Below are positions 1 through 64,000 of a DNA stretch of 64,000 nt, in pieces. How positions within the stretch are numbered: the stretch's first letter is position 1; every line of letters begins with the position of its first letter. A program made the translations under genes and the position numbers. The stretch comes from Ignavibacteria bacterium (GTDB taxonomy: Bacteria > Bacteroidota > Ignavibacteria > Kapaibacteriales > UBA4661). Location: assembly GCA_014654705.1 (NCBI GenBank), contig JACVZY010000020.1, positions 1-64,000 of the forward strand, written 5' to 3'. A model generated the notes under the pieces. The model was not told where the DNA came from. It saw only the letters and a list, made by a program, of their open reading frames with translations, and did no database searches.

Positions 1-41
1 CGAAACGAAGTAATTTCAGATTTCCTACAGTATAAAAAAAG

Positions 42-75
42 CAGCAAAGGCAACCCGAAATGGTTGCCTTTGCTG
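42..75 (-). terminator. Hairpin terminator after the MFS gene
   Basis: A perfect 14-bp inverted repeat (CAGCAAAGGCAACC, 6-nt loop CGAAAT, then its complement). The A-run at 33-40 becomes a U-run when read on the minus strand, so it fits the end of the minus-strand gene that stops at 141. It could also end a plus-strand gene entering from the left of the window. Confidence 0.85.
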
Positions 76-140
76 TTTGTATAATGGATAATGCAAACTC
101 TTTCTGCCATCCACAAAATTCACTCACCATCCCAAAATCA

Positions 141-1418
141 TCATTTCTTAAGATGCCGTCCCATTGAGATCATCATGGGCAGCGCCGCCAAGAACAGTAC
201 ACCACTAACAATAAAACTCCATTCCATACCGGCGGCAGACGCAAGCACCCCACACAAAATCGGTGCGAACAGTCCGCCGATCAATGTAGCACTGGAAGCA
301 AGCCCCATCATGCCACCATTGCGGTCGGCAGGTGCGTATTTGCCCAGTGCGACGTAGAGTGTTGGAATGGCGGCGCCCGCAAAAACCCCCATCACCACGC
401 GCAAGGGAAAGAGCCATTCATAGTGCGGCACAAATGCTTGGAGCATCGTAGCCAGCCCCAACCACGGCAGCACCCGCATCATTACCCAGACAAAACCACG
501 TTTGTCGGTCATTCGCCCCCAGCGCGGTGCAAAAATCACCATGAGAATTCCCACAATGCCCACTGCTGCGCCTGTAATCGTTGCCAGAAAAGCCGCCGGA
601 GCGCCTTTTGCCTCAATGAAATACGCCAAAATGGACGGCGTGAAATTGAGCGCTGCCTGTACAAGCACGATAGAAAGTAAGATAGAACGCAAAATGGGTG
701 TTTGCCATGCAAAGCGCATGGTATCTTGAATGCCGGGCGCTTCGGTGATGCTGCGTTCATCGGGACTTTCTTCCACATAGACCACCACCACAATTCCGCT
801 CACAAAGCACAGCGCAGAAACAAGATAGAACAAGCTCCTTACGCCGAAAGCGTCCGCAATCGCCCCGCCAATAAGCGGACCAATCACCGTTCCGGCAGAA
901 ATAGCTGTTTGAATGAGACTAATAGCATAGCCGCGTTTATTCTCCGGTGCACTTGTGCTGACAAGCGAAATAGATGACGCAATAAAGCCGCTCACACCGC
1001 CTTGAAAAATGCGGAGAAAAAACAATTGCCAGACATTTTGCGCAAAGCCCATGAGAAACATGGCGAGCGTCAACCCAAAAATGGCGCGAATAATCATCAA
1101 TTTTTTGCCGTACTTGTCGCCAAGCGCTCCCCAGAGCGGGACGGTAAAAATAGACAGCATAAATGCTCCTGCATAGACCAGACCAGTCCAACGCTGCGCC
1201 TCGGCAAAATCTGTTACGCCAAGTGCACGGACATAGAGCGGCAGAAACGGCAAACACGCATTCATGCCGACCATCGCAATAAACGAGGCTATCCAGAGAA
1301 CATTGACGTTGCGCTTCCAGAGCGTGGTGTGAGATGCAGCAAGTGAGGACGAAAGTGGTGAAGAGCCGAGCGGTGACGGTGAAGAAGCAATCGGTGATGG
1401 TGAAGATGACGAAACCAC
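141..1418 (-). CDS. Major facilitator superfamily (MFS) efflux-type transporter
   Basis: A 425-residue, 12-helix inner-membrane transporter. The MFS loop-2/3 signature GALGDKYGKK is at residues 97-106, and a second copy (GRMTDKRG) begins the second half, as expected for two six-helix bundles. Length and motif placement resemble drug/H+ antiporters of the tetracycline/multidrug type, but the substrate cannot be read from sequence. The first ~30 residues are a Ser/Pro-rich low-complexity stretch and the start codon is GTG, so translation may begin further in. It is the last gene of a minus-strand run (nadK, FAD oxidoreductase, thioesterase, this gene), 84 bp after the thioesterase, and is followed by a strong hairpin terminator. 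Confidence 0.85.
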   Translation of the reverse strand: MVSSSSPSPIASSPSPLGSSPLSSSLAASHTTLWKRNVNVLWIASFIAMVGMNACLPFLPLYVRALGVTDFAEAQRWTGLVYAGAFMLSIFTVPLWGALGDKYGKKLMIIRAIFGLTLAMFLMGFAQNVWQLFFLRIFQGGVSGFIASSISLVSTSAPENKRGYAISLIQTAISAGTVIGPLIGGAIADAFGVRSLFYLVSALCFVSGIVVVVYVEESPDERSITEAPGIQDTMRFAWQTPILRSILLSIVLVQAALNFTPSILAYFIEAKGAPAAFLATITGAAVGIVGILMVIFAPRWGRMTDKRGFVWVMMRVLPWLGLATMLQAFVPHYEWLFPLRVVMGVFAGAAIPTLYVALGKYAPADRNGGMMGLASSATLIGGLFAPILCGVLASAAGMEWSFIVSGVLFLAALPMMISMGRHLKK

Positions 1419-1502
1419 AGAATTACCATGCCTTGTGAAACATTTGTTTCCACAAAACTACGACATTTTTCTCGGATGTAAAAATGCGCTTCTCAAAAGC
1501 CG

Positions 1503-1937
1503 CTATTCTCCTTGCTTTCGAAGGGTTTCTTCGATTGCATCAAAAAAGATTTTGGGCGGACGCACAGGCTTCATACCGTCGGCGGTCACGAAGGGATGAA
1601 CTGAGTAACCACTCACAATTTCTTCCACGCCGCGCTTTAAGACATACTCAATGCGGATAGTCGGCAAGCGCTCCAGCGTGTAGGTGGCGTAAATATCCAG
1701 CAAATCGTCATAGACGGCGGGGGCTTTGTAGCGGGCGAAAACCTCCAGTACGGGCAGTAAATACCCCGATTTTTCCAATTCGGTATAAGGCAGTCCGCAA
1801 GCGCGAAGCAGCTCCGTCCGTCCGATTTCAAAATACACGAGATAATTGCCGTTATAGACGATTTTCATTTTGTCAGTGTCAGCATAGCGGACGCGGACTT
1901 GGGAGCGGTGCGTGACGGAACGTTTGTTGTTGTCCAT
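1503..1937 (-). CDS. Acyl-CoA thioesterase, YbgC/FadM hot-dog family
   Basis: A 144-residue single hot-dog domain, the normal length for YbgC-type thioesterases, which hydrolyse acyl-CoA (or acyl-ACP) thioesters in the cytoplasm. The family signature is near the N terminus: RVRYADTDKMKIVYNGNY, with the catalytic-position Asp at about residue 20, followed by the conserved FEIGRTELLR helix. It lies between the FAD oxidoreductase (85 bp upstream) and the MFS gene (84 bp downstream) on the same strand, so co-transcription is likely. No Tol-Pal genes are adjacent, unlike proteobacterial ybgC. The substrate is unknown. Confidence 0.88.
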   Translation of the reverse strand: MDNNKRSVTHRSQVRVRYADTDKMKIVYNGNYLVYFEIGRTELLRACGLPYTELEKSGYLLPVLEVFARYKAPAVYDDLLDIYATYTLERLPTIRIEYVLKRGVEEIVSGYSVHPFVTADGMKPVRPPKIFFDAIEETLRKQGE

Positions 1938-2022
1938 AATGTAATAAAATGGTGGCGCGGTATAGCAAATACAGTCTTAATACCAATGTTGTGAAGGCTC
2001 GGCACTTTTGTAAAAATTCGCG

Positions 2023-3300
2023 TTATGAAAGCAGTGCTGCCACTGCCTCCGCCGTGTGCCGCCCCGAAACGAGTGCGCCTTGAATAGAACCAGTCGTGCG
2101 GTGGTCGCCCGCCATGAAGAGCGCGTTTGTTAGCCGCGCAAGGCGTTCCGGTGGCGCAAGCGCGGGAGGCGTTTGGTCGGGCAGAGCGTGTTCGATGTGA
2201 TACGTTCTCAAGTGCCGCCATGACTGAACTTCTGCGCCGAAGTATGCTGTCATTTCTTTGCGCACGGCAGCAACTAAGGTTTCGTCATCGGTCTGGGGTG
2301 AGCCAATGACACTTGCCGACACCAGCGCTTGACCCTTTGGTGCATAGAGCGGCGCGACATTACTGGGAACGCATATATTGTTCACCAAGCCTCGTCCTGT
2401 GCCGTTCAGCACGAGCATCGGTTCAGCAAATGGCGCTGTGTCTGCCGCGAAATAGAGACACGTCGTTGAGCGGCTCTTGGGTGCTTGGAACGCGGGGCGT
2501 GATGCGGTTGGCATCGTAGAAATGAGATGTGATGCGGTGTGCCAGTTTGTTGCGATAATAACCGCTTTTGCCCGCAATGTCTCGCCGGAAGCTAAGCGCA
2601 CGACTCCCGCCCCGTCATTTTCTTCCAACGAAGCGACGGGCGAGTTCAAACGAATACGTGAGGAATCTAATTGTAAAGCCATTTGACGAGGTATGCGCCC
2701 CATTCCTGCAGCCGGAAGTGTTGCTTTGCCGGAAGCAAACATTTTGAACACAAATTCAAACATTCGGCTTGAGGTATCCAGCTTGCTATCCAGAAAGACA
2801 CCACCCAGAAATGGCGTAAAGAAGCGCTCTTTGATGCGTTCGCTAAAGCCGAAATTCTTGAGGTACTCGCTTGTGGTACGCTCGCGGCGCTCGAAGATGT
2901 CGTCTAGCGAGCTGCGATTCAGCATAGAGCGCAAGGTCAGCATAGCGAATTTATCAGACAGCGAACCAATTGGTGCGAAGAGTGTGGAAAGTGCGTGCTG
3001 CGGGTGCTCAAGCGGATTGGAAACGGTCGTGAATTTATCGCCCAGCCAGATTTTTGCTCCGGCATGAAAAGGGCGCAAGTTTAGTTCGCCGTAGTCCAAG
3101 ATTTGACGCGCTTCGGGGTAGGCATCCAGTAAAATTTGAAAGCCCCTATCCAGCAGAAAACCATCTACCTCGTCCGTTGCTACACGCCCGCCGACGCTGC
3201 CGCTGGCTTCGAGGATGTGCCACGGAATATTGCGTTTCGTGAGTTCGCGTGCCGCAGACAAGCCTGCAAGTCCCGCGCCGATGATGAGTACGTCGTGCAT
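2023..3300 (-). CDS. FAD-dependent amine oxidase/desaturase-like oxidoreductase
   Basis: A 425-residue flavoprotein. The dinucleotide-binding signature LIIGAGLAG is at residues 5-13, followed by the ...EASGSVGGR segment of the protoporphyrinogen oxidase / phytoene desaturase / amine oxidase superfamily. The C-terminal FAD motif (AGDHRTTGSIQGALVSG) is typical of that superfamily. I start it at 3300, where the Rossmann strand begins at once; an ATG at 3342 in frame would add 14 residues and overlap nadK. The gene follows nadK by 28 bp and precedes the thioesterase, so an operon is likely. The substrate is undetermined: carotenoid, porphyrin and amine substrates are all possible for this fold. 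Confidence 0.82.
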   Translation of the reverse strand: MHDVLIIGAGLAGLSAARELTKRNIPWHILEASGSVGGRVATDEVDGFLLDRGFQILLDAYPEARQILDYGELNLRPFHAGAKIWLGDKFTTVSNPLEHPQHALSTLFAPIGSLSDKFAMLTLRSMLNRSSLDDIFERRERTTSEYLKNFGFSERIKERFFTPFLGGVFLDSKLDTSSRMFEFVFKMFASGKATLPAAGMGRIPRQMALQLDSSRIRLNSPVASLEENDGAGVVRLASGETLRAKAVIIATNWHTASHLISTMPTASRPAFQAPKSRSTTCLYFAADTAPFAEPMLVLNGTGRGLVNNICVPSNVAPLYAPKGQALVSASVIGSPQTDDETLVAAVRKEMTAYFGAEVQSWRHLRTYHIEHALPDQTPPALAPPERLARLTNALFMAGDHRTTGSIQGALVSGRHTAEAVAALLS

Positions 3301-3328
3301 GATGGATGTGGTTGAGGGGAGGATGGAA

Positions 3329-4216
3329 TTACTGCTTCGCATGAAGCGACCACAGCAGTTTCTTTTTCAGCAAGTCGTAGTAGGAATTTTCGACGCGCTT
3401 GAGCAATTTCACGACGCGCTCCGATTTATGAATCACCACCGATGCACCTTCCTCGATGATGCTCACTGTTTGTCCGTCCGCAACGAGGCTTGTAGCACCG
3501 CTTCCGTATCCGGGGGTGAGAATAATTTCTACCGTGTCCGGTGCCACAAGCGGGCGCATCGTCAGCGAGTGTGGCGAGACAGGCGTCAGAGCAATCACAG
3601 AGCAGGTCGGCGCAATAATAGGACCGCCGCTCGAAAGTGAATATGCTGTCGAGCCTGTGGGCGTAGAGATAATTAAGCCGTCGGCGTGGTACTCTGCCAC
3701 TGGCACGCCGTCTATGGTTGCGGCTATGGTCATCATGCGGGCAAAATCTTTTTTGTGCAGTACGAAGTCATTGAGTGCATAGACCATTTCGCTCAAATTA
3801 TCGTGCCCGTCCAGTTTAACGGTTGTCTCAAGGATAACGCGGTCTTCGATAATGTAATCGCCGTTTTGTAAAGCCGTGAAGCCTTCTTCTAATTCTTTGG
3901 CGGAAAATTCTGCCAAAAAGCCGAGACGACCAAGATTTACGCCCATAATTGGCAATTCACTGGCGAGAAATTGCTTTGCTGCCGCGAGCATCGTGCCGTC
4001 ACCACCAAAGGAAACAATAATATCGACGTGCTTGTCGAAGTCGTCATATTCGATTGCCTCAATAAGCGCCCGCGCCTCCCGGGTAGCAAAACGCGCTACC
4101 ACATCCGGTTCGGCACAACACTTCATGCCTTTGCTGCGCAGAATACGTGCTGCCAACTCCGTACAGGCGATAGCGTCCGGCTTGGTGGTATTGACAAAAA
4201 GTCCGATTTGTTTCAT
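3329..4216 (-). CDS. nadK: NAD kinase
   Basis: Phosphorylates NAD+ to NADP+ in the cytoplasm. The protein is 295 residues, normal for bacterial NadK. It carries the diagnostic GGDGT motif at residues 71-75, then NLGRLGFLAEF and the C-terminal TGSTAYSLSSGGPI motif. An in-frame ATG at 4240 exists, but the fold begins at MKQIGLFVN, so I use 4216. It opens a minus-strand run and diverges from the exported peptidase gene starting at 4321; the ~100 bp between them must hold both promoters. Confidence 0.95.
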   Translation of the reverse strand: MKQIGLFVNTTKPDAIACTELAARILRSKGMKCCAEPDVVARFATREARALIEAIEYDDFDKHVDIIVSFGGDGTMLAAAKQFLASELPIMGVNLGRLGFLAEFSAKELEEGFTALQNGDYIIEDRVILETTVKLDGHDNLSEMVYALNDFVLHKKDFARMMTIAATIDGVPVAEYHADGLIISTPTGSTAYSLSSGGPIIAPTCSVIALTPVSPHSLTMRPLVAPDTVEIILTPGYGSGATSLVADGQTVSIIEEGASVVIHKSERVVKLLKRVENSYYDLLKKKLLWSLHAKQ

Positions 4217-4320
4217 CGTGTGCGCAAATGCTTTGTTCAAATGCTTGGCTTATTGTATTTTTTATTTTTCTTTCTTACTCGGCAACGTTTGCAGAAAACG
4301 TGCCAAAATACACAAAAACG

Positions 4321-5814
4321 ATGAAACTTCCAGTCTTGATTCTCGCGTTTCTTGCGCTCTTTTGCCAAGGCGCTGTTCCTGCCTTTGCGCAGCCGCCAGC
4401 AGCCGCATATTTCCTCCATCCTCGCCATGCGGACGATATTCCGCTCTCGCGCTATGCCGAGCGACGTAAGACAGTTCTTGCTACGATGTCGGCGAAGTCG
4501 CTTGCCATATTCTTTGCGGCAGACGCGCGCAATCGGCAGAATGACGTGGACTACGAATACCGCCAAAGCAGCGATTTCTGGTATCTCTGCGGCTTTCCCG
4601 AAGCCGAATCGACGCTTATGCTCATTCCGGGCGGGATTGTTCTGCCAAAAGTGCTGGATTCAACGGGCACGCGGCATGAGGCGCTGCTTTTTGTCAAAAA
4701 ACGCGACTTATACTTGGAAATGCGCTCCGGCTCTATCACGGGTGCAGACCGCGCCAAAGCAATGTACGGCGTGATGGCGCTTGAAAATGTAAATTTTGCA
4801 TCCGTACTGGGAATGTTGCTTCAGCCCGAAGATTCCACGTTCAGGCGCGATACGGTCTTTGCAACAACGTTCCCCACAAGTGCTGTTACTGAGCCGCTTT
4901 CGGGCGAGGTTGTCAATATAGAGCGCGAGTCGCGTTTGCGTTTGCAAAAGCAGTATCCACGCGCTGTTATCCGTTCCCAAAAGCGTCTGCTGGCAGATAT
5001 GCGGCAAATTAAAGATGCCGATGAACTCCGTTTGCTTCGCAAGGCAATAGATATCACGCTTTCAGGGCACCGTGAGGCGATAGCGCAGGTAAAACCGAAA
5101 GCGTTTGAATATGAAATCGAAGCAGCAATGGAAGGCACTTTCAAGCGGCTGGGAGCGGAAGATGTGGGGTATGCTTCTATCGTTGGTGCAGGAGCGAACT
5201 CGTGCATCTTGCATTACACGCTCAGTCGCCGCGAGGCGGAAGCAGGTGAGGTCTTGCTCATGGACTGTGGTGCGGAATATCACGGCTATACGGCGGACAT
5301 CACGAGGACAGTTCCCGTGAACGGAAAATTTTCGCCTGAACAACGTGAAATTTACACTCTCGTTTACAACGCACAGGAAGCCGCTATCAAGGAATACCGC
5401 AAGGGCGTAGATTGGCGCTTGCCACACAGCCGCGCTGTGGAAATTATCCGCACAGGGCTGCTCAAACTTGGCATTATCACGAATCCCGATGATTACAAAC
5501 TCTATTTTCCGCACGGTTCGGTGCACTACATCGGCTTGGATGTCCACGACGCGGGGAATTATTCCACCTTCCAGCCCAATATGATTTTTACTTGCGAACC
5601 CGGCATTTACATTCCTGCCGGAAGCGCCTGTGATAAAAAATGGTGGGATATTGGTGTGCGGATTGAGGACGATGTGCTGGTGACCGACGGCGAACCCGTG
5701 ATTGTCTCTGCTGCGCTTCCACGCACAGCAGAAGGCATCGAAGCAATGATGAAACCGCCGACATTGCAAACACCGGCACGGCAAATACCAAAATCATCTA
5801 CAAAAAAGCGGTAG
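4321..5814 (+). CDS. Exported Xaa-Pro aminopeptidase, peptidase family M24B
   Basis: A metalloaminopeptidase that removes N-terminal residues preceding proline. The N-terminal aminopeptidase-P domain (~30-200) is followed by a pita-bread catalytic domain with the five metal ligands in order: Asp in LLMDCGAEY, Asp in TADITRT, His in GLDVHDAG / HGSVHYIG, Glu in CEPGIY and Glu in VRIEDDV. The start at 4321 gives a Sec signal peptide (MKLPVLILAFLALFCQG..., cleavage near AFA-Q at residue 23); upstream in-frame starts would bury it. The protein of 497 residues is therefore probably periplasmic or secreted, unlike cytoplasmic PepP. A hairpin terminator follows at 5929. Confidence 0.92.
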   Translation: MKLPVLILAFLALFCQGAVPAFAQPPAAAYFLHPRHADDIPLSRYAERRKTVLATMSAKSLAIFFAADARNRQNDVDYEYRQSSDFWYLCGFPEAESTLMLIPGGIVLPKVLDSTGTRHEALLFVKKRDLYLEMRSGSITGADRAKAMYGVMALENVNFASVLGMLLQPEDSTFRRDTVFATTFPTSAVTEPLSGEVVNIERESRLRLQKQYPRAVIRSQKRLLADMRQIKDADELRLLRKAIDITLSGHREAIAQVKPKAFEYEIEAAMEGTFKRLGAEDVGYASIVGAGANSCILHYTLSRREAEAGEVLLMDCGAEYHGYTADITRTVPVNGKFSPEQREIYTLVYNAQEAAIKEYRKGVDWRLPHSRAVEIIRTGLLKLGIITNPDDYKLYFPHGSVHYIGLDVHDAGNYSTFQPNMIFTCEPGIYIPAGSACDKKWWDIGVRIEDDVLVTDGEPVIVSAALPRTAEGIEAMMKPPTLQTPARQIPKSSTKKR

Positions 5815-5928
5815 TTTAGAGTTTTTTGACGTGTGCATGGATTTTTAACATCTGAACCCTCCTTCGCTCTCGCGATTCTGCAAAGTCCGCTCAGAAAAGA
5901 TGGAGACATAAGGGTACGGATACAAACG

Positions 5929-5966
5929 AACAAAGACACCGAGAGATTGTTCAGGGTGTCTTTGTT
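5929..5966 (+). terminator. Hairpin terminator after the M24 peptidase gene
   Basis: A 12-bp perfect stem (AACAAAGACACC, 14-nt loop, GGTGTCTTTGTT) about 115 bp downstream of the peptidase stop. The rest of the 5815-6056 gap shows nothing else I recognise. Confidence 0.7.
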
Positions 5967-6056
5967 GAGAAGAGTTGCTCTATTAATTATAGAGCGGCGG
6001 TTTTGTGGAACACAAGTTTGTGAAGCAGAATGGAGGCTTTACAAAACCGTAGATTA

Positions 6057-6356
6057 TCATAATTGCACGTGTTGTTTTGTTTTTAATTTATTGAGTTGAC
6101 GAATCATTTTTTCAGCACCTTCGTGGAGGCTCTTGGAAAAATCTTCGCTGCTTTCTTTGGCGACAAGCGTGTGGTCTTGAACATGAACGATATATTCGGC
6201 GATTTTAACGGAATCGTGCATCCTCTCAAAACTCAGAATAACCTCCGTACTAATGATATTACTATAAAATTTCTCAAATTTCTGAGCGAATGTAATTGCC
6301 TCTTCCCTCAAGGCAGGTTTTGCATCAAAATGACGGGCTGTTACTTTAATCTCCAT
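6057..6356 (-). CDS. hpf: Ribosome hibernation promoting factor, short form (HPF/RaiA)
   Basis: A 99-residue protein of the HPF/YfiA family, which binds the 30S decoding region and silences ribosomes in stationary phase. The N terminus MEIKVTARHFDAKPALR and the later VILSFERMHDS... / AEYIVHVQDHTLVAKE strands match the beta-alpha-beta-beta-beta-alpha fold. There is no C-terminal dimerisation domain, so this is the short type. I start it at 6356 rather than the upstream ATG at 6383: AGAGGTG lies about 6 nt before this ATG on the minus strand, and family members begin at this point. It diverges from porX across a 430-bp AT-rich gap. Confidence 0.9.
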   Translation of the reverse strand: MEIKVTARHFDAKPALREEAITFAQKFEKFYSNIISTEVILSFERMHDSVKIAEYIVHVQDHTLVAKESSEDFSKSLHEGAEKMIRQLNKLKTKQHVQL

Positions 6357-6383
6357 GACTACACCTCTGTGTTGGTAAACCAA

Positions 6384-6792
6384 AACTAGTAATTAGTGAA
6401 CTTTGGTATGTGTAATTTACGATACCGATGTACAAAGTAAAAGCAAATAACGCACGTCGGCAAAAAAACTTCACTAAAAAAGATTACTCACAAGATGCCT
6501 CTGGCTATTGACTTAACCAAAGCAGTGCAAAAAAAATCTTTGAAAATTAGCGTATCTTTGCAATTTTAGTATCTTGGTTGTGTTTTGCAGATACGCTCTG
6601 CATTGCTGCCATCAAACAATCTTTCCTTTTTTTGCTTCGCTTTCCAAGCAACGGAGAAATACATTACACTACGCTACACCTTAGTATTACGCGCTCTCTA
6701 GGTATAATGGCTCGTACAATTACCGCTCGCTTTATACAGTGATACCGAAAGTGCTGTGTATTTTTTTCAACGTTTCTTTTCCTTAACGCATT
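6384..6792. other. AT-rich divergent intergenic region, hpf / porX
   Basis: No credible coding frame. A TATCTTTG box at 6553-6560 on the plus strand matches the Bacteroidota -7 element, but no TTG lies 19-21 bp upstream of it. CAAAACTA at 6381-6388, just before hpf, is the same box on the minus strand, also without a clear -33 element. Both promoters are therefore tentative. The ~230-nt stretch between 6560 and the porX start would be an unusually long leader; I see no strong hairpin or riboswitch in it. Confidence 0.4.
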
Positions 6793-8358
6793 ATGCCGAA
6801 GCATCATATCCTCTGGGTTGACGACGAAATAGACCTTCTTCGCCCACATATTATTCTCCTCCAGCAGCGCGGCTACGACGTTTCAACCGCAACAAACGGC
6901 GAAGATGCCATCGAACTTTTTAAGCGTGAACGTCACAACCTCGTTTTTCTGGACGAGTCTATGATTGGTATGAGCGGCTTAGAAACGCTCTCTGTGCTGA
7001 AAGATATTGACAATTCTGTGCCAGTGGTGATGGTAACAAAAAACGAAGCAGAAACCGTCATGGAAGAAGCTATCGGACGCAAAATCAACGACTATCTTAC
7101 AAAACCCGTCAATCCGGCGCAAATCCTAGCTGCGTGTAAAAAATTTCTTGAGTCTGATAAAATTACCAGCCAAAAATTTACGCAAGACTATCTTCAAGGT
7201 TTTACCGAGATTTCGCGTCGCTTGATGGAAGGCTCTACGTGGCACGATTGGGTAGATATTTACACGAAGCTCGTGAATTGGAGCATGGAGCTTGATAAAT
7301 TCCCTGACTTAGGGCTGTCTGAGACCTTGGCGAATCAGTGGCGTGAATGTAATAATGAGTTCTCGCAGTTCGTAGAAGATTCCTACAAAGATTGGCTGAA
7401 AAAGCCCGATGATACCGATTCTCCCTTGCTTTCCCCGAAAATTCTTGATAAATATATTGTGCCTGCTCTCAAGTCCGATGCGCCCGTCTTTTTCTTCATT
7501 GTTGATTGTATGCGTTTAGACCAGTGGCTTCTTATGGAAGAACTGCTCCGTCCGCATTTTACGGTACAGAAAGACTATTACTGCGGTATTCTGCCAACGG
7601 CAACGCCGTACGCCCGCAATGCTATCTTTGCCGGACTTTTTCCCGATGAAATCCAAAAGCATTATCCTGAATGGTGGGTGGACGGAAGTGGTGATGATCA
7701 TGGGCAAAACCGCCACGAAAAAGATTTGCTCAATAAGTTTTTAGAGCGCCGCCGCATCAAGCTTCGCAATGACGTGAAGTATGTAAAAATCATTGATACA
7801 GACTTCGGCAAAAAAATCGAAGGCGAAATTCTGAGCTATGCGAACAATCATCTCAATACGATTGTCGTTAATGTGGTGGACATGATTGCACACTCGCGCT
7901 CGGATTATCCGATTTTGAAAGAAATAGCGCCGAACGAATCTGCATATCGCTCACTAACGCGCTCATGGTTCCAGCACTCAAGCCTGTTTGGTATGCTCAA
8001 GGCAATAGCGAGTATTAAAAATGCAAAAATCATTATCACCACCGACCACGGCTCCGTACGCTGTATGCGTGGTGCAAAGGCGCTGGGCGACAAGGACACT
8101 TCGACGTGCTTGCGCTTCAAGTTCGGGCGCAATGTCAAGGCGGATAAACGAAACGCGCTTATTATTGAGCGCCCCGACGAGTACCATTTGCCCAAACCGG
8201 GCGTGACGACTAACTACATCATTGCCAAAGAAGACTATTATTTTGTCTATCCGACCGACTACAATCACTATCTCAATCATTACCGCGATAGTTTTCAGCA
8301 TGGCGGAATTTCGCTTGAGGAAATGATTTTACCGGTGATTCATCTCGAAGCCAAATAG
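6793..8358 (+). CDS. porX: PorX-type response regulator with PglZ-like phosphoesterase domain
   Basis: A 521-residue protein. The N-terminal CheY-like receiver (1-120) has the acidic pair D10-D11, phospho-acceptor D54, T82 and K104. A helical linker (125-230) follows, then an alkaline-phosphatase-superfamily PglZ domain (235-515). The metal-site motifs are present: IVDCMRLDQW, PTATPYARNA with the nucleophile-position threonine at 271, TTDHGS, and a late QHGGIS. Family knowledge: in Porphyromonas and Flavobacterium, PorX controls the type IX secretion system with PorY/SigP and acts as a zinc phosphodiesterase. No T9SS genes are in this window, so that link is inferred. The receiver is followed by an output enzyme instead of a DNA-binding domain. 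A hairpin terminator follows. Confidence 0.95.
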   Translation: MPKHHILWVDDEIDLLRPHIILLQQRGYDVSTATNGEDAIELFKRERHNLVFLDESMIGMSGLETLSVLKDIDNSVPVVMVTKNEAETVMEEAIGRKINDYLTKPVNPAQILAACKKFLESDKITSQKFTQDYLQGFTEISRRLMEGSTWHDWVDIYTKLVNWSMELDKFPDLGLSETLANQWRECNNEFSQFVEDSYKDWLKKPDDTDSPLLSPKILDKYIVPALKSDAPVFFFIVDCMRLDQWLLMEELLRPHFTVQKDYYCGILPTATPYARNAIFAGLFPDEIQKHYPEWWVDGSGDDHGQNRHEKDLLNKFLERRRIKLRNDVKYVKIIDTDFGKKIEGEILSYANNHLNTIVVNVVDMIAHSRSDYPILKEIAPNESAYRSLTRSWFQHSSLFGMLKAIASIKNAKIIITTDHGSVRCMRGAKALGDKDTSTCLRFKFGRNVKADKRNALIIERPDEYHLPKPGVTTNYIIAKEDYYFVYPTDYNHYLNHYRDSFQHGGISLEEMILPVIHLEAK

Positions 8359-8367
8359 CACTATAGT

Positions 8368-8412
8368 GAAGGCAGAGAGCCGTTATCAACATGATATGCG
8401 CTCTCTGCCTTC
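8368..8412 (+). terminator. Hairpin terminator after porX
   Basis: A 13-bp perfect stem (GAAGGCAGAGAGC / GCTCTCTGCCTTC) with a 19-nt loop, ending in TTT. It starts 9 bp after the porX stop. It covers the first in-frame start of the tsaE reading frame (8366), which argues that tsaE translation begins downstream at 8435. Confidence 0.8.
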
Positions 8413-8434
8413 TTTCACTAAACTCTTTTTCTGC

Positions 8435-8926
8435 ATGGAACGACAGCTACACACAACGCACAATAAAACGGAAACCGTTGACTTGGGCAAAGAATTTGCC
8501 GCACGACTTGTGCCCGGTGATATTATTGCCCTTTACGGCGACCTTGGTGCAGGAAAAACCGAGTTTGTGCGCGGTGTTTGCGACTTCTTTAGCGTGGGCG
8601 ATATTGTTTCCAGCCCAACGTTTACCATTATCAATTCGTATAGCGGCACACTGCCGGACGATGATGACGATGAGATTCGTATTTATCATCTCGACCTTTA
8701 CCGCATCAATTCTGAGCGTGAGTTAGGTGAAATCGGCTTTGACGAATGTATGGCAGCAGAAGACGCGATTAAACTCGTTGAATGGGCAGAAAAGGCACAA
8801 GAAAGTATGCCGCCTTCACGATACTCAATTATTTTTCGACTCGATGACAACGAGGAAGATACACGCCACATTGAGGTGCGTCGCACGGAAAAAACAGATA
8901 TTATTGAGCCAATCGTTATTGCGTAA
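8435..8926 (+). CDS. tsaE: tRNA threonylcarbamoyladenosine biosynthesis ATPase TsaE
   Basis: TsaE is the ATPase that works with TsaB and TsaD in making the t6A37 base of ANN-decoding tRNAs. The Walker A motif GDLGAGKT is at residues 35-42; PTFTIINSY and HLDLYRI, conserved in the family, follow. The length is 163 residues from the ATG at 8435, close to the family norm of ~150. A longer reading from 8366 would run through a terminator hairpin. The gene stands alone here; tsaB and tsaD are not in the window. Confidence 0.92.
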   Translation: MERQLHTTHNKTETVDLGKEFAARLVPGDIIALYGDLGAGKTEFVRGVCDFFSVGDIVSSPTFTIINSYSGTLPDDDDDEIRIYHLDLYRINSERELGEIGFDECMAAEDAIKLVEWAEKAQESMPPSRYSIIFRLDDNEEDTRHIEVRRTEKTDIIEPIVIA

Positions 8927-9034
8927 GATATTCATATATCGCACTCTGACTATCGTTTTAGACTAAAAAGAGTATAGCACAAAAAATTTAACATTCACAC
9001 ACGTAATCATTCAAATTTTCCAACTACTACTGCC

Positions 9035-11281
9035 ATGGCAAAACAACAACAGCGCATTCAGAGTAAACAGCGCACCAAAACAACTTTTTTCGCCTCCAAT
9101 GAGGAAGTTACTTCCTTTCAGATGTGGATGCTCATTCCTCTGCTGCTGAATCCTCTGCTACTTATCAATAGCCTCTCTGCACTCCCTTTTAGCGGCATGA
9201 TTCTTTGGACTGTTTTGGCTGCCGCAGCCTGCTTTTTCACGATACGCGCCCCATGGACGCTTATCGCTGCAAACCCGCTCTACATCATGAACGGCGTCCA
9301 CACGGTAGATTTTTATATCAAAGCAATCTATATTGCGACTGTCTTTGCATTAACATACCTCTTCACCAAGTCTAATCGCAAAGAAAATGCGCCGTGGCAA
9401 TTCACCATACCGGAATTGCTTTGGCTTGGCTATATGGTCTGGGGAGCGATTGCACTTACGTGGTCGTTCAATCCCGTACTTGGCTATGAGCGTCTTGTCT
9501 ATATCACCGCTTTTGGTATCGGTGGTTATATCTTGGGCAAGCAAACACAGTTCTGGAAATCGCGTCTTTTTTGGGATACCTTCGCCGCAACAGCATTGAT
9601 AGTCGGTATCATCAATATGTGTATGTACTTCCTCGGTGATGATGCGAACGTACCGATGCAGCATATTACCTTAGGCAAACCATTCTTCGATCTCTCGTGG
9701 CGCTCTATTCTTTCTTTTGACTGGATAATGTCTGCCGGTCGCCCATCTTCAACACTTGCCTTCCGTGCATATGCTGCAACGTATCTGTCGATGTCGTTGC
9801 CCTTTTTGGCGTGGTATATGCTCTCGAAGCACGTTCAGACACTCGGACGATTTCTATTTGCGTCATCGGCATTTGCAGCCACAACGATTATGCTTTTTCA
9901 TATTCGTGCCCGCTCGGGGTGGATTAGCTTCTTTGTGACCTTTGCTGTGCTTGCTGTCATTTTTGTTATGCAAAAGCGCTGGAAAGAAGTTAAATTCCTC
10001 CCGCATACCGTCGGTGTTCTCATCATCACCGCAATTATCAGCTTTTTGCCGCCGAGCCAAGACTTCATTAACAAAGATACCAATCCGCAAAAACTCAAAG
10101 GTACAAGCAAAGAATATACCTCAACGGCTCTTGCTACCATGGGGCGCGTTCTGACTTCCGACCACAACGACCGCTTCGATTTCTGGAGTATGTCCAAGCG
10201 CATTGCCTTTGAAAAATCTTCCCGCGATAAATATGAACACCCGCTCGGTATTCCGGCATGGATACTGGGCACGGGTATCGGACAGTTTCCGCTCTATGTT
10301 CCAATGTACACGCCTATTCTACACAATCTTGGCGCAGAAATTCACAACGACTGGATGCAGTCATTTATTGAGCTTGGTCCTATCGGTTTCTTCTGCTGGA
10401 ATGGCTTTATGCTTTCGCTCTTGTACTTCGCATGGCGAGAGCGTAAAAACGGTCTGATGTTTGCTTCTATGGGCGGCGTACTGGCATGGGTGTTTGTGAC
10501 CCAAACTGATTTCGCTACGCCTCGCGTTTATGCGGCTGTATGGGTCGGTGGTTTGGCTGCCATGATTTGCTCCGAAGCCGGCGCACGTCCTGTGCTGTCG
10601 TTTAATCTTCGCTTGCCCACGCCGTGGCTCCGCCGTCTGGCAGGGGTGTTCTACGTCTGGGTTGCCGTCTCGTGGGGTTCTATGATGTGGGTTGACCGCC
10701 AAATCTATGTGATGCTCACCAAAGGCGAGCCGGTGGATGTGGTAACAGACCGAATCTTTGGAACTGTGAATGGCGACCATAACTGGAATAGCTACCAAAA
10801 TGCCTTTGGCAAATACCTCATTTTTAGCCCTGCTTCCGATATGCAGCGTGCTATAAGCCAGCAAACCGATAAGCTTTATGCCAATCCCCAGCAAAACGAA
10901 CAAATGATTCGCGCCATGCAGGACATTGAAAAACGTGTTTTGAAAGAGCTTTTGGTAATGCATCCGAATAATTATCAAGCATTGGGGCGTATGTCGGAAA
11001 TCAATTTCAAACAAGGAAATTACAAGGATGCTTACGACTGGATTAACAAATATATTGACCTTAAGCGTGATGACTTTAACCTTTACCTCTTCCGAGGGCA
11101 GGTTCAATTGGAGCTTGGCGACAGCCTCGGTGCAGGAAAATCGTTCTATCGCGCTGTACAGCTTGGCTCGCAGCAACCGCTCGTACAGGACTTCTGGCAA
11201 CGTCGCATTTCGCGCAAAACTCAGGAAGAGACTATTAACCTGATGAAAGCACAAGCACAAAGCACAGAAGTGCAAAAATAA
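9035..11281 (+). CDS. O-antigen ligase/polymerase-like membrane protein with C-terminal TPRs
   Basis: A 748-residue polytopic membrane protein. About 12 hydrophobic segments fill residues 30-560; the central FHIRARSGWISF segment resembles the conserved Arg-bearing region of Wzy_C/O-antigen ligase (PF04932) proteins. A C-terminal soluble part (~600-740) holds tetratricopeptide-like helices (ALGRMSEINFKQGNYKDAYDW, FRGQVQLELGDSLGAGKSF). This ligase-plus-TPR architecture is known in bacteria that ligate or polymerise surface glycans. No glycosyltransferase genes are adjacent, so the substrate cannot be deduced from context. Confidence 0.75.
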   Translation: MAKQQQRIQSKQRTKTTFFASNEEVTSFQMWMLIPLLLNPLLLINSLSALPFSGMILWTVLAAAACFFTIRAPWTLIAANPLYIMNGVHTVDFYIKAIYIATVFALTYLFTKSNRKENAPWQFTIPELLWLGYMVWGAIALTWSFNPVLGYERLVYITAFGIGGYILGKQTQFWKSRLFWDTFAATALIVGIINMCMYFLGDDANVPMQHITLGKPFFDLSWRSILSFDWIMSAGRPSSTLAFRAYAATYLSMSLPFLAWYMLSKHVQTLGRFLFASSAFAATTIMLFHIRARSGWISFFVTFAVLAVIFVMQKRWKEVKFLPHTVGVLIITAIISFLPPSQDFINKDTNPQKLKGTSKEYTSTALATMGRVLTSDHNDRFDFWSMSKRIAFEKSSRDKYEHPLGIPAWILGTGIGQFPLYVPMYTPILHNLGAEIHNDWMQSFIELGPIGFFCWNGFMLSLLYFAWRERKNGLMFASMGGVLAWVFVTQTDFATPRVYAAVWVGGLAAMICSEAGARPVLSFNLRLPTPWLRRLAGVFYVWVAVSWGSMMWVDRQIYVMLTKGEPVDVVTDRIFGTVNGDHNWNSYQNAFGKYLIFSPASDMQRAISQQTDKLYANPQQNEQMIRAMQDIEKRVLKELLVMHPNNYQALGRMSEINFKQGNYKDAYDWINKYIDLKRDDFNLYLFRGQVQLELGDSLGAGKSFYRAVQLGSQQPLVQDFWQRRISRKTQEETINLMKAQAQSTEVQK

Positions 11282-11316
11282 ATGCCCGTCGGCTGAAAAT
11301 AATAGTCATATGCAAT

Positions 11317-11347
11317 ACAGGCTGTCCCCGATATGGAGGCAGCCTGT
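11317..11347. terminator. Hairpin between converging O-antigen ligase-like and TPR genes
   Basis: An 8-bp stem ACAGGCTG / CAGCCTGT with a 15-nt loop lies between the two convergent stop codons (11281 plus strand, 11376 minus strand). A short TT follows on the plus strand, so termination strength is uncertain. Confidence 0.5.
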
Positions 11348-11375
11348 TTGCTATTCGACGCTACTTGGAGTAGCG

Positions 11376-11699
11376 TTAGATTTCTTCCTCTTCCAATTCT
11401 TCAAGTGCCGCCGATAATTCTGCAAAAGCGTGTGTGTCGCCCATTTTCTTTGCGGTGCGTAGTCCTGCTTGGTAGATTTCCTTTGCCTTGTCCGGCTCGT
11501 CGCTGGCACGATAAACACCAGCCAGCATGTAGTAGGTCGGTACATAATCCGGTTCGTCCGCGCGAAGACGCTCAAACCAGTTTTTTGCCTGTTCAAAATC
11601 CTGGCGGGCATTGTATTCCAGCGCAATCGCGTATCGCGTGAAGGTGTCTTGCGGGTCTTCGCGGTGAAGTTCGAGGAGTTGTTCGAGACGGTTGTTCAT
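11376..11699 (-). CDS. Small tetratricopeptide repeat protein
   Basis: A 107-residue acidic cytoplasmic protein made almost entirely of TPR helices. Two to three repeats are visible (DTFTRYAIALEYNARQDFEQ, YVPTYYMLAGVYRASDEPDK, AFAELSAALEELEEE). There is no signal peptide or enzymatic domain. It probably acts as a protein-protein adaptor; the partner is unknown. It converges with the O-antigen ligase-like gene and diverges from the Nudix gene. Confidence 0.75.
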   Translation of the reverse strand: MNNRLEQLLELHREDPQDTFTRYAIALEYNARQDFEQAKNWFERLRADEPDYVPTYYMLAGVYRASDEPDKAKEIYQAGLRTAKKMGDTHAFAELSAALEELEEEEI

Positions 11700-11949
11700 T
11701 GTTGGTGCTGTGATGGGATGATAAAGAATTTGAATGTACGGTTACGCAATATTCCACGGTGCGGCTGACTTTTGCAAATATTTTTACAATACTACTCTTC
11801 TCTTCGTGTGCCATTTTGAGAAGTCTCGCTTGTATAGCTGTGGAAAATCATCGTTTTCTGGGGATATTTAGATTTGTGCAAGAATCTTCCTCGTCGTAAA
11901 TTCCTGTTCTCATTGCTTGCGCTTGGACTACTGTCCTTGACCAAACCTC

Positions 11950-12540
11950 ATGCTTCCCAAGACTCTTCATCTATGGTATTCTTATATGATTCCTCTTTGG
12001 GAAACATTAGACGTAACGCCTCTTGCAGACCTCAAAATCTTCACGGCAAAGGCAGTGCGTCGGAAGCATCCCAAACGTAATGCAGTCGGCACGTTCTATG
12101 TGCTGGATTCTGCTGAATGGGTGAATATCATACCGCTTACTGCCGACAAGCACGTGGTGATGATTCGTCAGTATCGGCATGGCACCGGGGCTATCACCCT
12201 CGAAGTACCGGGCGGGCTGGTCGAACACGGCGAAGACCCCCGCGAAGCGGGAATGAGAGAATGTCGGGAAGAAACCGGCTATGCTGCTTCGGAGAGTGCA
12301 CTACTTCTGGGCATCAACGAACCAAATCCGGCATTTATGAATAATCAATGTTATTCATATCTTTGGCAAGACTGCAAACCCGCTCAAGCACAAGCATTTG
12401 ATGAATTTGAAGATATCGAAGTCGAACTCGTTCCTCTCGGCGCAATTCCTCGACTCATTGCCGACGGAACTATCAAACATTCGCTTACATTGACCGCATT
12501 TTTCTATTATACCTTACGATTTGGTGCGATTTCCGAGTAA
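11950..12540 (+). CDS. Nudix hydrolase, ADP-ribose pyrophosphatase-like
   Basis: Hydrolyses a nucleoside diphosphate linked to another moiety; ADP-ribose or a sugar nucleotide is the most likely substrate. The full Nudix box is present: GGLVEHGEDPREAG followed by MRECREETGY, matching Gx5Ex7REUxEExGU. The length of 196 residues and an N-terminal strand region before the box fit ADP-ribose pyrophosphatases. The start is uncertain: ATG at 11950 or ATG at 11986 (MIPLWETLDV). A TAGATTTG -7-like box at 11869-11876 lacks a clear -33 element. It is followed by parA on the same strand after 81 bp. Confidence 0.85.
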   Translation: MLPKTLHLWYSYMIPLWETLDVTPLADLKIFTAKAVRRKHPKRNAVGTFYVLDSAEWVNIIPLTADKHVVMIRQYRHGTGAITLEVPGGLVEHGEDPREAGMRECREETGYAASESALLLGINEPNPAFMNNQCYSYLWQDCKPAQAQAFDEFEDIEVELVPLGAIPRLIADGTIKHSLTLTAFFYYTLRFGAISE

Positions 12541-12621
12541 TGTCGCTTTCAAGCCACTTCTGCAAATGCTGTCTGCTTGAACCCACGCTGTACAAGTTTC
12601 ACGTTTTTCACCGATGTCGTT

Positions 12622-13524
12622 ATGGCACGAGTAATTGCTGTTGCTAATCAAAAGGGCGGTGTTGGTAAAACAACCACCGCCGTCAATCTTTCTGCTTCTT
12701 TTGCCGCCGCCGAGCAGCCCACGCTCTTGATAGACATTGATCCGCAGGCGAATGCCTCGAACGGTCTTGGAATCAAGACGCGGGACTTGGAGAAGACCGT
12801 CTATGAAGTGCTGGTCGGGACAATGGCAGTTCAGGATGCTGTTGTACCGACGGAAATGCCTCATCTGGATGTGCTGCCGTCGCACATTAACCTTGTCGGT
12901 GCAGAGATTGAAATTGTGGATGTTAAAAACCGCGAGCGATTGCTTGCAGAGCGCATCAATTCTATTCGCCACAAGTATAAATTTATCGTCATTGATTGCC
13001 CACCGTCGCTTGGGCTGCTCACGCTGAACGCGCTGACGGCGGCAGATTCTATCCTTGTGCCGGTGCAGTGCGAATACTACGCACTGGAGGGCTTGGGACA
13101 GCTTTTGAATACGATTTCGATTGTCCGTAAGCACCTCAATCCGCGTCTTGAAATTGAAGGTGTTCTTTTGACCATGTACGATAATCGTTTGCGCCTCTCC
13201 AATCAGGTGGTGCAAGAAGTGACGCGGCATTTGGGCGAAAAAGTCTGCAAAACGATTATTGGACGCAACGTACGTCTTGCCGAAGCGCCCAGCCACGGCA
13301 AACCCGTTATTCTCTACGACGCACTTTCCATCGGCGCGAAACATTATCTTGATTTAGCGCAAGAAATCCTCGACCGCGAAAAACTACGTTTTTCCGGTCA
13401 AAATCACAATGGCAACGCAGCTGATAGCAGCACGCCTGAAATTGCAACTGGTGCTGAGGCTGCATCTGCCGCCGTTTCCGCCGTTGCCTCGGCAATGCAA
13501 GAGCCGATAAAACAAGGTAAATAG
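12622..13524 (+). CDS. parA: Chromosome partitioning ATPase ParA/Soj
   Basis: A 300-residue deviant-Walker ATPase that forms DNA-bound dimers and moves ParB-parS complexes. The signature KGGVGKTT is at residues 11-18, then DIDPQANAS, and IDCPPSLG as Walker B. There is no N-terminal HTH, so it is the chromosomal Soj type and not the P1 plasmid type. I start it at 12622 because the fold begins at [10 protein letters not shown]; the longer frame from 12577 adds 15 residues without homology. An Ala/Glu-rich tail of ~45 residues follows the domain. parB lies 57 bp downstream. Confidence 0.95.
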
Positions 13525-13581
13525 TACGCTTTTACGCGATTTACGCATTACCCGCAAGGGTTACAAACTTCCTCACTTATT

Positions 13582-14733
13582 ATGGCAAAACGAGCTGTTT
13601 CACTTGGCAAAGGCTTAGACGCGCTACTGCCGTCGAGTTTTAGCATCGAACCGCCGGATACCGCGCAATATGATGACGGCAAATCCGTCGGCGTTATCGC
13701 CATGATTGACGTGAAGCGTGTGCGTCCCAATCCAATGCAGCCCCGTCAGGATTTCGACCGCGAGGCGCTGGATGACTTAAAGAAATCCATCAAGGAAAAA
13801 GGTGTTATTCAGCCGATAACGGTTCGGCGTACGGAAGACGGGTACGAAATTATTGCCGGAGAGCGCCGCGTCCGTGCTTCCAGCGAAGCAGGCTTGGAGA
13901 CGATTCCCGCCTATATTCTCGACATCGAAACCGATGCCGATATGCTTGAGTTGGCGCTCATTGAGAACGTGCAGCGTGAGAACCTGAATCCAATTGAAGT
14001 CGCTCTCGGTTACAAGCGCCTTATGGAGGAATGTCGCCTCACGCAAGAAGAAGTCTCGAAAAAAGTCGGTAAAGACCGCACGACGATTACAAACTTCTTG
14101 CGTCTTCTCCGCCTGCCCGATGAGATACAGCGCTCGCTGCGTCAGAAAAAACTCTCTATGGGTCATGCCCGCGCCATTCTTGCGATTTCCGATGAGGAAA
14201 AGCAGCGTGAAGTCTTTAAGGAAGTCCGTGCACAAGAATTTTCCGTGCGGAAGACCGAAGAAATCGTAAAAAAAATAGAAGCCGGCGCAACAATGGACGA
14301 AGCGCTTGCAGAAAAGCCTGCGCAGCCTGCTGTCCCCGCTTTTCACGGCGATATTGACCAGCCGATTGCAGAATTTGCATCCCGCCCTGGTAGTGCCGGT
14401 GGACACAACGCTCCTTTTGCTAAACATTCCACCGTTGCTATCAACACAGACGGCTTTGCCATTCCTGATGATTTGAAGAGCGAGTTTGCATCACCCTCTA
14501 CTGAGCAACAAGCAAGCGAGAAAAATAATTCCGCTCCCGAACCGCCGCCGGAGCGCGATGCGGCTATCGTGGCATTAGAAACAAAACTACGTCATATCCT
14601 CGCAACGCAAGTACGCATCAAATTGCGTCCGAACGCACAAAATGGCGTAGTTGAAATTGATTTTTACTCCTCAGACGAACTTGACCGCTTAACGGAGCTT
14701 TTTGATATCATTGAGCGTGAGCAATATTCGTGA
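13582..14733 (+). CDS. parB: Chromosome partitioning protein ParB/Spo0J
   Basis: Binds parS sites and spreads as a CTP-dependent clamp. The N-terminal ParB/Srx domain (~40-130) contains GERRVRAS at 93-100, the CTP-binding signature, and ENVQRENLNPIE. A helix-turn-helix follows (~150-200: LTQEEVSKKVGKDRTTITNFLR). A Pro/Ala/Ser-rich linker of ~100 residues precedes a short C-terminal dimerisation segment (AKLRPN..., last ~50 residues). The protein is 383 residues, longer than the usual ~290 because of that linker. Its stop overlaps the upstream part of the acpS frame. No perfect parS palindrome was found by eye in this window. Confidence 0.95.
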   Translation: MAKRAVSLGKGLDALLPSSFSIEPPDTAQYDDGKSVGVIAMIDVKRVRPNPMQPRQDFDREALDDLKKSIKEKGVIQPITVRRTEDGYEIIAGERRVRASSEAGLETIPAYILDIETDADMLELALIENVQRENLNPIEVALGYKRLMEECRLTQEEVSKKVGKDRTTITNFLRLLRLPDEIQRSLRQKKLSMGHARAILAISDEEKQREVFKEVRAQEFSVRKTEEIVKKIEAGATMDEALAEKPAQPAVPAFHGDIDQPIAEFASRPGSAGGHNAPFAKHSTVAINTDGFAIPDDLKSEFASPSTEQQASEKNNSAPEPPPERDAAIVALETKLRHILATQVRIKLRPNAQNGVVEIDFYSSDELDRLTELFDIIEREQYS

Positions 14734-14825
14734 GAAATTTCTCGACGAAGATTGTTATGAAGAGCCGCACAGAGGGGTATTCGTTTTCGCGTAAATCCCA
14801 CAAAAATCACCAATACCTACGCAGT

Positions 14826-15221
14826 ATGATTCTCGGCATCGGTACAGATATTGTTCTTGTAACGCGAATTCAGGACGCGCTGGAGAAATATGGAGACCGT
14901 TTTCTTCGGCGGATTTTTACTGAGGGCGAGCGTGCGTATTGTGAGGCACAAAAGTATAAATTTCAGCATTATGCCGCCCGTTTTGCCGCAAAAGAAGCAT
15001 TTAGCAAGGCTATCGGTACAGGAATTACAGGCGATATGACGTGGACTTCGGTCGAAGTAGTCAAGCGGCGTGGCGGTGAGCCTTTTCTGCGCTTGCATAA
15101 TAAAATTGCCGAAAAATATGGCGCTTGCCGTGTATTGGTGTCGCTCTCGCATACCTCAGAAAGCGCACTAGCGATGGTTGCAATCGAAACTGACGATGCA
15201 GCACTTCTTAGACAACTCTGA
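14826..15221 (+). CDS. acpS: Holo-[acyl-carrier-protein] synthase
   Basis: Transfers 4'-phosphopantetheine from CoA to apo-ACP. Motifs: GIGTDIVLVTRI at the N terminus (Asp at residue 7) and FAAKEAFSKAIGTGI, carrying the Mg2+-binding Glu. From the ATG at 14826 the protein is 131 residues, the standard AcpS size; the frame is open back to 14730 but the domain begins at 14826. It sits 92 bp after parB on the same strand and 39 bp before the arginase gene. Confidence 0.93.
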   Translation: MILGIGTDIVLVTRIQDALEKYGDRFLRRIFTEGERAYCEAQKYKFQHYAARFAAKEAFSKAIGTGITGDMTWTSVEVVKRRGGEPFLRLHNKIAEKYGACRVLVSLSHTSESALAMVAIETDDAALLRQL

Positions 15222-15260
15222 CATTATTCTTCTCAAATTTCATTTTTTGTGGGCTTGGTT

Positions 15261-16178
15261 ATGAGCAAACATCATCATGTACAAATTATTGGCTATCCCA
15301 GCGATTTAGGTGCAGGGCGGCGTGGCGTGGATATGGGACCCTCAGCACTGCGTATTGCCGGCATTACCCGAAAACTCGAAACGCTTGGATATACTGTTAC
15401 CGATGAAGGTGATATTCCCGTTCATGCGCTGGAAATTGAAGAGGAAGGCTCATCAAATCTGAAGTTTTTGACAGAAATTGCTCGTGCAACTACAATTCTG
15501 GCAGAGCGTGTAGAATCAGCATTGGACGCAAACCGCTTTCCGCTCATTCTTGGCGGCGACCATTCTATGGGCATCGGCTCGCTTGGCGGCGTAGCGGCGC
15601 ATTGCAAGCGCGAAGGCAAGCGCTTGGGTGTGGTTTGGATAGATGCACACGCCGATATGAATACACCGGAGACAACCCCTTCTGGGAACATACACGGTAT
15701 GCCGCTTGCTGTGGCAATGGGTCTTGGTCATCCCAAACTCAAGGCTATTGGTGGCGATTTTGTAAAGGTGCAGCCGGAAAACGTAGTGATTATCGCTGCC
15801 CGCGACCTTGATGTGGGCGAAGTAGAGCTTATCAAACGTCTGAATCTTAGCGCTTATACGATGTTCGACATAGACAAACGTGGTATTTACCCGATAATTG
15901 CCGAAGTGGTTGAGAAATTACGCCCTCAGGTTGACCATTTGCACGTTAGTTTCGATTTGGATAGTGTTGACCCACTTGTTGCGCCGGGTGTGGGTACGCC
16001 GGTTCCGGGCGGTTTGTCGTTCCGTGAGGCACATTTTGTGATGGAGTACCTCGCCGAAACGCAGATGGTTGGCTCACTAGATGTAACGGAAGTCAACCCA
16101 ATTCTGGACACCCGCAATAGCACTGCCGTCTTTGCCACAGAGGTCGTTAGCTCCTGTATGGGTAAGCGTATTTTGTAA
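15261..16178 (+). CDS. rocF: Arginase (ureohydrolase family)
   Basis: Hydrolyses L-arginine to ornithine and urea, using a binuclear Mn2+ site. All ligand motifs are present: GGDHSMGIG, DAHADMNTPETTPSGNIHG (the extended form with NxxxxTxSGNxHGMPL specific to arginase), and SFDLDSVDP. The length of 305 residues is normal. I start it at the ATG at 15261; a GTG at 15249 would add four residues. No urease, ornithine or arginine-transport genes lie nearby. A clear hairpin terminator follows at 16240. Confidence 0.93.
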   Translation: MSKHHHVQIIGYPSDLGAGRRGVDMGPSALRIAGITRKLETLGYTVTDEGDIPVHALEIEEEGSSNLKFLTEIARATTILAERVESALDANRFPLILGGDHSMGIGSLGGVAAHCKREGKRLGVVWIDAHADMNTPETTPSGNIHGMPLAVAMGLGHPKLKAIGGDFVKVQPENVVIIAARDLDVGEVELIKRLNLSAYTMFDIDKRGIYPIIAEVVEKLRPQVDHLHVSFDLDSVDPLVAPGVGTPVPGGLSFREAHFVMEYLAETQMVGSLDVTEVNPILDTRNSTAVFATEVVSSCMGKRIL

Positions 16179-16239
16179 AACTGCTCTTATCGCAGAACAA
16201 CGACGATTCGGTTCAAATGCCATATCAATCCTTGCTGCG

Positions 16240-16271
16240 AATGTAGCCCATGCGTAAGAGTGGGCTACATT
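16240..16271 (+). terminator. Hairpin terminator after arginase
   Basis: An 11-bp perfect stem (AATGTAGCCCA / TGGGCTACATT), 10-nt loop, followed by TTTT. It separates rocF from the propeller kinase gene. Confidence 0.85.
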
Positions 16272-16333
16272 TTGTCCTTTCAGTCCTCCACGCAACCCAC
16301 TTTTCGCGCAACCCATTTTTTTGCTCCTTCGCT

Positions 16334-19300
16334 ATGAATTTCATACCCCGCGCGCTTCTTACGCTTGTAACCACGCTGTGCCTCACCGCTATGCTCCCTC
16401 GCCTCTATGCGCAAGTCTCTCCTCAAAAAGAAATTTTATTTGAGCGTCTGACGGTAAAGAATGGCTTGTCGCAAGGCTCGGTGCTGTGCATTTTGCAAGA
16501 CAAGCGTGGGTTTATGTGGTTCGGTACGGAAGATGGCTTGAATCGCTACGACGGTCATTCGTTCAAGGTCTTCCGCTCAAATCCCCGCGATACGGTCTCG
16601 CTCGCAAGAAATTACATTGAGGCGTTATACGAGGACAAAGAAGGTACGCTTTGGGTTGGTACGAAGGGCGGACTTTGCCGTTTCAATCGCACAACCGAAA
16701 CATTTACGACCTTTCGCGCGGACGGTAAGCCAGCATCACTTTCCAATGGCTATGTTACCTCCATTGTGGATGATGCACGGGGTGAATACTTGTGGGTGGG
16801 TACCTATGGCGGCGGTCTTTGCCGCATGGACAAAAAAACAGGGCTTTTCAATACCTACCGTAAAAATCTCCGTGATGCTGGAGCGCTTCAAAGCGATATT
16901 GTCTGGCGGCTCGCTGCCGACAAGAGCGGCGCTATCTGGGTCGGCACCTACGAGGGCGGTTTGTACCGTTATATGTCGTCCTCGAATAATTTTCTGCGTT
17001 TTGTACCGGATTCTACTTCAGGGCTGACATGGCAGGGCAATGATATTCAATCACTCTGCACCGATCGTTTGGGTATGATTTGGATTGGCACGAATCGCTC
17101 TGGTCTGTGGCGCTTTGAGTATCGTCCCGTCTCGCGAAGTGGTACCTTTACACACTTTGCTCACGATCCTGCCAATCCGAGTACTGTCGGTAGCTCTAAA
17201 ATTGTGGCTGTTTTGGAAACCCGCACAGGGGTGCTCTGGGCAGCAACCGATAATGGGCTTTCGCAGATGACGAATCGGGCGCTAGACCAATTCCAGACCT
17301 ACCGCCGTGAACGTGCCGAGACCGAAAGCCTTGTGAATGATGATGTGCTATCGCTTTATGAAGATAGAAGCGGAACTGTCTGGGTGGGAACACGAGACGG
17401 CATCAGCTTTTTTAATCCGCGAACACGCAAGTTTTTGACCTATCGCACTTTGCCAAATATGGTGCGGGGGCTGAGTAATAACGCGGTCTGGGCGTTTGCA
17501 GAGGACAAAGAAGGAAAAATATGGATTGGCACGGAAGACGGACTGAATCGCATGGAATCGCAAGCACTGTCAGGCGGCGATGGCGTATTTGAGGTGTTCC
17601 GTGCTAATGATGTGCTGCCGAACCAGCTAGGAGAAAATTTTATTTCTGCACTCTGCACTACTCGTGATGGGACGCTCTGGATAGGCACAAACGAGACGGG
17701 AATCTATGCACTTCGGCAGACCGGCATTTACGGAAAGGCAAACTTCGAGCATTATCTGTCAGCGACAGGCGATGAACGCTCGCTTGCGAGTAATTCTGTC
17801 AGTAGTATCGTTGAAGATAAAAGTGGTAAAATTTGGATAGCAACCGATGGTGGTGTTAGTCGCTTAGATGCGATAGACGCAAGCGGAAAAGCACAGTTTA
17901 CCAATTTTCGCAAAAATGGCTCCCCACTTGATAAAGCACTTGCCAGTGATAAAGTCTTTGCCATCTATGAAGACCGTGCAGGTATGATGTGGATAGGGAC
18001 GGAACAAGGATTGACAAAGCTAGATGCTAAAACCGGCATAACGAAAACATATCGTTCTGAGAATGGTCGGCTTGAAAGTCTGAGCGATAACAGCATACAA
18101 GCCATTTATGAAGATTCAAAAGGTAATCTCTGGCTTGCCACTGAGGGCGGTTTGAATACCTTTGACCGTGCCAGTGAGAAGTTCACCGTCGTGGAACCAA
18201 CTCAAGAAGGCAGCGATGCGAAACTGTCCGAAGTCTTGAAGGGTACCATTTTAACAATTCAAGAAGATAAAAGTGGGACGCTGTGGTTCAGCACGAACCA
18301 AGGTTTGTTGCGCTTTCACCCTGATAAAAATGATTTTCAATTGTACGATACACGCGACGGGCTGCAAGGCACAGAATTTATCACAGGAGCGGCGCTCAAG
18401 AGCAAAAACGGGACGATGTTTTTCGGTGGCACTAATGGATTTAGCGTCTTTCATCCCGATAGTATCCGCTCGAACAGTACGAGCCTGCCAGTAGTATTTA
18501 CCAGCTTCACCAAATTCGGGAAAGCCTTCAGCACAAAATATCTTGATACGGTTATTGCTGAGAAGCAGCATATTATCTTGCCACACAGCGAAAACAACTT
18601 TGAGATTCGATTTGCCGTGCTCAGTTTCAGTTTTGCTTCGCGGAATCGATATCGCTATAAACTCGAAGGCTTTGACAGTGAGTGGCATTATGCCGACGCG
18701 CAGCAGCACGACGCTCGCTATACCAATCTCGACCCGAATATGTACACTTTTCGCGTTCAAGCCTGCAATTACGACGGCGAGTGGAGCGAGTCAGGTGCTG
18801 CACTAACGATTGAAATAACACCACCATTTTGGGCAACGTGGTGGTTTCGTATAGGTGCGGCTGTACTGGTGCTCGGCGGTGGGGTAGGTTTTGTGCGGTG
18901 GCGTATTAGAGCAGTCGAGGAGCGCAGTAAAATACTTGAAAAACTTGTTGACCAGCGCACCAAAGAATTACAGGATTCTAACGAAGAAATAAAACAGCAA
19001 ATCAAGGAAATTGAGCGACAAAACGGAATTTTAGATGAACAAGCAGCCGAAATTGAACTGAAAAATTCTGAACTTCAAGAGGCAAATCACGCATTGAAAA
19101 ACAGCGAAGAGCAGCGCATGATGGAACGTGCGCACCTCTCGCAATCCGAAAAAATGGCTTCACTGGGTCGTTTGACCAATGGTGTTGCCCACGAAATTAA
19201 CAACCCCGTGAATTTTATTTCCGGTGCTGTCAAACCTTTGAAGCGAAATGTGGGCGCGATAATGCAACTTTTAGAGCAGTATAGCGCTATTACACCTGAG

Positions 19301-19963
19301 AGAATGACGGTGGATGAGTTGCCGCAACTACAACAGCAACTCCGCGAAATTGCTGACTACAAAGACGATATTCAGATGGAGACGAGGCTCAAGCAAATTG
19401 ACGATCTCATAGGAAATATCGGCGTTGGCGCGGAGCGAATTTCAGAAATTGTCAAGAGTCTGCGCACGCTCTATCGTCCCGAAGAAGAAGCTCTTAAAAC
19501 CGCATCCGTCCACGAAGGGATTGATGCAACGATAAAATTACTCTACAACCAATCGAAATATCACCATATTGCGATTCAAAAAGATTATGGTGCAGACGTA
19601 CCGGATATTCTTTGCTATCCGGGTCCGATGAATCAAGTCTTTATGAACATTCTGCACAACGCCATTCAAGCTATTGACGAGAAAGGCGAAGTGCGCATCA
19701 CAACGGCGTTACAAGCAAATAATCCGAAAAACGTCGTTGTCAGTGTGCGCGATACCGGGCGTGGAATGAGCGCCGAAACCCTTGAACACGTCTTTGATGC
19801 AGGCTTTACAACCAAGAAAGATGGAATGGGCATTGGTCTGGCAATCTCGAAAGATATTATCGAACTGAAGCACAAAGGCAGTATCAGCGCCAAAAGCGAG
19901 CCGGGTGTCGGTACGGAGTTTACGGTCATACTGCCGGTGGACGGTCCGCAAAGTGTTCGGTAA
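16334..19963 (+). CDS. Propeller-type sensor histidine kinase (Reg_prop, Y_Y_Y, HisKA, HATPase)
   Basis: A 1209-residue membrane receptor kinase. A signal peptide (1-27, ending RLYAQ) is followed by a periplasmic region of about a dozen two-component-regulator propeller repeats (~35-700; recurring GxxWIGTxxGLxRxD units). A Y_Y_Y domain (~745-830), one membrane helix (WWFRIGAAVLVLGGGVGFV, ~836-856), and a long coiled coil (~870-940) follow. The transmitter has HEINNP with the phospho-accepting His at 953, an N box (NILHNAIQAI), G1 (DTGRGMS) and G2 (GMGIGL). It has no receiver or AraC output, so it differs from Bacteroides HTCS hybrids. A receiver-kinase gene starts 60 bp downstream and is the obvious partner. 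The ligand is unknown. The ATG at 16334 is chosen for the signal peptide. Confidence 0.93.
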   Translation: MNFIPRALLTLVTTLCLTAMLPRLYAQVSPQKEILFERLTVKNGLSQGSVLCILQDKRGFMWFGTEDGLNRYDGHSFKVFRSNPRDTVSLARNYIEALYEDKEGTLWVGTKGGLCRFNRTTETFTTFRADGKPASLSNGYVTSIVDDARGEYLWVGTYGGGLCRMDKKTGLFNTYRKNLRDAGALQSDIVWRLAADKSGAIWVGTYEGGLYRYMSSSNNFLRFVPDSTSGLTWQGNDIQSLCTDRLGMIWIGTNRSGLWRFEYRPVSRSGTFTHFAHDPANPSTVGSSKIVAVLETRTGVLWAATDNGLSQMTNRALDQFQTYRRERAETESLVNDDVLSLYEDRSGTVWVGTRDGISFFNPRTRKFLTYRTLPNMVRGLSNNAVWAFAEDKEGKIWIGTEDGLNRMESQALSGGDGVFEVFRANDVLPNQLGENFISALCTTRDGTLWIGTNETGIYALRQTGIYGKANFEHYLSATGDERSLASNSVSSIVEDKSGKIWIATDGGVSRLDAIDASGKAQFTNFRKNGSPLDKALASDKVFAIYEDRAGMMWIGTEQGLTKLDAKTGITKTYRSENGRLESLSDNSIQAIYEDSKGNLWLATEGGLNTFDRASEKFTVVEPTQEGSDAKLSEVLKGTILTIQEDKSGTLWFSTNQGLLRFHPDKNDFQLYDTRDGLQGTEFITGAALKSKNGTMFFGGTNGFSVFHPDSIRSNSTSLPVVFTSFTKFGKAFSTKYLDTVIAEKQHIILPHSENNFEIRFAVLSFSFASRNRYRYKLEGFDSEWHYADAQQHDARYTNLDPNMYTFRVQACNYDGEWSESGAALTIEITPPFWATWWFRIGAAVLVLGGGVGFVRWRIRAVEERSKILEKLVDQRTKELQDSNEEIKQQIKEIERQNGILDEQAAEIELKNSELQEANHALKNSEEQRMMERAHLSQSEKMASLGRLTNGVAHEINNPVNFISGAVKPLKRNVGAIMQLLEQYSAITPERMTVDELPQLQQQLREIADYKDDIQMETRLKQIDDLIGNIGVGAERISEIVKSLRTLYRPEEEALKTASVHEGIDATIKLLYNQSKYHHIAIQKDYGADVPDILCYPGPMNQVFMNILHNAIQAIDEKGEVRITTALQANNPKNVVVSVRDTGRGMSAETLEHVFDAGFTTKKDGMGIGLAISKDIIELKHKGSISAKSEPGVGTEFTVILPVDGPQSVR

Positions 19964-20023
19964 ACGCCGCACATTATTTCCTCAGCAAAACAACTATCAA
20001 TTATTCTCAACTCTTTCTGCGAT

Positions 20024-21178
20024 ATGAAAACTTCTAAACCGGTCGTACTTTACGTAGATGACTTGAAAGAACAGCTTACCAATTTTAGCGCGAATTTTTT
20101 TGATGTCTATAAAGTTCACACAGCCAATACGACGCAGGAAGCACGCGAAATCTTGAAGCAGCACCCGGTCAACGTGATTTTATCGGACTATACCCTCGTG
20201 GAAGCAGGCGAAATTACCAATGGCGTTGACTTTTTTGAATCCATCATGGCGACGTATCCCAATCCGATTCGGATGCTGATTACGGGGCAGGGCGATAAAG
20301 AAGTAGCTGTGAACGCTATCAACAAGGGGCGCGTGTTTCGGTATATCGAAAAGCCGGTTGATGACGAAGAGTTGAAACTTATTATTGATGGCGCAGCAGC
20401 CTTGTTTTTTGCTGAGGAGCGCTATCGTCAGTTGCTTGCTACGCTGGAAGACAAGGTGAAAGAGCGCACCGCACGGCTGATTGAGCTTAACGCCGAAAAA
20501 AATGAATTCTTGGGCATCGTTGCGCACGACCTCAAAAACCCGCTTGCCAATGTGAAAATGTTCACCGACCTCATGCACCGCGAGGTAGAAACTCTCTCCA
20601 AAGACGAAATCAAGGAGTACACGGGCGATGTGCTGTCGGAAACTGACCGTATGTTCACGCTTATCACAAATCTGCTGGACGTGAACAAGATAGAGCGTGG
20701 CTTCAAGGCAAATCCAATCAAATTTGATATTGTAAGTCTGACCGAAGCTATTGTTGATAATTACCGCTCCCGCGCCGAGCAAAAGAGCCTCACGCTACAC
20801 TTTGAGGCGAAAGCGCCCAAGGCAGAAATTCATGCAGACGAGGTTGCATCTATGCAAGTCGTGGAAAATATCGTTTCTAATGCCGTCAAATATTCGCCGA
20901 ATGGGGTGAATAAAAATATCTGGGTTCGCGTCGTGCCGACCTCTACGGCGGTGCGTGTGGAAGTGCAAGACGAGGGACCGGGCTTGTCGGATGCGGATAA
21001 AGAAAAACTCTTCGGTCATTTTGCACGACTTTCGGCGCAGCCGACTGGCGGCGAACATTCGACCGGGCTGGGGCTTTCGATTGTTAAAAAAATGATTGAA
21101 GCAATGAATGGTAAAATCTGGGTAGAATCGGAAATAGGTAAAGGCGCAACATTTATTGTGGAGTTTCCGATAGCGTAG
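20024..21178 (+). CDS. Hybrid protein: N-terminal receiver plus histidine kinase
   Basis: A 384-residue cytoplasmic protein. The receiver (1-125) has D12-D13, phospho-acceptor D55 and the lysine in EKPVDD; a coiled-coil stretch (~130-155) follows. The kinase core has H168 in VAHDLKNPLANVKMF, an N box (VVENIVSNAVKYS), DEGPGLS and GLGLSIVKK. It lacks membrane segments. It lies 60 bp after the propeller kinase, so the likely flow is propeller kinase to D55, with the kinase passing the signal on; no DNA-binding output is encoded here. Its catalytic end is strikingly like that of the 39442-41430 kinase. Confidence 0.92.
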   Translation: MKTSKPVVLYVDDLKEQLTNFSANFFDVYKVHTANTTQEAREILKQHPVNVILSDYTLVEAGEITNGVDFFESIMATYPNPIRMLITGQGDKEVAVNAINKGRVFRYIEKPVDDEELKLIIDGAAALFFAEERYRQLLATLEDKVKERTARLIELNAEKNEFLGIVAHDLKNPLANVKMFTDLMHREVETLSKDEIKEYTGDVLSETDRMFTLITNLLDVNKIERGFKANPIKFDIVSLTEAIVDNYRSRAEQKSLTLHFEAKAPKAEIHADEVASMQVVENIVSNAVKYSPNGVNKNIWVRVVPTSTAVRVEVQDEGPGLSDADKEKLFGHFARLSAQPTGGEHSTGLGLSIVKKMIEAMNGKIWVESEIGKGATFIVEFPIA

Positions 21179-21216
21179 ATTTTCAACGTTTCCACAATTA
21201 TATCATCTCGCTGCCA

Positions 21217-22995
21217 ATGGACGTATCACCACAAGAACCGCATGAGATCCACCTCACTGAAGTCCCGTTCCTTGTTGTGGATGTGGAAACGACGGGAGCA
21301 AGCGGTAAAGAAAATCGCATCACCGAGATAGCGTGTATTGTCGTGCGTGACGGGGAAATCATCGAAGAATTTTCTTCTCTTGTGAATCCGCACCAGCATA
21401 TTCCGTCCATGATTGCCCAAATAACAGGCATTTCCAACGGTATGGTTTATAACGCACCGGAAACCGATGAGGTGATGCGCCGTCTGCGCCCACTTTTTTC
21501 CCAGCCTTACGCAGTTTTTGTAGCGCATAATGTAGCGTTTGATTGGTCGTTTGTGTCCAATACGTTTGCGCGAAGCAATTTGCCAATTGCCGCCGAAATG
21601 CCTCGCCTCTGCACGTATAAACTCGCCAAGCGCCTTTTTCCTAAGCGTGTCAAACTCAATTTGGGCGCACTGGCTTCGTACTTCGATATTTCCATTGCGA
21701 ATCGCCACCGCGCTCACGGCGATGCCTTTGCTACCGCACAAGCATTTATCAAGATGCTTGAGCTACTTCAGGAACAATTCAATGTGCAAACGCTGGAGGA
21801 ATTGCTGACCTTTCAAAATAAGCGGTTAAATAATTTCAAGAAAGTTCCGAAGTCTATCCAGATGCTGCAAGAGCAGCTCCAAAATCTGCCTGACGAGCCG
21901 GGTGTGTATTATTTCCGTGATCAGCACGATACAATTCTGTATATTGGTAAAGCAAAATCCCTCAAAAATCGTGTCAGCTCTTATTTTTTACCGTCAGCGC
22001 AGCATACCGGAAAAATTAAAGACCTCGTCAGGCAAGTGCGTGATATTCAATGGCAAACCACTGGTACGGAACTTTCAGCTTTACTGTTGGAATCTAAAGA
22101 AATAAAGTCGCACAAGCCGCAATACAACACACTTATCAAAAAGTATCGCCGCTATCCGTTCCTGCGCTTGGGTGCTCCCGCTCATGGGCAGGCAACGCAA
22201 GACATCAACTATAAACGGCTGGATATTCGCTTGGAAATTGACGATGACGGTGCTGAGTACTTTGGTCCGTTCGGTTCACGGGGTTCTGCCGAGGCGGTAG
22301 TGGATATTATCAATCGCACTTTTGGACTCAGAAAATGCAACGAACCATTTACGCCGAGTGCGGATTTTACGCCGTGTTTCTATCATCAAATCAAGCGTTG
22401 CCATGCGCCGTGTGCCTTGCTGCAAAGTGCCGAAGAGTATGAACGAGAAACCGATACCGTCCGTAAATTTCTGAGCGGTGAGCGCATCGGTATTGTGGCG
22501 GCGCTCAAGACCGCTATGCAAGAGAGTTCCGAGCGCTTGGATTTTGAAGAAGCGGGATTGCTACGCAATCGCATGAAGGAATTGGAACGAATTTTCTTTC
22601 GGCAACGCCAGATTTCATCGTCTATCAACGAAAATAATGTTATTATCATTGTGCCCACTGAAGAGCGCGATAAAAAGGTGGAGGTATTTTTCATACGGCA
22701 TGGGCGCTTGCATTTTCAGCGTTTGGTGGGCAAAAAACTTCCCGTGAAAGAATTGGAGCGGGCATTGGAGTCTGTTTATTTCGACGGCACAGACGCGCCG
22801 CCACATTCGCGCAAGGAGGAAATTGACGAAATTCGTATTATTGCCAGTTGGATTTACCAGCGCCGCAATGACGGTATCTTCCTTTATATGCACGGCAAAA
22901 CAGCTACCGATGCGCTCGACGAACTTGCCGAGCTTCTTTACAAGGCGCTTGCTACGCCGCAGACATACAGCACTGTACAGGAAGAATTTCCATAA
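21217..22995 (+). CDS. DnaQ-like 3'-5' exonuclease fused to UvrC/Cho-like GIY-YIG nuclease
   Basis: A 592-residue fusion. The N-terminal DEDDh exonuclease (~15-190) has D22/E24 in VVDVETTG, VAHNVAFDW and HRAHGDAFA. A GIY-YIG nuclease (~222-310) has GVYYF at 229-233 and YIG at 242-244, with a Glu in LLLESKEIK. A UvrC-like cysteine segment (CFYHQIKRCHAPC) and a UVR helix pair (RLDFEEAGLLRNRMKEL) follow. The UvrC RNase H-like second nuclease and HhH domains are absent, so it should make only one incision, as Cho does. The family is annotated as DNA polymerase III epsilon-like/UvrC; a role in repair or end processing is inferred. A T-rich hairpin begins at the stop codon. Confidence 0.92.
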   Translation: MDVSPQEPHEIHLTEVPFLVVDVETTGASGKENRITEIACIVVRDGEIIEEFSSLVNPHQHIPSMIAQITGISNGMVYNAPETDEVMRRLRPLFSQPYAVFVAHNVAFDWSFVSNTFARSNLPIAAEMPRLCTYKLAKRLFPKRVKLNLGALASYFDISIANRHRAHGDAFATAQAFIKMLELLQEQFNVQTLEELLTFQNKRLNNFKKVPKSIQMLQEQLQNLPDEPGVYYFRDQHDTILYIGKAKSLKNRVSSYFLPSAQHTGKIKDLVRQVRDIQWQTTGTELSALLLESKEIKSHKPQYNTLIKKYRRYPFLRLGAPAHGQATQDINYKRLDIRLEIDDDGAEYFGPFGSRGSAEAVVDIINRTFGLRKCNEPFTPSADFTPCFYHQIKRCHAPCALLQSAEEYERETDTVRKFLSGERIGIVAALKTAMQESSERLDFEEAGLLRNRMKELERIFFRQRQISSSINENNVIIIVPTEERDKKVEVFFIRHGRLHFQRLVGKKLPVKELERALESVYFDGTDAPPHSRKEEIDEIRIIASWIYQRRNDGIFLYMHGKTATDALDELAELLYKALATPQTYSTVQEEFP

Positions 22996-23016
22996 GCGCC
23001 CAGAAAGGCGTTTTTT
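22994..23016 (+). terminator. Hairpin terminator at the end of the exonuclease/GIY-YIG gene
   Basis: A 7-bp stem (AAGCGCC / GGCGTTT, one G-U pair) with a 6-nt loop, followed directly by T-runs to 23016. It overlaps the stop codon. Confidence 0.7.
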
Positions 23017-23069
23017 GGTTGTCGGCTTTTGCTAAACACAGATTTGCTATCATTCACATTCACAAAATC

Positions 23070-24008
23070 ATGAAATTGTACCAGCGCTTTCAATTGTATT
23101 CCATCACGGCTCTTTTTCTTGCGGGCTGTCTGGCTACTGCGTGCACTTCCGAACACTCCGAGGAAAAGCCCATCAATAATGCAGCAATGAGTCGCACCAA
23201 TCCTTTTACGCTGCCAACTGACTTAGCGACGCTCAAGACCGATATTCGCCGCGTAGATCTGAGTAAAAGTGGTTATGAAGATGCGATTGTTACGGTCTAT
23301 CCGAAGGATTCAATGGGTGCGAGTATCGGATTTGAAGGGCTTCAAATCTTTGAGTATGATACGACTAAAAAAGCCTTTGCACCGATTTATCAGGAAAAAT
23401 TCTATTACGGCAAATCTTTGGATGTCCGTGATGTGGACAATGACGGTACATCGGAAGTCTGCATCAAGACAGATGGCGGTGGTAATAGCGCTGTGGCTAG
23501 TATTGGGCTGACGATTCTGAAAAAGCAACAAGGAAAGTATCGCCGTGTGGTGAATTTTGAGGCAGGCAATCCCGAAATAATTACTCTCGCAAGCAAAGCA
23601 TCGGGCAAAGACACTGCCACAATGGTTACGGCAGTACTGATGAATGATGAGTATTGGCCCGACTATCTGCCTCACACCGAAGCCGTTACCGTTGTTGATT
23701 CCATCGTCGTACTTGCACAAACTTCAGGAGAGGCAAGCAGACTGCGCATACAATTCTTCGACGACCATCTGGCGAAAGCACAGCAGCGCTATGGAGAAGC
23801 AAAAAGTGTGTTGAAAGCCAACCGTAGCGAGCAAGCAATCTGGAACGTGTATAGCGAAGCAGTCGCGGTGCTGCGATTGATGAGCAAGTCTTCGCAGAAT
23901 CCCGGTATGGCAGCATTTATCAGCACAGAGCGTATGTACTGGCGAGCAATGCTTCCCAAGCGGTTGCAGCAGGCGTTGGATGATGTGTTTTCACGCCGTG
24001 AGCCATAA
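23070..24008 (+). CDS. Predicted lipoprotein of unknown function
   Basis: A 312-residue exported protein I do not recognise. From the ATG at 23070 it has a lipoprotein signal (SITALFLAGC, lipobox LAGC, with a second Cys at LATAC). The mature part has a long beta-rich region with an acidic DVRDVDNDGTSEVCIKTDGGG stretch resembling calcium-binding or FG-GAP-like loops, then a helical C terminus. It lies behind a terminator and converges with the OmpA-like gene. No catalytic motif is visible. Confidence 0.65.
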   Translation: MKLYQRFQLYSITALFLAGCLATACTSEHSEEKPINNAAMSRTNPFTLPTDLATLKTDIRRVDLSKSGYEDAIVTVYPKDSMGASIGFEGLQIFEYDTTKKAFAPIYQEKFYYGKSLDVRDVDNDGTSEVCIKTDGGGNSAVASIGLTILKKQQGKYRRVVNFEAGNPEIITLASKASGKDTATMVTAVLMNDEYWPDYLPHTEAVTVVDSIVVLAQTSGEASRLRIQFFDDHLAKAQQRYGEAKSVLKANRSEQAIWNVYSEAVAVLRLMSKSSQNPGMAAFISTERMYWRAMLPKRLQQALDDVFSRREP

Positions 24009-24042
24009 AACATTGTTCAATAAAGTGAACAAAAAAAATAAC

Positions 24043-24078
24043 AAACCCCGCTTAACCTTTATCTGCTAAGCGGGGTTT
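24043..24078. terminator. Bidirectional terminator between lipoprotein and OmpA-like genes
   Basis: A 12-bp perfect stem (AAACCCCGCTTA / TAAGCGGGGTTT) with a 12-nt loop. A run of eight A before it (24031-24038) gives a strong U-run for the minus-strand gene; the plus-strand side has TTTCCTTT. Confidence 0.88.
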
Positions 24079-24112
24079 CCTTTGTGCACTTCGATTGTAG
24101 CCGACGAGAATC

Positions 24113-25444
24113 CTATTCGTCTGTTGCCGGGTTCTTTACTTCAACAACAACGGTACGGCAGTAAAGGCGGGCTTCGGGAAGCTCATTGTTCTCATAAATA
24201 AGCGGCTTGGTTTTACCTCTACCTTCCACCTTGATTTCACGCACAACTCCTGCTTTATCCAGCCCAAGCGCTGCCTGCACAGATTTAGCGCGGTCGGTAG
24301 AAATTTTAAGATTCGCTTGCTCCGAGCCAATAATGTCTGTATAGCCCGTAATGACCACACTCGATTCAGGTCTCAAGCGCTTTTCCGATCTGATGAACTC
24401 GACAATTTTTGCATTACCCTCTTCCACTTTCGATGAGCCGAAAGGAAATAGAATCATACTGTAACGGTCTTTCTCCACATCGTTGGCGCGTTCACGCTTT
24501 TTCTTTTGAATCGTGATTTGCTGAACAGGCATAGAAAGGCGCTTCGATTTCAAGTTTGGGAGTGTCGGATAACGAATTTCCAATTCGTAGGTCATCGGTA
24601 CGGTATCAAGGGGAATGGTGTTTTTTTCCTTGTTTATTTTCCAATCCACAACCGGTTTAACATTGCCGGCTGCAGAAATTGGGCTACGGAGCGCTTTCGC
24701 ACGTTGTTTGATAGCAATGCTCCACTGCGCCGGATTTTCATCCTTCGGCTGGAGTTTACTGTAAAAGCGAATAATGGGCGGCGTTGCTTCGCGCAGCGTA
24801 TCCTGAATAAATACGGGTTGAATCATAGACCAAGCACCGGTAATCTCTACACGACGGTTTTCCGCTTCTGCTTCGAGTGGACTTTCTTTTGAGCTGGATG
24901 GTTTTTCCGGCAGGTCGCGGCTTTGCACCACAAGACGGGCGGGGTCTATTTTCCAAACGTTCTGGAAATAATCTTTCACTGCCTGTGCGCGGCGCATGGA
25001 CAAATCTTTATTCCCTTTTTCAGGACCGACATTGGCATTACAGCCGGTGATAGTAATGGTCTCTGTCGAATTCTTCAGACGATAGCCGATGATATTCATA
25101 ACCTCGTAATAGACCTCAAGCGTTTCCATGCCGAATAAGCGTTCTGGGCGAAAGCCCTCCACGCTGACATCGGTCATTTGTTTATAGCGTTCGGGGATAG
25201 TAGCGGAGTTATCATCAAAAAAGATATAATTCAAAAGCGGGTGAATCTGCCGACTCAAAAATTCATCCACGCGGATTTGGACGACCGGCACTTCTACGCC
25301 GTTTGCTTCCACGCCGAGTGCGCGGATTTTGGGCTTGCCATCATCTTCGTCTTCATCTTGTGCCCGAAGAGGCATGGTTACAAGAAAGCCCAGCGCCAGA
25401 ATACAGAAAAGACGCATGAACCGAGAGAGGTGGTGTTGTGTCAT
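24113..25444 (-). CDS. OmpA-family protein with two OmpA-like domains
   Basis: A 443-residue exported protein starting at the ATG at 25444, with signal peptide MRLFCILALGFLVTMPLRAQ and an acidic run (DEDEDDG) just after it. The first OmpA-like domain follows (YIFFDDNSATIP ... MRRAQAVKDYF), then a central region (~200-320), and a C-terminal OmpA domain (MILFPFGSSKVEEGNAKIVEFI ... DRAKSVQAAL). The second domain keeps the peptidoglycan-binding Asp (TGYTDIIGS) and Arg (DRAKSV). In the first the Asp position reads GCNANVG, so it probably does not bind peptidoglycan in the usual way. No beta-barrel is evident. The frame is open to 25672 but that extension lacks a signal. Confidence 0.88.
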   Translation of the reverse strand: MTQHHLSRFMRLFCILALGFLVTMPLRAQDEDEDDGKPKIRALGVEANGVEVPVVQIRVDEFLSRQIHPLLNYIFFDDNSATIPERYKQMTDVSVEGFRPERLFGMETLEVYYEVMNIIGYRLKNSTETITITGCNANVGPEKGNKDLSMRRAQAVKDYFQNVWKIDPARLVVQSRDLPEKPSSSKESPLEAEAENRRVEITGAWSMIQPVFIQDTLREATPPIIRFYSKLQPKDENPAQWSIAIKQRAKALRSPISAAGNVKPVVDWKINKEKNTIPLDTVPMTYELEIRYPTLPNLKSKRLSMPVQQITIQKKKRERANDVEKDRYSMILFPFGSSKVEEGNAKIVEFIRSEKRLRPESSVVITGYTDIIGSEQANLKISTDRAKSVQAALGLDKAGVVREIKVEGRGKTKPLIYENNELPEARLYCRTVVVEVKNPATDE

Positions 25445-25694
25445 GGATATGCTCCCGAATAGAGGGGGAAAAACAGGATAAAATGGGTTGTTGCTTGCCT
25501 TCAACGATACTAGTGGAACGCGGAGTAGGTTACGCAAACAGATATTTATATGAAAAATTCCCGTATAAACTATCTGCGCTCGCTTGCTACTGCTAGAGGG
25601 GGGTGAGAATTTTTGGGGTAAAGCCTGCACGCTTTGACACAAAAAGTCTCGGTAGCCATTGGACAAATACAAAATCGGTAAAAGTTTAAGAACG

Positions 25695-25731
25695 TCAAAG
25701 CCCGACGGAATTTTTTTCTGTCGGGCTTTGA
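25695..25731 (-). terminator. Hairpin terminator after rpsA
   Basis: A 12-bp perfect stem (TCAAAGCCCGAC / GTCGGGCTTTGA) with a 13-nt loop, about 50 bp past the rpsA stop on the minus strand. The following U-run is weak. Confidence 0.7.
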
Positions 25732-25783
25732 TACGTTTTTCATCGGTCGAAGCATTGAATGTGATTGTGACACACGCTCACGC

Positions 25784-27574
25784 TTAATCCGTCAAATTAT
25801 TTACGCTGAGTTCTGCGACGTAGTTTTCCGCGCCCGGCACAGGATGGTTCGCATTGTATGCGTCAATCGATGGCTGGTCTTGGGTTTTGAGATATTCTAC
25901 GGCAGAGAGAACGATTTTCTTCGCTTCTTTGTCGAACTCAATGACGCGGAGCGGCAAGTTTTCGTCAACGCGGAAGAAATCGGCAATGTTTTTCACGGGT
26001 GCGAAGGACAACTGTGAGGTCGGAACGAAACCGTCAACACCTTGCGGCAACTCGACGATAACACCTTTTTCGATGATGCGCACGATACGACCTTGCGTCT
26101 GAACGCCCACGCGGTAGTCTTCGGAGAAGACATCCCATGGATTATCGCGCACCTGCTTGTGTCCAAGCGAGATACGACGCTGGTCGAGGTCAATGCCCAA
26201 AATCACGACATCAATTTCCTCGCCTTTTTTCACAAACTCCCCGGGGTGACGAATTTTCTTCGTCCACGACAGATCGCTAATGTGAACAAGACCATCTACG
26301 CCCGGCTCCAACTCAACAAATACGCCGAAGTTGGTGATGTTACGCACAGCGCCACGGTGCTGGGAGTTGACGGGATATTTTTGGAGAAGTTGCTGCCACG
26401 GGTCAGGAGTCAGTTGTTTCATACCAAGCGACAATTTCTTGCCGTCGCGGTCAATGTTCAGAACGACCGCATCAACCATTTGTCCCATCGAGACGAACTG
26501 CGACGGATGCTTGATGTGTTCTGTCCATGACATTTCGCTGATGTGGATAAGACCTTCGATACCTTTTTCGATTTCGATAAATGCACCGTAATCGGTAAGG
26601 CTGACTACTTTGCCTTGTACTTGAGAATTTGGCTCGTATTTCTCGCCAATGGTATTCCATGGGTGTGGTGTGAGTTGCTTCATGCCAAGCGAGATACGAC
26701 GTTTGTCCGAATCGAAGTCCAGCACAACGACTTTAACTTTTTCGTCGAGTTGAACGATTTCGGACGGATGCGTAACGCGTCCCCATGAGAGGTCGGTGAT
26801 GTGGACAAGACCGTCCACGCCGCCCAAGTCAATAAATACGCCGAAGTCGGCGATAGCTTTGACGTGACCTTCCAGAACGAGACCTTTTTCAAGGCGCTCA
26901 AGAACTTCTTGGCGAACACCGGCAATTTGCTCTTCGAGGAGGACTTTGTGGCTGACGACAACGTTTTCGTTCGGATGATTGATTTTCACAACGCGAACGT
27001 CAAGCGTGCGGCTAATCCATGCGTCAAAATCACGCACAGGTTTCACGTCAATCTGCGAACCGGGCAAGAATGCATCAATGCCCATGAGGTCAACAACCAT
27101 ACCGCCTTTGATGCGGCGCAGAATTTTCGCTTGTACAATGTCTTGTGTTTCAAACGCTTTATTGATGCGTTCCCAAACGCGCATGAAGTCAGCACGGCGG
27201 CGCGAAAGCACCATTTTGCCGTCGGCATCCTCGATATTCTCAAGAAACACTTCGACTTCATCCCCGATTTTCAGTTCTTCGCGGTTGGTGAATTCGGAAA
27301 GTGGTACTAAACCTTCCGACTTAAAGCCAATATCAATAGCAACTTCACTGTTGTTGATAGCAACGATCCGTCCGGTGATGATTTCGTTTTCCGAGATAGT
27401 TGAGAGTGTTTTTTCAAACATACTCGTCAGCATCACGGGATCCATCATCTCGAAATCAAAATCGTCATCCATAATGGATGTGACGGAATATCGTTTGTGC
27501 ATAGCCGTTGGCTTTTTTCCGGCGGCGATTGCCATTTGGTCGTCGGCAACCGATGACGTTACTTGCTCAGACAT
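25784..27574 (-). CDS. rpsA: 30S ribosomal protein S1
   Basis: A 596-residue RNA-binding protein with six S1 (OB-fold) domains visible as repeats of GxVxxIxxxGxFVxL...DGLVHISDLSW. The first two are more divergent, as is usual for the ribosome-binding half. It recruits mRNA to the 30S subunit. The start at 27574 (MSEQVTSSV) is fixed by GGAGGA six bases upstream on the minus strand, one of the few strong Shine-Dalgarno sequences in the window; an in-frame ATG at 27622 would overrun it. It diverges from mraY. Confidence 0.96.
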   Translation of the reverse strand: MSEQVTSSVADDQMAIAAGKKPTAMHKRYSVTSIMDDDFDFEMMDPVMLTSMFEKTLSTISENEIITGRIVAINNSEVAIDIGFKSEGLVPLSEFTNREELKIGDEVEVFLENIEDADGKMVLSRRRADFMRVWERINKAFETQDIVQAKILRRIKGGMVVDLMGIDAFLPGSQIDVKPVRDFDAWISRTLDVRVVKINHPNENVVVSHKVLLEEQIAGVRQEVLERLEKGLVLEGHVKAIADFGVFIDLGGVDGLVHITDLSWGRVTHPSEIVQLDEKVKVVVLDFDSDKRRISLGMKQLTPHPWNTIGEKYEPNSQVQGKVVSLTDYGAFIEIEKGIEGLIHISEMSWTEHIKHPSQFVSMGQMVDAVVLNIDRDGKKLSLGMKQLTPDPWQQLLQKYPVNSQHRGAVRNITNFGVFVELEPGVDGLVHISDLSWTKKIRHPGEFVKKGEEIDVVILGIDLDQRRISLGHKQVRDNPWDVFSEDYRVGVQTQGRIVRIIEKGVIVELPQGVDGFVPTSQLSFAPVKNIADFFRVDENLPLRVIEFDKEAKKIVLSAVEYLKTQDQPSIDAYNANHPVPGAENYVAELSVNNLTD

Positions 27575-27759
27575 TGAGTCCTCCAAATCGCATTGCTTCT
27601 TGGTTTCGACACGCCAAATCACGTGCTTTAGAAGGTGCGATTTCGTGAAAAATTAGTGAGAAAAGAGTGAATTGGTAAAGGCTATTAAAATACGATTTTA
27701 ACTAGGATTGTGCAAATTTTTCTGAAATGATGTGATAAATTACCTGCTGTGAAAGCCTA

Positions 27760-27790
27760 TTGGCGAAATGGGCGTTTGTGCGTATCTTTG
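27760..27790 (+). promoter_or_regulatory. Bacteroidota-type promoter upstream of mraY
   Basis: TTG at 27760-27762, a 20-bp spacer, then TATCTTTG at 27783-27790, a full match to TTG-N19-21-TAnnTTTG. The mraY ATG is 50 bp downstream of the -7 box. Confidence 0.75.
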
Positions 27791-27839
27791 CGCTGCCCGT
27801 CCACGATTCTCCAGATTCCTCATAATTTTATCCAGATTT

Positions 27840-28970
27840 ATGCTCTATTTTTTCGCTCGATACATAGAACAAACCTTCTCACCACCGGGCTTCGGTGTGT
27901 TCCAGTATGTCTGGTTTCGCTCGGCTGCGGCGGCTATTACCGCTTTGCTCATTAGTTTCGTTGTCGGACCGCGTATTATCGCTGCTCTCAAGCGCAACCA
28001 AATCGGTGAGCAGGCAAAAACAGAACTTGCTTCTACGGGTAATCACGTCAACAAAGCCGGAACACCCACGATGGGTGGCTTAATTGTTCTGACGGCACTG
28101 CTTCTGCCGACACTGCTTTGGGCAAATGTGCTTAATCCCTACATCATTCTTATCGTCCTTGTTACTGCGTGGCTTGGTGTGGTGGGCTTTGTGGATGATT
28201 ACCTGAAGGTGATTAAAAAGTTCAAAAAAGGCTTAATTGGGCGCTACAAAATCATCGGGCAGATTGGTATTGGCTTAATTCTGGGTGCAAGCATCTTTTT
28301 CTTTCCCGAATGGTTTGGCGCAGCATTTGCAAAGGTGAACACCGTTACGACTGTTCCCTTTGCGAAAAACATCAATTTCGACTTTGAATGGCTTTATATC
28401 CCGATGGTAATCTTCGTCATTACCGCCACGTCGAATGCTGTGAATTTGACCGATGGTCTGGACGGTTTGGCGATTGGTACGGTTAGTATTTCGTCGCTCA
28501 CGCTGGCGGTGATTTGTTATGTATCGGGGAATGCCAAGTTTGCAAACTATCTGAACATCATTCATTTACGCGGCTCGGACGAACTGACGATTTTTTGCGC
28601 CGCGCTTATCGGTGCAGGCTTGGGCTTTATGTGGTTCAATGCGTTTCCGGCACAAGTGTTTATGGGCGACACGGGCTCTCTGGCGCTCGGTGGAGCGCTT
28701 GGCGGCTTGTGCATTCTTGTCAAAAAAGAATTTTTGTTGCCCATTGTGGGCGGAATATTTTTTGCCGAAACCGTGTCGGTGATTCTGCAAGTAACATACT
28801 TCCGCTACACCAAGCGTAAATATGGCGAAGGGCGTAGGCTCTTCAAGATGGCACCGCTCCATCACCACTTCGAGAAAAGCGGCTGGCATGAGGCAAAAAT
28901 TGTCGCACGGTTCTATATTATTGCGGTGTTACTGGCGATTATTACGCTGGCAACGTTCAAAATTCGATGA
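27840..28970 (+). CDS. mraY: Phospho-N-acetylmuramoyl-pentapeptide transferase MraY
   Basis: Transfers phospho-MurNAc-pentapeptide from UDP to undecaprenyl phosphate, forming lipid I at the inner membrane. About ten helices are visible, with the family motifs GTPTMGG, FVDDYLK (catalytic Asp pair), NLTDGLDGLA, and MGDTGSLALGG, and the C-terminal MAPLHHHFEKSGW histidine loop. From the ATG at 27840 the protein is 376 residues, slightly longer than E. coli MraY. It is outside any dcw cluster: rpsA diverges upstream and dxs converges downstream. A promoter and a terminator frame it as a single-gene unit. Confidence 0.97.
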   Translation: MLYFFARYIEQTFSPPGFGVFQYVWFRSAAAAITALLISFVVGPRIIAALKRNQIGEQAKTELASTGNHVNKAGTPTMGGLIVLTALLLPTLLWANVLNPYIILIVLVTAWLGVVGFVDDYLKVIKKFKKGLIGRYKIIGQIGIGLILGASIFFFPEWFGAAFAKVNTVTTVPFAKNINFDFEWLYIPMVIFVITATSNAVNLTDGLDGLAIGTVSISSLTLAVICYVSGNAKFANYLNIIHLRGSDELTIFCAALIGAGLGFMWFNAFPAQVFMGDTGSLALGGALGGLCILVKKEFLLPIVGGIFFAETVSVILQVTYFRYTKRKYGEGRRLFKMAPLHHHFEKSGWHEAKIVARFYIIAVLLAIITLATFKIR

Positions 28971-29039
28971 TTGCCTCCCCAAAAACAAACCCTGCTATTG
29001 CTGCTGCGGTAGGAATACGTTCTCTACCTTGAACACAAA

Positions 29040-29075
29040 AAAGCGCGAATGTACCCACTGGTACATTCGCGCTTT
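29040..29075. terminator. Bidirectional terminator between mraY and dxs
   Basis: A 16-bp perfect stem (AAAGCGCGAATGTACC, loop CACT, complement). It is flanked by AAAA on the left, providing U-residues for the minus-strand dxs transcript, and by TTT inside the right arm. Confidence 0.9.
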
Positions 29076-29104
29076 GCTACCTTGTGCTATTTTCTTACGT
29101 GCGC

Positions 29105-31135
29105 TTATCCCACCAGTTCCACTGTATCAAGGTGCTGCGGGAAACCGATAAATTCTTTCACCACTGCTGCAATGCCTTCGCCATCCAGTCCGAGGTCGTG
29201 CCAAAGCTCTTCCTGTGTGCCGTGGTCAACGTATAGGTCATCAATGCCGTGGATATAGACATCGGTCGTGCGGTTATGCTTTGTACCGATGTATTCCAGC
29301 ACAGCACTGCCGAAGCCGCCTTGCTTCTGCCCGTCCTCGACCGTGATAATTTTCTCGAAGCGATTGCAAAGGTCGTCCATGAGCGCGGTATCAAGCGGCT
29401 TGACAAACCGGGCATTCACGACTTCTGCCGAAATACCTTCTTGCCAAAGGAGTTCTGCGGCGTGGAGAGATTTGTGCACCATGTTTCCAATCGCTACAAT
29501 CGCCACATCGCGCCCTGAGCGCACGATTTCACCCTTACCAAGGGGAAGCGCTTGCATAGGACCAATCGGAACGCCGATGCTATTGCCGCGTGGGTAACGG
29601 AAAGAGACGGGACCTTGCTTGTAGTGGTACACCGCCGAATAGAGCATATTGCGGAGTTCTTGTTCGTCCTTCGGAGCCATCACCACCATACCTTGAATGC
29701 AGCGCAAGTATGCCAAGTCCAGCACCCCGTGGTGCGTCGGACCATCAGCCCCTGCCAGTCCGCCTCTGTCCAGCGCAAAAACGACGTGGAGATGCTGCAA
29801 AGCGCAGTCATGCGCAATGTGGTCGAAAGCGCGTTGGAGGAAGGTGGAATAAATCGCTACGACGGGCACAATTCCTTCGCACGCCATCCCCGCCGCAGCA
29901 GTAACGCCGTGCCCTTCGGCAATGCCAACATCTATTACGCGCTCCGGCATTTTGTCGTGCAGCAAATTCAAGCCCGTTCCGTCCGGCATTGCGGCGGTGA
30001 TGCCCACGATATGCGGGTCTTTCTCGCAGAGTTCCACCATTGCCTGCCCAAAGACGTTTTGGTATAAGGGTGGAAGCGGTACATCGGGCTTTTTCGCCAG
30101 CGATTTTCCCGTAATTTTATCAATTTTCCCAATCGCATGAAGGAACTGCTTGTCGCCCTCGGCAGGCGCATAACCCTTGCCTTTTTGCGTGGTGATGTGC
30201 AGCAGTACGGGTCCGTCGATGTCTTTCACCGACTCCAAAATTTTGATAAGCTGCGGCATATTGTGACCGTTCACGGGACCAAAGTATTTGAATCCAAGCG
30301 CCTCAAAGAGCATACCGGGCGTAAAAACCGCCTTAATGCCACCTTCGATTTTATGAGCCACTTTGCGGATGCGGTCGCCGAAATCATCCATTTTATCGGT
30401 CATATCCACGATAGAGCCGCGGAGTTTTTGTAGTGTGGGCGAAGCGAAAACGTTCGTAAAATAATTGGAGATAGACCAGACGTTGGGCGCGATAGACATA
30501 TTATTGTCGTTCAGAATCACCAAGATTTTGCGCTTCTGTACGCCACAGTTGTTCATCGCTTCGTACGCCAGACCGCCCGTCATTGCACCATCGCCGATAA
30601 CCGCCACGACGTTGTAATCTTCGCCTTTCACGTCGCGGGCAGTCGCCATGCCGAGTGCAGCAGAAATGCTGGTGGTAGCGTGTCCCGCGCCGAAGGCATC
30701 GTACTCGCTTTCGGTTCGCTTGAGAAATCCCGACAATCCGCCTTTTTGACGGATGGTGTGTAACTGATTTTTGCGTCCGGTCAAGATTTTATGCGGATAG
30801 CCCTGATGCCCCGTATCAATAACAATCTTATCTTTGGGCGTGTTGAAAACATAGTGCAACGCCACCGTGATTTCGACCGTACCAAGCCCCGCGCCGAAGT
30901 GTCCGCCGACTTTAGTAATCGTATCCACCATGTATTCGCGGACTTCGTCGGCTACATCCGTCAGCACATCGGGCGGAAGTTTGCGCAAGTCGGCAGGATA
31001 ATTGATATTGTCGAGGTATTTGTAGTGAAACGGCTCATGCTCCGCGCCACTGCTTGCGTGACCGTTGGCGGTGTGAGCATTGGTGGTGTGTCCGTTCAGG
31101 TGAACCCCGTTATTGGTACCTTGTTGATTCATCAT
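29105..31135 (-). CDS. dxs: 1-deoxy-D-xylulose-5-phosphate synthase
   Basis: First enzyme of the MEP isoprenoid pathway: pyruvate plus glyceraldehyde-3-phosphate to DXP, with thiamine diphosphate. The 676 residues include an N-terminal His/Asn-rich tail of ~30. The TPP-binding motif is GDGAMTGGLAYEAMNN; substrate-site HxxGH-like motifs are DTGHQGYPHK and GGHFGAG; the pyrimidine-domain segment is DRGGLAGADGPTHHG. The C-terminal transketolase domain is complete. It sits 59 bp after the PLP enzyme gene on the same strand, but a functional link is not obvious. Confidence 0.96.
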   Translation of the reverse strand: MMNQQGTNNGVHLNGHTTNAHTANGHASSGAEHEPFHYKYLDNINYPADLRKLPPDVLTDVADEVREYMVDTITKVGGHFGAGLGTVEITVALHYVFNTPKDKIVIDTGHQGYPHKILTGRKNQLHTIRQKGGLSGFLKRTESEYDAFGAGHATTSISAALGMATARDVKGEDYNVVAVIGDGAMTGGLAYEAMNNCGVQKRKILVILNDNNMSIAPNVWSISNYFTNVFASPTLQKLRGSIVDMTDKMDDFGDRIRKVAHKIEGGIKAVFTPGMLFEALGFKYFGPVNGHNMPQLIKILESVKDIDGPVLLHITTQKGKGYAPAEGDKQFLHAIGKIDKITGKSLAKKPDVPLPPLYQNVFGQAMVELCEKDPHIVGITAAMPDGTGLNLLHDKMPERVIDVGIAEGHGVTAAAGMACEGIVPVVAIYSTFLQRAFDHIAHDCALQHLHVVFALDRGGLAGADGPTHHGVLDLAYLRCIQGMVVMAPKDEQELRNMLYSAVYHYKQGPVSFRYPRGNSIGVPIGPMQALPLGKGEIVRSGRDVAIVAIGNMVHKSLHAAELLWQEGISAEVVNARFVKPLDTALMDDLCNRFEKIITVEDGQKQGGFGSAVLEYIGTKHNRTTDVYIHGIDDLYVDHGTQEELWHDLGLDGEGIAAVVKEFIGFPQHLDTVELVG

Positions 31136-31194
31136 GGCAAACGCCCAAAGTTGTAAGAAGTAAACGGTATAAGTGAATTAGCGGTCAGAGCGGA

Positions 31195-32349
31195 TTATTT
31201 CAACGCCTGTTCAATATCCGCAAGTAAATCTTCAATGTCTTCGATGCCAACGGACAAGCGCACAAGTCCGTCGGTAACGCCCAAGCGGTCGCGGGTTTCT
31301 TTGGGAACGCTTCCGTGCGTCATGCTCACAGGATGGCAAACGAGTGATTCCACGCCGCCCAGCGACTCAGCAAGGGTAAAGACGCGCACTGAAGAGGCAA
31401 ATTGTTTGGCTTTTTCGAGTGAACCAAGTTCAATCGAAATCATTGCCCCGAAACCGCGCATTTGCTTCTTTGCCAGCTCATGTTGCGGGTGCGAAGGCAA
31501 GCCCGGATAATATACTTTTTTGATGGCAGGGTGCTTTGCACAAAATTCTGCTATCTGGCGAGCATTTTCTTCATGCTGCTTCATGCGCACGGCAAGCGTT
31601 TTAATGGAACGCAGACAGAGCCAGCACTCGAAGGGTCCCGGCACAGCACCGGCGGCGTTTTGGAGGAACTTCAGCTGATCAGCAATATCTTTGCTGTTCG
31701 TCGCCACAATACCGCTCACAAGGTCGGAATGACCGCCCAAATACTTCGTTGCCGAATGAATTACAATATCCGCACCCAAGCGAAGCGGCTGCTGAATGTA
31801 CGGACTGGCAAAGGTGTTGTCCACCACCATCATCGCACCTGCTTCTTTCGCAATCGCCGACACTGCCGCGAGGTCGGTAAGCATCATCATCGGATTGGTG
31901 GGCGATTCGGTGTAAATCATTTTGGTTTTCGGCGTAATTGCTTTGCGCAGTGTGTCCATATTGGTCATGTCCACATAGGAAAATTCGATGCCGAAACGGC
32001 GCAAAATCTTGTCGAAAAGGCGAAACGTGCCGCCGTACATATCTTCGGCAGCAATCACGTGGTCGCCGCTGGAAAGCAGTTTCATAATGGTATCAATAGC
32101 TGCCAAGCCGCTTGCAAAGGCAAATCCATATCCTACTTGGTCATTCCCGGCTTCGAGCGCGGCGAGGTTTTCCTCCCATTTGAAGCGTGTGAGATTGTGT
32201 GTGCGGGCGTATTCGTATCCCTTGTGCTGCCCGATTCCCTCTTGCGCGTAGGTGGAAGTCTGGTAGAGCGGCACAGTGACTGCACCTGTGAGCGGGTCAG
32301 GTTCTTGCCCGGTGTGGATGGCGGTTGTCGCAAAGCCTTTGTAGTGCAT
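31195..32349 (-). CDS. Cystathionine gamma-synthase/gamma-lyase family PLP enzyme
   Basis: A 384-residue PLP enzyme of the Cys/Met metabolism family. Key segments: YxRxxNPT-like YARTHNLTRFKWEENLAAL, the ESPTNPMM loop, DNTFASPYIQQPL, and HSATKYLGGHSD with the PLP lysine. C-terminal ESLGGVESLVCHP is typical of cystathionine beta/gamma-lyases and gamma-synthases, whose reactions (transsulfuration) cannot be separated reliably by sequence. It lies upstream of dxs on the same strand, 104 bp after the photolyase gene. Confidence 0.9.
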   Translation of the reverse strand: MHYKGFATTAIHTGQEPDPLTGAVTVPLYQTSTYAQEGIGQHKGYEYARTHNLTRFKWEENLAALEAGNDQVGYGFAFASGLAAIDTIMKLLSSGDHVIAAEDMYGGTFRLFDKILRRFGIEFSYVDMTNMDTLRKAITPKTKMIYTESPTNPMMMLTDLAAVSAIAKEAGAMMVVDNTFASPYIQQPLRLGADIVIHSATKYLGGHSDLVSGIVATNSKDIADQLKFLQNAAGAVPGPFECWLCLRSIKTLAVRMKQHEENARQIAEFCAKHPAIKKVYYPGLPSHPQHELAKKQMRGFGAMISIELGSLEKAKQFASSVRVFTLAESLGGVESLVCHPVSMTHGSVPKETRDRLGVTDGLVRLSVGIEDIEDLLADIEQALK

Positions 32350-32452
32350 GGTATTATCGTAGAATGAAAAAACAAGAAAGAGGGTAAATTTACGTTTTTT
32401 TAACGAAAAGGCGTGAGAAAATTTGCTGGATATATTCCTAAGCGCTCTTCTC

Positions 32453-33910
32453 TCACCGTTGAAATTTTCGGGCGGTTTCTTCCAAATTCACAATCGGTAT
32501 CGGGTACTCCACTCCAACGCGGCATTCTGCTTGCTTCTGCGCATCCATACTCATTCTGTGCGGTTCGTGAATATATGCACTTGGCACAGCGCGAAGTTCG
32601 GGCAACCAATGGCGCACATACTCACCTTTGGGGTCGTACATTCCGGCTTGGCGCATGATGTTGAAATAGCGGTCTTCGCGTGGGTCATTGCCAATACCGG
32701 CGGCATAATTCCAGTTTCCATAATTCGAGCAGACGTCATAATCTATCAACTGCGATTCAAACCATTCCGCACCCATCAGCCAATGCACATTCAGGTCGCG
32801 CACAAGAAAACTCGCCACATTCTGCCGCCCACGATTCGACATAAAGCCTGTTGCTAACAACTCTCGCATATTTGCATCAATGAAGGGAATACCTGTTTGC
32901 CCCCTCCGCCAGAGGTCGAAGCGCTCCCAGTCTTCTTGCCACGGCTTTTTGACGTTCATAATACCCGCTTTACGAAAAAGTGCTGTGTCGTATTTGAGTG
33001 CCGTGAAGCGAAAAAAATCGCGCCAGAGAAGCTCGAACACAAGCCAATACGTGGAATCATTCTGAATGCGTTCCGCTTCGTAGCGCTTCACTTCTTCATA
33101 GACATAGCGCGGCGATAAGCAGCCCAGAGCCAGCCACGCTGAAAATTTCGAGGAATAATCTGCGCCCAGAAGTCCATTACGCGTCTCTTTGTATTCCTTC
33201 AAGCAATCGCGCTCCCAGAAATACGCATTGAGCCTTGACAATGCCTGCGTTTCACCGCCTTTGAAGGGCAACACAGCGCGCCCGTCGGGCACAGAAGGAG
33301 CGACATCCACGCCAAGCGCCGCCAGAGTAGATAGTTCACCAAAAGCTGAAGCATCCATACCGCTTGGGAGCTTGATGTGTTGCGGTGTAGAGAAGGTTTT
33401 CCGTGGAGTAACTTTTTTCTCAACAATCTTGCGGAATTGCGTAAAAATATCGGGAGTTTGTTCGGGTGAAAAGGGTACGTCGTCTATGTGCATCAGCGTT
33501 GCGCCCCAGTAAGAATGCTCTTTTACGCCTATTTTGGTGAGTGCCTCTCGCACAGCTTCCTCCACACGAAGCTCTTCATCGGTTGCTTCTTCGTGGAAAT
33601 ACACGGCTTCAGCTTTGATTTCGCGCGCGAGCGTGGGCAGGATGTTTTCGGGCTTGCCGGAACAAAGGAGCAGATTACCACCGCGTACCGTCATTCCCAA
33701 GCGCAGGTCAGCAAGGCTTTCCAGCAGAAACTGCGTCCGAAACGCACCGGTTTTCGGGAAACCATATGGAGTTTTGCCAAAATTACGCGGGTCGAAACAA
33801 AAAATTGGAAGCACATACTCAGCATCGCGCACGGCTCTGGCAAGGGCTTCATTGTCGTGCAGACGCAAGTCGTTGCGCAGCCAAAGAATGGCTGTGGTAT
33901 ATTTTTTCAT
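32453..33910 (-). CDS. Cryptochrome DASH / photolyase-family flavoprotein
   Basis: A 485-residue photolyase-fold protein binding FAD and usually MTHF. Its N-terminal alpha/beta domain starts TAILWLRNDLRLHDNEAL; FDPRNFGKTPYGFPKTGAFR and ADLR are CRY-DASH hallmarks. The helical FAD domain has the DANMRELLATGFMSNRGRQN motif and NYAAGIGNDPREDRYFN, again DASH-type. The family repairs pyrimidine dimers mainly in single-stranded or looped DNA under blue light, sometimes with a signalling role. It follows a carotenoid-biosynthesis gene by 57 bp on the same strand, suggesting a light-protection unit. Confidence 0.93.
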   Translation of the reverse strand: MKKYTTAILWLRNDLRLHDNEALARAVRDAEYVLPIFCFDPRNFGKTPYGFPKTGAFRTQFLLESLADLRLGMTVRGGNLLLCSGKPENILPTLAREIKAEAVYFHEEATDEELRVEEAVREALTKIGVKEHSYWGATLMHIDDVPFSPEQTPDIFTQFRKIVEKKVTPRKTFSTPQHIKLPSGMDASAFGELSTLAALGVDVAPSVPDGRAVLPFKGGETQALSRLNAYFWERDCLKEYKETRNGLLGADYSSKFSAWLALGCLSPRYVYEEVKRYEAERIQNDSTYWLVFELLWRDFFRFTALKYDTALFRKAGIMNVKKPWQEDWERFDLWRRGQTGIPFIDANMRELLATGFMSNRGRQNVASFLVRDLNVHWLMGAEWFESQLIDYDVCSNYGNWNYAAGIGNDPREDRYFNIMRQAGMYDPKGEYVRHWLPELRAVPSAYIHEPHRMSMDAQKQAECRVGVEYPIPIVNLEETARKFQR

Positions 33911-33967
33911 AATGCTTCAGAGAAGAGTGGTGAAAGAGGCTTGCTCAAAGCAGCCTCAAAGCAGTTT

Positions 33968-34699
33968 TTACGCCTTGCCCAGAGCAACCATTGCAAAATA
34001 AAGCAGTTGTGCCCAATAGCCGTGAAAGGCCACGCGCGGCATCGGAAGTGAAAACAAGCCATGACGAAGTGCACCATAACCGAGCGCATAACTAATAGCA
34101 AACCATGCCGCGTAATTCTGTACAGGTGCGACAAAAAAGCTATTGCCCGTGTGCTCAATCCATTGCCAGTAGTTGAGTTTGACGGCAACCGGCTCCATAA
34201 AAATATCAAAAATGGTCATCAGCACGGCAAGAAGAAGCGTACGAAGCCAGACAGGATGCTCCAACGTTGTGAAACGCTGCACCAGACCAAACGATGTGAG
34301 AAGCATACCCAGCCATGCAAAACTGATAGCAATAGGCACACCACGAAAGGCAGGTATCCAGACATCGGTGTAGGAATAAACGCCAAAAATTAAGCCTGTT
34401 TTCACGCCGACGAACTCCACGGTAAAACAGGACACTGCCACGACGACATTCCACCAATGAAAACGGGCAGTCGGTGAAAGTCGGTCTTCTGTGGATGTTT
34501 CATCAGCGCTGTTCCGGCGGTGGCGGAGCACTTGGTCGTACCGAAAGCCTATCCACAGTGCCAGCAAGACGACCATCGGCGCGGCAAGCAGGCGCATTGC
34601 GCTTTGCAGGACATTCAAAATATGCCAGAGACCTCCGGCAAACATAAGAAAGTAGAGGAGTGTAATTTCGATATTTTCTGCCGTGAGTCGTTTGTTCAT
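33968..34699 (-). CDS. Carotenoid biosynthesis membrane protein (CruF/DUF422-like hydratase)
   Basis: A 243-residue integral membrane protein with about seven helices. It resembles PF04240 carotenoid-synthesis proteins: the segments VEFVGVKTGLIFGVYSYTD, RGVPIAISFAWLG, IFDIFMEPVAVKLNYWQW and PVQNYAAWF are the family core. Characterised relatives (CruF, bisanhydrobacterioruberin hydratase) hydrate the 1',2' end of acyclic or monocyclic carotenoids. The frame stays open to 35176, but that extension overlaps the ADH gene on the other strand and has no homology, so I start at 34699. It is followed 57 bp later by the cryptochrome DASH gene. Confidence 0.85.
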   Translation of the reverse strand: MNKRLTAENIEITLLYFLMFAGGLWHILNVLQSAMRLLAAPMVVLLALWIGFRYDQVLRHRRNSADETSTEDRLSPTARFHWWNVVVAVSCFTVEFVGVKTGLIFGVYSYTDVWIPAFRGVPIAISFAWLGMLLTSFGLVQRFTTLEHPVWLRTLLLAVLMTIFDIFMEPVAVKLNYWQWIEHTGNSFFVAPVQNYAAWFAISYALGYGALRHGLFSLPMPRVAFHGYWAQLLYFAMVALGKA

Positions 34700-34801
34700 T
34701 GTTTTTTCGTGAGTGGCTGTGGAAGAGCGTTTTGGTGCTGCAATACACGAACAAGAGCAGTTTTTCGTGTTTGTAATTTTACCATTTACGGAGCAGAAAA
34801 T

Positions 34802-35860
34802 ATGAGCGGAACAAAACAAGCAAAAGCATTCGGTACTCATGCTGCCGACAAGCCACTCGAAGCGCTTGCCATTGAGCGCAGAAGTGCTCTGCAGCACGAT
34901 GTCGAAATTGAAATCCTGTACTGCGGCGTTTGCCACTCGGATTTGCATCAAGCACGCAATGACTGGCGCGGGACGACATACCCCTGCGTTCCCGGACACG
35001 AAATTGTCGGTAAAGTCACTGCTGTAGGAACGCACGTTACAAAATTCAAGGTGGGAGACCTTGCTGCCATAGGGTGTATGGTTGATTCTTGCAGAGAATG
35101 TGAGCAATGTAAAAATGATTTGGAGCAGTTTTGTGACGCTTCCCCAACGTATACATACAATAGCCCCGATAAACATTTAGGCGGGCAAACATTTGGAGGC
35201 TATTCGGAAAATATTGTCGTGGATGAGCATTTTGTGCTGAGTGTGCCGAATAATCTTGACCTTGCGGCAACAGCACCATTGCTGTGTGCAGGTATCACGA
35301 CATATTCTCCCTTAAAGCACTGGAAAGTTGGTCCAGGGTCAAAGGTAGGCGTGGTCGGCATTGGTGGACTGGGGCATATGGCTGTCAAATTAGCCAAAGC
35401 AATGGGCGCGTACGTGGTGGCGTTCACAACGTCTGCTTCCAAGACAGAAGAAGCAAAACGTCTGGGTGCCGATGAAGCCGTTGTTTCTACCGACAAAGAA
35501 GCAATGAAGAAGCACGGAAAAAGTTTGCACGTAGTATTAGATACCGTTGCTGCCGTTCACGATGTCAATATGTATCTCAATCTGTTGAAATTGGACGGCG
35601 CATTGGTCTTGGTTGGCTTACCTGAGAGTGCGCTGCCCGTACAGCCGTTCAATATTGTGTCGAATCGGCGAATCTTCACCGGTTCTTCTATTGGCGGTAT
35701 CGCCGAAACTCAGGAAATGCTGAACTTCTGTTCTGAGCACAATATCGTTGCCGATATTGAACTCATCGACATTCAGCACATCAATGAAGGATATGAACGT
35801 ATGCTGAAAGGCGATGTTCGGTATCGTTTTGTCATCGATATGGCATCGCTGAAAAGATAA
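34802..35860 (+). CDS. Zinc-dependent alcohol dehydrogenase, cinnamyl-ADH (YahK) type
   Basis: A 352-residue medium-chain dehydrogenase that reduces aldehydes, most likely with NADPH as in relatives. Catalytic zinc ligands: C41 in CGVCHSD and H66 in GHE. Structural zinc cysteines are C97, C100, C103 and C111. The Rossmann segment reads GIGGLGHMAVKLAKAMGAYV. The ATG at 34802 is chosen; the longer frame from 34520 overlaps the carotenoid gene. It diverges from the carotenoid gene (start 34699) and converges with the LptF/G gene. Confidence 0.92.
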   Translation: MSGTKQAKAFGTHAADKPLEALAIERRSALQHDVEIEILYCGVCHSDLHQARNDWRGTTYPCVPGHEIVGKVTAVGTHVTKFKVGDLAAIGCMVDSCRECEQCKNDLEQFCDASPTYTYNSPDKHLGGQTFGGYSENIVVDEHFVLSVPNNLDLAATAPLLCAGITTYSPLKHWKVGPGSKVGVVGIGGLGHMAVKLAKAMGAYVVAFTTSASKTEEAKRLGADEAVVSTDKEAMKKHGKSLHVVLDTVAAVHDVNMYLNLLKLDGALVLVGLPESALPVQPFNIVSNRRIFTGSSIGGIAETQEMLNFCSEHNIVADIELIDIQHINEGYERMLKGDVRYRFVIDMASLKR

Positions 35861-35895
35861 AATCACAAAGACTGTTTGGATGTGCTCCCGATGCT

Positions 35896-36999
35896 TTACG
35901 TGCGAACACGCAGTAAATTCACGCATCCGCCCACCAAAAACAGAATATGCGGGGCAGAAGCTGCCAGTGCGGGGTGCACGTCGCCCGCCAAACCAAGCGT
36001 CTGCCCGATGCGAATACACGCCACATAGAGAAACGCAATCACCATCGCAGAACTAATCTCCAGCGCCAAACCCGCTTTGCGCTGTCCGCCGGAGAAGGGG
36101 ATGCCGAAGAGCATCACGATAAAATTGGCAAATGGCAGCGCATACTCGCCCCAGTATGCTATTCGTTGCTGGCGTACATCCTTGCCGCCACGCTCGGATG
36201 CATCAATATATTCCTTGAGTTCGGGAAAGGTCAGTTCATTGGTATTGCGCTGGAACTGCATCAACATTTTAGGCGTGGTGTTGATGGTGAGGGTCATTGT
36301 GGGAAGAATGTTCGTGACAGGTCGGACGTGAAAGTCGGTCTGGAAGCGGTGCTCAAAGGCATTTGTGAGCTGCCACACATTTTTCACGGAGTCAAATGTA
36401 AAATTAGCGGCATCCACACGGCGAAGAATGCGTGGCACTTGCTCGGATGAGTATTCTTCCATTGTTAGCCCCGTGCCATTTTTCACCTGGTCGTCGTAAT
36501 AGCGAATCACCAGATTGCGCGTGGGCGTGTCGCGCACATACACGTTGTAGAGAGAAGTCTCCACGCGCCCTTTACCCAAATACTTGCGCTCAAATTCTGC
36601 TTTGAAGCGGTTTGCCTTTGGCACAACCCAGCCGTCGAAGTAAAACTGCCCTGCCGATATGAACATTCCAAAGAGCAAAAGTGGCAGCATAATCCGATAC
36701 AGGCTCATGCTTCCTGCTTTCATGGCGGTTAGCTCGTTCTGAGTAGAAAAGCGCCCCATCGTGAAAAGACTCGAAAGCAGCATGGCTATTGGTGTGATGA
36801 TCTTGATAATTTCCGGCAGATAGTTCAGATAAAAAAGCGCAATGACCTTCGGCGGTGTTTTTCTGTCCAAAAAATTATCCAGATTCTCCAGCAAATGCAC
36901 CACTACAAATAGCACACACAGCCCCAAAATGCTAAAGAGCACCGTTGAGACGAGATGACGAAGAATATACAGGTCGAGTTTTTTGATAATCCTACTCAT
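35896..36999 (-). CDS. LptF/LptG-family lipopolysaccharide export permease
   Basis: A 367-residue inner-membrane permease of the LPS transport ABC complex LptB2FG, which extracts LPS from the inner membrane. The N terminus LDLYILRHLVSTVLFSILGL and LENLDNFLDRKTP are typical; three helices precede a periplasmic beta-jellyroll (~100-265) and three more helices end the protein. LptF and LptG cannot be told apart with confidence. A second permease, LptB, LptA and LptC are not adjacent. The gene diverges from queA. Confidence 0.9.
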   Translation of the reverse strand: MSRIIKKLDLYILRHLVSTVLFSILGLCVLFVVVHLLENLDNFLDRKTPPKVIALFYLNYLPEIIKIITPIAMLLSSLFTMGRFSTQNELTAMKAGSMSLYRIMLPLLLFGMFISAGQFYFDGWVVPKANRFKAEFERKYLGKGRVETSLYNVYVRDTPTRNLVIRYYDDQVKNGTGLTMEEYSSEQVPRILRRVDAANFTFDSVKNVWQLTNAFEHRFQTDFHVRPVTNILPTMTLTINTTPKMLMQFQRNTNELTFPELKEYIDASERGGKDVRQQRIAYWGEYALPFANFIVMLFGIPFSGGQRKAGLALEISSAMVIAFLYVACIRIGQTLGLAGDVHPALAASAPHILFLVGGCVNLLRVRT

Positions 37000-37044
37000 G
37001 TGGTAAATTTACAAAAAAAAACATAGTCAATCCTGAAAAAAGAG

Positions 37045-37076
37045 TTGCGCACCCCTATCGGAATATCGTATATTCG
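37045..37076 (+). promoter_or_regulatory. Bacteroidota-type promoter candidate upstream of queA
   Basis: TTG at 37045-37047, 21-bp spacer, TATATTCG at 37069-37076: one mismatch from TAnnTTTG. The queA start is 62 bp downstream. Confidence 0.55.
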
Positions 37077-37138
37077 GCTTCAACGAAACATTCTTATTTT
37101 TTGACCGCACAAGCCCACTTTACGGGAAGGATTCGCAG

Positions 37139-38176
37139 ATGAAACTATCCGAATTTAACTACACCATCCCCAAAAAACTGATTGCAAAATATCCCGCCGA
37201 CCCGCGTGATTCATCGTACATGATGGTTCTAGACCGCAAGACTGGCGAGATGGAAGACAAAACCTTCTCCAACATTCTGGATTATTTCCAAAAAGGCGAT
37301 TGCCTCGTTATCAATGATACCAAAGTTTTTCCAGCGCGGCTTTTTGGAAAAAAAGAGAAAACGAATGCAAAAATTGAGGTGCTGCTTTTGCGTGAACTCA
37401 AGGCGGAAGACCGCATTTGGGACGTAATCGTTGACCCAGCCCGCAAAGTTCGCATTGGCAATAAAATCTATTTCGACGAAAACAAACTCTACTGCGAAAT
37501 CATTGACAACACCACCTCGCGTGGGCGTACGGTCCGCTTCAATAACGTTGGCGATATTTATCGCATCATAGACCGTATCGGGCAGATGCCGCTTCCCGAC
37601 TATATCAAGCGTGACCCCACAGAGTTGGACAAAGAAACGTATCAAACCGTCTTTGCGGACAAAATTGGTTCGGTGGCAGTGCCGTCAGCAGGCTTGCACT
37701 TCACAAAACCGCTTATCAAAAAACTGGAAGAAAAAGGTGTAAATATTGCCCGCATCACACTGCACATCGGGTACAGCGTTTTTGACCCCGTGGACGTGGA
37801 AGACCTAACCAAGCACAAGATGCACTCGGAGTATTTTGAGATAAACAAAGAAGCCGTCGAGACTATTAACAAAGCGCTCAAGGGCAAAAAACAAGTCGTC
37901 GCCGCAGGCTCAAGTGTCGCACGGGCGCTTGAATCCAGCGTCTTGACGACCAATGCAATCAAAATCAACAAAGGCTGGACGGACAAATTTATTTATCCGC
38001 CTTACGAATTCAAAATCGTGAGCCGACTTATCACTAATTTCCACCCGCCGAAGTCAACACTGATGCTGCTTTCCGCTGCTTTTGCGGGAAAAGATGAGCT
38101 GATGAAGGCGTACAAAAAAGCGATGAAACAAGAAGCACGGTTCTTTTCCTACGGTGATTCTCTCTTTGTGATTTAA
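37139..38176 (+). CDS. queA: tRNA preQ1(34) S-adenosylmethionine ribosyltransferase-isomerase QueA
   Basis: Adds the ribosyl moiety of SAM to preQ1 in tRNA, giving epoxyqueuosine. The 345-residue length is standard. Family segments: FNYTIPKKLIAKYPADPRDSS, NDTKVFPARLFGKK, IGQMPLPDYIKR, TVFADKIGSVAVPSAGLHFT, and LITNFHPPKSTLMLLSAAFAG. Divergent from the LptF/G gene; the promoter candidate lies in the 139-bp gap. A hairpin terminator follows, so it is probably a single-gene unit. Confidence 0.97.
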   Translation: MKLSEFNYTIPKKLIAKYPADPRDSSYMMVLDRKTGEMEDKTFSNILDYFQKGDCLVINDTKVFPARLFGKKEKTNAKIEVLLLRELKAEDRIWDVIVDPARKVRIGNKIYFDENKLYCEIIDNTTSRGRTVRFNNVGDIYRIIDRIGQMPLPDYIKRDPTELDKETYQTVFADKIGSVAVPSAGLHFTKPLIKKLEEKGVNIARITLHIGYSVFDPVDVEDLTKHKMHSEYFEINKEAVETINKALKGKKQVVAAGSSVARALESSVLTTNAIKINKGWTDKFIYPPYEFKIVSRLITNFHPPKSTLMLLSAAFAGKDELMKAYKKAMKQEARFFSYGDSLFVI

Positions 38177-38207
38177 CACTGTGTAAGAATCTGCATGACC
38201 AATACAC

Positions 38208-38250
38208 AGCCTCTTGCTCTGCGAGCCTTTGCTCAGTAAAGCGAGAGGCT
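38208..38250 (+). terminator. Hairpin terminator after queA
   Basis: An 11-bp stem with one G-U pair (AGCCTCTTGCT / AGCGAGAGGCT), then TTCTTTTT. It separates queA from the ABC gene and argues against the earlier in-frame ABC start at 38214. Confidence 0.8.
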
Positions 38251-38285
38251 TCTTTTTGACAAAGAAAATACTTGTCCCACGCACC

Positions 38286-39410
38286 ATGACAACCATTACT
38301 CTCGAGAATATCACCAAACGCTACGATAATGGCTTTGAAGCGGTGAAAAACCTTTCGCTGCGGCTTGAAAGCGGTACATTCACGGTGCTGCTCGGTCCGT
38401 CAGGGTGTGGAAAGACAACGACACTCCGCATGATAGCGGGACTGGAAACGATTTCGTCGGGTGACCTCTTTTTTGGTGAAGAACGTATGAACGACGCGCC
38501 GCCAAAAGACCGCGATATTGGAATGGTGTTTCAGAATTACGCGCTGTACCCGCATTTGACGGTGTTCGAGAATATCGCTTTTCCCTTGCGTTTGCGCCGC
38601 GAAGCAAAAGCCTCGCTGGAAGAGCGCGTCCGTGCAGCTGCGGAGGCTGTGGAGCTGACCGCGCTTCTCGGTAACAAACCGAAACAACTCTCCGGTGGTC
38701 AGCGCCAGCGCGTCGCGCTTGCGCGGGCTATTGTTCGCAAGCCGCGTGTGTTCCTTTTCGACGAACCACTTTCCAATCTTGACGCACAATTACGTGTGCA
38801 GATGCGCTCGGAAATCACTCGCATACAGCGTATGGTCGGGGCAACGTCGGTGTATGTGACACACGACCAAAGCGAAGCAATGACAATGGCTGATACAATC
38901 GTCGTGCTGAATAATGGTGAATTGCAGCAGACAGGCACACCGCACCATATCTATACAAACCCGCAGAACCGCTTTGTAGCGAGCTTTGTGGGTAGTCCGG
39001 CAATAAACTTTTTTGAGGGTGAAATTCGTGGCGAGGCGGGACGATTATCATTTTATGAGTTTGGAAGCTCAACTACATTTTCCCTTCCCGCACAAGCATT
39101 TGTCAACCCTCCGGCGAATTTTCCGCGAAAAGCGACTCTTGCAATTCGCCCCGAACATCTTGGCTTTACGCCATTCTTGGGTGCATCACTTTCACCGGAA
39201 GCACTGCAATACACGCTGTCAGGCACTATTCAGCGCGTGGAGTTTTTGGGGCATGAGCGCCTTGTTTATGTGGAGACCAGTCCACAAGCGCCGCACAAGA
39301 TTATTCGCTGCACCAATATTGCGCAAATCCTTGAGGTGGGAGGGGATATACAATTCTTCGCTTCGCCCGACCATTGCTATCTTTTCGACAGCAACGGTGC
39401 AAGGCTTTGA
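38286..39410 (+). CDS. ABC transporter ATP-binding subunit, MalK/UgpC-like
   Basis: A 374-residue ATPase of the carbohydrate-uptake type. Walker A GPSGCGKTT, Q-loop FQNYALYPHLTVFENIAF, signature LSGGQRQRVALARA, Walker B VFLFDEPLSNLD, and H-loop VTHDQ are present. A C-terminal MalK-type regulatory/TOBE region (~240-370) follows. In the family it energises import of oligosaccharides or glycerol-3-phosphate. No permease or binding-protein gene is adjacent, so it may serve several distant transporters, as MsmX does in Bacillus. It converges with the 7TMR-DISM kinase gene 31 bp away. Confidence 0.9.
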   Translation: MTTITLENITKRYDNGFEAVKNLSLRLESGTFTVLLGPSGCGKTTTLRMIAGLETISSGDLFFGEERMNDAPPKDRDIGMVFQNYALYPHLTVFENIAFPLRLRREAKASLEERVRAAAEAVELTALLGNKPKQLSGGQRQRVALARAIVRKPRVFLFDEPLSNLDAQLRVQMRSEITRIQRMVGATSVYVTHDQSEAMTMADTIVVLNNGELQQTGTPHHIYTNPQNRFVASFVGSPAINFFEGEIRGEAGRLSFYEFGSSTTFSLPAQAFVNPPANFPRKATLAIRPEHLGFTPFLGASLSPEALQYTLSGTIQRVEFLGHERLVYVETSPQAPHKIIRCTNIAQILEVGGDIQFFASPDHCYLFDSNGARL

Positions 39411-39441
39411 GGCGGAAGACGTACAGTGTTCGCCAACTCGC

Positions 39442-41430
39442 TCACGCCGGCAATTCCACAATAAACGTCGCTCCTTTGCCGACTTCGCTTTCCACCATAA
39501 TATGACCACCGTGCAATTCCACAATCTGCTTCACGATTGCCAAACCGATACCGGAAGAGTGTTCGTCGCCCGTCGGACGGGCAGAGAGTTTTTGGAAATG
39601 CCCAAACACTTTATTTTTATCGTCGTCGGTTAAGCCCGGACCTTCGTCGTGCACAGAAAAGCGCACTGTGCCTTGCTCTGGTACGCTGAGGTGTACATGA
39701 ACGGTTTTGCCGTGTGGCGAAAACTTAATCGCATTGGAAATCAGATTTTCAATGACTTGCCTAAGCCGTGCTTCATCGCCTTTGATAACACACTCCTGTG
39801 GGATTTGCATCGTGATAGACTGCCCTTTTTGCTCCGCCACGGTGGACTGCATAAACACAACTGCCGCCACCAAGGCACTTACGTCCATTTCTATTAGCTT
39901 CAAAGCGATTTTGCCCATATCTAATGCCGCCATATCAAGTAATTCTTCCACCATTTCAGAGGTGCGCTGCGTCTCCTGAACCAGTGCATTGAGTGTTTCT
40001 ACGCCATCCTGCGAATCGGCACGGAGTTCGCTTCTGAGCGTATTGGCAAGGAGGCGAATGGTGTTAAGCGGGTTTTTCAAATCGTGCGAAACCATACTAA
40101 CCATGCGGGTTTTGAAGGTATTTGCCTCGTCTAACTTCGTATTCATTCGCTGCAACGCATCATTCCGCTCGAATAATGTCGTATTGATGGTGTTAAGGTC
40201 AACATTTTCTGTTACAAGAAAGCGAGCAAACTCCTGTTCTCTGCGCAAAAGATTGATGCGCGAAGCCAGTCCCAGCGACAGCAGTACTACTTCTAGCGTG
40301 GCAGCACTTCGGCTTCCGTACCATGTCCAATAATTAAACGGAACAAGCCCGAATCCGATGGTCGAGAACACGAAAACCGCTACAATTAATATACCCCATG
40401 CAATAAGAAAATAAAGCGCCGGCGCAAAACCACGCCATACACAAAAAATTGCTACTGCCAGCGTTATCAACGACGAAACAGCGCCCAGCACCGAAGCGCA
40501 AGCAATCATCAGACGATACGGCACGAAAAAGACCGCAACGGCTAGCAGAACGCTTATGGCTATCAATGCCTGCATAGAGCGGTCGAGCAGTCGTGAATGT
40601 TGCCGAAGCGCAAGAAAGTCCCTTGCAAACAGGCTAGCAGTACCAACGGTAATTGTGGCAAAAAACACATACGCTTTATTCGACCAGACGGGAGCATTTT
40701 GCCAGAAATACTCAAGCGCACTACCGTCCAAGCACATCTGATACATCACAAAGGATGCGAGGTACAACACGTAAAATGAATAACTTCTCTCCCGAACAGC
40801 AAATGCGAGAAAGAGATTATACGCCAGCATGACCAGCATAATACCGTAGAACGCCCCATTTACAGCTCGTTCCCAATATTCTTTTTGTAAGAGTGCGTCG
40901 GGGTGCCACATCGTAAGTGGCGCTATCAGTGGTCCCGATGAGGCAACACGAATGTAAACAGTCTGTTCCTCACCCGCCTGCAAATGCAGATGGCAAAGGA
41001 AATTCCGATGATTCATTTCCCGTGAACTATACGGGAACATATCGCCCGTGCGAAGCAGAGAATACGAACCTTCAGCTCTGGGACGATAAAACTCCAGCGT
41101 ATCTATTGTCGGATAGCCATATTCCAGTATGAATGTTTCGTTAGTTGGATAAGTATTTTTTACGCTGAATCGTATCCAGAAGGCAGAACTTGTCAAGGTA
41201 AAATTAGGATGCTTTTGTACCGATTGCCGAAACGTACCTTGAAAATTACCAGAAGCCACATCGTCCACTGTCCATCGGTGCGAAACATCTTCGTAGTATT
41301 CCAGCACCAAGCCGAGCGGATACTCGCCTGAGCGAGGCGTAAGATGCACGGGTGCGGCAGCACTCACTCTGGCGGTACCGAAGTAAGCAGTGCCGCAGAA
41401 GAACAGCAATATAGCAAGACGAAATATCAT
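39442..41430 (-). CDS. Sensor histidine kinase with 7TMR-DISM sensory module
   Basis: A 662-residue membrane kinase. A signal peptide (MIFRLAILLFFCGTAYFG...) is followed by a periplasmic 7TMR-DISM extracellular domain (~30-170; FWIRFSVKNTYP, VYIRVASSGPL), seven membrane helices (~180-385), a short coiled coil, HisKA with MVSHDLKNPLNTIRLL, and HATPase with N box ENLISNAIKFS, DEGPGLT and SGIGLAIVK. There is no receiver. The family senses small external ligands, often carbohydrates; the ligand here is unknown. The AT-rich membrane gene lies 100 bp upstream on the same strand. Its C-terminal ~100 residues closely parallel those of the 20024-21178 kinase. Confidence 0.92.
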   Translation of the reverse strand: MIFRLAILLFFCGTAYFGTARVSAAAPVHLTPRSGEYPLGLVLEYYEDVSHRWTVDDVASGNFQGTFRQSVQKHPNFTLTSSAFWIRFSVKNTYPTNETFILEYGYPTIDTLEFYRPRAEGSYSLLRTGDMFPYSSREMNHRNFLCHLHLQAGEEQTVYIRVASSGPLIAPLTMWHPDALLQKEYWERAVNGAFYGIMLVMLAYNLFLAFAVRERSYSFYVLYLASFVMYQMCLDGSALEYFWQNAPVWSNKAYVFFATITVGTASLFARDFLALRQHSRLLDRSMQALIAISVLLAVAVFFVPYRLMIACASVLGAVSSLITLAVAIFCVWRGFAPALYFLIAWGILIVAVFVFSTIGFGLVPFNYWTWYGSRSAATLEVVLLSLGLASRINLLRREQEFARFLVTENVDLNTINTTLFERNDALQRMNTKLDEANTFKTRMVSMVSHDLKNPLNTIRLLANTLRSELRADSQDGVETLNALVQETQRTSEMVEELLDMAALDMGKIALKLIEMDVSALVAAVVFMQSTVAEQKGQSITMQIPQECVIKGDEARLRQVIENLISNAIKFSPHGKTVHVHLSVPEQGTVRFSVHDEGPGLTDDDKNKVFGHFQKLSARPTGDEHSSGIGLAIVKQIVELHGGHIMVESEVGKGATFIVELPA

Positions 41431-41529
41431 GATGATTGTATATCCATAGCGAAAGTAAATCACCGTATGCAAACCTTCGGAACCTCTTCGCTCTGCAAAA
41501 GCTCCCTTTTGGTGTTTGGAATCAATCAA

Positions 41530-42267
41530 CTACTCTTTGCTTAATAGTCTTCCCACCATCAAAACAATGTAAAGATTGGCAAACAAGCTTTGCAAAACAC
41601 CAATTCCTCGAAACAAGCCGCCTGCATTCACATATGGTGTATCTAGTGTGGAGAGTGTATAATAGCTATAATTGACACAGTGCATATAACCTGTAAAGTT
41701 CGGCTTAATACTCATGTCTAATTCATTGACTCCTAAAAGATTAACTACACCATAGATGAATGAAAAAATGAATCCTATATTGAAATAAATGCAAGCTGCA
41801 GACCATAAGCGATAGACAATCGTATGCTGTCCGGCAAATATATCTCTCACCATAAAAACCATTATGATCGTAAAAGCAATAAATGAGCCAACCTGATTAA
41901 TAAAACCAAGAATTTTATAGGTAGTACTTTCCATATCCATTGGATCCAGTGGATTGGAAATTATGAGACCGGTCCAGAAACTTATGAGAAATATTACGAA
42001 GGTAGTCCATATTACAGCCTTGCTTTGAGAAAAATGACGAATCATGGAATAGGTAAACCATGTATATGCCATACCTACAATCGCAAAACCAAATGTATAG
42101 CAGGTGCTTAGTATTACCGATGTGCTTCTAAGAATAATCTGGAATACAACAACTGTATAGATTATTGTGAGTAATTGTGTGGACAGTAGAATGATATATC
42201 CTCGTTCTGTTTTATTATTTGATTCCAACAGAGACGGGCTAAGATTAAGTTTTTCGGGAACAAGCAT
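41530..42267 (-). CDS. Unknown polytopic membrane protein
   Basis: I do not recognise this 245-residue protein. It has about six hydrophobic segments (GYIILLSTQLLTIIYTVVVF; ILSTCYTFGFAIVGMAYTWF; AVIWTTFVIFLISFWTGLII; GSFIAFTIIMVFMV; ACIYFNIGFIFSFIYGVV; VLQSLFANLYIVLMV) and is rich in Ile, Phe, Tyr and Thr. Its DNA is visibly more AT-rich than both neighbours. The start at 42267 is chosen because a hairpin covers the earlier ATG at 42336. It sits 100 bp before the 7TMR-DISM kinase on the same strand, so a sensory accessory role is possible but only inferred. Confidence 0.6.
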   Translation of the reverse strand: MLVPEKLNLSPSLLESNNKTERGYIILLSTQLLTIIYTVVVFQIILRSTSVILSTCYTFGFAIVGMAYTWFTYSMIRHFSQSKAVIWTTFVIFLISFWTGLIISNPLDPMDMESTTYKILGFINQVGSFIAFTIIMVFMVRDIFAGQHTIVYRLWSAACIYFNIGFIFSFIYGVVNLLGVNELDMSIKPNFTGYMHCVNYSYYTLSTLDTPYVNAGGLFRGIGVLQSLFANLYIVLMVGRLLSKE

Positions 42268-42333
42268 ATAGTAGGTCTGGAAGAAGAATATCAAAAAAAA
42301 ACGGTAGTGTTCTTTGTGAGTTGATAAATACAG

Positions 42334-42353
42334 CAAGACAGCATACTGTCTTG
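42334..42353 (-). terminator. Hairpin between tyrS and the unknown membrane gene
   Basis: A perfect 8-bp stem (CAAGACAG, loop CATA, CTGTCTTG), 60 bp past the tyrS stop. There is little U-run on the minus strand, so efficiency is uncertain. Confidence 0.5.
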
Positions 42354-42413
42354 TTTCCCAAGCACAGTCTAACTTCTTTTGAACACCACCACGAAAACCT
42401 AAGCTATAACAAA

Positions 42414-43631
42414 TCAGGCTTTGCGAATCTTCAAAAATTTTCGCTTACCGACTTTGAACGTCCGCTCTTCGGTAAGGTCAACTGTTGCGGCAATGTCGGC
42501 AATGCGCTCTCCGTCAATGGAAACGCCACCGCCTTGTATCAAGCGCTTTGCCTCACCTTTGGAAGGGGCGAGATTACTTAGCGCCAAAATATCTACCACA
42601 GTTACAACGGCTGCTTCTAACTCCAGCGTGATGCTTTCAATCTCATCCGGAAGGTCTTTCTTCACGAACATTCTCTCAAATTCATCAAACGATGCTTTGG
42701 CAGCATCTTCGCCGTGATAGCGGGCTACAATGCGCATGGCAGTTTGTACTTTAGCGTTGCGAGGATGCAGAGAACCGCTTTCCAAGCCGCTTTCCATTGT
42801 TTTAATGTCTGATTCTTCTGCAAATGCGCCGTAGCGGAAGTACCGTGCAATAAGGTTATCGGGAATGGACATCGTTTTGCCGAACATTTCACGTGGAGAA
42901 TCCGTCAGCCCGATGTAGTTGCCAAGCGATTTGCTCATTTTCTCAATGCCGTCGGTGCCTTCCAGAATAGGCATAGTCAGGATGCACTGCGGCTCTTTGC
43001 CGTAGGCGCGTTGGAGTTCGCGTCCTACAAGCAAATTAAACTTCTGGTCCGTGCCGCCAAGTTCTACGTCTGCTTCCAGCGCAACTGAGTCGTAGCCTTG
43101 TGCAAGCGGGTAGAGAAATTCGTGGATGCTTATAGGTTCGCCTGCTTTGTAGCGCTTGCTAAAGTCATCACGCTCCAGCATTTGGGCGACGGTAAACTTT
43201 GCCGTGAGCGCAACAACATCGTTAAAACTCATCGGACTCAGCCACTCGGAGTTATACACCAGTCGCAAACGCTCTTTCGAGAGTACGTGTGTGGCTTGCT
43301 CAATATAACTTTGTCCGTTTTGACGAGTTTCCTCAAGCGTCAGCGCGGGGCGTGTTTTGGAGCGTCCGGTGGGGTCGCCTATCATGCCGGTAAAGTCCCC
43401 GATAAGTAAAATAGCGGTGTGCCCCAAGTCCTGAAACTGCCGCATTTTACTCAATACCACAGCGTGCCCTAAGTGCAAGTCAGGGCGACTAGGGTCGCAT
43501 CCGAGCTTGATATGAAGAGGTTTTTGTGTCTTGAGCGAACGTTCAATTTTTTGCGCAAGTTCACTCTCCGGCAAAAGCTCGTGTACGCCGGAGCGGATGA
43601 TGTCCATTTGTTCGTTAAGCGTTGGAAACAT
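42414..43631 (-). CDS. tyrS: Tyrosyl-tRNA synthetase
   Basis: Charges tRNA-Tyr. A 405-residue class I synthetase: the HIGH-type motif is HLGH in PSRPDLHLGHAVVLSKMRQF, the KMSKS motif is intact (GIEKMSKSLGN), and a C-terminal S4 RNA-binding domain (~340-405; EAKRLIQGGGVSIDG) follows. Length and motif spacing fit the TyrZ-type bacterial form. It stands behind a terminator that ends the upstream receiver gene. Confidence 0.96.
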   Translation of the reverse strand: MFPTLNEQMDIIRSGVHELLPESELAQKIERSLKTQKPLHIKLGCDPSRPDLHLGHAVVLSKMRQFQDLGHTAILLIGDFTGMIGDPTGRSKTRPALTLEETRQNGQSYIEQATHVLSKERLRLVYNSEWLSPMSFNDVVALTAKFTVAQMLERDDFSKRYKAGEPISIHEFLYPLAQGYDSVALEADVELGGTDQKFNLLVGRELQRAYGKEPQCILTMPILEGTDGIEKMSKSLGNYIGLTDSPREMFGKTMSIPDNLIARYFRYGAFAEESDIKTMESGLESGSLHPRNAKVQTAMRIVARYHGEDAAKASFDEFERMFVKKDLPDEIESITLELEAAVVTVVDILALSNLAPSKGEAKRLIQGGGVSIDGERIADIAATVDLTEERTFKVGKRKFLKIRKA

Positions 43632-43704
43632 GGGCTTAAAAAAGGTTATGTATTGAGTTACGTGAATTTATGTTGGAATGAAGATGGGAAATTTTTTACA
43701 AAAA

Positions 43705-43745
43705 AACGCTTCATGCAAGACCTCGAGAAGTCCGCATAAAGCGTT
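43705..43745 (-). terminator. Hairpin terminator after the stand-alone receiver gene
   Basis: An imperfect long stem (AACGCTT / AAGCGTT outer, ATGC / GCAT and GAC / GTC inner). On the minus strand it is followed by seven U residues (complement of the A-run just before 43705). It lies between the receiver stop (43791) and tyrS (start 43631). Confidence 0.75.
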
Positions 43746-43790
43746 GTAAAACTACAAAAATTGAGCGTCAACGGGCTTAAACCAATGGGC

Positions 43791-44153
43791 TTAAAGCGTA
43801 TGTGTTTCGATAGTTTCTATGAGGTCTTCGCGAGAAATAGGCTTCGCAAGATAACCATCGGCACCTTTAGAAATTCCGGTCAGGAAATCCGACGTACCGT
43901 CTTTGGCAGTGAGAAAAATGAATGGTATGCCTTTGGTATCGCCGTCGGAACGGATATGCTTCAGCACTGTATATCCATCCATTTCGGGCATCATAATATC
44001 GCAAAGAATGATGTCCGGCTTACCTTCTTTGGCAAGTTCAATGCCTTTGGAGCCGCTATTTGCTTCGACAACGTTGTATTTTGCCTCGTACAAAAAGCGC
44101 TTGAGCAATGAACTTACTCGAATATCGTCGTCAATAAGGAGAATTGTTTTCAT
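43791..44153 (-). CDS. Single-domain CheY-like response regulator
   Basis: A 120-residue lone receiver: acidic residues D8-D10, phospho-acceptor D52 in ILCDIMMPEMDGY, Thr in IFLTAKDG and Lys in YLAKPISRED are all present. There is no output domain, so it must act by protein-protein contact or in a phosphorelay. The nearest kinases in the window are the 7TMR-DISM kinase (2.3 kb away, same strand, separated by tyrS and two hairpins) and the propeller systems; pairing is not determined by context. Confidence 0.92.
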   Translation of the reverse strand: MKTILLIDDDIRVSSLLKRFLYEAKYNVVEANSGSKGIELAKEGKPDIILCDIMMPEMDGYTVLKHIRSDGDTKGIPFIFLTAKDGTSDFLTGISKGADGYLAKPISREDLIETIETHTL

Positions 44154-44541
44154 AACGGCACCTGCGCCAGATTTAGTAAACTGTGAATCAAAAAGAGTAG
44201 AATTATTATTAGTTGCTTCTCTTGCGAGAGGACTTTACTATGCCGTTGCCTTTCAAAGGCTTATGCGCACTGCTGTCAGTTCACACGATTGCGACAAAGA
44301 ATTTTTTGCGGCGAATACTTGTACTCTAGCTCAAATATAACGAATTTTGCAGCAGTATCGTAGTATCCGAAAGTAACAGATTCACATGACCAAAAGTAAC
44401 GCAAAACATATTATGCCTTCATTGCGGCATTCTGACTTGGTTTGCTTCCCTTTTAAGAGGCGGTCCTTTTCTGTAACGAAGTAAGATACTCAATTCTTAT
44501 TTCACTGTCAATCCCTCTTTCAAAAAAAACTCCAAAAAATA
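44154..44541. other. Divergent intergenic region, receiver / esterase
   Basis: Nothing coding is evident. CAAATATA at 44333-44340 is a minus-strand TATATTTG box but lacks a -33 TTG at the right distance. Short palindromes (GCCTTTCAAAGGC near 44246; CTCTTGCGAGAG near 44219) are present, too small to call operators. No RNA gene was recognised. Confidence 0.35.
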
Positions 44542-45828
44542 ATGATAAAACGCATTTCTGCCACAACGACCACCATTATTTCGCTTTTGCTTGGTACCCT
44601 CGTCATCCTGTTTGCTGCCGGCACGCTCAATCCCCCTTCCCTCAAAGCGCAAAACGTCGTTACCTTTTCGATGGATATGCGCGGTGCGATGGCGCAGCGC
44701 TGGCTCGACCCACAAAGAGACCTTGTTGGCGTTCGTGGTTCGATACCGCCGCTTCGGTGGGACTCCACGCTCATTGCCACCGACCCCGATGGCGACAGTA
44801 TTTACACGCTCACGGTTAAAATCACACCTGCCGGAAAGTACGCAAAACTTTTTCACACCCAGAAACTTGCCTATAAATTCAAGGTTGAAAATAGCGCAAA
44901 ATTGAATAACGGCTGGGAAACGGTTCAAAACAGTACGCTCCTTCTGACAGGCAAGCCACAAACGGTAAAGCGTAGCTTTAATACACAATCATTAGCGCCA
45001 ACGCCCGGAACACGCTCCCGTAATGTACGCTTGCATGAACACTTCCAGCCTCGGACATTGCTTCAGCGTACGCTATCGGTTTACTTGCCCCCGGGCTATG
45101 ACAAGTCATCACAACGCTATCCGGTTTTGTATCTGCACGACGGGCAAAATATTTTTGATGACTCCACAGCCGCCAGCGGCGAATGGTATGCCGACGAAAT
45201 TGCCGATTTGCTCATCAAAAGCAAAAAACTACCGCCCTGTATCATTGTTGGTATTAGCACACGCGGCGAAGACCGCATCAACGAATATACCCCCGTTCCT
45301 ATGCGCCGCTTTGACGGCTTAGGGCGACCCGACGACCTCGGTGGCAAAGGCACATTGCACGCTCAGATGGTTGTAGAGGAAATTAAACCCTTCATTGACA
45401 GCACGTATCGAACACTGAAAGACCGCGCAAATACTGCCCTCGGCGGTTCATCGTTAGGTGGTTTGATGACAATGTACGGAGGCATGGTTTACCCGCAAGT
45501 ATTCGGTCGGTTGATGGTTATGTCACCGTCGGTATGGTGGGCAAATAATTGGATTCTGGCTGCTGCAAAGCAAAATATCAACGATTCTGTTGCCACATCG
45601 CTCAAAGCTGCCGATACCCGTATATGGCTTGATATTGGTGATGGTGAAGGCAAGGAGTCCGTCGCAGATGCACGGGCGCTTAAGAGTTTGCTTATCGAAA
45701 AGGGCTGGAAACTCGGCACGAATCTATTCTACATGGAAGCCAAAAATGCGGCGCATAATGAAGCCGCGTGGTCGGAGCGTTTCGAACCTGCTCTGCTCTT
45801 CCTTTTCGGTAATCCCGCTCGCAAATAG
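44542..45828 (+). CDS. Exported esterase of the enterochelin-esterase/esterase D (alpha/beta hydrolase) family
   Basis: A 428-residue secreted hydrolase. Signal peptide (~1-36, ending PSLKAQ); N-terminal beta domain (~40-150; VVTFSMDMRG..., similar to starch-binding/CBM48-like folds of this family); then the hydrolase domain: LSVYLPPGYDKSSQRYPVLY, LHDGQNIFDD, nucleophile Ser in GGSSLGGL, Asp near DIGDGEGKE, His in AAHNEAAW. The substrate could be feruloyl, acetyl-xylan, siderophore or other esters; sequence does not decide. It diverges from the receiver gene. Confidence 0.85.
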   Translation: MIKRISATTTTIISLLLGTLVILFAAGTLNPPSLKAQNVVTFSMDMRGAMAQRWLDPQRDLVGVRGSIPPLRWDSTLIATDPDGDSIYTLTVKITPAGKYAKLFHTQKLAYKFKVENSAKLNNGWETVQNSTLLLTGKPQTVKRSFNTQSLAPTPGTRSRNVRLHEHFQPRTLLQRTLSVYLPPGYDKSSQRYPVLYLHDGQNIFDDSTAASGEWYADEIADLLIKSKKLPPCIIVGISTRGEDRINEYTPVPMRRFDGLGRPDDLGGKGTLHAQMVVEEIKPFIDSTYRTLKDRANTALGGSSLGGLMTMYGGMVYPQVFGRLMVMSPSVWWANNWILAAAKQNINDSVATSLKAADTRIWLDIGDGEGKESVADARALKSLLIEKGWKLGTNLFYMEAKNAAHNEAAWSERFEPALLFLFGNPARK

Positions 45829-46089
45829 CGCTTCCGGTAATGAGATGGTGTTATGGTTTGAATGATGATTTTGGGGTTCTTCTGGAGTATGTGATTGCTT
45901 CATACTAACTTCAGAGGACTGCATTTCACATTTATCATTCAAAATTCAACACTACCGTTCATGGTTCTTGGCACAGCTTTTGAAACGTATCTTTTTTCAT
46001 TAGTCCGTTTATCATTGCATCTTAAATCCAAGCACTGTTTTTCATCACTAATTTCAAGTTTTCCTCTCATTTCTTATCACTCTTTGGTC

Positions 46090-47097
46090 ATGAAACGATC
46101 CTTCACCACAACCACTCTGGCGCTTGGCGCAATCATGCTGTGCTTGCTATCAAGCCTTACCACTTCTCAGGCACAACTTTTAGGCAACGAGAAAAAAGCC
46201 GATGTTGCCGCCAAGCATAGCGAACTAACATGGCATTCCATTACCGATGGTCTCAAACTGGCAGCCGAGCAAAAGAAGCCGTTGCTCGTGGACTTTTACA
46301 CAGATTGGTGTAGTTGGTGCAAGGTCATGGACGAAAAAACCTACGCGCACCATGAAGTCGTCAAGACGCTGAAATCCTCATTTGTTCTTGCAAAATTCAA
46401 TCCCGAAAAAGCGCCTGCCTTCGAGTATCAGGGCAAAAAATATACCGGACAAGAGTTTGCAAAACTTATCGGCGTAAGCGGCTACCCGACCACAGCCTTC
46501 CTGAAGCCTGATGGAACAAAGATTGATGCACCCGCCGGGTACATTGAGTTTAGCCGTTTCAATACCATGCTGGATTTCGTGGAAAGTAAAAAGTATGAAA
46601 CCGAAAAAATGCGTCTGGAAGAATATATGCTTCAGCAAGATGTGGAGCGCGACCCGAACAATCCACGCTTTCGTCTGAATCTGGCGCAATACTACATTGA
46701 TTCGGTCAATTACAAAAAGTCGCTTGAAATTTTTCAATACGTCGCCGAAATGGCACCCAAAGACCGCAACGACCTGTTTACGCTTCACAGCGGGCTTGCT
46801 TCCACGCAGTATTTTTTTGTCAAAGACTACAAAAACGCTTCGCAGAATTTTCAAAAATCGCTTGCCTACGCCAGTGAACCCCAGAGCAAGGCACGTGTTT
46901 TTCTGCTGACCGCCTTCGCGGAAGCAGGCGGCAAACAGCCAAAAGCATCGGTGGAGTATCTGGATAAATTCGTCAAACACTGCAAAGAGAATAAGCTCGG
47001 CACCGATGGCGTACGACAGATGCTGGAGAAAGCACCGCAATTAGAGCCGGTGCGGACTTCGCAGGAGTTTCAACAATTCTTGAAAAAGCTCCGCTAA
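46090..47097 (+). CDS. Exported thioredoxin-fold protein with C-terminal TPR region
   Basis: A 335-residue protein with a signal peptide (ends TTSQAQ). A thioredoxin-like domain (~35-165) has the redox motif CSWC in DFYTDWCSWCKVMDEKTY, the cis-proline segment SGYPTTAF, and the lysine-rich KFNPEKAP helix. The C-terminal half (~180-335) is helical and TPR-like (FRLNLAQYYIDSVNYKKSLE). It probably reduces or isomerises disulfides in the periplasm (DsbD/thioredoxin_7-like). The frame is open back to 45895 but the signal peptide sets the start at 46090. A terminator follows. Confidence 0.87.
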   Translation: MKRSFTTTTLALGAIMLCLLSSLTTSQAQLLGNEKKADVAAKHSELTWHSITDGLKLAAEQKKPLLVDFYTDWCSWCKVMDEKTYAHHEVVKTLKSSFVLAKFNPEKAPAFEYQGKKYTGQEFAKLIGVSGYPTTAFLKPDGTKIDAPAGYIEFSRFNTMLDFVESKKYETEKMRLEEYMLQQDVERDPNNPRFRLNLAQYYIDSVNYKKSLEIFQYVAEMAPKDRNDLFTLHSGLASTQYFFVKDYKNASQNFQKSLAYASEPQSKARVFLLTAFAEAGGKQPKASVEYLDKFVKHCKENKLGTDGVRQMLEKAPQLEPVRTSQEFQQFLKKLR

Positions 47098-47142
47098 GGG
47101 AAAAACTACAATAGCTTCGGGCTTATCAACAAAAATGACGTG

Positions 47143-47175
47143 AAAGGTGCACCGTTTCTGTTACGGTGCGCCTTT
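47143..47175 (+). terminator. Hairpin terminator after the thioredoxin-TPR gene
   Basis: A 13-bp stem with one G-U pair (AAAGGTGCACCGT / ACGGTGCGCCTTT), 7-nt loop, followed by TCTTTTT. Strong rho-independent layout. Confidence 0.85.
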
Positions 47176-47260
47176 TCTTTTTAGCTCATCGGGCAAGCAC
47201 GCGCTTGGGATACAAAAATGAATTCTTTTGAATCATAATATGTCTATAAAAAAAAACAAA

Positions 47261-47287
47261 GTCTTGCAAGATACTATCCTGCAAGAC
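47261..47287 (-). terminator. Terminator of the tRNA-Arg gene
   Basis: An 8-bp perfect stem (GTCTTGCA / TGCAAGAC) 13 bp past the tRNA 3' end on the minus strand, followed by a long U-run (complement of the A-rich 47248-47260). Confidence 0.8.
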
Positions 47288-47300
47288 CTTATGTTTTTTG

Positions 47301-47374
47301 TACGCCCGACAGGACTCGAACCTGTTACCCACAGCTTAGAAGGCTGTTGCTCTATCCAGATGAGCTACGGGCGC
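47301..47374 (-). tRNA. tRNA-Arg (anticodon TCT)
   Basis: A complete 74-nt cloverleaf on the minus strand. Acceptor stem GCGCCCG pairs with CGGGCGT (G1-U72), discriminator A. The D-arm contains AGCTCATCTGGATAGAGC; the anticodon stem is ACAGC / GCTGT around loop CTTCTAA, giving TCT, which reads AGA (and AGG). The T-arm has GTTCGAGTCC. CCA is not encoded. It has its own promoter (47395-47425) and terminator. Confidence 0.96.
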
Positions 47375-47394
47375 GGCATCAAAAAGAGCATCCA

Positions 47395-47425
47395 CAAATT
47401 TACGCGGATACGGCTAAAGAAACAA
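47395..47425 (-). promoter_or_regulatory. Bacteroidota-type promoter of tRNA-Arg
   Basis: On the minus strand: TTG (47425-47423), 20-bp spacer, TAAATTTG (47402-47395). A full consensus match about 20 bp upstream of the tRNA 5' end. Confidence 0.8.
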
Positions 47426-47464
47426 GTTTTTTCCGTGTGGTTTGTCTCTGCTCTGAAAATTTTT

Positions 47465-47495
47465 CTTGCAAGAAATTGACTATTACCGTAAATTT
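47465..47495 (+). promoter_or_regulatory. Bacteroidota-type promoter upstream of the SRP RNA
   Basis: TTG at 47465-47467, 20-bp spacer, TAAATTTG at 47488-47495, a full match. The SRP RNA 5' stem begins at 47585, which would leave a leader of roughly 80 nt to be processed, or there is a second, less obvious promoter closer in. It diverges from the tRNA-Arg promoter. Confidence 0.65.
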
Positions 47496-47584
47496 GAAAT
47501 CTGTCTCTGAAAAAATTCAAGACAGTCCTGAAACAAAACAAACGTTCTTCTTATAGATTCTCAAGACGTTTTTCAACGCAAGTC

Positions 47585-47684
47585 TAGGTCAAGTCCCGTA
47601 CGGCTGCGACAAGCCCAACCCCGTCAGGTCCGGAAGGAAGCAGCGGTCAGTTTGCTCTCAGCGCGATACGATCAGCTTGACCTA
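47585..47684 (+). ncRNA. ffs: Signal recognition particle RNA, small bacterial (4.5S) type
   Basis: The ~100-nt RNA scaffold that binds Ffh and drives co-translational targeting. The universally conserved hairpin tip, GTCAGGTCCGGAAGGAAGCA near 47624-47643, is present, and the ends pair (TAGGTCAAG at 47585-47593 with CTTGACCTA at 47676-47684). A run of T follows at 47685-47692 as terminator. The size shows the short type without an Alu domain. Confidence 0.95.
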
Positions 47685-47870
47685 TTTTTTTTGCTCCTCT
47701 CTGCTGTGCGCTGCTTCACATCTGCCTGTTTTTTCGTATCTTGCCTCTTCGTCACATTCTTCGAGTACGCGCCCCGGAGCGCAGCCCGCCCCCACCGCCT
47801 TTGCTCGTGCTGACGTTCACGACGCTTTTACCTTGCTTATCAATCTTGCTTTCAAGCATCATCACACATT

Positions 47871-49610
47871 ATGAAAAAAGAAATCCTTATCAACGCCGCC
47901 TTGAGTGAAATTCGCGTTGCTATTACCGAAAACGGTCGTTTGGCGGAAGTATTCTGGGAACTTCCCGAAAAAGAACGCCACATTGGCAATATCTATCTTG
48001 GGCGCGTCGAACGTATCGTGCAAGGCATGAATGCTGCCTTCGTGGATATTGGTCTCGACCAAGATGCTTTCCTCCACTTCTCCGATGCTGGCGACCTTGA
48101 TGCCGACGACGATGGTGATGCCGATGACGACGATGACGACGATAGCCGCCCCGCTTCCACCAGCGACGATCAGCTTTCCGACGTAGCCGCAATCGCGCTT
48201 CGCAAAAAGTCTAGTCCCCTAGCCGCAGCTAATGCTCAGATGCCTACCTTTTTCACAAGGCGTGTAGGCGAAGTAACCATCAGCCTTGAGGTCGGACAGC
48301 TCGTTATGGTGCAGGTTACGCGCGAGGCATATGGCACAAAGGGCTTGCGCGTTACCACGAAAATTTCTCTTCCAGGACGGTATTTGGTGCTGTTGCCCTT
48401 TAGCGGTTCTATCGGCGTTTCCAAGAAAATTTGGGATTTCCGCGAGCGCAAACGCCTTCGCGCTATGGCAAAGTCTATTTTGCCGGATGATATTGGTTGC
48501 ATCGTCCGTACCGAAGCCGCCGAACACGAGGATGCAACACTGCGTAAAGACCTTCAAGACCTTCTTGCTAAGTGGGAACGTGTGCAAGCGCAAATCAAAT
48601 CTCTCGAAGAGCCTGAACCGATGCTGCTTCACAACGACGTGAGCCTTGCGCGGTCGTTCATCCGCGACCTTCTCACGGCGGATGTGAGTCACGTTGTCGT
48701 GGATTCCAAGCAACTCTATCACGACCTGAAAGAGTATGCAGAATGGGCTGCGCCGCACTTGGCACACAAAGTGAAATGGTATGCCGCCAAAGAGCCTATT
48801 TATGAGGCATTTGGGCTAACGCAAGAAATGGAGCGAGCAACAGCCAAGTCTGTGCCGCTTGTCTATGGTGGGTATTTAGTCTGGGACTACACTGAGGCAA
48901 TGACCGTTGTGGACGTGAATAGCGGGCGCTTTGCTGCCGACCGCGATCAAGAAATCAATGCGCTTCGCACGAACATCGAAGCCGCACGCGAGGTGGCTCG
49001 TCAAATCCGCCTCCGCGATATTGGCGGCATGATTGTGGTGGATTGCATTGACATGACCCAAGAGCAGAACCGCCGCCGTGTGGTAGAAGAACTCTACCGC
49101 GCCACTCGCGCCGACCGCGCACAGGTGACGGTGTATCCCATCACGCAACTTGGTTTGCTCCAAATGACCCGCAAGCGTGTCCGGCAAAATATTCTTCAAG
49201 TAGTTACCGAGCCTTGCCCTACGTGTAGTGGCACAGGTGTTGTTCCGTCGGTCTCGACAGTCGTAAGCGAGATTGAGCGCTGGCTAAAGCGTTTTGCGAC
49301 AACGACACGCTCACTCCAAGCCCCATCTGCTCCGGCAAGCAAAGCCAAATCTGCAGCCGTGAAACCCAAGCCTACGCCTACGGTGCAAGCAAAAGAGCGC
49401 GAAGCAAGTGTTGAACGTGAGTTTACACTCGTGCTGCGGGTACATCCCAGAGTGGCGCAAGAAATTGCCGGCGGCGCGTTCTCAAAGCTCAATCGTCTGA
49501 TGCTGCGCTTCTTTGTGAAAATCCGCCTTGAGCAAGACGAACACTTGCGGCACGAGGAGTTTCATTTCTTCTCGGTGCGCCGGCAGCGCGATATTACGGC
49601 GGAGTATTGA
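47871..49610 (+). CDS. rng: Ribonuclease E/G family endoribonuclease
   Basis: A single-strand-specific, Mg2+-dependent endoribonuclease for rRNA and mRNA processing. In the 579 residues, an N-terminal S1 domain (GNIYLGRVERIVQGMNAAFVDIG) is interrupted at ~75-125 by an acidic Asp-rich insert (up to seven Asp in a row) and a Ser/Ala stretch. The catalytic DNase-I-like domain has the Asp pair D348 (VVDVNSGRF) and D391 (IVVDCIDM); the Zn-link cysteines are C449 and C452 (CPTC). An Ala/Pro/Lys-rich linker precedes the C-terminal domain. It lacks the RNase E degradosome scaffold. It follows the SRP RNA gene by 186 bp. Confidence 0.94.
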   Translation: MKKEILINAALSEIRVAITENGRLAEVFWELPEKERHIGNIYLGRVERIVQGMNAAFVDIGLDQDAFLHFSDAGDLDADDDGDADDDDDDDSRPASTSDDQLSDVAAIALRKKSSPLAAANAQMPTFFTRRVGEVTISLEVGQLVMVQVTREAYGTKGLRVTTKISLPGRYLVLLPFSGSIGVSKKIWDFRERKRLRAMAKSILPDDIGCIVRTEAAEHEDATLRKDLQDLLAKWERVQAQIKSLEEPEPMLLHNDVSLARSFIRDLLTADVSHVVVDSKQLYHDLKEYAEWAAPHLAHKVKWYAAKEPIYEAFGLTQEMERATAKSVPLVYGGYLVWDYTEAMTVVDVNSGRFAADRDQEINALRTNIEAAREVARQIRLRDIGGMIVVDCIDMTQEQNRRRVVEELYRATRADRAQVTVYPITQLGLLQMTRKRVRQNILQVVTEPCPTCSGTGVVPSVSTVVSEIERWLKRFATTTRSLQAPSAPASKAKSAAVKPKPTPTVQAKEREASVEREFTLVLRVHPRVAQEIAGGAFSKLNRLMLRFFVKIRLEQDEHLRHEEFHFFSVRRQRDITAEY

Positions 49611-49763
49611 AGGAAGTTTTGAGTTTTGAATGCGGTAGAATGGTGAACAGGCGATATTGGAGTTGGTTCTCGTTGGATGTAGCTGAAATGCTTTATTCTC
49701 TCAATCAGGCAAGGAATAGTTTGTCAATCAGCACACCACCGCACAGTGCTGACGGATGCGCTG

Positions 49764-50204
49764 TCACCGCACAAGCGTCGTTTCCAGCATATATTCATCG
49801 TCCACAGCCATTTTGATTGGGTCGGCGTTGATAGAGCGCGGGTAGCCATAGACAGAATCATAGCGCACCTCTACCGTTGCATCGGAGCGACTTTGCAGAG
49901 CGCGAATGTTCTCAAACATTTTCTCAATGCTTGTGCCGAAAGCAGTACTGACGGCGCTCCCAACCGCATCGCGTGCAGAAACAACGCTGCCGCCGCTATC
50001 TATCTGGAGTGTAAGCGGATACTTTAGGGGAATACAGAAGCAGGAGCGCTGCTGCGTAAGGGTATATTTCGTCAGCTTGTACGCTTTCCACCGTGCTTCT
50101 GCGTCGGCGACGTTTGTGAAAGAGCGCGGCGTGAGGATATTGTCATCAGCACAAGAATATGCGCAAAAAACAACGCTGAAGACGAGTAATAAGCGGATTT
50201 TCAT
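49764..50204 (-). CDS. Predicted small lipoprotein, DUF6174-like
   Basis: A 146-residue exported protein. The signal (MKIRLLLVFSVVFCAYSC) ends in a lipobox-like AYSC. The mature domain resembles DUF6174: W..YKLTKYTLTQQRSCFC followed by a LQIDSGGSVVSARDA strand and a C-terminal EVRYDSVYGYPRSINADP strand. Function unknown; the family is often found as small envelope lipoproteins. The ATG at 50204 is preferred over 50228 because the signal starts there. Confidence 0.7.
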   Translation of the reverse strand: MKIRLLLVFSVVFCAYSCADDNILTPRSFTNVADAEARWKAYKLTKYTLTQQRSCFCIPLKYPLTLQIDSGGSVVSARDAVGSAVSTAFGTSIEKMFENIRALQSRSDATVEVRYDSVYGYPRSINADPIKMAVDDEYMLETTLVR

Positions 50205-50306
50205 GGTTGTTGGGGAGAGGTGAAGCAAAACAGTGATTGTCGCAGAGCAACTCTACGGAAGAGGCACATCGGGCGAAAAAGTCACATTCTTCTCGGTCGA
50301 AAACAC

Positions 50307-50342
50307 AACAGGCTGTTCTCACGATTAGGAAAACAGCCTGTT
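50307..50342 (-). terminator. Hairpin terminator after the acyl-CoA carboxylase gene
   Basis: An 11-bp perfect stem (AACAGGCTGTT / AACAGCCTGTT) with a 14-nt loop, 38 bp past the minus-strand stop at 50381. TTTTTT follows on the plus side and GTGTTTTC on the minus side. Confidence 0.7.
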
Positions 50343-50380
50343 TTTTGTTGAATTGTCACCTGCACGGTGCATCATATCTG

Positions 50381-52045
50381 CTATACCTGAACGACACCGG
50401 CTTTCCATTCGGGAAATTCGTCGTTGTGCGCGGCAGAAGCAAGCGCACGGGAAATCACGCCCCGCATAGCAGTCGGCGGAATAATGCCATCCACCCACAA
50501 CCGTGCTGCGGCATAGATGGGGTGCATCGTTTCGTCGTATTTGTCTTGGATTTCTTTCAGCATTTGGGCTTGGTCGGTATCGGAAAGTTTTTTGCCTTGC
50601 TTCTCCAGCGATGCAATCTTAATCGTCAGAAGTGTCTTCGATGCTTGTGCGCCGCCCATGACGGCAATTTTGGATGTAGGGAGACTGAAGATAAATCGTG
50701 GGTCGTATGCTTTGCCACACATAGCGTAGTTGCCTGCTCCGTAGCTGTTACCCATGATAAAAGTCAACTTAGGAACGATAGAATTTGCCACAGCATTCAC
50801 CATTTTTGCCCCATCTTTGATAATTCCGCCTTGCTCGGCTCGTGTTCCCACGATAAAACCCGTTACATCTTGCAGAAAAACAAGCGGAATCTTACGCTGA
50901 TTACAATTCATAATGAACCGAGCCGCTTTATCTGCACTTTCGGAATAAATCACGCCACCCACCTGAAGTTCGCCCTTGCCGTTTTTGACAATGGCGCGTT
51001 GGTTCGCCACAATACCGACTGCCCAGCCGTCCACGCGCCCGTAGCCGCAGAGAATCGTCTTGCCGTAGTCGGCTTTGTACTCTTCAAAAGCAGAATCGTC
51101 CAGAATCCTTGCCAATACTTGGTAGGTGTCGTATGGCTTTGCGCGGTCGCTTGGAATAATACCCCAGAGGTCTTCGGCATCGAACTTTGGCGGCAGGGGC
51201 GTTTCGCGTGAAAAGACGTTTTTAATACCTTTTTCTGGCGAAAATTTCTCCACAAGCGAGCGAATAACAGCAATACATTCTTCGTCATTTTTGACTTTGT
51301 AGTCAATCACACCGCTCACGCTTGCGTGCATGACTGCGCCCCCAAGTGGTTCAATCGTCGTTTTTTCGCCAATCGCAGCTTCCACGAGTGCAGGTCCGGC
51401 AAGGAAAAGGCTGCCTTGTCCCTCCACAATAAGCGCCTCGTCGCTCATTATCGGCAGATATGCGCCACCAGCCACGCAGGGACCCATAATTGCGGCAATC
51501 TGCGGCACGCCAAGCGCTGAGAGTTGGGCATTATTGCGGAATTGCCGCCCGAAGTGTTCTTTGTCTGGGAAAATTTCGTCTTGCATCGGCAGAAATACGC
51601 CTGCCGAATCCACAAGGTAAATGATCGGAAGGCGATTTTCCAGCGCAATTTCTTGAGCACGAAGATTTTTTTTCGCCGTCATCGGAAACCATGCGCCGGC
51701 TTTGACCGTTGCGTCGTTGGAGACAATCACGCACTCGCGTCCATGAATAACGCCTATTCCCGTTACCACACCCGCAGACGCTGCTCCGCCTTGCTCGGCA
51801 TACATCCCGTCGGCGGCGAACAAGCCAATTTCGAGAAAATAGGAATCCGCATCTACAAGCGCATAAATACGCTCGCGGGCAGTGAGTCTGCCTTTGGCTT
51901 TGTGTTTTTCCAGCGCTGCCTTGCCGCCGCCTTGTTTGATGCGGTCTCCACGTCCTTCTATGGTGCGCCAGAGTTGTTTGTTCGCATCAGCAATTTGCTC
52001 GAATGATAAATCGCGTGTTGGCTCAGAACCAAGTGTTGTAGGCAT
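50381..52045 (-). CDS. Acyl-CoA carboxylase carboxyltransferase (beta) subunit, methylcrotonyl-CoA-carboxylase-like
   Basis: A 554-residue biotin-dependent carboxyltransferase with tandem crotonase folds. Segments closest to methylcrotonyl-CoA carboxylase beta: LVDSAGVFLPMQDEIFPD, HFGRQFRNNAQLSALG, GPCVAGGAYLPIMSDEA, LAGPALVEAAIGE, and C-terminal RAEQGGIIKDGAKMVNAVAN and NSYGAGNYAMCGKAYDP. It could also act on propionyl- or geranyl-CoA. The biotin-carboxylase/carrier subunit is not in the window. The serine hydrolase gene ends 45 bp upstream on the same strand. Confidence 0.9.
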   Translation of the reverse strand: MPTTLGSEPTRDLSFEQIADANKQLWRTIEGRGDRIKQGGGKAALEKHKAKGRLTARERIYALVDADSYFLEIGLFAADGMYAEQGGAASAGVVTGIGVIHGRECVIVSNDATVKAGAWFPMTAKKNLRAQEIALENRLPIIYLVDSAGVFLPMQDEIFPDKEHFGRQFRNNAQLSALGVPQIAAIMGPCVAGGAYLPIMSDEALIVEGQGSLFLAGPALVEAAIGEKTTIEPLGGAVMHASVSGVIDYKVKNDEECIAVIRSLVEKFSPEKGIKNVFSRETPLPPKFDAEDLWGIIPSDRAKPYDTYQVLARILDDSAFEEYKADYGKTILCGYGRVDGWAVGIVANQRAIVKNGKGELQVGGVIYSESADKAARFIMNCNQRKIPLVFLQDVTGFIVGTRAEQGGIIKDGAKMVNAVANSIVPKLTFIMGNSYGAGNYAMCGKAYDPRFIFSLPTSKIAVMGGAQASKTLLTIKIASLEKQGKKLSDTDQAQMLKEIQDKYDETMHPIYAAARLWVDGIIPPTAMRGVISRALASAAHNDEFPEWKAGVVQV

Positions 52046-52090
52046 AATCCAGAAAAAAGGTTACGTGATTGAAAAAGATGTTGGTCGTTG

Positions 52091-53404
52091 TTACCGCTTC
52101 TGCTCCGAAAGCGGCTGGAAGGATTGATATTTCGCAAACTTTGCCAGATTGGGCTTATGTGCTCGCTTGCGCTCAGATTCGTATTTGTAGAGCAACTGTC
52201 CTAAATTGCCCAAAAATGGGAAACTCACGGTTTCGTACTCATATTTTTCGTCGTTAAAAATATCATCGTCATTGGCAAGAATGACCGCCGAGACAAAAAA
52301 CTCAATGTTCTTCTTGAAATCCACCACGTAAGCATTCTCCAGCATATAGCCATAGGCATCGCCGACTTTGTTGAAGACGCGAATGTGTTTTGGCATTGGT
52401 TCTTTGGAATTACCAAACATTGCGAACTTCACGTAGCGGTCGTAGTATTCCGTCGTATCATATTTTGGGAAGCGGCTTTCGCGAGGAAACTTTGCCATCG
52501 AACTGTACACAAGGTCGTAGTCCTCGGGCGTAAGCCCAAAGCGCTCATTTGCCGGAATCGCTTCAGGAAATAGCACTGCTCGCAAAATACGCTGCAAGGT
52601 CTCCAGCGAAATATAGTTCGACGGAGTAAAGTCTATCGGCTCCTTCACCAACGCACCGCGCCGAATCACGCCTGTGCCCTGCTTCAGTCCGTTCAGCGCA
52701 AAGTGATATTCCATGCTGGGTGAACTTGCTTTTTGCGAGTAAAGTACACGCTTACCGCTTGGGTCGTAGATAGCAAGCGGGTTCATGTAGCTGTCCTGCT
52801 CAGGCGTGGCGCCAATGCCAAGACGACGATTGATTTTGGCTTCGGTATAGCCTTTGCGGTGCAACGCAGCATTGAGCGTGTCGGGCGTGATGAACTCCAG
52901 CAAACGGTTATGCGCATCGTTATCGCTCACGAGAAAAATTTTCTTCACGTAATGCGCCACGCTTGCGTTGCCGTCGGCGGACGAGGAGTCATGCGTTACA
53001 GCAGAAGATTGGTCGGAGCGCGTACTATCTATGCGCATCGGTAAATACTTGTTCCTGAAGCCCAGCCGATTCATTTTCTCTAATGCCAACAGCGCCGTTG
53101 GGAGCTTGGTGGTGCTTGCAGGATAGAAGTATTCGTGCGGGTCGAGATGGAATGAAAACGAGCGAAACGTCGGGCGATTCCGCTTGTCCCGCTCAATCTG
53201 CGTATAGAGAATTTGAAGGCGATTTTTTGCAAGATTACTCAGCACCGCACCAAATTTCTCCGGCTGCGTACGCATAAGGCTGTCAAGAAGGGTCGTATCT
53301 TTCGGAATAGACTTCGTTATTGGTGGAGCGCTTTCCTGAGCAAACAAGGGACTTGCCGCACCCACACAATAAAGTGCAGCAAGAATACATACAAAAGTCT
53401 TCAT
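52091..53404 (-). CDS. Exported class A beta-lactamase-fold serine hydrolase
   Basis: A 437-residue secreted protein with signal peptide (ends SPLFAQ). Active-site motifs of the class A beta-lactamase/DD-peptidase superfamily: S97-T-T-K100 (SxxK), S160-D-N162 (SDN), and K346-V-G348 in place of KTG. It is much longer than a class A beta-lactamase (~260 mature residues), with an N-terminal extension and long inserts. It may be a peptidase/transpeptidase-like or other hydrolase; beta-lactamase activity cannot be assumed. Lies between serS and the carboxylase gene, same strand. Confidence 0.8.
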   Translation of the reverse strand: MKTFVCILAALYCVGAASPLFAQESAPPITKSIPKDTTLLDSLMRTQPEKFGAVLSNLAKNRLQILYTQIERDKRNRPTFRSFSFHLDPHEYFYPASTTKLPTALLALEKMNRLGFRNKYLPMRIDSTRSDQSSAVTHDSSSADGNASVAHYVKKIFLVSDNDAHNRLLEFITPDTLNAALHRKGYTEAKINRRLGIGATPEQDSYMNPLAIYDPSGKRVLYSQKASSPSMEYHFALNGLKQGTGVIRRGALVKEPIDFTPSNYISLETLQRILRAVLFPEAIPANERFGLTPEDYDLVYSSMAKFPRESRFPKYDTTEYYDRYVKFAMFGNSKEPMPKHIRVFNKVGDAYGYMLENAYVVDFKKNIEFFVSAVILANDDDIFNDEKYEYETVSFPFLGNLGQLLYKYESERKRAHKPNLAKFAKYQSFQPLSEQKR

Positions 53405-53548
53405 GATGGTTGAAAGTCTTGATACAATCACGATTCACATTCAAATAATGCTGATTTTTGTGTTGAAGCCTCTACAGTGCCTGCTTCGGTAAGCCATTCG
53501 ATTGTTACGCTCAACACTCAAAATCCAACACTTAAAACTGCCCCAATT

Positions 53549-54826
53549 CTACCCAATCCACTCAAAGCCACAATACGAGCGAAGCGGCTCGGGGATATGA
53601 ATGCGCCCATCTTCGGTTTGGTAGTGTTCCAAAAGCGCGACCATCAGGCGCGGCGTTGCCAAGCCGCTTCCATTCAGCGTATGGACGAACTCCGGTTTTG
53701 CACCATGTTCGGGGCGGAAGCGGATGTTTGCGCGACGTGCTTGGAAGTCCTCAAAATTGGAGCAGCTAGACACTTCGAGCCATTTTTGTTCCGCAGGCGA
53801 CCACACTTCGAGGTCGTAGGTTTTTGCGCTGGAAAAGCCCGTGTCACCGTCGCAAAGCAGAATTGTTCTATACGGTATGCCCAACACTTCCAAGATGCCT
53901 TCTGCATCGCGGACAAGCGTTTCAAGTTCATTGTAGGAATCCTCAGGTCTGACGAATTTCACCATTTCAATTTTGTTGAACTGATGTAAGCGCAGGAAGC
54001 CGCGTGTGTCCTTGCCGTAGCTGCCCGCTTCACGACGAAAACACGCCGAGTAGGCACAATGCTTAATCGGTAGGTCTGTTCCCGTTAGAATATCGTCGCG
54101 GTAGATATTGGTGATTGGTACTTCTGCCGTTGGGATGAGATAGAGTTCATCGTCAGTGCAGGCATACATATCGTCGGCGAACTTGGGCAACTGCCCAGTG
54201 CCGCGCATCGATGTGGCATTGACAAGGAACGGCACAAATACTTCGGTGTAACCGTTTTCTTCAGTATGTCGGTCGAGCATAAAATTGAGCAATGCCCGTT
54301 CCAAACGTGCACCTTTGCCGATGTAAAGCGGAAAGCCGCTCCCGGAGATCTTTGCACCGCGCTCAAAATCAACGATTGCGAGGTCTTTGGCAAGCGTAGC
54401 ATGGTCTTTGCGGAAACCGCGCTCTGCTTCGCAAGCATTTACGCCATCTTTGCGTCGTATTTCTACGTTGCCCGTAGCATCTTTGCCGTGCGGAACGCTT
54501 TCGTGCGAAACATTGGGGACATAAAGTGCAATATGTTCCATTTGCTCTTCCACGCCGCGTAATTCCTCGTCGAGTTGCTTGATGGTGTCCGAAACGGTCT
54601 TCATTTCAGCGATAAGCGCATCCGCATTTTCTTTTGCTTTTTTCAGACGAGCAATTTCGTCGGAAACGTTGTTGCGCGTTGCTTTCAGGTCTTGTGCTTC
54701 TTGTATGATGGCACGCCGACGCTCATCCATTTTGACAAAACCGTGAATGTCCGGCTGCGCGTGCTTGGCGTGGGAGTTCTGGATAACTCGCTCAGTATTG
54801 TCGCGGATAAATTTTGTATCGAGCAT
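53549..54826 (-). CDS. serS: Seryl-tRNA synthetase
   Basis: Charges tRNA-Ser. The 425-residue class II synthetase has an N-terminal helical coiled-coil arm (~30-105), motif 2 (FRREAGSYGKDTRGFLRLHQF) and motif 3 (NGSGLATPRLMVALLEHYQ). I start at 54826 (MLDTKFIRDNTERV); 18 upstream in-frame residues have no homology. The carboxy end YCGFEWIG is typical. Confidence 0.96.
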   Translation of the reverse strand: MLDTKFIRDNTERVIQNSHAKHAQPDIHGFVKMDERRRAIIQEAQDLKATRNNVSDEIARLKKAKENADALIAEMKTVSDTIKQLDEELRGVEEQMEHIALYVPNVSHESVPHGKDATGNVEIRRKDGVNACEAERGFRKDHATLAKDLAIVDFERGAKISGSGFPLYIGKGARLERALLNFMLDRHTEENGYTEVFVPFLVNATSMRGTGQLPKFADDMYACTDDELYLIPTAEVPITNIYRDDILTGTDLPIKHCAYSACFRREAGSYGKDTRGFLRLHQFNKIEMVKFVRPEDSYNELETLVRDAEGILEVLGIPYRTILLCDGDTGFSSAKTYDLEVWSPAEQKWLEVSSCSNFEDFQARRANIRFRPEHGAKPEFVHTLNGSGLATPRLMVALLEHYQTEDGRIHIPEPLRSYCGFEWIG

Positions 54827-54923
54827 AATGCGAGGTAGAAATAATTCGAGTAGAAAATGACGAAATGACGGCGCTTTCAACGCCGACTATCAAAAAACAT
54901 TTGGTAAAAATGGTACAAAACAA

Positions 54924-54960
54924 TGCCGCGAATTTGCAGAAATTTTGCGAATTCGCGGCA
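54924..54960 (-). terminator. Hairpin terminator after dnaA
   Basis: An 11-bp perfect stem (TGCCGCGAATT / AATTCGCGGCA), 15-nt loop, 27 bp past the dnaA stop; TTGTTTTGT follows on the minus strand. Confidence 0.8.
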
Positions 54961-54987
54961 TAAAATCTCACATCCGATAGCGAGTCG

Positions 54988-56493
54988 TCAGGAACGGCGC
55001 TGCGCTCCGAGACGCTCTAAGATGGTACTCATTGCATTTTGCGCCCGCGAGTCGGTGTCCAGATAATTTTTGACCATCTGGCACGAGTGAATCACGGTTG
55101 TGTGGTCACGTCCGCCAAAGTGCGAGCCGATGCTTTTGAGCGAAAGCTGCGTGTGCTGCTTAATGATGTACATTGCCGTTTGGCGAGCAACGACCACCTC
55201 TTGCTTGCGGGTCTTGCCGGTAATCAGCGTAAGCGGAATGTCGTAATACTCCGACACCGCATTCAGCACCGCTTTCACCGTCATTTCCTTCGTTGGTTGT
55301 TCGCTTGCAATGCCCTTGACGACTTCACGGGCAAGGTCAATCGTTAGTTCGCGCCCGTCCAAGGACACTTTTGCCAGAAGGCTAATGAGGCAGCCTTCGA
55401 GTTCGCGGACACTGGAGGTGATATTGCGTGCTAAATACTCAATCACTTCGCCGGGTAGTTGTGTGCCTTCATCGGCGGCTTTGCGCTGCAAGATAGCCAA
55501 ACGCATTTCATAATCGGGCGGCTGCACATCCGCCGTCAAGCCCCACTGGAAGCGGGAGATGAGGCGGTCGTCCACACCATGAATGTCCTTCGGCGGCTTA
55601 TCGCTTGTCAGAATAATTTGCTTGCCGGACTGGTGAAGCGCATTAAACGTATGGAAGAAATTATCTTGTGTCTTTTCTTTACCGCTAAAAAATTGAATGT
55701 CGTCCACCACCAAAATATCAATGCTGCGGTAAAAATTCGCAAACTCATTGATTTTACCATTTTGAATCGCGTTCACATATTCCATCGTGAAGCGCTCACT
55801 ATTGGTGTAGAACACGCGGATATTGCGGTGAAGCTGCTGTGCGCGATTGCCAATTGCCTGAACAAGGTGCGTTTTCCCCAAGCCCGTATTGCCATAGATA
55901 ACAAGCGGATTGTACTTGGTTTTGCCCGGATTCTCTGCAATGGCAATGGCGGCTGCGACAGCGAGTTGATTACTTTCGCCACGAATAAAATTCTCGAACA
56001 CATAGGATGGGTTCAAGTAAGTCGGAAAATTCTGCGGAACGGCTTGCTGCTGCACAAAGGGTAATCCTGCTTGTGCGCTCGAAGCAGACGGCGTGGCTTG
56101 CTGACGAAATGCGGGCAGTGTAATGGTGCGGTCTTCCAGCGTTGTATCTTGGGATTTGTCCACAATGACTTCGTATTGCAATTCTGCACCGGAGCCAAGT
56201 ATCTGCGTCAGAACGGTACGCAAAAGCGCTCCGTAGTGCTCTTCTATCCATTCATAATAGAATTGGCTGGGAACCTGAATCAGAAGTGTGGAGCCATTCC
56301 ACGACAAAGCACGAATATTCTCGAACCACGTACGGAAAACCTGCGGATTAATGTTGTCCCGGATAATATCAAGGCATTTCGCCCAAAGCGTTACCGCTTG
56401 TGCAGGTTCCGCGTTGGCGTAATGAGAGCTAGCGGCGGCGTACTGCGCGGTTAATTCATTTTGCGCAAAAAGTGTCGTAGCATCTTGGGGCAT
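54988..56493 (-). CDS. dnaA: Chromosomal replication initiator protein DnaA
   Basis: Initiates replication by binding DnaA boxes and melting the origin. The 501 residues comprise an N-terminal domain I (~20-110; LWAKCLDIIRDNINPQVFRTW), a variable linker, AAA+ domain III with Walker A GNTGLGKTHL and Walker B LVVDDIQFF, the sensor-type RLISRFQWGL, and domain IV with GGRDHTTVIHSCQMV for DNA binding. dnaN and recF are not downstream; serS follows instead. The upstream gap carries three DnaA-box-like sites. Confidence 0.97.
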   Translation of the reverse strand: MPQDATTLFAQNELTAQYAAASSHYANAEPAQAVTLWAKCLDIIRDNINPQVFRTWFENIRALSWNGSTLLIQVPSQFYYEWIEEHYGALLRTVLTQILGSGAELQYEVIVDKSQDTTLEDRTITLPAFRQQATPSASSAQAGLPFVQQQAVPQNFPTYLNPSYVFENFIRGESNQLAVAAAIAIAENPGKTKYNPLVIYGNTGLGKTHLVQAIGNRAQQLHRNIRVFYTNSERFTMEYVNAIQNGKINEFANFYRSIDILVVDDIQFFSGKEKTQDNFFHTFNALHQSGKQIILTSDKPPKDIHGVDDRLISRFQWGLTADVQPPDYEMRLAILQRKAADEGTQLPGEVIEYLARNITSSVRELEGCLISLLAKVSLDGRELTIDLAREVVKGIASEQPTKEMTVKAVLNAVSEYYDIPLTLITGKTRKQEVVVARQTAMYIIKQHTQLSLKSIGSHFGGRDHTTVIHSCQMVKNYLDTDSRAQNAMSTILERLGAQRRS

Positions 56494-56887
56494 ACTGTTC
56501 CCTTGAGCCTAAAAAAATGTCCAAATTGTTGATTGCAGCATCGGTGTAGAAGTCAGGTACGCTTGTGCGTGAGAGGAGGCAAGCGCCTTCGGAACGAGTG
56601 TCGATTCTCGTGCTTTCGGGACAACTCTGAACTTCGTGTGTTAATGGGACTGCTAATTTTGCGAATTTTGCCCGTTGTGCCAAATAGATTTTTTTCGGAC
56701 GGCGCTAAATTTCTCTTGGTTTTATGCTTTGGTAATGTCAAAAGCAGACAGAGTACCAACTTGCTTGATGCCGCATAAAATGGACTTTTGAGAGGAAAAG
56801 TTTTCCACAGTTTTCCACAATCCGCAAAAATACTGTGGAAAAGAGAATAAAAAACTTGCACGCAAGATTCTATGCGCCATAGAACTC
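56494..56887. other. Probable origin region: DnaA boxes upstream of dnaA
   Basis: A 394-bp non-coding gap. TTTTCCACA occurs at 56801-56809 and 56811-56819, and the inverted copy TGTGGAAAA at 56834-56842; all are one mismatch from the consensus TTATNCACA (T for A at position 3). AT-rich tracts at 56640-56740 could serve as an unwinding element. CAAAAATA at 56825-56832, between the boxes, reads TATTTTTG on the minus strand, a -7-like box without a clear -33, so DnaA may autoregulate. The role as oriC is inferred. Confidence 0.65.
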
Positions 56888-59800
56888 TTATTGCTTTTCC
56901 CCAATGATGAAATACGTCTTCATTATGCCCTTCCCTTTGACCTCAATAGCGCCGCGCTCCTCGAAATCAAACATATCTTTCAACAGGTTATACACTTCTT
57001 CCGAGCACTGTACTCTCCCAGATTCTCCGCTTGATTCCATGCGGCTGGCGATATTGACCGTATCGCCCCAGAGGTCGTAGGCAAATTTTCGCATCCCGAT
57101 AACGCCCGCCACGACTGCACCAGTGTGCATGCCGATACGCACGTTGATTTTTTCGTCCAGGTCTGCCGTGAGTTCTTGCAGCTCTCGAATGCCAGCCAGC
57201 GCCATACGTGCCACCTGCGCGGCATGGTCTTCCATCGGCTCTGGCAGACCGCCGACAAGCATATACGCATCGCCAATGGTCTTGATTTTTTCCAGATGAT
57301 GTGTTTCGGCAAGGTGGTCGAACGTCGTGAAAACCATACTAAGGTTTTCCACCAGATGCTCCGGTGGCACACGGGCAGACATATTGGTAAAACCCACAAT
57401 GTCAGCAAACATCACTGTTACGCTATCGAACTTGTCGGCAATAATCTTTTCTCCAGCCTTGAGGCGCTCTGCTATTTTCGGAGGCAGGATGTTCAGCAGC
57501 AAACGGTCAGACTTTCGGCTCTCTTCCTCAATTTGGAAGTTCTTTTCGTGCAACACCGTGTTGTTCATCTCAATTTCTCGCGCCTGCTCGTCCAAAATCT
57601 TCACTTGACGCTGTATTTCAGCCGTGCGGTCATCCACGAGTTTTGCCAGTTCCCGCTCTCGCATTTTCGCTCTCCGCAAGCGCCACTGCACAAAGCCCAA
57701 CATCATTGCCAGCATAGCGAGGATGCACAAAGCAATAAACCACCACGTCTGATAAAACTTCGGCAGAACTTCAAAACGCATCGCCACGCCGACATCGTTC
57801 CAAACGCCGTCGTTATTACAGGCTTGAACGCGGAAGGTGTAGAGATGCGGCGAAAGATTGGTATAATAAGCCTCGCGTCGCTTTCCCACTTCTATCCAGT
57901 CGTCATCGAAGCCTTCGAGCTTGTAGCGGAAATGTACCTTGTCAGGAAAAAGAAGACTCAGCGCTGTGTACCGAATCGTTATCCGTTCAGTGCCAGCGCG
58001 GAGTTTTAGCACATTATTGTCTTCCACATCACTTTCGATACCGCTAAGAACAACGTTGGGAAGCGATACCGATTTCTCATTTGCAAAGACCTCTTCGATA
58101 AGAACAGGCGGCGGTGTGGTGTTACGTACAAGGGTTTGAGGGTTAAAGCGCACAATCCCTTTCATTGTGGGAAACCAAAGGTTGCCCTCATTGTCAAGAC
58201 AGGCGGCGGGCTGATTATTGCCATTGCACTCCGCGCTGCGCATACCGTCGCTTTTGCCGAATGACGTTACCTCCACTGTCGAGCGCTCGCCATCAAGGAA
58301 GGATGTGATTTGCTGCTTTGTAATGCGATAAATACCGGAGAGACCGCTCAACCAGTAGTTCCCTTGCTTGTCCTGAATCATCCAGCGCGTGGCTTCTTCG
58401 GGCAAACCGTTGATGGAGGAAAGAATTTTGAGAGTGCCGTTTTGTGTCGTACTCTTATCGGAGGCACTATCGCCATCATCGCGCCAGAGCGCAATCCCGA
58501 ACTGCGTACCAATCCACATCATACCGGTATCGTCGGCGACTACATATAGTGCAGTGTTACTTGGTAGTCCTTGTTTTTGGCGGATTGCTGCAATAGCGCC
58601 GTTTTCCTCTACAATACTCACGCCGCCGTCGCGCGTCGCCAACCACAATCGTTTGCGTCGGTCTTGGGCAATGGCAAAAATATAATCGCTCGTCAGACCG
58701 TTTTTTGTGGAAAGAACGCTCACAAGATGACCGCTATTCTTTGAGCCGTTTTGTTCAAAACGCTGCAAACCGCCTCCAAAACTGCCCGCCCATAGCTGTC
58801 CCTTGTGGTCTTCATACAGCGCACGAATAGTGTTTTGCGCAATACTTTCATTGCCTCTGAAACTCGTAAACACGCCATTTTCGTAGCGAATAAGCCCCAA
58901 GCCTGCCGTGCCGAACCAAATTCTACCTTTGCTATCTTCTGTGACGGAGCGAATAAATGCGCCTTGCGGAATACCGCCTTTGGTATTGGCGTAGTCAAAG
59001 TGCTGGACTGTGCTGCCAAGCATCATGGTAATTCCGGTATTGTAAAAACTCCCCATCCACACCCGCCCGGAACGGTCTTCGAGCACTGTCGAGAAAATTT
59101 CATACGGAATACCTTCTTTTTTACCAAAGACCGTGAATTTAGGATCTTTGATGCGATCTATACCACTTCCGCCTGCGGCTATCCAAACACTGCCTTCGTA
59201 ATCTTCGGTGAGTGCAAGAATGGTATTGCTCGACAGCCCGGCATTGCCGCTATTGATGCTCGTAATCACTCCATTGTAGTAACGGTTCAAGCCATTGCTT
59301 GTTCCTATCCAAAGCGCTCCGGCACGATTCACAAGCAGGCTAGAGACCGCTTCACTACTCAGTCCGTTAGCATTTTTGAGATGCTGTGTGAAGCCACCAC
59401 CCGACCAGCGTTGCAAGCCCCGGCTTGCCGTGCCTATCCACACGCCACCAGCGCTGTCTGCCGCCAGCGCTGTAATCACTTCGTCTGCCAAACCATCTTG
59501 TACGGTGATATGCCGCGTTTGAGAATTTTCTATGACGTACAAGCCGTCTTGCTGTGTACCAATCCAGATGCGATGTGCTTGGTCTTCCACAATCGCAGAA
59601 ATTTCTATGGTCGGAATACTTCGTGCTAATTGTGGCGCAGAGACCGCACCATTGCTGGACTCGTGCAGTAAAACTGCTCCATTCCGTGTTCCAGCCCACA
59701 CCACGCCCCGCGAATCTTGATACACCGTCCGAATAAAATTGTGTGCCTCGCTTGTGTCGCTGATGTGCTGCGTAAATTTGCCCCGCCAGCGCCGGAATAA

Positions 59801-60298
59801 GCCGTTTCCGCCCGTGCCTATCCACAATGCACCATCTCGTGCGGCATAGAGGGTCTTCATGTCGTTTCCACGCAAGCTGGGCGTGTTGTTTGTATCCAGC
59901 ACCACAAACCGCGCTCCGTCAAAACGCAGCAGCCCCGTGGAAGTCGCTATCCAGATGTAACCATCTGTCGTTTGTGCAATACCGACGGGAGCTATGTCCT
60001 GCGGCAGTGTCGGAGAGCCGCTTTCGCTTGTCCATGAATCGTAGAGGTACTGCGAAGGAGATTTTGTCGGTGAGAGACTTGGCAAGAACTGAAGTGGGGT
60101 ACTCTGGGGCGTTTTCTGATTCATTGGTTGTGCTGGCAGCCTTTGCAATGACAGTGCTGAAGTACCAACAACAAGGCTCAAAACAGCCAAAAACCAAAGA
60201 CAACGGTGCGACTGGGAGTGTATATCAACAAGCCGCCAAGCACGGCGCTTGTGGCTTCGGGCGGACGATGAAATGAACGAAAAGAGGGGATGATTCAC
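56888..60298 (-). CDS. Propeller-sensor adenylate cyclase (Reg_prop, Y_Y_Y, class III cyclase)
   Basis: A 1136-residue membrane receptor. The N-terminal hydrophobic segment (~32-50) is followed by a periplasmic propeller (~90-690; repeated GALWIGTxxGLxR units), Y_Y_Y (~770-850), one helix (WWFIALCILAMLAMMLGFV, ~850-870), a coiled coil (~885-925), and a class III cyclase domain (~950-1130). Metal aspartates D966 (FADIVGF) and D1010 (TIGDAYM), adenine-selecting K1006 and DLWGDTVN, and the transition-state NIASR are all intact, so it should make cAMP. The start codon is GTG. The sensor half closely resembles the 16334-19963 histidine kinase. It diverges from the triple-receiver pseudo-cyclase. 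Confidence 0.92.
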   Translation of the reverse strand: MNHPLFSFISSSARSHKRRAWRLVDIHSQSHRCLWFLAVLSLVVGTSALSLQRLPAQPMNQKTPQSTPLQFLPSLSPTKSPSQYLYDSWTSESGSPTLPQDIAPVGIAQTTDGYIWIATSTGLLRFDGARFVVLDTNNTPSLRGNDMKTLYAARDGALWIGTGGNGLFRRWRGKFTQHISDTSEAHNFIRTVYQDSRGVVWAGTRNGAVLLHESSNGAVSAPQLARSIPTIEISAIVEDQAHRIWIGTQQDGLYVIENSQTRHITVQDGLADEVITALAADSAGGVWIGTASRGLQRWSGGGFTQHLKNANGLSSEAVSSLLVNRAGALWIGTSNGLNRYYNGVITSINSGNAGLSSNTILALTEDYEGSVWIAAGGSGIDRIKDPKFTVFGKKEGIPYEIFSTVLEDRSGRVWMGSFYNTGITMMLGSTVQHFDYANTKGGIPQGAFIRSVTEDSKGRIWFGTAGLGLIRYENGVFTSFRGNESIAQNTIRALYEDHKGQLWAGSFGGGLQRFEQNGSKNSGHLVSVLSTKNGLTSDYIFAIAQDRRKRLWLATRDGGVSIVEENGAIAAIRQKQGLPSNTALYVVADDTGMMWIGTQFGIALWRDDGDSASDKSTTQNGTLKILSSINGLPEEATRWMIQDKQGNYWLSGLSGIYRITKQQITSFLDGERSTVEVTSFGKSDGMRSAECNGNNQPAACLDNEGNLWFPTMKGIVRFNPQTLVRNTTPPPVLIEEVFANEKSVSLPNVVLSGIESDVEDNNVLKLRAGTERITIRYTALSLLFPDKVHFRYKLEGFDDDWIEVGKRREAYYTNLSPHLYTFRVQACNNDGVWNDVGVAMRFEVLPKFYQTWWFIALCILAMLAMMLGFVQWRLRRAKMRERELAKLVDDRTAEIQRQVKILDEQAREIEMNNTVLHEKNFQIEEESRKSDRLLLNILPPKIAERLKAGEKIIADKFDSVTVMFADIVGFTNMSARVPPEHLVENLSMVFTTFDHLAETHHLEKIKTIGDAYMLVGGLPEPMEDHAAQVARMALAGIRELQELTADLDEKINVRIGMHTGAVVAGVIGMRKFAYDLWGDTVNIASRMESSGESGRVQCSEEVYNLLKDMFDFEERGAIEVKGKGIMKTYFIIGEKQ

Positions 60299-60589
60299 GC
60301 TTTTTATGCTGCTTGTGTTTGTAGGCTTGGGGCGATGCTCCGCAATTTAATCGCAATTCACTTGACAAGAAAGCATCACAAGGGAACATCGTTAGAACGG
60401 TGTTTTGATGCAACGAAATGCAATGAAACGGATGAGCACCGAAATTTACAACTTTGTTTTCTTTTTCACCAATGCTAAAATGCCCTTTCGACCGACTTTT
60501 GCAAGAAAATATGACAAACGTTTTTGCGGTTCGCAAAAATTGGCTATTTTTTGCCTTCACTTTTTTTTACCTCACATTATTCACGCATT

Positions 60590-62320
60590 ATGGCGCTCAA
60601 AGCCTTCGTTGCCTCGACAAGCAAGCTCTTGTCAAAATTTGTTCAGGATGTCTGTACTGCCGAAGATATCAGCGTTACGCAGATGGGCAAAGAAACCTCG
60701 CTTTTTGCTGACCTCCAAGCTACGTTACCGGATTTGCTCTTTCTGCACGCTTCGATTATTGAGGAATTTGACGACAATATTATCGCCCGCATCAAAGCAG
60801 ACGAGCAGCTTAGCCGTGCCTACATCGTGATTTTTGCTTCGCGTCCTGAAGGAGCTGAATTTGCCTATAAAGTCGGTGCAGATGCCTTTCTGCCGATTCC
60901 TTTCAAGAACGAGCAATTTGAACAGATTTTGCGCCTGATTCTCAATCTGCCCAAGCATATTCTGGTGGTCAGCAAGACCGAAGCGCTCCCAAACACCGTC
61001 CGCGAGGCAGGCGCAATGTACGATTACAACGTACTCTGGGCACACTCGGCGGAAGAAGCCACAAAGATAGCAGGCGAGAAATTCCCAGACTTGATTTTGA
61101 GCGAATATGCTCTTCCGCAGCGCAACGGTGCTGTTCTAAGCAAATTGGTAAAAAGTTCGCACCTTTTGGGACATATTCCTGTGGTGATTATGATGGAATC
61201 CAACGACGAAGAACTCGTCGAAGAGTGCTTTGAAGCTGGTTCCAACGACGTGTTTCTTTTCCCTTTCGACCGCCAAAAACATATCCATCTTATCAGCAAT
61301 ATCGTCAAGCCGCCGCGCAAGGGTCATAAATACTCGGCACTCGTGGTGGACGACAGCATCACCGTGCGCCACGTTATCTCCAAAATGTTCAAACAAATGG
61401 GTTTTACCGTGCTGACGGCTGCCGATGGGCAGGAGGGTATGAAACTCGCCGTGCAGCACCGCCCCGACATCATCACCAGCGATTACGATATGCCCGTGAT
61501 GGACGGGTGGGACTTTTGCGCCCGCTTGCGCGAAAGCGAGTTTACACAGCAGATCCCTGTCGTGATGGTTTCCTCGCGCGATACCAACACCGACAAACGC
61601 AAGGCACATTCACTCGGCGTGGCAGCATATCTGACCAAACCGTTCAAAACCGAAGATTTGGAAAAAGTTGTGAAAGCGCTTGTTGTGCAGACACAGCGCC
61701 GAAAGAAAGAAGAAACTCTTGAAAAATACACCGCTAGCGACTCTGTGAAAAAAATAGGCGAAGGAAGCGCTCATGCCGCAATGGAAGAGCACGCCGTAAC
61801 GATATTTTCCTGCAATATCTGTGACTTTGGCAAAAAATTCGACTGGCTGGGGACGGAGCGGGCAATCGAAGTGCTCAACGAGTATTTCCGAGCCGTAACG
61901 GGCATGATTACCGAGCGCAATGGCGTGATAGACAGCATTATGGGTGATGAAATCCTGGCGCGATTCGACACCGGCGATCCAAGCAGTGATGCGGTCAATG
62001 CGATTGATACCGCAGTGGCACTCTTGGAGTTTCTCGACTACTACAACTCCCGCGACATAGACGAACTGGAAGTGCGCATCGGTATTCACTCAGACCGCGT
62101 GCTGGTGGGCAATTTTGGCAGCGCCGAACACCGCTTAGTCTATTCGATGCTCGGCGACGGCGTGAATATCACCAAGCAGCTCCAACGCGCCACAGCACCT
62201 AATTCCTGCCTTTTCTCTGCCGATACCTACGATTTTGTCCGCGAAAGCGTAGGCGACTTGCAATCGTACTCCGTGCCGCGCAAAGGTGGCGAGCGAGATA
62301 TTATTGCGTATAAGTTGTAA
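60590..62320 (+). CDS. Triple receiver protein with degenerate class III cyclase domain
   Basis: A 576-residue cytoplasmic protein. Receiver-like domain 1 (~1-118) lacks the acidic pocket and has His where the phospho-Asp should be (LLFLHASI). Domain 2 (~122-240) has Glu in that place (LILSEYALP). Domain 3 (~248-370) is canonical, with DD, D298 (TSDYDMPVMDGWD) and Lys in YLTKPFK. The C-terminal cyclase fold (~395-576) keeps D453 (MGDEIL) and N526, but the first metal Asp is N409 (SCNICDFG), the adenine Lys is Ser and the transition-state Arg is Q530. Catalysis is therefore doubtful. The ATG at 60590 is used; the frame is open to 60524. It diverges from the propeller cyclase. Confidence 0.88.
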   Translation: MALKAFVASTSKLLSKFVQDVCTAEDISVTQMGKETSLFADLQATLPDLLFLHASIIEEFDDNIIARIKADEQLSRAYIVIFASRPEGAEFAYKVGADAFLPIPFKNEQFEQILRLILNLPKHILVVSKTEALPNTVREAGAMYDYNVLWAHSAEEATKIAGEKFPDLILSEYALPQRNGAVLSKLVKSSHLLGHIPVVIMMESNDEELVEECFEAGSNDVFLFPFDRQKHIHLISNIVKPPRKGHKYSALVVDDSITVRHVISKMFKQMGFTVLTAADGQEGMKLAVQHRPDIITSDYDMPVMDGWDFCARLRESEFTQQIPVVMVSSRDTNTDKRKAHSLGVAAYLTKPFKTEDLEKVVKALVVQTQRRKKEETLEKYTASDSVKKIGEGSAHAAMEEHAVTIFSCNICDFGKKFDWLGTERAIEVLNEYFRAVTGMITERNGVIDSIMGDEILARFDTGDPSSDAVNAIDTAVALLEFLDYYNSRDIDELEVRIGIHSDRVLVGNFGSAEHRLVYSMLGDGVNITKQLQRATAPNSCLFSADTYDFVRESVGDLQSYSVPRKGGERDIIAYKL

Positions 62321-62418
62321 GCGCACAAAATTGGACATAAGAGCAAAAGCGGCTGTAGGGGTAGCTATCGTGCTGTCCTTGTAAGCACTACTGCGTTTTC
62401 AAGAAGTCTTTATTATTT

Positions 62419-62505
62419 GGAGTGCGGAATTTTAATTCCGCATTATCGGCGCAAAAATGTTCGCTTATTGCGTTGTGTGATGGCAGAATTAAAATTCCGC
62501 ACTCC
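62419..62505. repeat. Nested inverted repeat, REP-like
   Basis: Two 20-bp perfect arms (62419-62438, GGAGTGCGGAATTTTAATTC, and its complement at 62486-62505), 47 bp apart. The left arm extends into an 18-bp palindrome (GCGGAATT-TT-AATTCCGC, 62424-62441); the right arm holds the same palindrome with one mismatch (GCAGAATT-AA-AATTCCGC). It lies between convergent genes stopping at 62320 and 62536. It may act as a terminator or be a dispersed repeat unit. Confidence 0.7.
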
Positions 62506-62535
62506 GCAAGCTATAAAAATTAAGTAAACAATGCG

Positions 62536-63744
62536 CTACTTCCCGTAGGGGCGCTCCAAAAACTGCTTTGCGTATTTATGTGATTCGTAATAGTCTTCCC
62601 AACTTAACACTTTTTTGTATTGTGTGAGCGCAAGTTCTCGTTTCCCCTGAATGTCGTAGATATTACCGATGCGTGAGTTGAGCATTATCATCCAGCCGGA
62701 TGGCTTCTCGTCGAGTTTGCGAGAAAATTCGTCACATTTGTAGAAGTAGGTAAGCGCCTCGTCGTACTTGCCGCGCTGCATGAGCGACAGACCAATGTAG
62801 TACATGGCTTCGCGGGCAATGATATTGTCGTAGCCTGTTTTGCGGTCAATGCAATTATTCAAAATTTCGCGCCATGTTTCTTCCATTTTGTCGTAATTGC
62901 CAAGTTGCACGTAGGAACGCCCCAGATATGCCTTGAACATGGAGTTTTTCGGATAATCCGCGCAAAGCTGCTGTGCAATGGCAAGCGCTTCCACATAATT
63001 TTTTTCCATGCCGTACTGAAGTTGTAAAAGAACGACTTTCGCTTCGGTAGCTGCGTAGCGGGCGCTTTGCGAGGCGAGTTTGAGTTCTGCTATTCCCGTG
63101 CGCTTGTCTCCGGGCGGAAGCATTGCCAGCAGGGGCTTGACGGCGGGATAGCGTTCCGGGATGGACTCCATGAAGTAATGATAAATACCCGTACCCAGCA
63201 TCACATCACGGTTGCCGGGCGCCACTTCTTGGCATTTCTGCACAAGATCGAAGGCGCGTTTACCATCGAGAGCGGCGGTTGCCCATTCATTGCGCAAGAC
63301 GTAGTAGCGTCCGCGAAAGCCAATAATTCCACCCTTGAAAAATAGCCCGATAATGTCGTTTTCGTTCTTGTCCAAAATACTATCGCAGATAGACGTTACG
63401 CGGTCAATCTTTCGCAAGAAACGCTCATCCATGCGCTTGTCGCGGGTATTGGTCGAAATCTCCCACCAGTCCACCATCGCATCCAAGAAATACCCCACCG
63501 GATGATGAGGATACGCCACAATCACCTTTTGAAACTCGGCACTGGCGCTGTCAAATTCTAAATTGTAAATATGGCGAACACCGGTGCGTACCGCCACGTC
63601 AGCGTCAGACCGCATAAGCGCCCACTGCGCCGGAGCGGGCGAGACATTCATCACAGTAAGCACGGCACAGAGCGCAAAAAATATGCGCGGCGCCGGCAAA
63701 GCAAGCGTCCTGAGGGCAGGCGTGTTCCTAATAAAGTTTTTCAC
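62536..63744 (-). CDS. Exported tetratricopeptide repeat protein
   Basis: A 402-residue protein with a GTG start and a signal-like hydrophobic segment (~12-40, ending PAPAQ). The rest is helical repeats of TPR type (FDSASAEFQKVIVAYPHHPVG, MFKAYLGRSYVQLGNYDKME, LSLMQRGKYDEALTYFYKC, GNIYDIQGKRELALTQYKKV). It is probably a periplasmic or envelope scaffold; no enzymatic motif is seen. It converges with the pseudo-cyclase gene across the inverted repeat. Confidence 0.75.
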   Translation of the reverse strand: MKNFIRNTPALRTLALPAPRIFFALCAVLTVMNVSPAPAQWALMRSDADVAVRTGVRHIYNLEFDSASAEFQKVIVAYPHHPVGYFLDAMVDWWEISTNTRDKRMDERFLRKIDRVTSICDSILDKNENDIIGLFFKGGIIGFRGRYYVLRNEWATAALDGKRAFDLVQKCQEVAPGNRDVMLGTGIYHYFMESIPERYPAVKPLLAMLPPGDKRTGIAELKLASQSARYAATEAKVVLLQLQYGMEKNYVEALAIAQQLCADYPKNSMFKAYLGRSYVQLGNYDKMEETWREILNNCIDRKTGYDNIIAREAMYYIGLSLMQRGKYDEALTYFYKCDEFSRKLDEKPSGWMIMLNSRIGNIYDIQGKRELALTQYKKVLSWEDYYESHKYAKQFLERPYGK

Positions 63745-63877
63745 AGCAACAAGAAAAGTGAATAGAAATGGTGATGACTAAACCGCAAAAAGTCAAGCAG
63801 TGATACTACATTTGTCGCTACTACGTTTGTCGCTTGTGGGGAAGGGAAAAGTTTAAGACGCGACTTTCAACCAAGAT

Positions 63878-64000
63878 TTACGAGCCAAGACTGGCAATGT
63901 ACTCCAGTACACGCTTTTTCATGGCTTCTTCAACTTCGACGTGCGCCGTGCCTTTTATCATTTCTTCAAGTTGCGGGCAGTACGACGCATAACCTGTTTC
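63878..64000 (-). CDS. 3' end of a small HicB-like protein gene (partial)
   Basis: The gene runs off the right edge of the window; 40 codons plus stop are seen. The segment ETGYASYCPQLEEM resembles the HicB/UPF0150 signature GYxAYCPxL, followed by an acidic helix ending VLEYIASLGS. HicB-fold proteins are often antitoxins, but a HicA gene would lie outside and there is none inside the window. The assignment is tentative. Confidence 0.45.
   Translation of the reverse strand, partial: ETGYASYCPQLEEMIKGTAHVEVEEAMKKRVLEYIASLGS

Follow-up and report, generated by a model that had tools for sequence, protein, structure and literature searches.

A conserved triple-receiver protein of Candidatus Kapaibacterium ends in a putative class III pseudo-cyclase

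Introduction

What might a protein do that joins three receiver domains to a nucleotide cyclase domain lacking most of its catalytic residues? The question is raised by a gene in a 64,000-nucleotide stretch of contig JACVZY010000020.1 (assembly GCA_014654705.1, Ignavibacteria bacterium), which we refer to as the window and to which all positions below refer. A preliminary description of this gene proposed a phosphorylation-controlled pseudo-cyclase that pairs with, or competes against, an intact cyclase encoded divergently beside it. In class III cyclase dimers, one chain provides the two metal-binding Asp residues of an active site and the other provides the Lys, the Asp or Thr, the Asn and the Arg, and without either one of the metal Asp residues activity is gone or nearly so. 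On the strength of its residues, we refer to the protein as a putative pseudo-cyclase. Below we consider its domains, its orthologs and its neighbor, and then which known systems it resembles.

Domain organization

The reading frame, Pfam and the fold pattern of an AlphaFold model all agree with the coordinates, length and order of domains given in the preliminary description: three receivers (REC1 to REC3) followed by a cyclase domain (Table 1). Pfam places receiver domains in two stretches of the 576-residue protein, the best at residues 251–361 (E 1e-43), with a PF00072 score of 148.5 bits for the receiver match of the REC3-containing protein, and it places Guanylate_cyc (PF00211) at residues 400–551 with 40.5 bits against a cut-off of 21.9. 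No separate Pfam stretch covers REC1, which is too diverged, but AlphaFold predicts alternating strands and helices there in the manner of a receiver, as in the other two. Overall, AlphaFold predicts three successive receiver folds (about residues 1–120, 122–240 and 248–366), a helix at residues 354–380 and a cyclase fold from residue 397. The model, built from nine orthologs, has a mean pLDDT of 76.4 and a pTM of 0.40 (the other four models are at about 60), which makes it fair rather than good and the relative placement of the domains unreliable, so we use it for the folds and not for their placement.

Table 1. Positions in the window of the gene, the parts of its product and the divergent neighbor.
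Feature	Window position	Strand	Remarks
Pseudo-cyclase gene	60590..62320	+	ATG at 60590, stop at 62318-62320, 576 aa
REC1 (residues 1-121)	60590..60952	+	pseudo-receiver: acid pair absent; H53 at phospho-Asp position; I103 at Lys position
REC2 (residues 122-244)	60953..61321	+	pseudo-receiver: S128/K129 for acid pair; E172 at phospho-Asp position; F/Y224 for Lys
REC3 (residues 248-366)	61331..61687	+	intact receiver: D254/D255, D298, S328, K350
Long helix out of REC3 (residues 354-380), then low-confidence linker to residue 396	61649..61777	+	AlphaFold; pLDDT <50 at 369-395
Putative class IIIb-derived pseudo-cyclase domain (residues 397-576)	61778..62317	+	N409, S449, D453, S519, N526, Q530
Divergent neighbor: Reg_prop propeller, Y_Y_Y, membrane segment, intact class IIIa-type cyclase (D-K-D-D-N-R)	56888..60298	-	adjoins here; not a conserved partner

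Receiver residues

As had been noticed at first reading, only the third receiver has a phospho-accepting Asp. REC3 alone carries the full set expected of a response-regulator receiver (acid pair, phospho-Asp, Thr or Ser, and Lys), and this set is invariant in all nine orthologs. The other two receivers lack it: the His that replaces the phospho-Asp of REC1 is a Gln in the ortholog from the genome labeled G009, and the Lys of REC2 is replaced by Phe in the protein studied here. At residue 172 of REC2 (61103–61105), all eight genomes of the genus have a Glu and the G009 ortholog has an Asp. This Glu looks like a permanent phospho-mimic, even if neither the genus nor G009 has the acid pair; since the G009 REC2 has its Asp without the acid pair and the Lys, it is not a working receiver by the residues listed above.

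Catalytic residues of the cyclase domain

Aligned to CyaC of Arthrospira, the six residues listed for the cyclase domain in Table 1 fall, in that order, at metal site 1, the base-selecting Lys, metal site 2, the base-selecting Thr, the Asn and the Arg. The substitutions reported earlier (Asn for the first metal Asp, Ser for the Lys, Gln for the Arg) and the two retained residues, D453 and N526, are all as described, and the Ser at the Thr/Asp position is a further loss that had been missed. The domain has the fold and profile of a class III cyclase, but of the residues that a catalytically competent one carries it has neither the pair of metal Asp residues, nor the Lys with its Asp or Thr, nor the Asn with its Arg.

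These losses are shared by the orthologs. Metal site 1 is Asn in all nine; the Lys position is Ser in eight and Ala in one; and in the eight sequences readable at these sites the Thr/Asp position is always Ser and the Arg position is Gln, Leu or Ala, never Arg. D453 is kept throughout, and the position of N526 is Asn in six of eight and Gly in the other two. The comparison across orthologs that had been suggested as a check therefore shows conserved substitutions, none of the orthologs having regained Asp at metal site 1, nor Lys or Arg at their positions, and orthologs with an intact catalytic set, which would have pointed to decay in this lineage, did not turn up among the nine. It is quite improbable that the domain retains catalysis of some unusual kind, such as a feeble or modified nucleotide cyclase activity. 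The persistence of D453, and mostly of N526, would fit such an enzyme, of which both could be left-overs; a change from Thr to Ser at 519 is mild for class IIIb; and a solved chain named Cya2 guanylyl cyclase has Glu, native or engineered, for the base-selecting Lys. The uniform Asn at metal site 1, the Arg missing from every readable sequence and the two Gly replacements at 526 nevertheless speak against activity, and we would expect the protein to lack it in vitro.

The best solved relatives of the domain, in both sequence and fold searches, are CyaC, CyaB and Cya2, which we take to be class IIIb enzymes, and its closest paralog within the genome is a class IIIb-type domain on contig C29 (27% identity, E 3e-19). 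Judged by sequence, then, the domain is derived from class IIIb. CyaC of Arthrospira (Spirulina) platensis (1wc0), itself class IIIb, is the closest solved homolog (E 3e-17) and is also among the closest by fold, with Foldseek TM scores of 0.73–0.79 by target length, but it keeps both metal Asp residues and the Lys, Thr, Asn and Arg, whereas the pseudo-cyclase keeps only D453 and N526.

The genome (G000) encodes 25 class III cyclase domains, of which 23, including that of the divergent neighbor, are intact (D-K-D-D/T-N-R) and only two are degenerate, together with 19 matches to cNMP-binding domains (18 over the cut-off). A large cyclic-nucleotide network thus exists, and with it a cAMP network in which the pseudo-cyclase might act, any link of its own to that network being hypothetical. 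The second degenerate cyclase (L088, G000 C104:136458-137273) is a membrane-type protein with Glu at metal site 1 and Met and Ala at the Asn and Arg positions (E-K-D-D-M-A); its gene is followed, about 1.2 kb downstream, by one for a cyclic-nucleotide-binding domain. It has orthologs or relatives (L091, L092, L141 and L122), of which L091 and L092 keep the metal Asp and also lack the Asn and Arg (GETVMIAKTL).

Orthologs and selection

Orthologs were found in all eight genomes of the Candidatus Kapaibacterium genus (this one and seven sisters), and one more in a second genus of the family (G009, 57%); the family search found none in G008, which is 70% complete. Beyond the genus, a REC1–REC2 profile run at E 1e-25 against 197 genomes sampled from the class returned no further orthologs. 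Three distant matches from outside the family that were examined (L064, L065 and L069) are receiver/histidine-kinase proteins, not triple-receiver cyclases. Another protein, L036 (386 aa, genome G024), joins one receiver to a class IIIb-like cyclase in which Gln replaces the Lys (VNQFVGD) and the remaining residues look intact.

The frame is full-length and intact in eight of the nine genomes, and in the ninth a contig end interrupts it, the remainder lying on a second contig; all the orthologs share the same start Met and have no internal stop. Pairwise dN/dS (Nei–Gojobori) is at or below about 0.15 in every domain, the cyclase domain included, these values being approximate given that dS commonly approaches or exceeds 1 and at times is saturated. 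Apart from the loss of catalytic residues, nothing suggests a functionless, decaying gene, and the intact frames, the low dN/dS and the invariant REC3 leave that explanation with a negligible chance: it is already refuted by purifying selection. Low dN/dS in a protein that no ortholog restores to a catalytic set indicates instead an old, selected pseudo-cyclase rather than local decay.

Of the four folded domains, the cyclase shows the lowest conservation, a point against the functional reading that we favor below. Within it, segments hand-picked to cover the dimer cleft and the former active site are better conserved than the remainder (0.85 vs 0.75, with none of 179 circular shifts giving as large a difference). 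This fits continued use of the cleft for pairing or binding; the same bias could have been inherited from an active ancestor.

Relationship to the neighboring propeller cyclase

The divergent neighbor has, as first described, every one of the catalytic residues. It joins a Reg_prop and Y_Y_Y sensor to a class III cyclase, and several relatives in the genus match it through the cyclase end; propeller sensors usually end in a histidine kinase, not in a class III cyclase. An ortholog of it is present in all nine genomes that hold the pseudo-cyclase gene (the eight of the genus plus G009), but the head-to-head pair is found in only four of them (G000, G001, G002 and G004). A single contig carries both genes in G007, some 76 kb from each other, and G003, G005, G006 and G009 have them on separate contigs. 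The propeller cyclase of G005 adjoins the serS-like gene (window 53549–54880), with other genes upstream. Judging by the ortholog tree, the head-to-head arrangement could have arisen once (support 73/87). The preliminary description had named lack of the pairing in other genomes as grounds for giving up its proposal, and the outcome is divided, with the genes apart in five of the nine genomes and adjacent in the other four.

Nor is any other neighbor of the pseudo-cyclase gene conserved across the genus: in G007 and G003 it is flanked by genes that, from their sequences, encode ribosome recycling factor, elongation factor Ts and ribosomal protein S2, and elsewhere by other genes. A partner chosen by gene neighborhood was accordingly rejected, and no conserved neighbor points to a cognate kinase. 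As a partner matched by class, we considered the cyclase on C29, which alone among the intact cyclases of this genome is class IIIb. We rejected it also, for it is not conserved in the genomes that have the pseudo-cyclase gene: G001 holds a close counterpart (97%), and matches in the other genomes reach at most 40%. All the intact cyclases that could be read in G003, G006 and G009 (which excludes L103 and L104, both fragments, and L137, which was unparsed) have the Asp of class IIIa. In the genomes so compared, then, no class-matched partner travels with the gene.

The pairing can also be judged from the domains themselves. The pseudo-cyclase domain and that of the neighbor are about 23% identical (E 4e-7), the former IIIb-derived and the latter of IIIa type. 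The propeller cyclase offers neither a conserved divergent pair nor the same subclass with a complementary half site. Residues have been lost from both half sites of the pseudo-cyclase, so a mixed dimer of it with any intact cyclase would have no complete site and could only be inhibitory; in the mammalian C1/C2 pair, by contrast, the lost residues complement each other. We accordingly think it unlikely that the protein is a dominant-negative subunit, the cyclase domain of which pairs with the neighbor or with other intact cyclases while phosphorylation of REC3 sets the level of active homodimer. Class III cyclases do act as dimers in which both chains contribute to each site, conservation within the domain is highest in the cleft-facing segments, and there are 23 intact domains in the genome to pair with, beside a neighbor that is never missing. 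The separation of the genes in most genomes weighs on the other side, as do the almost exclusively IIIa type of the intact cyclases, their low identity to the pseudo-cyclase in the neighbor's case, and the patchy occurrence of the C29 enzyme. In addition, the neighbor's cyclase belongs to a long chain that is anchored in the membrane and has a coiled region of its own, which would probably favor self-pairing. From these comparisons of sequence and gene order, the link of the pseudo-cyclase to the neighboring cyclase gene appears weak, and the proposal that the two pair or compete, not being supported by adjacency, subclass or half sites, should be dropped for now.

Comparison with known systems

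The best Foldseek match of the whole model is PleD of Caulobacter crescentus, which likewise has tandem receivers followed by a helix into a cyclase output, with CyaC ranking next through the cyclase domain; the TM score is low for the whole model as the placement of the domains differs. PleD is about 18% identical in sequence to the pseudo-cyclase protein and, unlike it, is an active diguanylate cyclase with a GGDEF output (REC-REC-GGDEF). The second receiver of PleD serves dimerization or docking. PopA, a degenerate PleD paralog from the same bacterium, offers the closest analogy for how the pseudo-cyclase protein might work, and like it has a multi-receiver layout. The two are also alike in that a cyclase output would bind rather than synthesize: PopA cannot make c-di-GMP but binds it (PMC12564702). 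They differ in that PopA has a GGDEF domain with a c-di-GMP site, whereas the pseudo-cyclase has a class III fold without a recognized ligand site, and three receivers of which the third is intact. Since its output matches PF00211 and is not a GGDEF domain, the protein may work like the PleD/PopA family but is not a member of it.

Within the same genus there are also single-receiver class III cyclases (represented by a 402-aa protein on C37 of G000), with a match to receiver plus cyclase domain in all nine genomes. Unlike the pseudo-cyclase, these have one receiver and, in G000, an intact catalytic set of class IIIa type.

Discussion

Of the earlier proposal, the phosphorylation-controlled pseudo-cyclase is supported at the level of sequence by a third receiver that has been kept, by cyclase losses that are conserved and by purifying selection; the pairing with the neighbor is not supported. 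We think it reasonably probable that the protein is a stand-alone response regulator with a PleD/PopA-like layout, phosphorylated on its third receiver and using its cyclase fold as an output for dimerization or for binding a ligand or partner. A histidine kinase or phosphotransfer protein, encoded elsewhere than beside the gene, would phosphorylate D298 of REC3. REC1 and REC2, which would not be phosphorylatable in the usual way, may serve as dimerization or docking modules. The signal would pass through the helix leaving REC3 to the cyclase-fold domain, which would no longer make cAMP and might act through dimer rearrangement or through binding of a partner or nucleotide, and the protein would do all this independently of the neighboring propeller cyclase.

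A more specific version, for which we see a smaller though appreciable chance, would make the pseudo-cyclase a phosphorylation-gated receptor whose cleft binds a nucleotide or cyclic nucleotide, or which caps intact cyclases, and which in this way joins two-component and cyclic-nucleotide signals. In a limited search of the open-access literature, we came across no response regulator with a pseudo class III cyclase at its end (the one phrase match is a two-hybrid reporter), and the text of a survey of actinobacterial cyclases has no match on the subject. Among GGDEF and EAL domains, degenerate members that turned into c-di-GMP effectors are a familiar case. Should the pseudo-cyclase prove to bind a ligand, or else an intact cyclase, it would represent the same route of effector evolution in cAMP signaling, a class III counterpart of the degenerate GGDEF effectors.
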